From: a virus
Virus record (IMG/VR): IMGVR_UViG_3300001460_000032
Span: 5,832 to 32,964 of that record
Reading direction: 5' to 3' (one strand)
Length of the DNA stretch: 27,133 nt
Part shown: one piece after another, positions 1 through 27,133 of the stretch
How positions within the stretch are numbered: the stretch's first letter is position 1
Layout of the letters: each line of letters starts with the position of its first letter
Notes under the pieces: model-generated
What the model saw: only the letters and a program-made list of their open reading frames with translations
Databases searched by the model: none
What the model was told of the DNA's origin: nothing
Translations under genes and position numbers: made by a program

Positions 1-1749
1 ACTGGTGTATTCATACATAAGTACCTTGGTCCACATGCTCAAGCAAATACTACAGATAGTACACAGCCTGATAATTCAGTAGTACGTCCAACTAACATAC
101 AAGACCTATTATTTTTAGAAAATAGAGATCGTAAGTATGATGCTGATGTATATGACATGCGTGGAGTATATCAAGTACAAGATTCAGATTTTGATTTAAC
201 ACAATTTGGTGCATTTTTATCTAACGATACTATCTATATGACATTTCATATAAATGATATGATTGATATATTAGGTAGAAAGTTAATGAGTGGTGATGTA
301 TTAGAATTACCACATCAACGTGATGACACAATGTTAGACATGGCACGTTTAGAGTTTACCACAAAGCCAGCAAAAAAATTTAGAAAAGGCGAAACTATAA
401 CAGGTGCAACAAGTGGTACAACAGGTACTGTAGTAAATTATAATCATAATGCAAAAGTTTTAAGAATGGTTACCGACGGAGACTTTACAGTTGGCGAAAC
501 TATTACTGGTACATCAAGTACAGCAACAGGTGACGTTTCAGCTTACTATCCAGAAGGTCCACAAGCTATTAATAGATACTATGTTGTTGAAGACGCCGCA
601 AGAGGTTCAGAAGGTTATTCACCAACTTGGTATCCACACATTTGGAGAATTAAATGTACTCCACTAACAGACAGTCCAGAGTTTTCAGATATACTTGGTA
701 CTGGTGAACAAAAAGATGATTTAAAGAATTTAATTTCAACATACCAATCAGAAATTGATATTAGTGAAGCTGTTGTTAATCAGGCACAAAATGAAGTTCC
801 TAAAAAAGGATACGAAACTGCACACTTATATGTAAACAAAGCTGATCAATTTATTCCTGGTAACGTTTATGCACATTGGCAAACTAACATAGCATCATTT
901 AAACTTTACGAATCAACAGATACAAATTGGCAAGCATTTGATTACTTTGTTAGTTCAACGGCTCCAACTGCTAATTATAAAAATGGCGACTATTGGTTAG
1001 ATACAACAAGTACTAACTGGGGACTTTATGTTGGTAACGGTACTGTATGGAATAGTCAAACTGTATCAATTGTTGACTCAGCAAATATTGACGGAAGTAC
1101 CAAGTCACCAATATCATCATATGTTCCATCAACTGATTATGCTATAGTAGTTTCAGATAGAAATGTTGGTGCATCTTATTTCAAAAAAGTTACAAACGGT
1201 TCATGGATAAAAATTGCAACTGACTCAACTACTGTAGGACTACTTGGTGTTGACGTTGCTATTAATACTACACAACCTTCAACAAATACAGCTGGAAAAA
1301 TTTGGTGGAAAACTAATACAACAAATGGATTAAATGTTTCATTTAAAAAATATTCATCAACTACTGATAGTTGGGTTACACAAGATATTAGTTTACACTC
1401 AAGCCAAGATTCGGCTAATAATGCATTTGGATTTAGTAATAAAGTCGGCGTACATGCTGGATCAGGTAAACCACCAAACGGTATTGCAATAGCACATACA
1501 GGTTCAAGTTTCCCTGCTTCATTAAATGATGGCGATTATATATTACGTACTGATTATGAGCCAAGCAGATTATTTAAGAAAGTTGGTAACAGATTTATTA
1601 GAATATCAGACGATCACAGAGGCACATACTCTGCGGCTAATAGAATATTAAATACATTTATTGAAAACTCTAGTTCTAATCCTAAAACAGCAGATGGAAA
1701 AGAACAACAAGGATTAAGTAAAGCAGTTAAACCTAGGACGGACGTATAA
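1..1749 (+). CDS. Neck-region structural protein, 5'-truncated (gp14-like, tentative)
   Basis: The reading frame is open from base 1, so the N-terminus lies outside the window; an ATG at 157 is internal and is not the start. The first third (for example NIQDLLFLENRDRKYD, FHINDMIDILGRKLMSGD and EGYSPTWYPHIWR) is a conserved block I associate with neck or head-tail connector proteins encoded just before gp15 in marine T4-like phages. The match to T4 gp14 itself is distant. Two GETITG repeats follow (codons near 390-430 and 495-510). After them comes a long Gly/Thr/Trp-rich region with GDYWLDT, GKIWWKT and GDYILRTD modules that look like beta-rich decoration domains. The stop overlaps the gp15 start (TAATG), which implies translational coupling. 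Coding is certain; the exact gene number is not. Confidence 0.6.
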   Translation, partial: TGVFIHKYLGPHAQANTTDSTQPDNSVVRPTNIQDLLFLENRDRKYDADVYDMRGVYQVQDSDFDLTQFGAFLSNDTIYMTFHINDMIDILGRKLMSGDVLELPHQRDDTMLDMARLEFTTKPAKKFRKGETITGATSGTTGTVVNYNHNAKVLRMVTDGDFTVGETITGTSSTATGDVSAYYPEGPQAINRYYVVEDAARGSEGYSPTWYPHIWRIKCTPLTDSPEFSDILGTGEQKDDLKNLISTYQSEIDISEAVVNQAQNEVPKKGYETAHLYVNKADQFIPGNVYAHWQTNIASFKLYESTDTNWQAFDYFVSSTAPTANYKNGDYWLDTTSTNWGLYVGNGTVWNSQTVSIVDSANIDGSTKSPISSYVPSTDYAIVVSDRNVGASYFKKVTNGSWIKIATDSTTVGLLGVDVAINTTQPSTNTAGKIWWKTNTTNGLNVSFKKYSSTTDSWVTQDISLHSSQDSANNAFGFSNKVGVHAGSGKPPNGIAIAHTGSSFPASLNDGDYILRTDYEPSRLFKKVGNRFIRISDDHRGTYSAANRILNTFIENSSSNPKTADGKEQQGLSKAVKPRTDV

Positions 1750-3122
1750 TGGCACAATTTTGGTATGATCAACAAATAAGAAGATACTTGTTACAGTTTG
1801 TACGTATCTTTAATGGATTCCAAGTACAAAGTGGTCAAAAAAATGCAGGTGGAACATCATCGCAAGTTTATAAAACTGTACCAATGCGTTATGCAGATAT
1901 GTCAAGAATGGTTGCACATGTACTACGTGGTAATACAGAAAATGCACTAAACTCTACACCTTTTATGACTTGTAATGTAGCAAACTTAAATGTTGCTAGA
2001 GAACGAAGACATGATCCAAAATTAATTTCATCTCAGCAAATTCAAGAACGTAAATATGATTCTATGAACGATCAATATACTGCCGAACTTGGAAATACAT
2101 ATACTGTTGATAGATATATGCCAGTTCCTTATGATTTAACAATTAACGTTGATGTATGGTGTTCAAATACAGAACAAAAATTACAATTACTAGAACAAAT
2201 ACTAACATTGTTTAATCCAACAGTAGAAATACAATCAAATACAAATCCATTAGATTGGACAAATATTACAGTTGTTGAACTTATTGATATACAATGGTCG
2301 TCAAGATCTGTTCCACAAGGAGTTGATTCACAATTAGATATTGCAACACTTATTTTTCAAGTTCCAATTTGGATTAATCCACCGGCTAAAGTTAAGAAAC
2401 AATCAATTATACATTCTATTATTAATAGAATACATTTAGACGATAACTTATCTGATTTACAATATGACAAAGATATGCAAAACTTTTTTGATCAATTTAG
2501 TAATCTAGAAGAAATTGTTATTACACCACAAGATACACAAATTGACGTAACTGGAAATACTATTAGTTTATTAAATGCTCATGGTATAAATGAAGGATAT
2601 GAATGGAAAGAATTTTTTGAACAATACGGAGAATTCCAAGAATCTACTTCAAAAATAAAATTAAGAAGATCATCAAATATAGAAGACTCAACTCAAGATA
2701 TTGTTGGAACTATTGCTTATCACCCAACTAATGGTAACCAGTTAGTGTTTACAATTGATTCAGCTACATTACCAACTAATACAAAAACAGCTATATTAAA
2801 GATTGTTGACCCTCAAAAGAATTATCCAAATGATGGTACTCTTGCTGGACAACAAACCGGACAACGATATTTAATAATAAATGACATTGCAAAAAATTCT
2901 TCAAATTGGGGTACTTTAGAAGCATCAGCAAATGACATTATTCAATTTAATGGCACACAATGGGAAGTGTCATTTAATGCAACTGCTAATGGTTCAACTG
3001 TTCAGTATGTAACAAACAGTGCAACTAGCTATCAATATAAGTGGACAGGATCTGAATGGATTGACACTTATCAAGGTCAGTATCGTCCAGGTTATTGGAT
3101 ATTGAATTTAACTGGAACTTAA
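1749..3122 (+). CDS. 15: Tail sheath stabiliser and completion protein gp15
   Basis: This protein caps the tail and stabilises the contracted or extended sheath at the head-proximal end in T4. The N-terminal ~220 residues carry the family pattern: FWYDQQIRRYLLQFVRIF at the start, a VPMRYADMSRM segment, YMPVPYDLTINVDVW, an ILTLFNP segment and a VPIWINPPAKV end to the core. The protein is 457 aa against 272 aa in T4 gp15. The extra C-terminal part (roughly residues 330-457) contains NDIIQFNGTQWEV and YQYKWTGSEW, a Gly/Trp-rich module similar in style to those in the preceding neck protein. The start ATG overlaps the upstream stop by one base, with an AGGACGG purine stretch just before it. Confidence 0.88.
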   Translation: MAQFWYDQQIRRYLLQFVRIFNGFQVQSGQKNAGGTSSQVYKTVPMRYADMSRMVAHVLRGNTENALNSTPFMTCNVANLNVARERRHDPKLISSQQIQERKYDSMNDQYTAELGNTYTVDRYMPVPYDLTINVDVWCSNTEQKLQLLEQILTLFNPTVEIQSNTNPLDWTNITVVELIDIQWSSRSVPQGVDSQLDIATLIFQVPIWINPPAKVKKQSIIHSIINRIHLDDNLSDLQYDKDMQNFFDQFSNLEEIVITPQDTQIDVTGNTISLLNAHGINEGYEWKEFFEQYGEFQESTSKIKLRRSSNIEDSTQDIVGTIAYHPTNGNQLVFTIDSATLPTNTKTAILKIVDPQKNYPNDGTLAGQQTGQRYLIINDIAKNSSNWGTLEASANDIIQFNGTQWEVSFNATANGSTVQYVTNSATSYQYKWTGSEWIDTYQGQYRPGYWILNLTGT

Positions 3123-3145
3123 TTGACTAAAGCATAATTGTGTGC

Positions 3146-3153
3146 TATAAATA
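3146..3153 (+). promoter_or_regulatory. Candidate T4-type late promoter TATAAATA
   Basis: This is an exact match to the T4 late consensus octamer, 24 bases after the gp15 stop. If initiation follows the usual spacing, about 6 bases downstream, +1 falls on or next to the ATG at 3159. It overlaps the 5' end of the longer (TTG-initiated) version of the Nudix frame, so it could be chance in AT-rich DNA. Confidence 0.4.
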
Positions 3154-3158
3154 AACTT

Positions 3159-3581
3159 ATGTATGATGCTGTAGGTACAACTTTTTTATCCCAAGATACA
3201 AAAAAATTCTGTTTAAATAAAAGATCAAAAGAAGTAAGTAATCCTGACACTTGGAGTTTTTGGGGTGGTAAAGTTGAACGTGGCGAAACTGTTATAGGTG
3301 CATTAAAAAGAGAGATTCAAGAAGAAATAGGATTTGTTCCTAAAATTGTAAAAATACATCCATTGGACATTTATCAAAGTATTGATGGACATTTTATGTA
3401 TCATACTTTTGTTATTGTTACACCAACAGAATTTGAGCCAAACATAAACTACGAGTCGCAAGATTATAGCTGGTCAGAAATAAACAAGCTCCCAGCACCA
3501 TTACACCAAGGTGCTAAAAAAACATTGTTAGATAAAAACAATGTTAAAAAACTACAGTTAATAGTAAATAGTATTAGCTAG
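3159..3581 (+). CDS. Nudix hydrolase
   Basis: The protein carries a complete Nudix box matching GX5EX7REUXEEXGU, reading G-KVERG-E, seven residues, then REIQEEIGF. This is the catalytic and divalent-metal-binding loop of enzymes that hydrolyse nucleoside diphosphates linked to another moiety. The substrate cannot be read from sequence; ADP-ribose, oxidised nucleotides, NAD-like compounds or mRNA caps are all possible. The ATG at 3159 is chosen, giving 140 aa. A TTG at 3138 would add seven residues (CAINKL plus the initiator) and neither start has a clear Shine-Dalgarno. The gene is embedded in the + strand neck gene run, 36 bases after gp15, which is odd for a metabolic enzyme. Confidence 0.88.
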   Translation: MYDAVGTTFLSQDTKKFCLNKRSKEVSNPDTWSFWGGKVERGETVIGALKREIQEEIGFVPKIVKIHPLDIYQSIDGHFMYHTFVIVTPTEFEPNINYESQDYSWSEINKLPAPLHQGAKKTLLDKNNVKKLQLIVNSIS

Positions 3582-3614
3582 TATTATTGAAAATAACTAT
3601 ATAAGGTAAGAACA

Positions 3615-4286
3615 TTGTCACGTATTATTAATTTTAACCAGGCAAAAATTGCACACTCTTTTGAACAATTTGCAAAAGACGGTGTTATCACTGATGATAT
3701 TTTAGAAAATATTGATTCAAAATTTCATTTCCAGAGTGATATCGATGATGTGTTAGAAGAATATTCTAATAAAGATAAAAAAAAGTTTTTTAATATACTA
3801 CTTGAAATAAAAGAAGCAGTAAAGCAGATGACCAGCCAAGAAAATATGGATATTCGTTTTGAACTTGAAGATGAATATTTTAATTTAATACAAAATTTAG
3901 AAACAAATAATGCAAAGTATAAGATACCTTCAATACTAATAAAATATCGAAAAGATATTAACCCTATTCGTGCATTAAAATTTGAACTACAAGAAATTAT
4001 GTCAATGTATACAGTTGAAGATGATTATCACTTATGGCTAATAAAAGAATTTAAAAAAGAAGAAAAAATAAAAGAAATTATGTTTTGTGTTAAAAACGAT
4101 ATTATAAAAATTATTGAAATGCAAAAAAAATTTAAGAATGCAAAAAAGAAATATTCATACTTTGTATTACCAATGAGCTATTACCATTGTATTGAGATGG
4201 AAACTGATATGGTTAAATGGATTAAAACTTTACAAGAATTTTTAGTGTGGAGTACACAAGATGATATTAAAAAACGCTACGATTAA
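3615..4286 (+). CDS. Hypothetical protein, helical and charged
   Basis: I do not recognise this 223-aa protein. It is rich in Lys, Glu and Ile with long predicted helical stretches, has no signal peptide or membrane segment, and ends in an aromatic region (SYYHCIEMETDMVKWI, then EFLVWST). The start is TTG at 3615, supported by AAGGTAAG a few bases upstream; no in-frame ATG lies nearer the N-terminus. It is the last + strand gene before a convergent junction: its TAA (4284-4286) overlaps the TAA of the opposing fibre gene within one TTAA tetranucleotide. Being in the neck gene run suggests a structural or assembly role, but that is only context. Confidence 0.7.
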   Translation: MSRIINFNQAKIAHSFEQFAKDGVITDDILENIDSKFHFQSDIDDVLEEYSNKDKKKFFNILLEIKEAVKQMTSQENMDIRFELEDEYFNLIQNLETNNAKYKIPSILIKYRKDINPIRALKFELQEIMSMYTVEDDYHLWLIKEFKKEEKIKEIMFCVKNDIIKIIEMQKKFKNAKKKYSYFVLPMSYYHCIEMETDMVKWIKTLQEFLVWSTQDDIKKRYD

Positions 4287-6730
4287 ACAACAATATTAAT
4301 TAATTTAATACCACTATCGTTATTATCTTCTAAAGACTTACCAATTACACAAAATCCTGGAGGAGTTGGACTATCATCTGTTAGTGTACATGCTGTACCA
4401 GGAGTAACATTTGTTACAAGTACATCACCTTTTCTAACAGGTCCTTCTACTTTACAAGGAATTTTACCACGAAGTGCAACTGCTACACCATCTGCATCTT
4501 TATTCATTAAGTATGCTGGGTTTGTTGATACAACACCTGCAACTCTTGAATCTTGTAATGCTCTACATTGTGTTACTTCTTTATCTCCGCCAAATACTAA
4601 AACTGTACCTGGTTCATAATTATCATCTGATGTGTATATCTCTGCCAAGTCAGCATATTTTGCCGTTGTTGCTGTTGCGTAAACTGTTCCTGCTTGTATA
4701 TCTGCGTTTGCTGTTACTGTAATATTTGTTGCTGATTCACCACTTGTTGTTGTAGTAGCAATCCATCTATCTGTTGTTTCATCCCAGAACCATGCCGCAT
4801 TATTTTCTGATGATCCACGTTGTACCATAACACCTGCATCGTTAGTATTATTTGCTGGTTGTGTATCATGTTTGTTTAATAATATAATGGGATCTTCAAC
4901 GGCCATATTTTGTACGTCCATTGTTGTTGCTGTACCCATAACTGTTAAGTCAGCATTGATGTTTACATTACCTGAACCATTTGGTGTTAAATTAATATCA
5001 CCGTTAGCTGAAGTTGTAATATTAATAACAGCACCTGTGATAGCATTACCATTAACATCCAATGACCCGCCAAGTTGTGGAGTAGTGTCTTCTACTATGT
5101 CAACTATTCCATCTTCATAGTTGTCATCTGCTATTACCCAAGCACTACCATTGTATTTTAAAATTTTGTTTGTTGCTACACCAGTTGTGGTAACATCTGA
5201 TAAATCGTTTAACGACATCAAACCAGTTGCATCTGAGTTTACCCAAGCACTACCGTTGTATTTTAAAATTTGATTAGTAGTTAATGACCCAATTGTTGTG
5301 TCCGTTAGTGTTGAAACTGTATGATTTGTTGGTGTCCACGTTGACCCATTATATTGTAAAATTTGGTTTGTTGATACTCCAGATGTATTAACATCAGTTA
5401 GTTCATTTAATGTATCAATTAAGTTTGTTCTAAATTCAATTGCTGAAGCATTTACATCACTTACTGTTATATCAACTGTACCTGCTGTCATTCTAGCAAC
5501 TGCAATTTTGTATTCTACTGCACCTGTTGATCCCATATTACTATTATCAGCAATAGAAAATGTATACGTGTTACCTTGATAACCTGATGTTTCTACTTTG
5601 TGTATTGCACCTGCTTTATTACCTGATGATCCGTTCCATGTAAAACTTTGACTCCATCCATAAGCTGAACCTTCAACACTTTTTAATACATAAAATCTTA
5701 ATGGTGTGTTTACTGGATTTACAGTTGGCATATCCATTGTAAATGTAATTAATGTAGTTGCTGATGCATCAACACCTGCTAAAGTTAATGTTGCTAAAGT
5801 TGTTGTTGCTGACGGATCTGTAGTGTTAACTGTAATTGTTCCCGGTGACGTTGCTGATATTGTGTGATTTGCAATTGCAACTGCTGGAGAAGTTGGAACA
5901 AAATTTGCGCCATTCCAAGCAAGATAATTTCCTGATGCAATACTACTAGTATCAACATCTGACAATTGGTTCATTGCCATTAAATTGTTTGTGTCTGTGT
6001 TGACCCATTTACTTGCACTACTGTTATATTTTAATATCTCATTATTAGAAACACTTGTAATTGTCGTATCTGTTAATAACTCCACAGTAGTTACGTCTGA
6101 ACTTGGTTCCCATCTCGAATTTGAAGTACTCCATTTTAAAATTTGTCCATTGTTTGGAGCAGTATTGTGAACGTTTGATAAATCACCAATTGTTGCATTG
6201 GCAATACGTGCATCTGCTAGTGCGTTTGTAAAAAATTTGTTAGCACCTTCTGTAATATGATCTGTTGTACCAGGTATTGTTAATACACCTGTACTATTGT
6301 TATATGCTTGTGAGCCTGCTGTGCCTAAACTAATGGCCGCTCTTGATCTTGCATCTGTGTAATATAAATTACCACTTTCTGGAAGGTCTGCTGTTGATAT
6401 TTGATTAGCACCTGTACCAAAATCAATCATAGTATCGTCAATTGAATTTGCCGCTATACTAATTGTACCTGAAATAGTGCCAGTTGTTGTTAAATTTTTA
6501 TTGCCTAAATCCCAGCCACTTGTTTTGTAAACTAAACTTGCTACATTAGATCCACCTGATTCAATAACAATACCTGATCCGTTTGAATCAAGTGTTCCAC
6601 CTTTGTTTAGAATAATTCTGTTATCTTTTATTTCAGTATCTGTTGATGTTGTTGTAATTTGTGATCCGGATACTTTTAAATTACCGGTTACAACTAAATC
6701 TTCTGCACTAATAATAGTTTGATCTGCCAT
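4283..6730 (-). CDS. Modular tail-fibre-like structural protein
   Basis: This 815-aa protein is rich in Thr, Ser, Asn and Gly and built from repeats, as in phage fibres. Repeated units read ILKYNSSASKWV, ILQYNGSTWTP and ILKYNGSAWV, each preceded by LSDV/LTDT-type segments (roughly residues 185-300 and 440-555). An N-terminal module (about 12-75, EIKDNRIILNKGG, then GSGIVIESG) recurs in diverged form near the C-terminus (VEDPIILLNKHD, then AGVMVQRG). The last 126 residues, from AKYADLAEIY at about 690, resemble the C-terminal domain common in marine phage fibres and distantly recall autoproteolytic chaperone domains. The ATG at 6730 is chosen because GGAG lies 6 bases upstream; a TTG at 6742 would consume that site. 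It follows the capsid gene after a strong hairpin. Confidence 0.78.
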   Translation of the reverse strand: MADQTIISAEDLVVTGNLKVSGSQITTTSTDTEIKDNRIILNKGGTLDSNGSGIVIESGGSNVASLVYKTSGWDLGNKNLTTTGTISGTISIAANSIDDTMIDFGTGANQISTADLPESGNLYYTDARSRAAISLGTAGSQAYNNSTGVLTIPGTTDHITEGANKFFTNALADARIANATIGDLSNVHNTAPNNGQILKWSTSNSRWEPSSDVTTVELLTDTTITSVSNNEILKYNSSASKWVNTDTNNLMAMNQLSDVDTSSIASGNYLAWNGANFVPTSPAVAIANHTISATSPGTITVNTTDPSATTTLATLTLAGVDASATTLITFTMDMPTVNPVNTPLRFYVLKSVEGSAYGWSQSFTWNGSSGNKAGAIHKVETSGYQGNTYTFSIADNSNMGSTGAVEYKIAVARMTAGTVDITVSDVNASAIEFRTNLIDTLNELTDVNTSGVSTNQILQYNGSTWTPTNHTVSTLTDTTIGSLTTNQILKYNGSAWVNSDATGLMSLNDLSDVTTTGVATNKILKYNGSAWVIADDNYEDGIVDIVEDTTPQLGGSLDVNGNAITGAVINITTSANGDINLTPNGSGNVNINADLTVMGTATTMDVQNMAVEDPIILLNKHDTQPANNTNDAGVMVQRGSSENNAAWFWDETTDRWIATTTTSGESATNITVTANADIQAGTVYATATTAKYADLAEIYTSDDNYEPGTVLVFGGDKEVTQCRALQDSRVAGVVSTNPAYLMNKDADGVAVALRGKIPCKVEGPVRKGDVLVTNVTPGTACTLTDDSPTPPGFCVIGKSLEDNNDSGIKLINIVV
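5136..5272 (-). repeat. Near-identical repeat units inside the fibre-like gene
   Basis: Two ~33-bp copies at about 5136-5168 and 5240-5272 differ at about one base (ACCCAAGCACTACC, A or G, then TTGTATTTTAAAATTT). They encode ILKYNGSAWV units. More diverged copies lie near 5335-5370 and 6000-6035. The near-identity of the first two suggests recent duplication or recombination between units. Confidence 0.75.
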
Positions 6731-6791
6731 GCTTTGCTCCAATATGTATTACTATTATTTAGCAGATTTGGCCAATTTATAATATGTGTAG

Positions 6792-6827
6792 TCAAGGGAA
6801 ACCCCGGAATAACCCGGGGTTTCTTGA
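6792..6827 (-). terminator. Strong hairpin after the capsid gene
   Basis: AAACCCCGG (6799-6807) pairs perfectly with CCGGGGTTT (6814-6822) around a 6-base loop. TCAAG/CTTGA extends the stem by 5 bp after a 2-base bulge. It lies just past the gp23 stop and before the fibre gene. The T-tract after the stem is short on both strands, so it may terminate only partly or protect the 3' end of the abundant capsid mRNA. Confidence 0.75.
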
Positions 6828-6846
6828 TTTAAAAACGTATAATTTA

Positions 6847-8016
6847 TTAGATAAATGTTACGTTTGAAATATCAATTTTTGATAGGTAGTCTGCTGAATT
6901 ACCAAGTGATGATGCAGTGTTTGTTAACTCTACATAACCGTATCTTGTCATAAAGCTCACTACTGGTTCAAAAGTTGACGGATCCACAATAACGCCTGAT
7001 GACATTAGTGGGATGTACGGACAATAAAATGCCGCCGCGTCTACTTCACCAGCACCTTTGTAACCTACTAATACTGGAGAATCATCTACCAAGTATGAGT
7101 TTACATATACTCTCATAGCGCCGTTTAATGTACCAACAAATTTAGTGTTAGTAGGTGCTTCAAAAGTACCTTCAGTTGTTCTTGCGAACGCTGAAGTTGT
7201 CGCTGATTGTAATACAGTCAAAGCCTGTGGAGAAACTACAGCCCAGTTAGCCGCGCCTCTTCTAGTTCTTTGAGCGATTAAATTAGCTTCTCTGTTAATA
7301 GCTACAGCCAATGCCGCATGTTCGTCACCCACGAAAGTTGGTGTACCTGTTGCGTTTGATTGGTTGAAAGCCGTTCCAGCTGGTGCTAATGATGTAAGTG
7401 AACCAAGAATTTCTTGGTCGATTTCAGCAGTAATTTCTTGTGCTAAAGCCGCCATTACTTCTGCTTCTACATCTAAACCATGCATTGCTGATGCGTCTTG
7501 TGCCGCTTCAAATGTCCAACGTGCTGATAGCTTTCTTGTTTTAGCTTCAACTGTTTGTTTTAAGATTTGAATTGACATTTTGTTACCAGCTTCACCTTCT
7601 AAAGATGAAGTTGATGTTCCAGCTGGTACTGATTGTGTACCTGAACCTGGATTTGCTGAGTAAGATCTTGCAATCTCAAAAGGTGATAGTGCTTCAGAAC
7701 CTGCTGTTACACCGTCTTTTGCGTCTGAGTATCTAACTCTTAATGTGTGAATTTGACCTACTGGGCCAGTCATTGGCTGAACACCAACGATTTCGTTAGC
7801 GATAACTGTAGGCATTACACGTCTGATTATTGGAAGAATTACTTTGTTTAAAGCCGCTACGTTACCGGCACCTGTTGCGCCAGTTGTTGCCGCCTCAGCT
7901 AAGTATCTCTTTGTATTTTCAAGAACAGCGTCCATTGATTTTTTTCTTTGACCTGAAAGGCCTTCCATCAACGCACTTTTAGTATCTGTCCATTTTTCAT
8001 TGATCATGTCTGTCAT
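6847..8016 (-). CDS. 23: Major capsid protein gp23
   Basis: This protein forms the hexameric shell lattice of the T4-type head. Family blocks visible include VILPIIRRVMPTVIANEIVG, VQPMTGPVGQIHTLRVRY, RKLSARWTFEAAQD and ALAQEITAEIDQEIL, and the C-terminal VSFMTRYGYVELTN. A prohead-protease site of the LxE type is plausible at LAE|A (residues 39-42), which would remove the first 41 residues as in T4 maturation. At 389 aa it is clearly shorter than T4 gp23 (521 aa), probably lacking the insertion domain. AGGAG lies before the ATG inside the end of gene 22, one base separates the two genes, and a strong hairpin follows the stop. Confidence 0.97.
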   Translation of the reverse strand: MTDMINEKWTDTKSALMEGLSGQRKKSMDAVLENTKRYLAEAATTGATGAGNVAALNKVILPIIRRVMPTVIANEIVGVQPMTGPVGQIHTLRVRYSDAKDGVTAGSEALSPFEIARSYSANPGSGTQSVPAGTSTSSLEGEAGNKMSIQILKQTVEAKTRKLSARWTFEAAQDASAMHGLDVEAEVMAALAQEITAEIDQEILGSLTSLAPAGTAFNQSNATGTPTFVGDEHAALAVAINREANLIAQRTRRGAANWAVVSPQALTVLQSATTSAFARTTEGTFEAPTNTKFVGTLNGAMRVYVNSYLVDDSPVLVGYKGAGEVDAAAFYCPYIPLMSSGVIVDPSTFEPVVSFMTRYGYVELTNTASSLGNSADYLSKIDISNVTFI

Positions 8017-8017
8017 T

Positions 8018-9121
8018 TTAATTAACTCCTAGACCTGCTAGTTTTTTAAGCTCAACAATATCACCTGCTTCTGAACTAGGTTCAGTTGGTGATTGTCTAT
8101 TACCAGTTACCTCTGTTACTGATTCAGTAACAATAGTTTTGTTTGATTCAGCTGGTGCTGATTCATTTAAAACTGCTGGTAAGTATTTGTTAAACTGTTT
8201 TTTTAAATCACTTGTTTGTACAGATTCAAGTAATTCGTTCATTACGCGACGCTTGTCTTTAGATAATGATGACGTTAACTCTGTAAGAGCTTTTTCACGT
8301 ACATTTTTATCTTCAGCAATTCTCAACTTCATTTGAACTGCTTCGATTTCTGCGTCTTTTTCTTTTAATTTAGATTCTGTGTCAGTAGTATTTGCTGTTA
8401 CAGTTTCTAATTCATTTTGAAGTTTTCTAACTTCTGTACCTTCAGCTAGATGAGAAGACATATACTCGCCTGCGAATGCTTCAAAAACTTTTCTACCAAA
8501 GTTGTTTTGTTTAGCAACTTTAATATCATCTTTAAGTTGTGATAATTCGCTTCTCAAACTTGTTTCAACTGTTTTTTCTACAACATTAGCGGCTTTAGAA
8601 ACAAAACGTTGTTTAGCTTCAGCAATCATTTTCTTGCCTTCTGCTACTAATTTAACTTTTTGTTCTACAACTGCTCTTTTGTCGTTTTCAAATTCAGTTA
8701 ACTCTTTTGCTAATTGTTTAACAACAAAGTTTTCCAATTTTGCAAAATTGCTTTTTAAGTTTGTTCTATCGGCGTGTAGTTCTTTTACTTCTTTAGCTAA
8801 TTGCTCAGCAACAAATTTGTCTACTAGACCAACATGTTTTTCAATGTTCGTTTTGTAAGCAACTGTTTGCTCAGCCAATGATGCTCTGTCAGCCTTCAGC
8901 TCTTCTATTTCAGCTGTAATTCTGTCAGTTAACATTGTGTCCATAGCTTCAACAATCTGACCCTTGTCATTTTCATAACGTTGGGCAAATTCATCACGAA
9001 GTTCAGCAGTGATCTCTTCTCTGGCTTCATCTAATTTAGATTTCCACGTCTCTTGAATCTGAGTTTTCAAGTCTTCTGAAATTGCGTCTGACTCAAGTAT
9101 TCCGTTAAAAATATCTGCCAT
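8018..9121 (-). CDS. 22: Prohead core scaffold protein gp22
   Basis: The scaffold directs prohead assembly around the core and is degraded by the gp21 protease. This 367-aa protein is almost wholly charged helix and coiled coil (repeated LAKEVKEL, QLAKELTEFENDK and EKDAEIEAVQMKL patterns). It has the family C-terminal segment with KDKRRVMNELLESVQTS, then a short variable linker, then VELKKLAGLGVN. A good AAGGAGA ribosome site precedes its ATG. It lies between gp21 and gp23 in the order 21-22-23, exactly as in T4, which makes the assignment secure. Confidence 0.93.
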   Translation of the reverse strand: MADIFNGILESDAISEDLKTQIQETWKSKLDEAREEITAELRDEFAQRYENDKGQIVEAMDTMLTDRITAEIEELKADRASLAEQTVAYKTNIEKHVGLVDKFVAEQLAKEVKELHADRTNLKSNFAKLENFVVKQLAKELTEFENDKRAVVEQKVKLVAEGKKMIAEAKQRFVSKAANVVEKTVETSLRSELSQLKDDIKVAKQNNFGRKVFEAFAGEYMSSHLAEGTEVRKLQNELETVTANTTDTESKLKEKDAEIEAVQMKLRIAEDKNVREKALTELTSSLSKDKRRVMNELLESVQTSDLKKQFNKYLPAVLNESAPAESNKTIVTESVTEVTGNRQSPTEPSSEAGDIVELKKLAGLGVN

Positions 9122-9133
9122 GAGTAGTTCTCC

Positions 9134-9763
9134 TTATAACTTCAACTCTTTTATTAATTTGACTATTTCATTCTTTAAATAGCCTTCTGCTTTGCGATCA
9201 TAAACAGCGTCGGCGCCTATTCCGTATAAACGTCTTCCGCCTTTCATGTTCATCAAACCTTCATATATTGCTTTTGGATAAGCATCTGGGGCTGATGGTT
9301 GTGCAACAATGTCCACAGTAACAATTTCAAAGTCAGCAACTTTGCCGCCTTCGTTTACATTACCGGTACCTCTTGATGACACACCCAATTTTGCTCCACT
9401 TTCCAAAAGGGTTTTTACAATGTTTCCCATTGGGGTTGGTAAAATTTTAAGTTTACCAATTCCGTTTGGACCGTCCATCCACATTGATTCGATCATGTGT
9501 GATACACGATCTAAATTCACTGTTAATTCTTCAGGGTGATCTGCTTCACCTAAAACAGAGTAACCACCTTTCAAGCGTTCGTCCACAGAAGTTACCGCTT
9601 TTTCGATTTCTTCTAGTGGATAAACACGTGAATTCTGATTCTTTACTCCGCCTTGAATGAATACACCTTTCATGAATAGGTTTTTCTTATCACCTTCGCC
9701 TTCATGTAATACTTGCATGCCGGCTTGGTCAAAAGTTAAACTTTCTAAAAGTGGTTTAATCAT
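9134..9763 (-). CDS. 21: Prohead core protease gp21
   Basis: This serine protease matures the head by cutting scaffold, shell and internal proteins at (I/L)xE sites. The likely catalytic residues are visible: His76 in GEADHPEEL, Ser129 or Ser130 in GVSSRG, and Asp151 in FEIVTVDIVAQPSAP. The N-terminal GVFIQGGVKNQNSRVYP block is also typical. At 209 aa it is close to T4 gp21 (212 aa). An AAGGAG site precedes the ATG with normal spacing. It sits between the acidic core protein and gp22 in a tight head operon. Confidence 0.95.
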   Translation of the reverse strand: MIKPLLESLTFDQAGMQVLHEGEGDKKNLFMKGVFIQGGVKNQNSRVYPLEEIEKAVTSVDERLKGGYSVLGEADHPEELTVNLDRVSHMIESMWMDGPNGIGKLKILPTPMGNIVKTLLESGAKLGVSSRGTGNVNEGGKVADFEIVTVDIVAQPSAPDAYPKAIYEGLMNMKGGRRLYGIGADAVYDRKAEGYLKNEIVKLIKELKL

Positions 9764-9792
9764 ACTGACGATCTCCTTACTCTAACTCAACC

Positions 9793-10743
9793 TTAAGCAC
9801 TTGCTTTTGGTTTTGGTGCTGGTGATAATTTAGCATCACCTTGTTTTGGAGCACCCATATCCTTGACTGCAGGAGCCTTGCCGCCTTTTTCAGCCGCATC
9901 GCCACCAGCTTTCACTGGATCTGCACCGTCAATTCTTTTTGCTCCACCATTCGCCGCTACCGGTGAATTAGCATTTGCGCCGTCATCTCCACCTTTTGGA
10001 GTTGAAACAGCATTTAATGTAGTTGCTTCGTCTAAATCTTCTGAACCTTCTTTTGAATCTTCTGAACCTTCAAATGCAACTTCGTCAGCAACTTCAACTG
10101 TTTCTTCTGCTGGCATTTCCATAGGTGGCATTTCGCCTTCTAGGTCGTCAGTAGCTTCTTCGTTGTCATCGCCTTCTTTGTCGTCTTCGTCGCCCATCAT
10201 TTTTTCAAATTCAGCTTTAAGATCTTCTAAAGCATCTTCTAGATCGTCAACTCTGTCTTCAACTTCCTCATGATCATGGTTATCAGCTTCGCCATCTTCA
10301 TCACCATCATCTTCGTTAGTTTCTTCATGCTCAATTTCTTCAGCATGATTGTCTGCTTCATCTTTGACAGCAGTTGTTAAATCTTGTTCTTGATCGCCGG
10401 AACCGCCAACTTTTTCTTCAACGGTTTCGTCACCTGACTCATCAGTTGCTTCTTCAACTGCTTCTTCATCTGAATCTTTTGCTTCTTCTACAGCATCTTC
10501 ATCTGATTTTTCTGCTTCTTCAACAGTGTCCTCATCTGATTTTTCTGCTTCGTCAACAGCTTCTTCAGTGTTTTCAGTAGTTAAATCTTCTTCGATTTCG
10601 TCAGTTTGGTTTTCGATCAACTCTTCATGTATTTTTCTAGCTTTCTCAACAATTACATCATGTAAAAGCTCTTGAGCTTTATCTGACTCGTTGTTAACTA
10701 GATATTCTAGAACTTGTTCTAGTTTTGACTTTGTAGTAGACAT
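9793..10743 (-). CDS. 67: Acidic prohead core protein, gp67-like
   Basis: The first ~45 residues (LEQVLEYLVNNESDKAQELL, then EKARKIHEELIE) resemble the short helical N-terminus of T4 gp67, a small acidic core protein encoded just before gp21 and needed for head shape. The rest is a very acidic low-complexity region, including four 11-residue repeats (residues 61-104), a His/Asp/Glu stretch and an Ala/Gly/Lys/Pro-rich tail. It is 316 aa against about 80 aa for T4 gp67, so most of it is lineage-specific. A TAGGAG site precedes the ATG. Position in the head operon supports the call; sequence similarity alone is modest. Confidence 0.6.
   Translation of the reverse strand: MSTTKSKLEQVLEYLVNNESDKAQELLHDVIVEKARKIHEELIENQTDEIEEDLTTENTEEAVDEAEKSDEDTVEEAEKSDEDAVEEAKDSDEEAVEEATDESGDETVEEKVGGSGDQEQDLTTAVKDEADNHAEEIEHEETNEDDGDEDGEADNHDHEEVEDRVDDLEDALEDLKAEFEKMMGDEDDKEGDDNEEATDDLEGEMPPMEMPAEETVEVADEVAFEGSEDSKEGSEDLDEATTLNAVSTPKGGDDGANANSPVAANGGAKRIDGADPVKAGGDAAEKGGKAPAVKDMGAPKQGDAKLSPAPKPKASA
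10432..10563 (-). repeat. Four 33-bp tandem repeats in the acidic core gene
   Basis: The repeats encode the 11-residue unit EAVDEAEKSDE, DTVEEAEKSDE, DAVEEAKDSDE and a diverged EAVEEATDESG (residues 61-104). The period is exactly 33 bases and the first three copies are the most alike, which indicates expansion by slippage or unequal recombination. Confidence 0.8.
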
Positions 10744-10886
10744 AGTGTTAATCTCCTAATATATTACTAGTAATATGTTTAGATACCTGTATAAGGTACA
10801 AACGTATATATTATTTACATAATTATAGGAAAATTAGTAGGAAATACCTGTATTTTGACTCGTTTTGTAATAATAACTTAATATTA

Positions 10887-11087
10887 TTACATTGCAGGCG
10901 GTTGTGCGTACATTGTAGCAACAAATTCTTTGTTTTTTTCTTGATCTGCTTTACGCATTTCACGTACTTTACGCAATTTGTTAAGGTGTTTTAATGTAAG
11001 ACGTGTTTTACGACCATCACTGATATGAGCCATATGATAATGGTCATGCTCTGGAAAATAGTTTTCTTTTAATTCAATATAACGCAT
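10887..11087 (-). CDS. Small basic head-cluster protein
   Basis: This 66-aa protein has a His-rich N-terminal part (FPEHDHYHMAHI) followed by a Lys/Arg-rich helix (LTLKHLNKLRKVREMRKAD) and a short tail ending YAQPPAM. Similar small Arg/Lys-rich proteins lie near the portal and protease genes in marine T4-like phages, but I know no function. It starts 8 bases after the stop of the upstream basic protein and shares its transcription unit. The 143 bases between it and gene 67 hold only a weak late-promoter-like TGTAAATA (10812-10819, - strand). Confidence 0.65.
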   Translation of the reverse strand: MRYIELKENYFPEHDHYHMAHISDGRKTRLTLKHLNKLRKVREMRKADQEKNKEFVATMYAQPPAM

Positions 11088-11095
11088 ACTTTTAT

Positions 11096-11446
11096 TTACC
11101 TTTTGCCTCTACGAGCTTTAAGTGCCATATTTGCACGTTTTACACGTTGCGATGCTTGACTGTATTTTTTAGTATATGAAGATCTTGCACCGTGTATACT
11201 ACCTTTTGCTTGTCGTGTATTTTTCATTTTAGTACTTTGCTTGATATTTAATGGTTTGTTACAAGTACTTGGATTAGCAACAATACGTCCTTTTCTAGGT
11301 CCTGTAGGACATCTAAAACGTTGTGTTGTAATTCTTGCTTTACCTTTTGATTGTGATCTACCAGTACGTCCAAATATCTGACTAGCACCTTCTTCAATAG
11401 GTTCTAATGAATATAAGTCTGTTTTGCTGATTTCATAAATTTTCAT
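11096..11446 (-). CDS. Highly basic head-cluster protein with candidate gp21 cleavage site
   Basis: Of 116 residues, all acidic ones (E5, D10, E15, E18, E19) fall in the first 19. From G20 onward there are about 27 Lys/Arg in 96 residues and no Asp or Glu. The boundary reads PIEE|GAS, which fits the (I/L)xE rule of the T4 prohead protease. A mature product starting at G20 would be a strongly cationic, DNA-binding-like protein. Two cysteines (C46, C62) might bind metal. The gene is preceded by a perfect TATAAATA late box and by a hairpin that covers its start codon. The role of an internal head protein is inferred; I do not recognise a named family. Confidence 0.7.
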   Translation of the reverse strand: MKIYEISKTDLYSLEPIEEGASQIFGRTGRSQSKGKARITTQRFRCPTGPRKGRIVANPSTCNKPLNIKQSTKMKNTRQAKGSIHGARSSYTKKYSQASQRVKRANMALKARRGKR

Positions 11447-11464
11447 AACAATACCTTTGTTATG
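11444..11464 (-). promoter_or_regulatory. Hairpin over the start codon of the basic protein
   Basis: On the - strand RNA, CAUAACAA (11464-11457) pairs perfectly with UUGUUAUG (11451-11444), with AGGUA in the 5-base loop. The last three bases of the 3' arm are the AUG and the loop holds the Shine-Dalgarno. A transcript begun at the late box would start near 11460 and lack the CAU that pairs with AUG. Confidence 0.6.
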
Positions 11465-11465
11465 T

Positions 11466-11473
11466 TATTTATA
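11466..11473 (-). promoter_or_regulatory. T4-type late promoter TATAAATA
   Basis: The - strand reads TATAAATA exactly, in the 28-base gap between the stop of the upstream gene (11475) and the start of the basic protein (11446). +1 is expected near 11460, which leaves a ~14-base leader with AAAGGTA as ribosome site. Confidence 0.8.
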
Positions 11474-11474
11474 A

Positions 11475-11951
11475 TCAAAGGTAAACTAAATCTATTGTAG
11501 GATATGGTGAGCTTGAAAATACATCTTGCGGTAGTGCCCTACATAAAGTTATAGCTATTTTGGTATTTGGAACTATTGTTTTCATTTTAATATACCCTGT
11601 TGGTCGATCTGATATACATTTAAATAAGTGAGCTCCACATATGATTAATTGTGTTAACTGATTGTCATCCATGTATTTTTTTAGAAGTTTAGGATCTTCC
11701 ATAAAATTTAAATCATTTTTATTATCTGTTAAAAATGTAAAAAACGGATTTGGTGAATGATGATGCATTGCTATATTAATATGTGCTCCTTGTTTTTTAT
11801 AGCTATCTAATTTTATTGACAAAAATTTAGAAAATTCACACATATCTTGTTTTATTAATTCAATGCTTTCTTTAGACAAATTATCAAAAGATATTTGATC
11901 AGTGTCCCAAATGTCAATTACATTAATTAATGTACGAGATAAATCTAACAT
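11475..11951 (-). CDS. Hypothetical protein, possibly cysteine-hydrolase (isochorismatase-like) fold
   Basis: This 158-aa protein lies 13 bases after the portal gene. The segment LIICGAHLFKCISDRPTGY resembles the cysteine-nucleophile region of isochorismatase-like hydrolases (hydrophobic strand, G, then a Cys-containing helix start), and VIDIWDTD near the N-terminus could be the Asp-bearing first strand. The Lys usually found between them is not clear, and a His-rich AMHHHSPNPFF segment is unusual. If it is a member, it may be divergent or inactive. Its ATG is in a sequence with only a weak ribosome site, so coupling to portal translation is likely. Confidence 0.6.
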   Translation of the reverse strand: MLDLSRTLINVIDIWDTDQISFDNLSKESIELIKQDMCEFSKFLSIKLDSYKKQGAHINIAMHHHSPNPFFTFLTDNKNDLNFMEDPKLLKKYMDDNQLTQLIICGAHLFKCISDRPTGYIKMKTIVPNTKIAITLCRALPQDVFSSSPYPTIDLVYL

Positions 11952-11964
11952 TATCTTGTGTAGT

Positions 11965-13677
11965 TTATTGTTCTGGTGTAGTGTCTGTATCTGGTGTTAG
12001 TGGTGAATCTAATCCTGCGTCGCCGGCATCGCCAGCAGGTGCATCATCTAATCCTTCAGTATCATCTGAAGCTGGCATTGGTGCCGCTCCTACATCTGAA
12101 AGGCCTCCACCTCCTACATCGTCACCTTGTGCTGGTGGTTCAGTAGCATTAGCATTTTCTTCTGCCCAGAGTTTTTCGTTTTTGTAAATTTCGCCTTCAT
12201 CAAGTCCAAGATAACGTTGCATTGCAAAACGTTTAGAAATAAATGGAACTTGCTGTACCTGTGTAAAGATACTAACCATTTGATTATCAATTTCAACTTG
12301 TCTATACTTGCCAAAGTTTTGTGGTTCATTAAATTGTATTTCAAATGATCCTGAATCAATTTCAATACCTCTATGCTTTAAGAACATTTTAAATTCTCTA
12401 TCAAGAGCAGGCATAACCATTGTTTGTAAACGTTGACAAAATTTTGTAAATCTAAATTCTTGTATGTATGCTGTACCAACTCTACCATCAGTAAATGCCG
12501 AACCGGCATCATCTGGGGATGATGGCAAATAACTTGATGGAATTCTTAAACCTTTCATCAACTTATTATTAAAGTATTTTAAGTCGTCAATTTCACCTAA
12601 GTTTTGACCGCCTGGTAATGTTTCAACTTTTGATCCTCTACCCTCAGCCGTTTGTGCAAAAAAGTAATCTTCAATTTGTGATAATGGGTTATAAGCGGCA
12701 TCCATAATGTTTGCGCCACCACCTGTTTTATTTGGAATACGTTTTTGATGTATTTCATTTTTAACACGTTCAATAAATGCCATTGCTTTATTGCTAGGCA
12801 TATTACCTACATCAATATAAAACACTCTACGTTCTGGTGCTCTTTGAACTCTGTAAATAATAATAGCATCTTCTAATAATTCTTTTTGTTTGTACACTTT
12901 AAATATTGCTTCTAGTACTGAAGTACCAAAAGGCCAAAATCTATCCATGCCTTCTGACAATGATATATGTGCAATATGTGAAGCATCAACAGGTGTTGTC
13001 ATTACTTCCATATTAAATCTACCAGCTTGTGAAGTTGTAGTTCCGCTAGTCATACCTTTGTATTTTGCATCACCGCTAAACGGCATATTACCACTTTGGT
13101 ATGCTGTTGGAGCCGTGTACTGATATTGACTCATTGTTGTTAAGTTTAAATTTTGTAAATTTAAATCTAAATCTCTAATGAAGTATGCTTCTGGCTTTTT
13201 ACCTTTACCTTCATTAACAACTATTTTTTCAATTTTTGCATGATCAACCCAAAGTAATTTATATGTCTCTGGATCTCTAACTAATACCTGATCACCATAC
13301 TTGATTACATTTCTAAAAAGTTTAAAACATCTTTTATCCCAATCGTTAACACTTGCCCATTGTTTGATTGATTGATTTAAAATTTCTGTTTCTGTATCAG
13401 TTGGTTTGTCTTTATAAAAGATTTTAAATGGAACACCTGTCTTTGGGTCATTTTGAGTTGAAAATTCTGCAATAGTATCAAGTGCCGCATTTATTTCTGT
13501 GTCAAGATCCATTTGATCATATTGATAATAACGCTCAATACGATTTGGCTGACCTGCATATACTTCTGGTAGCCATGAGCTGTATTTTGAATTTGATGTT
13601 TCACCAAATGAACTACCTACTGGACTTTGCTGTCCTAGTTTATTTTCATATGTAGTAAAGTGTTTTTTCCAACTCAT
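11965..13677 (-). CDS. 20: Portal vertex protein gp20
   Basis: The portal is the dodecameric ring through which DNA is packaged and on which the neck assembles. Family blocks include SKYSSWLPEVYAGQPNRIER, RYYQYDQMDLDTEINAALD, ERRVFYIDVGNMP, IEDYFFAQTAEGRGSKVETL and DEGEIYKNEKLWAEE. At 570 aa it is a little longer than T4 gp20 (524 aa), largely because of an Asp/Gly/Ala/Pro-rich C-terminal tail from about residue 515. A CATAAATA late box lies 25 bases upstream of the ATG, with AAAGG in the leader. It heads the - strand head operon. Confidence 0.96.
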   Translation of the reverse strand: MSWKKHFTTYENKLGQQSPVGSSFGETSNSKYSSWLPEVYAGQPNRIERYYQYDQMDLDTEINAALDTIAEFSTQNDPKTGVPFKIFYKDKPTDTETEILNQSIKQWASVNDWDKRCFKLFRNVIKYGDQVLVRDPETYKLLWVDHAKIEKIVVNEGKGKKPEAYFIRDLDLNLQNLNLTTMSQYQYTAPTAYQSGNMPFSGDAKYKGMTSGTTTSQAGRFNMEVMTTPVDASHIAHISLSEGMDRFWPFGTSVLEAIFKVYKQKELLEDAIIIYRVQRAPERRVFYIDVGNMPSNKAMAFIERVKNEIHQKRIPNKTGGGANIMDAAYNPLSQIEDYFFAQTAEGRGSKVETLPGGQNLGEIDDLKYFNNKLMKGLRIPSSYLPSSPDDAGSAFTDGRVGTAYIQEFRFTKFCQRLQTMVMPALDREFKMFLKHRGIEIDSGSFEIQFNEPQNFGKYRQVEIDNQMVSIFTQVQQVPFISKRFAMQRYLGLDEGEIYKNEKLWAEENANATEPPAQGDDVGGGGLSDVGAAPMPASDDTEGLDDAPAGDAGDAGLDSPLTPDTDTTPEQ

Positions 13678-13701
13678 TTGTATACGTGCCTTTTATGCAG
13701 T

Positions 13702-13709
13702 TATTTATG
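13702..13709 (-). promoter_or_regulatory. Late promoter CATAAATA before the portal gene
   Basis: The - strand reads CATAAATA, one base from the T4 consensus. +1 is expected near 13696, giving a ~19-base leader containing AAAGG before the portal ATG at 13677. It lies in the 79-base gap after the tape-measure-like gene. Confidence 0.65.
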
Positions 13710-13756
13710 TAAATTATATAGTATTTTAATTATGATTGCAACCAATATATTCTGGC

Positions 13757-16120
13757 CTACCCACCATTTACTTCATCAACTGCTTTTTTAGTACCACCAG
13801 TATTACTAGCAATTGCACTTAATAATCTAATTGATGTACTATAAAATTCACCTTCTGACGTTTTTGTTGGATCACTTGATCCTGTCATTGGAAGATATTG
13901 ATTCATTACACGCATTTTAGCCTGTGATAAACGTTCTGGATCTAGCATGTCTGTAGAAGTAGCTTTATTATTAGTGCCCATATTGTTAGCACTGTCATTC
14001 ATTGATGCAACAATATCTGCACCGCTTGCCCCAACTGTTTTGTAACCTATACTTTCGTCAAGTTGTGCTTTGTTTACATCAAGATATGTTACTGCTTGTT
14101 GTGTTAATATGTCACGAAGTGCATCTATTAATTGTTGATTGCCTGATTCGTTAACTTTTTTAAGCATAGCATCAAAAGAACCTTTTCTAGTTTGAAGAAC
14201 TTCACCAGTCTCGATGTCTCCTTTAGGAAACATACTTGCAAACTGTTTTGCCAACATTGGTGGTAATTCATTTTGTACACCTGATACAATGTCATTATCA
14301 AACGACATTCTAGTTCTACCTTCTTTTGAATATCTTTTAAGGTAACTTTCATTAAACATTCCTGCGTTTGCTAGAGCGCCGCCGCCAGTTAATGATCTAA
14401 TTTGATTTTCGCCCATGGACATGTTGGCTTGGTGAATTGTACCGGCACCGCCTGCAAATCCTGGTAATGCTAGTTTCATTCCTTTTATGATTGCTCCAGT
14501 AATCATGTCTGCCATTAATGCTAAAGGTGCCGCCAATGCTTTAATCATTGCTTGACCTAAAGTTAAACCTTGGAACTCGCCAATAAAATTCATAAATCTA
14601 TTAACAAGATTAGCAATTTTATTTGCAATTGAACCTGCATTTTCTACAAGTTTTTTTGCAAGGTCAATACCCATAGTAGTAATACGTTCCATTGCTCCAC
14701 TTATTGCACCTAGTATTCTATCATTGCCAAACAGTTCAGTAAAGAATTTGTTAAACGCAACTGATAATTTTGCAGTAACACGTTCAAAGTTTATAAATGC
14801 TACAGATAATTTGTCAATCTGTGATTCTCGTCTTAATTTTTGTAAATCTTTGTACTGTTCTAATGCACCTTTTTTCTGTATCTCTTGAACTTGATTAATC
14901 AGTGCAATTTGTTGTCTTGCCGCGCCTGAGAACTGTGTGTTAGAACGTTCAATAAGACTTAATCTTTCTCTTTCAGCATCAGATGTATTTGCAATTTCTG
15001 TTATTAGTTGACTAGTTGCTTTTGCGGCACCTTGATCGTCTAAACTATCTATATTATCAATTAGTGAACTTAATGAGTTATATAATTTTCTATTTACTGC
15101 TAATAATTCTCTACCAGCTTCTGTGAAAAATAATCCACCTCGACCGTATGCAGTTGTAAATGTTGTTGCAAGTTGATCACCAAACTCAGTACCAAGTCCT
15201 GCAAACATACCTGTTACTGTTTGTGCGGCTCTAAGTACTCTGTCTTGTACTATTGCTGGTAACACATTTAGTTTATTTGTAAATGCTTCAACAGCCGTTG
15301 ATCCTTTAATAACTGCCGCAATTTGATCTCTACTTACATTTGCTAACTGTGAAAATGCTGTAATATTCTGTGCATATCTCACAACCATCTCTTCTAATTG
15401 GTCATTACTTTTTCCACCAAGCATACTTGCTGTTCTTAATTGGTCCATAAAGTCACCAGTGTATTCAGTCAACTCTGCTAGACTCATACCCAACATACCT
15501 TGAGCTTGTAAGTTATCTCTAATTTGTACATTTAAATCTGAAAATGCTTGGGCACCAATAATACCAACTGACGTTGAAAACTTTCCAAGTAATTCTGTAT
15601 ATTGTGCAATACCCATTTCAGCCGCCACTGCCGCTTTTGCTAATCCTAATGAACCTTGTTCCATTCTAAAGCCCATTGCAAATACTTGTCTAAATGAATC
15701 TGAAAACTGTTTTAATCTTCCAATAACAAAACCAACTGCCGCGGCAAAGCCACCAATTACAGCACCAGCTATTCCTAGCTTGCCAGCAAATCGTTGTACT
15801 GCCATGTTTACTGATTTAAATGGTGTTGACACATTCTTTTTAACTAAATCTTTAGTATAATCTCCACCTTTTTTATTCAACTGTGTAACTAGTTTTTTTG
15901 AATTTTCTGAACTATTTTTATTAAGTTGTTCAATCCTAGCAACTACGTCTTTTAAGTGTTTTGTTTGTTTTTCTTGTTCTTTTGAATCTTTTGTGTCAGA
16001 TTTCTTCATTGCACCTAAGGCTACTGCAATCTTTTTTTGCGTTTCCTCAGTGGCCCATTTAGGAAGACCAGAATCGTCCCAATTTATTTGATCTATAGTA
16101 ATTTTGTCGCCGTCAGCCAT
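13757..16120 (-). CDS. Tape-measure-like tail protein (gp29-like, tentative)
   Basis: This 787-aa, mainly helical protein has a charged N-terminal coiled-coil region (about residues 25-95), a Gly/Ala-rich hydrophobic segment at 115-134 (GIAGAVIGGFAAAVGFVIG), a long helical middle, and a second hydrophobic stretch around LALMADMITGAIIKGMKLAL. That is the usual pattern of tail tape-measure proteins. In T4 the tail-length role belongs to gp29 (590 aa), encoded close to genes 26 and 51. Here the divergent neighbour is the gp26-like gene, which supports the same job. Direct sequence similarity to T4 gp29 is not evident to me. No strong Shine-Dalgarno precedes the ATG at 16120. Confidence 0.7.
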   Translation of the reverse strand: MADGDKITIDQINWDDSGLPKWATEETQKKIAVALGAMKKSDTKDSKEQEKQTKHLKDVVARIEQLNKNSSENSKKLVTQLNKKGGDYTKDLVKKNVSTPFKSVNMAVQRFAGKLGIAGAVIGGFAAAVGFVIGRLKQFSDSFRQVFAMGFRMEQGSLGLAKAAVAAEMGIAQYTELLGKFSTSVGIIGAQAFSDLNVQIRDNLQAQGMLGMSLAELTEYTGDFMDQLRTASMLGGKSNDQLEEMVVRYAQNITAFSQLANVSRDQIAAVIKGSTAVEAFTNKLNVLPAIVQDRVLRAAQTVTGMFAGLGTEFGDQLATTFTTAYGRGGLFFTEAGRELLAVNRKLYNSLSSLIDNIDSLDDQGAAKATSQLITEIANTSDAERERLSLIERSNTQFSGAARQQIALINQVQEIQKKGALEQYKDLQKLRRESQIDKLSVAFINFERVTAKLSVAFNKFFTELFGNDRILGAISGAMERITTMGIDLAKKLVENAGSIANKIANLVNRFMNFIGEFQGLTLGQAMIKALAAPLALMADMITGAIIKGMKLALPGFAGGAGTIHQANMSMGENQIRSLTGGGALANAGMFNESYLKRYSKEGRTRMSFDNDIVSGVQNELPPMLAKQFASMFPKGDIETGEVLQTRKGSFDAMLKKVNESGNQQLIDALRDILTQQAVTYLDVNKAQLDESIGYKTVGASGADIVASMNDSANNMGTNNKATSTDMLDPERLSQAKMRVMNQYLPMTGSSDPTKTSEGEFYSTSIRLLSAIASNTGGTKKAVDEVNGG

Positions 16121-16166
16121 TTTTCATTAAATACCCATATAATTAAGTAGATAAGTACTACTATTA

Positions 16167-16180
16167 CATAAATATTTATC
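16167..16180. promoter_or_regulatory. Overlapping divergent late promoters
   Basis: The + strand reads CATAAATA at 16167-16174 and the - strand reads GATAAATA at 16180-16173. Together they form the perfect 12-bp palindrome ATAAATATTTAT (16168-16179). The two boxes point outward to the gp26-like gene (+) and the tape-measure-like gene (-). A second palindrome, TTATATACGTATATAA, follows at 16188-16203 in the + leader. Confidence 0.7.
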
Positions 16181-16217
16181 GTTAAAGTTATATACGTATA
16201 TAATAGGAAATAAAAAC

Positions 16218-17060
16218 ATGAGTGAAAACAAATTATCAAAATATTATAGAGCACCAAAACTGTATGTTCGTGTTCCGAGTCAGGGTGCATTTAATCCTGA
16301 AGTAGAATCAGCAATGGGTGGAGAACTAGCTGTTATGGCTATGACTGGCCGTGATGAAACTATGATCAAAAATCCAGATGCATTACTTAACGGAGAAGCA
16401 GTAACATCAGCAATTAAAAGTTGTGTTCCAGGTATTCAAGAACCAAAAGACATGCCAATTACTGATATTGATACATTGTTAATTGCCATTAAAATTGCTA
16501 CCACAGGAGAAGAGCATGAAGTAAGTGCAACTTGTCCTAAGTGTAAAACTGAATCTAGAGGAGTTGTTAATTTAAGAAATATTTTACCAACTGCTAAATT
16601 GCTTGATTCAGAGTATCCTGTAAAATTAGATACAGGAGTAACTGTATATGTTAGACCATATACTTTTTCAATGCAGACAGAAGCGGCATTGGCGGCATTT
16701 GACGAAACTAAAACACTTCAAAATTTGACACAGGAAAAAGAAATTAATTCTGAAAGTATGTCAATTTATAATAAGAGTTTTAGAAGAATGGCAGATATGA
16801 GCGTATCGTTATTAGGTAGAAGTATTATCAAAGTTGTTACACCAGAAGGTGACGAAGTTAGTGACCCAAATGAAATATTTGCGTTTATCCAAAACATAGA
16901 TTCAAATGCGGCGAAACAAATTGACGAAGTACTTGCAAAAATTAATAGTTTAGATATCGATAAGAAAATTGAAATGACTTGCGGCAAAGAAACATGTGGC
17001 AATGTATGGACATCAGAAATTGATTTCAATCCTACGGATTTTTTCGCAGTTGGCTCTTAA
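16218..17060 (+). CDS. 26: gp26-like baseplate hub / tail assembly protein
   Basis: This 280-aa protein has the features of the T4 gp26 family: an N-terminal LYVRVPSQG segment, a helical region ending in IDTLLIAIKIATTGE, then a Cys-pair domain. Cysteines at 106 and 109 (TCPKCKTES) and at 255 and 260 (CGKETCGNVW) probably bind zinc. The C-terminal FNPTDFF motif is also typical. AGGAAA precedes the ATG and a CATAAATA box lies 44 bases upstream. Near the 3' end the codons GAT TTT TTC give a canonical T_TTT_TTC slippery heptamer, after which the -1 frame stays open for 76 codons. The unshifted product stops at 17060; a shifted one would be 352 aa. Confidence 0.85.
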   Translation: MSENKLSKYYRAPKLYVRVPSQGAFNPEVESAMGGELAVMAMTGRDETMIKNPDALLNGEAVTSAIKSCVPGIQEPKDMPITDIDTLLIAIKIATTGEEHEVSATCPKCKTESRGVVNLRNILPTAKLLDSEYPVKLDTGVTVYVRPYTFSMQTEAALAAFDETKTLQNLTQEKEINSESMSIYNKSFRRMADMSVSLLGRSIIKVVTPEGDEVSDPNEIFAFIQNIDSNAAKQIDEVLAKINSLDIDKKIEMTCGKETCGNVWTSEIDFNPTDFFAVGS

Positions 17061-17074
17061 AGGCTGAGCCTGAC
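17039..17074 (+). promoter_or_regulatory. Programmed -1 frameshift signal
   Basis: T TTT TTC at 17039-17045 is in register with the gp26-like frame (X_XXY_YYZ). Three to six bases later a hairpin can form: GGCTC (17052-17056) with GAGCC (17066-17070), extendable by GTT (17049-17051) with GAC (17072-17074) across one bulged base. The zero-frame stop (17058-17060) lies in the loop. Confidence 0.8.
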
Positions 17075-17275
17075 CAAATAAATGTCTACTTTGAAAAGTT
17101 GGCTAAAGAACGTGATACTATAAAACAACAGATAACCGAAATCTGTTGGTACATGCGTGGTTCCCTTACTTGGGAAGAAGCATGGTCTCTTTCCGAAGTC
17201 GATCGAAATGACTTAATTAAATTTGTCGGTGAAAATGCCGAGCGATTTAAAAAGTCTGGACAAGTAGTTGTTTAA
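17045..17275 (+). CDS. -1 frame C-terminal extension of the gp26-like protein
   Basis: These 76 codons (beginning RSWLLKAEPDQ, with ICWYMRGSLTWEEAW and ERFKKSGQ further on) are open in the -1 frame but have no usable start: the frame opens after a TGA at 17021 and its first ATG falls in the middle of the conserved part. The MRG-LT-EEAW pattern followed by an ENAE-KKSG end recalls small proteins encoded next to gene 26 in marine T4-like phages. In T4 the neighbour of 26 is gene 51, another hub assembly factor. The simplest reading is a frameshifted fusion analogous to G/GT-type tail assembly chaperones. The stop at 17273-17275 overlaps the opposing nuclease stop in one TTAA. Confidence 0.78.
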   Translation, partial: RSWLLKAEPDQINVYFEKLAKERDTIKQQITEICWYMRGSLTWEEAWSLSEVDRNDLIKFVGENAERFKKSGQVVV

Positions 17276-17769
17276 TGAGATTGCTGTTTAACAGCATCTG
17301 AATTTAATTGCCAAAAATCTTTGTATTCAATGTAATGGAATTGTTTATAATCTTTAGTATGTTTTAGATTGTTCCATTGTTTTGGATCCCAAAGTACAAA
17401 TTCACCTTGTCTTGATATTTTAACACACAATAACCATTTATCATTTTCTTCGCATGACTCTTGTGACTGTACAATAAAACTATCTAACTGTTTTACTTCT
17501 TTACCAAGTGCAAGATTATGCCATTGTAGTTCACCATAATTTTTTGCCTCAATAACCAATAGTGGAAATGAATCAGGTGGAATAATATCACCTTTGAATC
17601 CTCTTGTTTGATTTTCAGAAAGTGTTTCTGTTCTTATAATATTTTTGCCGCCAACAAATGCACCACTATAAGGTACTCTTGTAAATGACTCTTGATACAA
17701 TTGGCTTAAAAAATTAGCAACATCTCTTTCGTATGTTTTGCCTTTGTTTTTTGACTTTGCTCCACTCAT
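17272..17769 (-). CDS. PD-(D/E)XK nuclease, possibly Holliday-junction-resolvase-like
   Basis: The 165-aa protein has the core of the PD-(D/E)XK fold: Glu14 in the first helix (KGKTYERDVANFL), Asp61 in GFKGDIIPP, and the E-x-K pair Glu74/Lys76 in LLVIEAKNY. The RVPYSGAFVGG stretch between helix and first catalytic strand is common in archaeal-Hjc-like and phage resolvase-like members. It probably cuts branched or recombination-intermediate DNA, which fits a phage that also encodes gp46/gp47, but a restriction-type or repair role is equally possible. The ATG overlaps the stop of a small upstream frame by ATGA; an AAGG lies 11 bases upstream. Confidence 0.8.
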   Translation of the reverse strand: MSGAKSKNKGKTYERDVANFLSQLYQESFTRVPYSGAFVGGKNIIRTETLSENQTRGFKGDIIPPDSFPLLVIEAKNYGELQWHNLALGKEVKQLDSFIVQSQESCEENDKWLLCVKISRQGEFVLWDPKQWNNLKHTKDYKQFHYIEYKDFWQLNSDAVKQQSH

Positions 17770-17885
17770 TTTTTAATAACCTTTTTTAACAATGTTAGTT
17801 TTATATTGTGCATTATATCAGAAAAATGTTTAATGTCTTTTGGCTTGTACTTTTTATCATTGTAATCATGTTTCAGTATTTCCAT
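17766..17885 (-). CDS. Small Lys-rich frame coupled to the nuclease gene
   Basis: This 39-codon frame (MEILKHDYNDKKYKPK, then DIKHFSDIMHNIKLTLLKKV) starts inside the last 20 bases of the upstream gene and its TGA overlaps the nuclease ATG (ATGA). It fills exactly the gap between the two genes and has codon use like its neighbours. The ribosome site is weak, so it would depend on coupling. I recognise no family. Confidence 0.45.
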   Translation of the reverse strand: MEILKHDYNDKKYKPKDIKHFSDIMHNIKLTLLKKVIKK

Positions 17886-18198
17886 CAGTGCTTGATGTTT
17901 CTGTTGTTTCTTGCTGTTCTTCATTTTTATCATTTTCTAACTGCTTAGGTTTCTCAATCGGCATACCACCATTATCAAACCATCTGCCATCACTTGTTTC
18001 CCATACATGCGAAGTAAAATTACCTTCTCCAGATTGTCTTTTTATTATAATCCTACGTTTAGTTAATGCTCCTTGATATATTGTTGCGTCTTTTTGTATT
18101 AAACGTTGTGTCGGTCCTGACCCATATATCCTATCAATGAATATTGGTTGTCCATATTCATCTTCGCCTCTAATGTTTGATATAAGCACTTGTTTCAT
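17866..18198 (-). CDS. Hypothetical early-type protein
   Basis: This 110-aa protein begins MKQVLISNIRGEDEYGQPIF, has a beta-rich, basic middle (LTKRRIIIKRQSGEGN, then HVWETSDGRWFDNGG) and ends in a disordered Glu/Gln/Thr tail. I do not recognise it. The ATG at 18198 is chosen because a near-consensus sigma70 promoter places +1 on that A. A TTG at 18213 would lie upstream of the predicted transcript. No Shine-Dalgarno is present, consistent with a leaderless message. It is first in a three-frame cluster ending in the PD-(D/E)XK nuclease. Confidence 0.65.
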   Translation of the reverse strand: MKQVLISNIRGEDEYGQPIFIDRIYGSGPTQRLIQKDATIYQGALTKRRIIIKRQSGEGNFTSHVWETSDGRWFDNGGMPIEKPKQLENDKNEEQQETTETSSTDGNTET

Positions 18199-18204
18199 TG
18201 TTTT

Positions 18205-18233
18205 AGTATACAACCAAATAAAAAAATAGTCAA
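18205..18233 (-). promoter_or_regulatory. Sigma70-type promoter, - strand
   Basis: TTGACT (18233-18228), a 17-bp spacer and TATACT (18210-18205) closely match the bacterial housekeeping consensus. +1 is predicted at about 18198, the first base of the downstream ATG. Confidence 0.72.
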
Positions 18234-18248
18234 CTTTTATAATTCTGG

Positions 18249-18278
18249 TTGACTTTTGGGTGCAATCAATCGTATACT
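18249..18278 (+). promoter_or_regulatory. Sigma70-type promoter, + strand
   Basis: TTGACT (18249-18254), an 18-bp spacer and TATACT (18273-18278) use the same hexamers as the divergent - strand promoter 16 bases away. +1 is expected near 18285. No protein gene follows on this strand before 23724, so its product should be the candidate RNA. Confidence 0.68.
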
Positions 18279-18287
18279 TTATTTAAT

Positions 18288-18428
18288 AAGGCTAATATCT
18301 ACCAAGAATAATAACTCTTTTAGGCTAACATCTACTATATAGCAACAACACTGATAATTATATCTCAGAAATGCGCCGAGACAAAGGTGGTGAATCTGAC
18401 GTTGCAAACTTTAGGCTAATATCTGCTA
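18288..18428 (+). repeat. Three copies of a TAGGCTAAYATCTRCY motif
   Basis: Copies are AAGGCTAATATCTACC (18288-18303), TAGGCTAACATCTACT (from 18321) and TAGGCTAATATCTGCT (from 18412). Their GG positions are 18290, 18323 and 18414, so spacing is irregular (33 and 91 bases). All lie in the 5' part of the candidate RNA; I found no other copy in the window. Confidence 0.75.
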
Positions 18429-18593
18429 AATGATGAAGCTACTGTGAAAAAGATACAACCCCAGCCATATGTGTAGTGCTAACTTATTTTACACATATTG
18501 GTTCCGTTGGATGAGACGCAGTTGATGGGAGTACCGGCCAACCACTTCCGTAGGACTGTAAAGTTAGAATGGCGTGATCTCGTATGATGCGAA

Positions 18594-18620
18594 GTTACCA
18601 CTCACCCGTAACTGGGTGAG
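18594..18620 (+). other. H-type pseudoknot in the candidate RNA
   Basis: CUCACCC (18601-18607) pairs with GGGUGAG (18614-18620). The hairpin loop GUAAC (18608-18612) is complementary to GUUAC (18594-18598) just upstream. The two helices, 7 and 5 bp, would stack in the classic H-type arrangement. Confidence 0.6.
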
Positions 18621-18698
18621 TCATGACTGATTCTGTATGATACGATACAGTGTATCTTGATAGTATTTTATAATTACCTTATAGAAAAGAATAAAAAG

Positions 18699-18745
18699 AT
18701 TGTTAACGTTAGTTAACAATAATACTAACTGACGTAAGTCAGTTA
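18699..18745. terminator. Two adjacent hairpins, possible 3' boundary
   Basis: ATTGTTAAC/GTTAACAAT with GTTA loop (18699-18720) and TAACTGAC/GTCAGTTA with a GNRA-type GTAA loop (18726-18745) are perfect stems. A third, weak AT stem lies at 18777-18798. None has a strong U-tract. They could end or stabilise the candidate RNA on + or the glycosyltransferase-like mRNA on -. Confidence 0.4.
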
Positions 18746-18823
18746 CCTATTGTGATTATTAAAATAGTTTATCAAGTTCTAAAATAAATTTTTTAGAATC
18801 CTTAATTTGTGTATATGGATATT

Positions 18824-19963
18824 TTATAAAACTTGTATTAGTTTCTTTACTGCGTCGTCGTATCTTCTTTGTAATTTGCTATAGTTGTCTTTAGAAATTC
18901 TATATGCTTGTACCCAATCAATTGGATTATTATAAATGTACTTGACAGTGTCGGCTATCATCTGCATACGTTTTTCATCGTCAAATTCTAAATCATAATC
19001 TTCAGACCATAACATTCCGAAAGTTTCATATTTTCTTGCTCGAAGCTTTTCTAAAAATCTTGGAGTAGACGCTATTATAAATGGATGTTTATTAATTATT
19101 GTACGAGCAGTCTTTTCAGTAATCATAAAAGGATCTTGATTTTCAACATGAGTTTCGGCAACGATACTATACTTTGTTTTTTCATATAACGTATGATCAA
19201 AAGGATATCCTAAATAATGATCTGCTTGAGAATCATATTTAATATTATCCGGACTATGTGGAATTTTACTATAGAACCAATCAAAGTCGTATTTTGTTAT
19301 TAAATGAGATACTCTAGGATATAAATTTTGTACCGTATAAGACGTGTTTAACGACCATACACCGTGCCTTAGTACATCATTGTTATGTAACCTTACTGCG
19401 AGGTTTAACCTATTTGTTTTTTGGATTTTTGCATTTAGAAATAAGAACTCGTTTTTAACAAAATTTTGTAATTCATCAAAGTTTTTATTTGCTAATTTTA
19501 TTTCTCCTTGATAGTATCTCCAGACTGCATCGGTTTCAAAGTGTGGATAAGCAACTACATTTATTCTGTGTCTAAAAACATTTTCTGCAGAACAAGCCAT
19601 TTTGTATGACTCGATAAAATCAAATTCATCTTGACAGCCAACTACATATACTATTTGCTGTGCTGTACATATTTCACTTTGTACTAACCAATCGATAAAG
19701 ACTGCATGAGCTTTTAATATTTTACTATCTGGGTTTAATCTTTCTCTTACATGAGAAATCATAATCCTACGTTTTCTATTTTTTAATTTTTTTATTTGGA
19801 TATGCTTAAATTCTGGATATAAATGGTATGGCTGATCTTTATAAGCATTAAACTCTAATATATCAAAGTCATGATTAGCATCAACATAAGTTGACATGGC
19901 ATATTTGCCAGGACTTTCGAATCTATATGCTAGTGTACTAGGCGCTAACTGTATCGTGCTCAT
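18824..19963 (-). CDS. Glycosyltransferase-like protein (exostosin/GT10-like C-terminus)
   Basis: The C-terminal half contains a pattern known from nucleotide-sugar transferase-type folds and many phage hypotheticals: YSIVAETH, then PFMITEKTARTIINKHPFII, ASTPRFLEKLRARKYETFG and SEDYD. The ETH...TEK...HPFI spacing resembles the donor-binding region of exostosin or fucosyltransferase-like enzymes. The N-terminal half is less informative and I see no classical DxD. It could modify phage DNA, a virion protein or a host glycan, or be a non-enzymatic relative. The ATG at 19963 is preferred over a TTG at 19975; both overlap the end of gene 46, so translation is coupled. Confidence 0.55.
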   Translation of the reverse strand: MSTIQLAPSTLAYRFESPGKYAMSTYVDANHDFDILEFNAYKDQPYHLYPEFKHIQIKKLKNRKRRIMISHVRERLNPDSKILKAHAVFIDWLVQSEICTAQQIVYVVGCQDEFDFIESYKMACSAENVFRHRINVVAYPHFETDAVWRYYQGEIKLANKNFDELQNFVKNEFLFLNAKIQKTNRLNLAVRLHNNDVLRHGVWSLNTSYTVQNLYPRVSHLITKYDFDWFYSKIPHSPDNIKYDSQADHYLGYPFDHTLYEKTKYSIVAETHVENQDPFMITEKTARTIINKHPFIIASTPRFLEKLRARKYETFGMLWSEDYDLEFDDEKRMQMIADTVKYIYNNPIDWVQAYRISKDNYSKLQRRYDDAVKKLIQVL

Positions 19964-21767
19964 GATCTTTTGCAAACAATTCTTTATGTGTTTTATGATC
20001 GATAGTTTCTATATCTGTTGCAAAAGATGTAAATCCATTTTCTTTGACTACGTTAAGCACATTGGAGCATCTTGAAGTTAGTTCATCTCTGTGCGAAATA
20101 AGGAATATATTTTTACCACCTTCTCTAGACATTTTTTTCAATACACCCATAGCTGACTCAACACCCATGGTATCCATTCCAGAGTCAACAAGTTCATCGA
20201 TGAATAATAAGTTTAATGATGTATTCATTGATTCGTATACATCTCTAAATGCCCAACTTAATCCTAAAATTAATCTGTTACGTTCACCTCTACTTAAATT
20301 GTCAAAGTCTAATTCTCTACCTAGTTCTGTAATTTCTACACTTAAATCTGATTTAAATACTACTTCATGCGGTAGTCCAATTTTATCTAAGTAGTAATTT
20401 AATCTTGAATTTAAATACAGTAAATTTTGATCAATAATTTTTTTACGTATAAACGAATCTTTTGATGTTAATAATCTATATAAAAAGTCTTGATGATCTT
20501 TCAACTTTTGTAATGCATTAACTTGTGCATAATTTACTTCTTCGATATTTTTTATTTTTAATTCTTCAATTTGTTCTGTGTGTGGGTTTTCTTTTTGCTT
20601 TTCACTTGTAAGTTGATTACTTAACTCTGCAAGATTTTGTCTATGATCGTATGCTTCATCAATTGATCCATATGCTGTTAATGGCTGTTCGCCTAAATCG
20701 CCCTGTTCGGTAATTTGATTTGCAATTGAATTAATTGTTGCTTCAATTTGTGTTTGTTCTTCAATTTTAGCTGTATGCTGTGTTTTAATATCATCAACCA
20801 AGTGTGTATGCTTGTCTGTGTGCAGTTCTTGTTCACACATAGGGCATTGCTTACCCTCAAGTGTGCTTAACTGTGTGCTTAAAGACTCTAAAAGTTCTTG
20901 TACAGAGCTTAAATTACTTTTATTAAAGTTTAAATTTTGTTCATACGATTTAACTTTTTGCGAACGCTCTTGCCATTGCGATAACAATTTGTGTTGCTGT
21001 ATTTCTGCATCAATATCTATCTTTTCTAATTCTGTAATACCATTAGTAAGTTCTGCAATAGCCTTTTTATGTGACTCTTCCCAACCAATACTTCTAATAT
21101 GAAACTTACGGATTGTTTCTTCCATTTTTTCATTTGAAATCTTTACTTGTTCTAAACGTGCTTGTTCAGACTTCATATCTTCGTTAGTTTCACGCATTAA
21201 TTCTTTTAATCGTTCTGCTTTTTCACTTAATCTTGATATACCTAATAATTCTTCAATAATAGATCGTTGATCATTTGCCTTCATGGCTAAAAATGGTTCA
21301 GTATAAGTGTTAAGGGCAACTATATGTTTGAACATTGTGTGACTCATGTCAAAAACCCTTAACACCTCTTCCTGAGTAAGCCTATTTTCTCCTTGGGCTT
21401 CGTCGGTTCCTTGTTCGTTAACGATTGCATCATCAACAATGAACTGGAACTTATTAGGCTTACGACCTCTCTCAATTCTATAACTGTGCCCGTCTTTCTC
21501 AAAATCAACAGTAACTAACATATTTTTATTATTAGTTTTGTTAACCAAATTATCTTTTCGAATATTTGTTAAAGCCTGGCCATATACAGCATAGCTGAGA
21601 GCATTAATAAGTGTAGTTTTACCTGTACCGTTACGTGAACCTTCACCCCCTAAATCTAAATTGTTACCTAGCACTAAGGTTAAACCATCATGTGCAAAGT
21701 TTACGGCTTGTGTGGTATTACCTACACTCATAAAATTCTTTACGGTTATGTTTTTAATTTTTATCAT
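19938..21767 (-). CDS. 46: Recombination endonuclease subunit gp46 (Rad50-like ATPase)
   Basis: With gp47 this SMC-like ATPase forms the T4 counterpart of the Rad50-Mre11 complex, which resects DNA ends for recombination-dependent replication and degrades host DNA. Visible parts are an N-terminal P-loop (GSRNGTGKTT, Lys50), long coiled-coil arms, the zinc hook CPMC at 308-311, the ABC signature LSRGE at 491-495, Walker B LNLLFIDE at 518-525 and the H-loop in ISHRDEL (His559). At 609 aa it is near T4 gp46 (560 aa). It overlaps gp47 by ATGA. Confidence 0.96.
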   Translation of the reverse strand: MIKIKNITVKNFMSVGNTTQAVNFAHDGLTLVLGNNLDLGGEGSRNGTGKTTLINALSYAVYGQALTNIRKDNLVNKTNNKNMLVTVDFEKDGHSYRIERGRKPNKFQFIVDDAIVNEQGTDEAQGENRLTQEEVLRVFDMSHTMFKHIVALNTYTEPFLAMKANDQRSIIEELLGISRLSEKAERLKELMRETNEDMKSEQARLEQVKISNEKMEETIRKFHIRSIGWEESHKKAIAELTNGITELEKIDIDAEIQQHKLLSQWQERSQKVKSYEQNLNFNKSNLSSVQELLESLSTQLSTLEGKQCPMCEQELHTDKHTHLVDDIKTQHTAKIEEQTQIEATINSIANQITEQGDLGEQPLTAYGSIDEAYDHRQNLAELSNQLTSEKQKENPHTEQIEELKIKNIEEVNYAQVNALQKLKDHQDFLYRLLTSKDSFIRKKIIDQNLLYLNSRLNYYLDKIGLPHEVVFKSDLSVEITELGRELDFDNLSRGERNRLILGLSWAFRDVYESMNTSLNLLFIDELVDSGMDTMGVESAMGVLKKMSREGGKNIFLISHRDELTSRCSNVLNVVKENGFTSFATDIETIDHKTHKELFAKDHEHDTVSA

Positions 21768-22777
21768 AGTCTGTGATACAATTCTACTAATACTGCGTTG
21801 TCAAATGAATCTGATTCAATTTTTGCTAATTGGTTAGTTACTATTTGATCTACTGATTCAAATATAACTTCGCCTTTAACATCTTGTGCATGTTCTTCTT
21901 TTTTTTGTGGTATAAGAGCAAGATCTCTAATTTGATAATTTTGTGCAAAATTTTCTTTTATAAAGTTTGCTTCTTCATATGAAATATCCAAATCTACTTT
22001 TACTCTTATATACGAATTTGGTTCTAAAACGGTTTCTGGATCTTCAAGTAGTTTACTTAAATCAATTGATCTGTACTTTGGTGCATCCATCCATATTTTA
22101 TATTCTGGTTGTTTATCCCATTCAAGAAACATTGCACCTCTATCGTCATCCCATACATCTGCAAAATTATGCGGAAAAGGATTACCTATATAGGATATGT
22201 TTCCAGAGTGTTGTCTTTTATGAAAGTGTCCAGTAAACACATGTCCTGCATTTTTAAAATGATCACTTCTTATGGTTCCAATATCTGGCATTTCTACCAT
22301 AGCATTCATTTTAAAATGTGGTAATTCAAAATGACCAAACATGTATTTGCATTTTACTTTTTGTACTTTTTTCCATTCATCGCCAACTAACCATGGAATA
22401 ATTGCAACATCATTTTCAACTATCCATTCATCAACTACATGTACATTAGGAACTTCATTAGCAAATACTACTGATGATATTTCACGTTTATCTCTATAAA
22501 ATAAATCATGATTACCAACAATAAAATAAACCTTTTCAAATGCTTCGCCTAATCTTTTCAAATTAGATACAGAATAATTTAATGTTGAAACATTAACACT
22601 CGATCTTTGATGATGCCAATCACCTAAAAAAATACAAGTTTCGCACCCACGTTTCTTTGCTTCGTCAATAAACCATGTAACAAAGTTTTCGCAATCAATA
22701 TTGTGTTGACGTGCATTATTTTTCATACCGAAGTGTATATCGGTAAAGCAGGCCGCTTTCTTAAAAAATTGTGCCAT
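21764..22777 (-). CDS. 47: Recombination endonuclease subunit gp47 (Mre11-like)
   Basis: This metallophosphoesterase is the nuclease partner of gp46. All metal-binding motifs are present in order: FTDIHFG (Asp13, His15), LGDWHH (Asp53, His55), VGNHD (Asn89, His90), GHFELPH and GHFHKR. The length, 337 aa, matches T4 gp47 (339 aa). It begins one base after the gp55 stop and ends in a 4-base overlap with gene 46, so the three genes and the glycosyltransferase-like gene form one unit. The ribosome site is weak, which again suggests coupling. Confidence 0.97.
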   Translation of the reverse strand: MAQFFKKAACFTDIHFGMKNNARQHNIDCENFVTWFIDEAKKRGCETCIFLGDWHHQRSSVNVSTLNYSVSNLKRLGEAFEKVYFIVGNHDLFYRDKREISSVVFANEVPNVHVVDEWIVENDVAIIPWLVGDEWKKVQKVKCKYMFGHFELPHFKMNAMVEMPDIGTIRSDHFKNAGHVFTGHFHKRQHSGNISYIGNPFPHNFADVWDDDRGAMFLEWDKQPEYKIWMDAPKYRSIDLSKLLEDPETVLEPNSYIRVKVDLDISYEEANFIKENFAQNYQIRDLALIPQKKEEHAQDVKGEVIFESVDQIVTNQLAKIESDSFDNAVLVELYHRL

Positions 22778-22778
22778 A

Positions 22779-23603
22779 TTACTTTTTAGCTTTTTCTTCT
22801 TTTTGTGTCTGTTCTAATTTATCCATTTGATCTGAATGTTGCATCTGTCTTGTAAGCGATGGCATAGCACCAGCTTGTTCAAGTAAATCGTCACGTAAGT
22901 TTTGATTTTTCTTTTCCATGTTTAACACCCTTGTAAATGAATTTGTAATTGTTGCTGTATAATATGCAAATGGATTTTGTGATTTAGATTCGTCAAATTG
23001 TAATCCAATTTGTGATAACTGTAGCAAAGCCTGACCTTGCATCTCATCATTATATGTATAACCTCGCCAGTTAGCTCGTGTACCATATCGATGACAAAGT
23101 TTAATAAACATATTTGCTAGTTTAGGTGTTATTTTACCATGCTCTAAATTAAATTGATTATGTCCTGCATAATGACTCTTTCCAACTTCATATGGTTTAT
23201 TATTTTTATCTAATTTATAATGTTTAAATGGTGGAAAGTTTAATTTAACTTTTGTATCTGCTACTGTTTTTGGATTTAATTTTCTTCCTGGTTCTTCTGG
23301 AATATGCTCATATGTCATAATTCTAAATACTAAATCAGTTACAGGAATAGTTAAATGATCAACCCTATATTCATCATATTGTGATCTTTTTAAGCCAAGC
23401 TCATCTGTTTTGATTTGAAGCATACGTTCAGCACGATTTTTACGTGCTTGTGATATAGATAGTCTATTAATTTTAGCTACATCACTTAAAATAATGTCGT
23501 AACTTGCATATTCTGGTTTTTTGTAAAAACAATAAGAGGTTTTACTCTTATGTATTTCTGCCAACATATCTTTGTTGTTTAAATAATTTATTCTTTTCGC
23601 CAC
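22779..23603 (-). CDS. 55: Late-transcription sigma factor gp55, enlarged
   Basis: gp55 directs host RNA polymerase to TATAAATA late promoters. The N-terminus INYLNNKDMLAEI parallels the T4 YNYVNNKELLQAI start. The C-terminal core NWRGYTYNDEMQGQALLQLS, then QNPFAYYTATITNSFTRVLN, corresponds to the sigma region-2-like part of T4 gp55. It is 274 aa against 185 in T4, mainly because of about 100 extra residues (roughly 25-150) between these blocks. The C-terminus is Lys/Glu/Gln-rich without the T4 LDFLYE clamp-binding motif. The GTG at 23603 is chosen because AAGGAA lies 7 bases upstream and the promoter places +1 near 23623, downstream of the alternative TTG or ATG region. Confidence 0.88.
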   Translation of the reverse strand: MAKRINYLNNKDMLAEIHKSKTSYCFYKKPEYASYDIILSDVAKINRLSISQARKNRAERMLQIKTDELGLKRSQYDEYRVDHLTIPVTDLVFRIMTYEHIPEEPGRKLNPKTVADTKVKLNFPPFKHYKLDKNNKPYEVGKSHYAGHNQFNLEHGKITPKLANMFIKLCHRYGTRANWRGYTYNDEMQGQALLQLSQIGLQFDESKSQNPFAYYTATITNSFTRVLNMEKKNQNLRDDLLEQAGAMPSLTRQMQHSDQMDKLEQTQKEEKAKK

Positions 23604-23629
23604 ACTAAAATTCCTTATATATACAACTA

Positions 23630-23658
23630 ATACTACACGAATTAACATTCAATGTCAA
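23630..23658 (-). promoter_or_regulatory. Sigma70-type promoter for the gp55-47-46 operon
   Basis: TTGACA (23658-23653), a 17-bp spacer and TAGTAT (23635-23630). +1 is expected near 23623, giving a 20-base leader that holds the AAGGAA ribosome site of gene 55. Confidence 0.75.
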
Positions 23659-23693
23659 GCACATTTTTTATAATATACGTACTTAATTATTTC

Positions 23694-23701
23694 AATAAAT
23701 A
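23694..23701 (+). promoter_or_regulatory. Late promoter AATAAATA before the baseplate genes
   Basis: AATAAATA differs from the T4 consensus only at the first base and lies 22 bases before the ATG at 23724. AGGAAAC in the leader is the ribosome site. It is divergent from the early promoter of gene 55. Confidence 0.65.
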
Positions 23702-23723
23702 ATACTATAACTAGGAAACAAAC

Positions 23724-24395
23724 ATGGCAAAAGATTATAGAGCAAAAATTCAACCAATGGGCAAAGATTATAAGTCTATGGCTTTAGTTCTTGGTCCTAA
23801 TTCTAACGATAATATATTGCGTCCTTTGTGGAAAACACAAGGATTAATGTTTCCATATACGCCAATGATTCAAGTACAACATGCAAACGTTGGGTATGGT
23901 AATTATGAACTAGCTCATACAAATTATGATTATTTTGCATATCAAAAAACATCATCACCAACAGCCACAGTAACTGGAGTATTTGGAGCTCACACACAAG
24001 AAGAAGCTGAATACATGATGGCCGCAATACATTTTTTTAGAGTAGTATCAAAATCAAATTTTGGATTAACTGATGACAATAGAGGAACACCTCCACCAAA
24101 ATTGGCCTTCAGTGCTTATGGTGATGCTATGTTTAATCGCACACCTGTGTATGTTAGAACAGTAGCATTTGGATTAGATCAAGATGTTGACTATGTTCCA
24201 GTAAAAACTAAACAAGTTGCCGATCAAAGAACATCATCTCCTGTTTTAGATGAAATGTTGGCAAATTCTTATGTACCACTAGTACTAAACATATTTGTTG
24301 ATGTTATGGTTGCACCAAATCCTAGTCAAATTAGAAACGAATTTAACTTAGAAGAATTTAGAAAAGGTCGTTTACTAGATAAAGGTTATTATTAA
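23724..24395 (+). CDS. Baseplate-tail tube junction protein (gp48/gp54-like)
   Basis: The 223-aa protein carries a block I recognise from marine T4-like baseplate tube proteins: LMFPYTPMIQVQHANVGYGN, THTEEA-type helix (HTQEEAEYMMAAIHFFR), GTPPPKLAFSAYG and PVYVRTVAFGLDQDVDYV. This looks like the tail-tube fold shared by T4 gp48 (tube cap) and gp54 (tube initiator), which link baseplate hub to tube. I cannot say which of the two it replaces. AGGAAAC precedes the ATG, and its stop overlaps the next start (TAATG). Confidence 0.72.
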   Translation: MAKDYRAKIQPMGKDYKSMALVLGPNSNDNILRPLWKTQGLMFPYTPMIQVQHANVGYGNYELAHTNYDYFAYQKTSSPTATVTGVFGAHTQEEAEYMMAAIHFFRVVSKSNFGLTDDNRGTPPPKLAFSAYGDAMFNRTPVYVRTVAFGLDQDVDYVPVKTKQVADQRTSSPVLDEMLANSYVPLVLNIFVDVMVAPNPSQIRNEFNLEEFRKGRLLDKGYY

Positions 24396-24679
24396 TGTCA
24401 CAGTATAGTAAACAAAGTCCTTATAGCAAATCAAAAATAACAGGTGATTATCTTAACTTAATGACTCCTCGATATGTTGTTCAAGATCCTACTGATGAAT
24501 CATTTACAATTACATCTCAATATGATATGAGACCGGATCTACTAGCATATGAGTTATATGGAAATTCAAGATATTGGTGGATATTTTCAATGAGAAACAA
24601 AGATGAACTAATTGATCCAATACAAGACTTTAAAACAGGAACAACTATCAAGTTACCAAAGTTAGATAATGTGAGGTAA
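24395..24679 (+). CDS. 53: gp53-like baseplate wedge protein (LysM-like)
   Basis: The 94-aa protein has the pattern DMRPDLLAYELYGNSRYWWI, then FSMRNKDELIDPIQDFKTGT and IKLP, which matches the LysM-like domain of T4 gp53-type wedge proteins (T4 gp53 is 196 aa). gp53 clamps neighbouring wedges together in T4. Here only the LysM-like part plus ~25 N-terminal residues remain. It is translationally coupled to the upstream tube protein and followed after 4 bases by a large structural gene. Confidence 0.68.
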   Translation: MSQYSKQSPYSKSKITGDYLNLMTPRYVVQDPTDESFTITSQYDMRPDLLAYELYGNSRYWWIFSMRNKDELIDPIQDFKTGTTIKLPKLDNVR

Positions 24680-24683
24680 ACTC

Positions 24684-27133
24684 ATGAGTAATATAAAAAC
24701 AAAAACAGGCGACGGTATCTTTTTTAAAAATAAAGAAGGTAAAGACGTAGCACTTGCAGAAAATGTAAAACCAGAAATCACTATTGAGTTTGGTTCCGGC
24801 AACGAAAAGTTTGGTTCCGGCGACGAAAATACTAAACCTACTAAACAAAAAAAGAAACTAGATCCTAAAGTAGTTGTAACTGGCGAAGAAGAATCATGGA
24901 ACGGATTGTCCATGAAAGAAACATTTGTAAAAAAGTCTAATGAAGGTACGTTAGACCAGACAACTCTACCTAAAAACTTTATCGACGCTACTACTCAAGG
25001 AATTGTTGCAGAAACACTTGCTGATAAAGAAATTATAGACATGATGGATGTTAGCGGATCAACAATATTATCAGATGAAGCAGTTAGTAAAAATTCTCCA
25101 AATTTGGAAGATGAAATTACTGACGAATATTCAAAATTTAAAACAGATTCTGGTTTATTACAATCCGGTGATAAAAATTATTACAAACAAGTAGGCGGAG
25201 ATGCCAATGTTGCTGAAGAAGTTTATGCCCAGCAAAAAAGAAAAGAAGCAAAACAGGCATTTACATCAGATGAAGCCTATACTGGAAAAAAGAAAAATGA
25301 AAAATTTATATATAAAGATGTGGGTGGAGATGCCAGTGTTGCAGAAGAAGTGTACGAAGCAAATAAAAAACCACAAGACAAATACAAAGCACATTATAAA
25401 AGAAATTTACTTTTAGATTACGACACTCCTACGTACCATTGGAAGTTAAGTATGCTTTCTGAACAAGATACAATTAGTGCTCAAACACATATTAACAAAG
25501 GAAATTATACAGACGATGGTTTTAAAAATTGGTCACCAGCTGATGTAAGAATGATTATTGCTGAAACTGGGGGATCTGTATTAACACTTAATAGTGCAGA
25601 AATACAAACCACAGCAGGTCCAGTTAATAATGGTAAAAGACTTACAGGTGCAGTAGACTTTACATTAAATATTTTACAACCATTAAATGCTTCATTTACA
25701 GATACATTAGTTAACGCCGCAATGGCACTAGGTATACCAGATGGATTAAAAGCAACCTATCTATTAGAACTACATTTCATTGGTAGGATACCACCAGGAA
25801 GTAGTTTAGGGGCCGCTGGAGAAATTGTAAATCCAATTCCACAAACAGAAAGACAGTTTTTAATTGAAATTGTATCAGTTGATGCACAGGTTGATACTAA
25901 TGGAGCACAATATGTTATAAGAGCCGCAAGGGCTGGCGATAAAGCCATTAGAGCAGACCATTATCAAACTGATAGACCTTTACAGTTAAATAATTTACAA
26001 AAAGTTAATTCAATGGTTAATGCTTTACAAGATGTTTTAAATGAAAACGAATTAGATAAACTAGCAATTGAAAAAAGTATACTAGATGAGTATGTAATTA
26101 AACTAGATGATTACGCACAAAAAATGATTGGAGATTCTGAAATACTTGATACTGACACATTGGAAAATGTTACAACAGAATTATCTGATGCTGTACAGTT
26201 TGATAAAAATAAAAAAATGTTTAGAATTCCAGAAGGAACTAGTATTGATAGAATTTTAGAATTTGGATTATCACACAGTAAAGTATTACAACGATTAGCT
26301 AAAGGATTAAAAGAAAGTGCAGATCCAGATACATCAGATGCAAAAGAAATAGATAGTTATGTTAAATATATCTTTCATATAAAAGTTGACACTGTAAATA
26401 TTGCTTGGGATCTTTTAAGAAATGAATATGCAAGAACATACATTTATACAATTTCAATGTTTCCAACTATACGTCCTGAAATATTACCAGGAACTTGGAA
26501 CGATCCAATACTAGTTGAAAACGAAAAAATTAAAGCTATAATGATGGGCGATCTTTCTAAAAGTAAATCCAGACCATATAGAGCAATGAGTAAACGTTAC
26601 GATTATTTGTTTACTGGATTAAACGATAAAGTATTAAGATTTGATATAAAATATAATAACTATTTCTTTTTTGCCTTACACAGTTATAGAGGTGTGTTTG
26701 CTGGTTTAGATCAAGCATCAACTAAAGTAAAAGTTAAGAAATCATCAGAAGTATTAGTAAAATTTAATAAGCAAAGAGCGGCTGTTAACGCATCATGGAA
26801 AGCATACACAAAACAAAAAGCAGATCTTCTTGATAAAGATATGACTGTAGAAGAAAGAACTGAAGCATTAGCAGATAAGTTTGATAAATTTAAACAAGAT
26901 AGAAAACAATTACTAGAGTTGTATGTTGAAGGAATTGAATCAGGTACATTTGAAGGTGACGAAAATACAATAAAAACAGCTCAGAATTTAGAGTATGTAA
27001 ACCAACCAAATAATCATCCAGTATATCAAAATCCTACTAGATTAGATATGACAAAAGCAGTACAAAATGCAGATGTTGGTGGTAATAATATTTTATTAGA
27101 TGGCATAACTGCTGACATGTATGCTGAACTTAT
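24684..27133 (+). CDS. Large baseplate-associated structural protein, 3'-truncated
   Basis: The frame starts at ATG 24684, with GAGGT in the end of the upstream gene, and stays open to the window edge (about 816 codons). The N-terminal ~240 residues are charged and low-complexity, with two FGSGxE units and two YK-VGGDA-VAEEVY units. A conserved part starts near YHWKLSMLSEQDTI and includes MIIAETGGSVLTLNSAEIQ, LELHFIGRIPPG and ISMFPTIRPEILPG. I associate such a large protein after gene 53 with baseplate or hub structural proteins of marine T4-like phages but cannot name it. Confidence 0.7.
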   Translation, partial: MSNIKTKTGDGIFFKNKEGKDVALAENVKPEITIEFGSGNEKFGSGDENTKPTKQKKKLDPKVVVTGEEESWNGLSMKETFVKKSNEGTLDQTTLPKNFIDATTQGIVAETLADKEIIDMMDVSGSTILSDEAVSKNSPNLEDEITDEYSKFKTDSGLLQSGDKNYYKQVGGDANVAEEVYAQQKRKEAKQAFTSDEAYTGKKKNEKFIYKDVGGDASVAEEVYEANKKPQDKYKAHYKRNLLLDYDTPTYHWKLSMLSEQDTISAQTHINKGNYTDDGFKNWSPADVRMIIAETGGSVLTLNSAEIQTTAGPVNNGKRLTGAVDFTLNILQPLNASFTDTLVNAAMALGIPDGLKATYLLELHFIGRIPPGSSLGAAGEIVNPIPQTERQFLIEIVSVDAQVDTNGAQYVIRAARAGDKAIRADHYQTDRPLQLNNLQKVNSMVNALQDVLNENELDKLAIEKSILDEYVIKLDDYAQKMIGDSEILDTDTLENVTTELSDAVQFDKNKKMFRIPEGTSIDRILEFGLSHSKVLQRLAKGLKESADPDTSDAKEIDSYVKYIFHIKVDTVNIAWDLLRNEYARTYIYTISMFPTIRPEILPGTWNDPILVENEKIKAIMMGDLSKSKSRPYRAMSKRYDYLFTGLNDKVLRFDIKYNNYFFFALHSYRGVFAGLDQASTKVKVKKSSEVLVKFNKQRAAVNASWKAYTKQKADLLDKDMTVEERTEALADKFDKFKQDRKQLLELYVEGIESGTFEGDENTIKTAQNLEYVNQPNNHPVYQNPTRLDMTKAVQNADVGGNNILLDGITADMYAEL
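24789..24830 (+). repeat. 21-bp tandem duplication
   Basis: Two adjacent 7-codon units encode FGSGNEK and FGSGDEN; 19 of 21 bases agree. It lies in the low-complexity N-terminal part of the large structural protein. Confidence 0.8.
25182..25355 (+). repeat. Duplicated 15-codon motif
   Basis: YKQVGGDANVAEEVY (25182-25226) and YKDVGGDASVAEEVY (25311-25355) are 129 bases apart; 13 of 15 residues agree. Function unknown; each could be a docking or cleavage-linked motif in the flexible N-terminal arm. Confidence 0.8.

Follow-up and report, generated by a model that had tools for sequence, protein, structure and literature searches.

A T_TTT_TTC slippery site probably yields short and long forms of a gp26-like tail assembly chaperone in a T4-type jumbo phage

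The window analysed here, a stretch of 27,133 nucleotides from IMG/VR virus record IMGVR_UViG_3300001460_000032, carries T4-type genes recognised with Pfam and PHROG profiles, among them those for the portal protein gp20 and a gp53-like protein. The virus record containing it is 50.7 kb long, and the window probably derives from a jumbo phage, because close relatives lie on contigs of up to 328 kb. The gene at the centre of this study (16218-17060, plus strand) is an open reading frame of 280 codons, preceded by a probable Shine-Dalgarno sequence, AGGA, at 16205-16208, 9 nt before the ATG at 16218. Divergent from it, a gene on the minus strand (13757-16120) encodes a tape-measure-like protein of 787 aa. 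On the other side lies a convergent gene for a PDDEXK/RusA-like nuclease (17272-17769, minus strand; PF24608, 3e-23; phrog_244), and the tail gene region of the window also holds a Nudix-like ORF (3138-3581, plus strand), whose Nudix box was recognised by eye.

The 280-aa product was identified as gp26-like, in agreement with the original prediction, by its matches to Pfam PF12322 (T4_baseplate, 1e-19) and phrog_150 (baseplate hub, 1e-23), and its AlphaFold2 model has a pLDDT of 87. This core protein contains two Cys pairs in a zinc-ribbon-like arrangement. Searches of the PDB returned nothing significant for the core sequence and, with Foldseek, nothing at E 0.001 for the core model. A weak alignment with the HK97 tail assembly chaperone 2ob9 (HK97 gp13 fold) covers 102 of 107 residues with an rmsd of 4.7 and a Z of 6.0, and is tied with unrelated helical chains.

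Near its end the gene reads GAT TTT TTC GCA GTT GGC TCT TAA, where T_TTT_TTC (17039-17045) stands in the X_XXY_YYZ register as a candidate -1 shift site and four sense codons separate it from the stop. Such a heptamer in the correct register near the gp26-like stop had been predicted, together with a -1 frame open for 76 codons, and both were borne out: the frame is open from 17024 and runs for 76 codons after the heptamer to a TAA at 17273-17275, giving a predicted fusion of 276+76 = 352 residues, of which the extension (17045-17275, plus strand) would form the C-terminal part. The extension lacks a usable start codon, as was also foreseen: a scan of the -1 frame for ATG, GTG and TTG, starting where it opens and ending 45 nt beyond the stop, gives a single TTG, which lies 39 nt downstream of the stop and has no Shine-Dalgarno-like sequence. 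In-frame X_XXY_YYZ heptamers were found in the overlap of four of the 40 open frames of at least 90 codons in the window, and of these only the gp26-like frame is followed by a long extension in the -1 frame, which reaches 71 codons beyond its stop; the other three reach 13, 4 and 7. A sequencing error at the T run was considered and ruled out, because 166 distinct homologues, isolates among them, have a comparable slip site.

The extension reads like a real conserved protein, as originally proposed, with a dN/dS of 0.14 in the -1 frame across the window and seven close relatives, while the other two frames contain at least four stops in the same set. It had been said to end exactly at the next gene; the stop codons do overlap, by two bases, in a region given as 17272-17275, but that gene is convergent. 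As a single sequence the extension matched neither Pfam nor PHROG, and a sequence search with the extension alone matched only four phage records; its homology was reached by building profiles. The profile of jumbo-type extensions matched that of T4-type extensions with a probability of 76% and an E of 2e-5 (reversed control, 0.6%), and at this level of profile comparison the extension and the C-terminal end of T4 gp51 are homologous. Its helical AlphaFold2 model has a pLDDT of 89, and a Foldseek search with it returned generic helix-loop-helix matches only.

Homologues were gathered from annotated phages and IMG/VR, giving 166 distinct loci, 88 of the jumbo type and 78 of the cyanophage type; since the sequences are related, the heptamer counts from this set are not independent. 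All 88 jumbo-type loci carry an in-frame -1 heptamer, which is T_TTT_TTC in 75 and A_AAT_TTT alone in 13, and none of them lacks both. A scan with cyanophage-type cores likewise found T_TTT_TTC in 78 of 78 distinct loci. In the nine loci that were inspected first (the window, Phosso, Atu_ph07, PA5oct, XbC2, BF, SCTP-2, 121Q and RaK2), T_TTT_TTC is always present and the -1 frame reaches 59-75 codons beyond the stop. The TTT codon of the heptamer lies 3-13 codons upstream of the stop in jumbo-type loci, that is, its position shifts and the heptamer stays. The codon preceding TTT_TTC may be AAT, GAT, AGT, CAT, ACT or CGT and ends in T in 75 of 75 cases, whereas, within these genes, between about a quarter and two fifths of codons of this kind are the synonyms ending in C. 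The heptamer and the -1 frame were expected to persist while the proteins diverge, and this holds across the 166 homologues. A_AAT_TTT is also a canonical slip site, with a run of only 5-7 T. In some loci (L041, L045, L053-L055, L060, L061, L069, L070 and L075) TTT TTC is replaced by TTT TCA or TTT TCC and A_AAT_TTT alone is left, a natural switch of slip site, and most of these have a long imperfect stem downstream.

Downstream of the heptamer in the window, GGCTC (17052-17056) pairs with GAGCC (17066-17070) in a 5-bp stem at a spacer of 6 nt. RNAfold adds three pairs past a bulge (17049-17051 with 17072-17074), in line with the extendable hairpin 3-6 bases on that had been proposed, and this stem-loop (17052-17070; 17049-17074 with the extended pairing) is the probable stimulator. 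Both arms are invariant in seven close relatives that differ around them; the block TGGCTCTTAA.GGCTGAGCC changes at one loop base only, whereas the spacer that separates it from the heptamer is variable. Distant relatives form stems at the same place from different sequences, as in the replacement of AGGATCT/AGATCCT by AAGATCT/AGATCTT. Within a subgroup of 12 loci, 84% of the cells are paired and eight cells are double-changed in a compensatory manner, and this pairing exceeds nearly every shuffle and every slid register. We also compared folding energies with synonymous-codon shuffles that keep the -1 protein, for 60 loci with an extension identity below 70%: the first 75 nt downstream gave a mean z of -2.1, against -0.5 for a control stretch 90 nt further on (Mann-Whitney p 5e-8). 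The hairpin of the window itself has a z of only -1.5 and is thus not significant alone, and the same shuffle test showed no excess of downstream structure in a few enterobacterial relatives (L004, L005 and L008). A pseudoknot between the loop UUAAAG and a downstream CUUUGA, seen by eye, was dropped because relatives L013 and L014 break the pairing.

The cyanophage-type loci have a different neighbourhood. A Shine-Dalgarno-like sequence of the GAGG type occurs within 20 nt before the heptamer in 68 of the 78 loci, and a GAGGG about 9-14 nt upstream of T_TTT_TTC was noted in L126, L127, L130 and L148-L227. Its distance from the slip site is that of the dnaX frameshift stimulator; in jumbo-type loci a downstream stem is found instead. 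Because GAGGG partly encodes a conserved Glu-Gly, its role as a stimulator is putative.

We used phrog_150 (282 positions) as a ruler for the coverage of core and extension. T4 gp51 covers positions 3-281 in one frame, T4 gp26 only 10-236, and RB49 has the same arrangement; T4 gp26 is thus the homologue of the short part, and T4 gp51 that of the short part plus the extension in frame. The original prediction had treated T4 genes 26 and 51 as separate; they are indeed two genes, but gp51 is more than a separate protein: it is a long form with the extension fused in frame. At the end of T4 gene 26 the sequence is GAG TTC TTT GAG, where the heptamer is lost and the -1 frame closed. In P-SSM2, S-PM2, HTVC008M, Cr30 and phiM12, core and extension fall in separate stretches of phrog_150, and the sequences of these five, like that of KVP40, read as a slip site in a T run and an extension that follows the core in the -1 frame. 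T4 and RB49, in which gene 26 is short and gene 51 long, have lost the frameshift layout that KVP40, cyanophages, HTVC008M, Cr30 and phiM12 possess. KVP40 (L132), which keeps this layout, is a member of the Straboviridae, and the two-gene arrangement therefore probably arose within the Straboviridae.

We consider it likely that frameshifting on U_UUU_UUC is the ancestral route to the chaperone in the whole T4 superfamily and was retained by jumbo phages, cyanophages, the pelagiphage HTVC008M, rhizobial and Caulobacter phages and KVP40, while in T4 and RB49 its place was taken by two genes, the short 26 and the fused long 51; two kinds of stimulator would then serve it, the downstream stem in jumbo phages and the upstream Shine-Dalgarno-like GAGGG at dnaX-like spacing in cyanophages. 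A 2016 review described low-level G-T frameshifting as conserved in long-tailed phages "except T4" (PMC5009743); as the slip site and the -1 extension extend across much of the T4 superfamily, the exception is therefore T4's own lineage. The locus would offer a clean evolutionary case of frameshifting replaced by two genes, and a testable rule for how such phages set their chaperone ratio. For annotators, it suggests joining pairs now listed as 'baseplate hub' and 'hypothetical protein'.

Frameshifted chaperones are familiar from other phages. The lambda pair gpG/gpGT slips on G_GGA_AAG, compared with U_UUU_UUC and a stem here, and the chaperone gene here does not directly precede the tape-measure-like gene within an operon but is divergent from it. 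In P2, a contractile-tail phage, the overlapping chaperone frames of gpE/gpE+E' are joined by -1 frameshifting, and the joined frames and the contractile tail are what our locus shares with it. The tail assembly chaperone (TAC) loci of Vandenendeviridae and Andersonviridae (Adele, Moogle) have a conserved -1 frameshift beside the tape measure gene and a T-rich slip site (PMC10885494), but they belong to other phage families and their slip motif is GTTTTT; the extension model matched the Moogle 'tape measure chaperone' structurally, weakly, at E 1.4. The T4-like chaperones of the gp26/gp51 type named by Vladimirov, Gautam and Davidson in 2022 (Virology 566:9), as cited in PMC10885494 and PMC12846349, represent the same gene family as here; the latter paper credits that work with slippery poly-T sites in some T4-like TAC-N genes. 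To judge from these citing papers, the kind of system, a frameshifted T4-like tail assembly chaperone, is already known since 2022. In the related literature, with the 2022 study represented by the papers that cite it, we did not find stated the universality across jumbo phage and cyanophage lineages, the A_AAT_TTT variant or the retention of downstream stems beyond coding need.

The divergent neighbour had been called tape-measure-like, and its match to phrog_1293 (tail length tape measure) agrees, weakly, at 2e-4; it has a hydrophobic segment near residues 111-133. A script found a divergent ORF of at least 400 codons beside the gene in 92 of 95 loci, in addition to the window, and the neighbour is 716-832 aa long across the isolates measured in full. 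The annotated 205-aa tape measure of Atu_ph07 was left out of the evidence. Tape measure proteins account for about 0.15 nm of tail per residue, and by this rule the 722 residues of CBB_251, the tape-measure-like neighbour in CBB, would correspond to about 108 nm. The CBB report gives a tail of 123 nm including collar and baseplate and the detection of CBB_251 in virions by mass spectrometry, and the accessible entries of its virion list do not include the gp26-like CBB_250 (PMC5259590). T4 gp51 is needed for assembly and absent from the particle (PMC3004832). The two lambda forms occur at a ratio of about 30:1; the short one covers the tape measure, the long one brings in the tube protein, and the finished virion retains neither (PMC5009743). 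On these grounds the lambda analogy is a good one for the chaperone, and from it we infer the client and the ratio. The G/GT parallel drawn originally is likewise sound, because a gp26 homologue adjoins a tape-measure-like gene.

Our main reading, to which we give a probability of about 0.88, is that the locus encodes a two-form tail assembly chaperone of a T4-type jumbo phage, with a 280-aa short form and a 352-aa long form made by a -1 slip, beside a tape-measure-like gene. As in lambda, two forms of the chaperone, one short and one long, are very probably made, because the slip site is kept in all 166 relatives compared. Most ribosomes would stop at 17060 and release the short form, and a smaller share, delayed at the stem-loop (17052-17070), would slip back one base on U_UUU_UUC, where the two Phe tRNAs would shift their pairing to the -1 frame, and would continue to 17275, adding an extra helical domain in the long form. 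By analogy with gpG/gpGT, many short and few long forms may cover the tape measure protein, for which the product of the divergent neighbour (13757-16120) is the likeliest candidate; the extension may recruit tail-tube subunits, and both forms may leave before the virion is completed.

Ribosomal frameshifting as such at T_TTT_TTC appears to us nearly certain, and the two ways of doing without it are improbable. The extension could be a separate small protein made without frameshifting, its translation being either coupled to that of gp26 or re-initiated behind the gp26 stop; its database annotation as a separate gene would agree with this. The core stop overlaps an ATG as TAATG in XbC2, BF, 121Q and KVP40 and as TGATG in phiM12. 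Homologues in which the extension has its own start, which the original prediction had weighed against itself, are thus seen in part of the set only, a -1-frame ATG lying near the stop in 76 of 78 cyanophage-type loci and in only 9 of 87 of the jumbo type, yet the heptamer is kept in every one of the cyanophage-type loci. Moreover, the window and about half of the 87 jumbo-type loci have no ATG, GTG or TTG suitably placed near the extension start; a separate protein would need neither the heptamer nor an open frame upstream of the stop, both of which are universal; T4 and RB49 hold both parts in one polypeptide, gp51; and the distance of the cyanophage GAGGG to the heptamer is that of a frameshift stimulator, with the ATG about 24 nt away from the GAGGG. 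We therefore regard re-initiation instead of frameshifting as very unlikely. A third, independently started extension product beside the frameshift product is possible in the enterobacterial relatives L004, L005 and L007, whose core stop overlaps an ATG, and in the cyanophage-type relatives, because an ATG lies at or just after their core stop. Loci with a -1-frame ATG at or just past the core stop are L004, L005 and L007, L126-L131 and L148-L227 (e.g. TAATG, TAAGTATG). Slippage of the RNA polymerase on the T6 run, with the two forms made from edited mRNAs, would suit a homopolymer run in an AT-rich phage, but runs of six T are short for transcriptional slippage, the 13 loci with A_AAT_TTT have a tandem ribosomal slip site with a run of only 5-7 T, and a conserved downstream stem at a short spacer suits ribosomes; we hold this to be hardly credible.

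Granted frameshifting, the chaperone role is highly probable. That the frameshifted gp26 would instead be a two-form part of the baseplate hub or a hub-assembly factor is suggested by the annotation of T4 gp26 and gp51 as hub proteins or hub assembly chaperones (PMC3004832) and by the baseplate names in Pfam and PHROG. These names do not conflict with a chaperone, because tape-measure loading belongs to T4 hub assembly, and a tape-measure-like ORF adjoins the gene in nearly all loci; in addition, the published re-identification, as cited in PMC10885494 and PMC12846349, is as tail assembly chaperones. We consider the hub role unlikely and favour the tape-measure chaperone.

A comparable arrangement may occur elsewhere. 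The core and extension models matched the near-consecutive BFVD entries A0A343LED6/A0A343LED7 of Leptospira phage LE4, and A0A8S5UTN1/A0A8S5UTP2 in ctYA416, where the core-like protein has 596 aa. As core and extension match near-consecutive entries in both, this suggests the same split layout in other phage groups.
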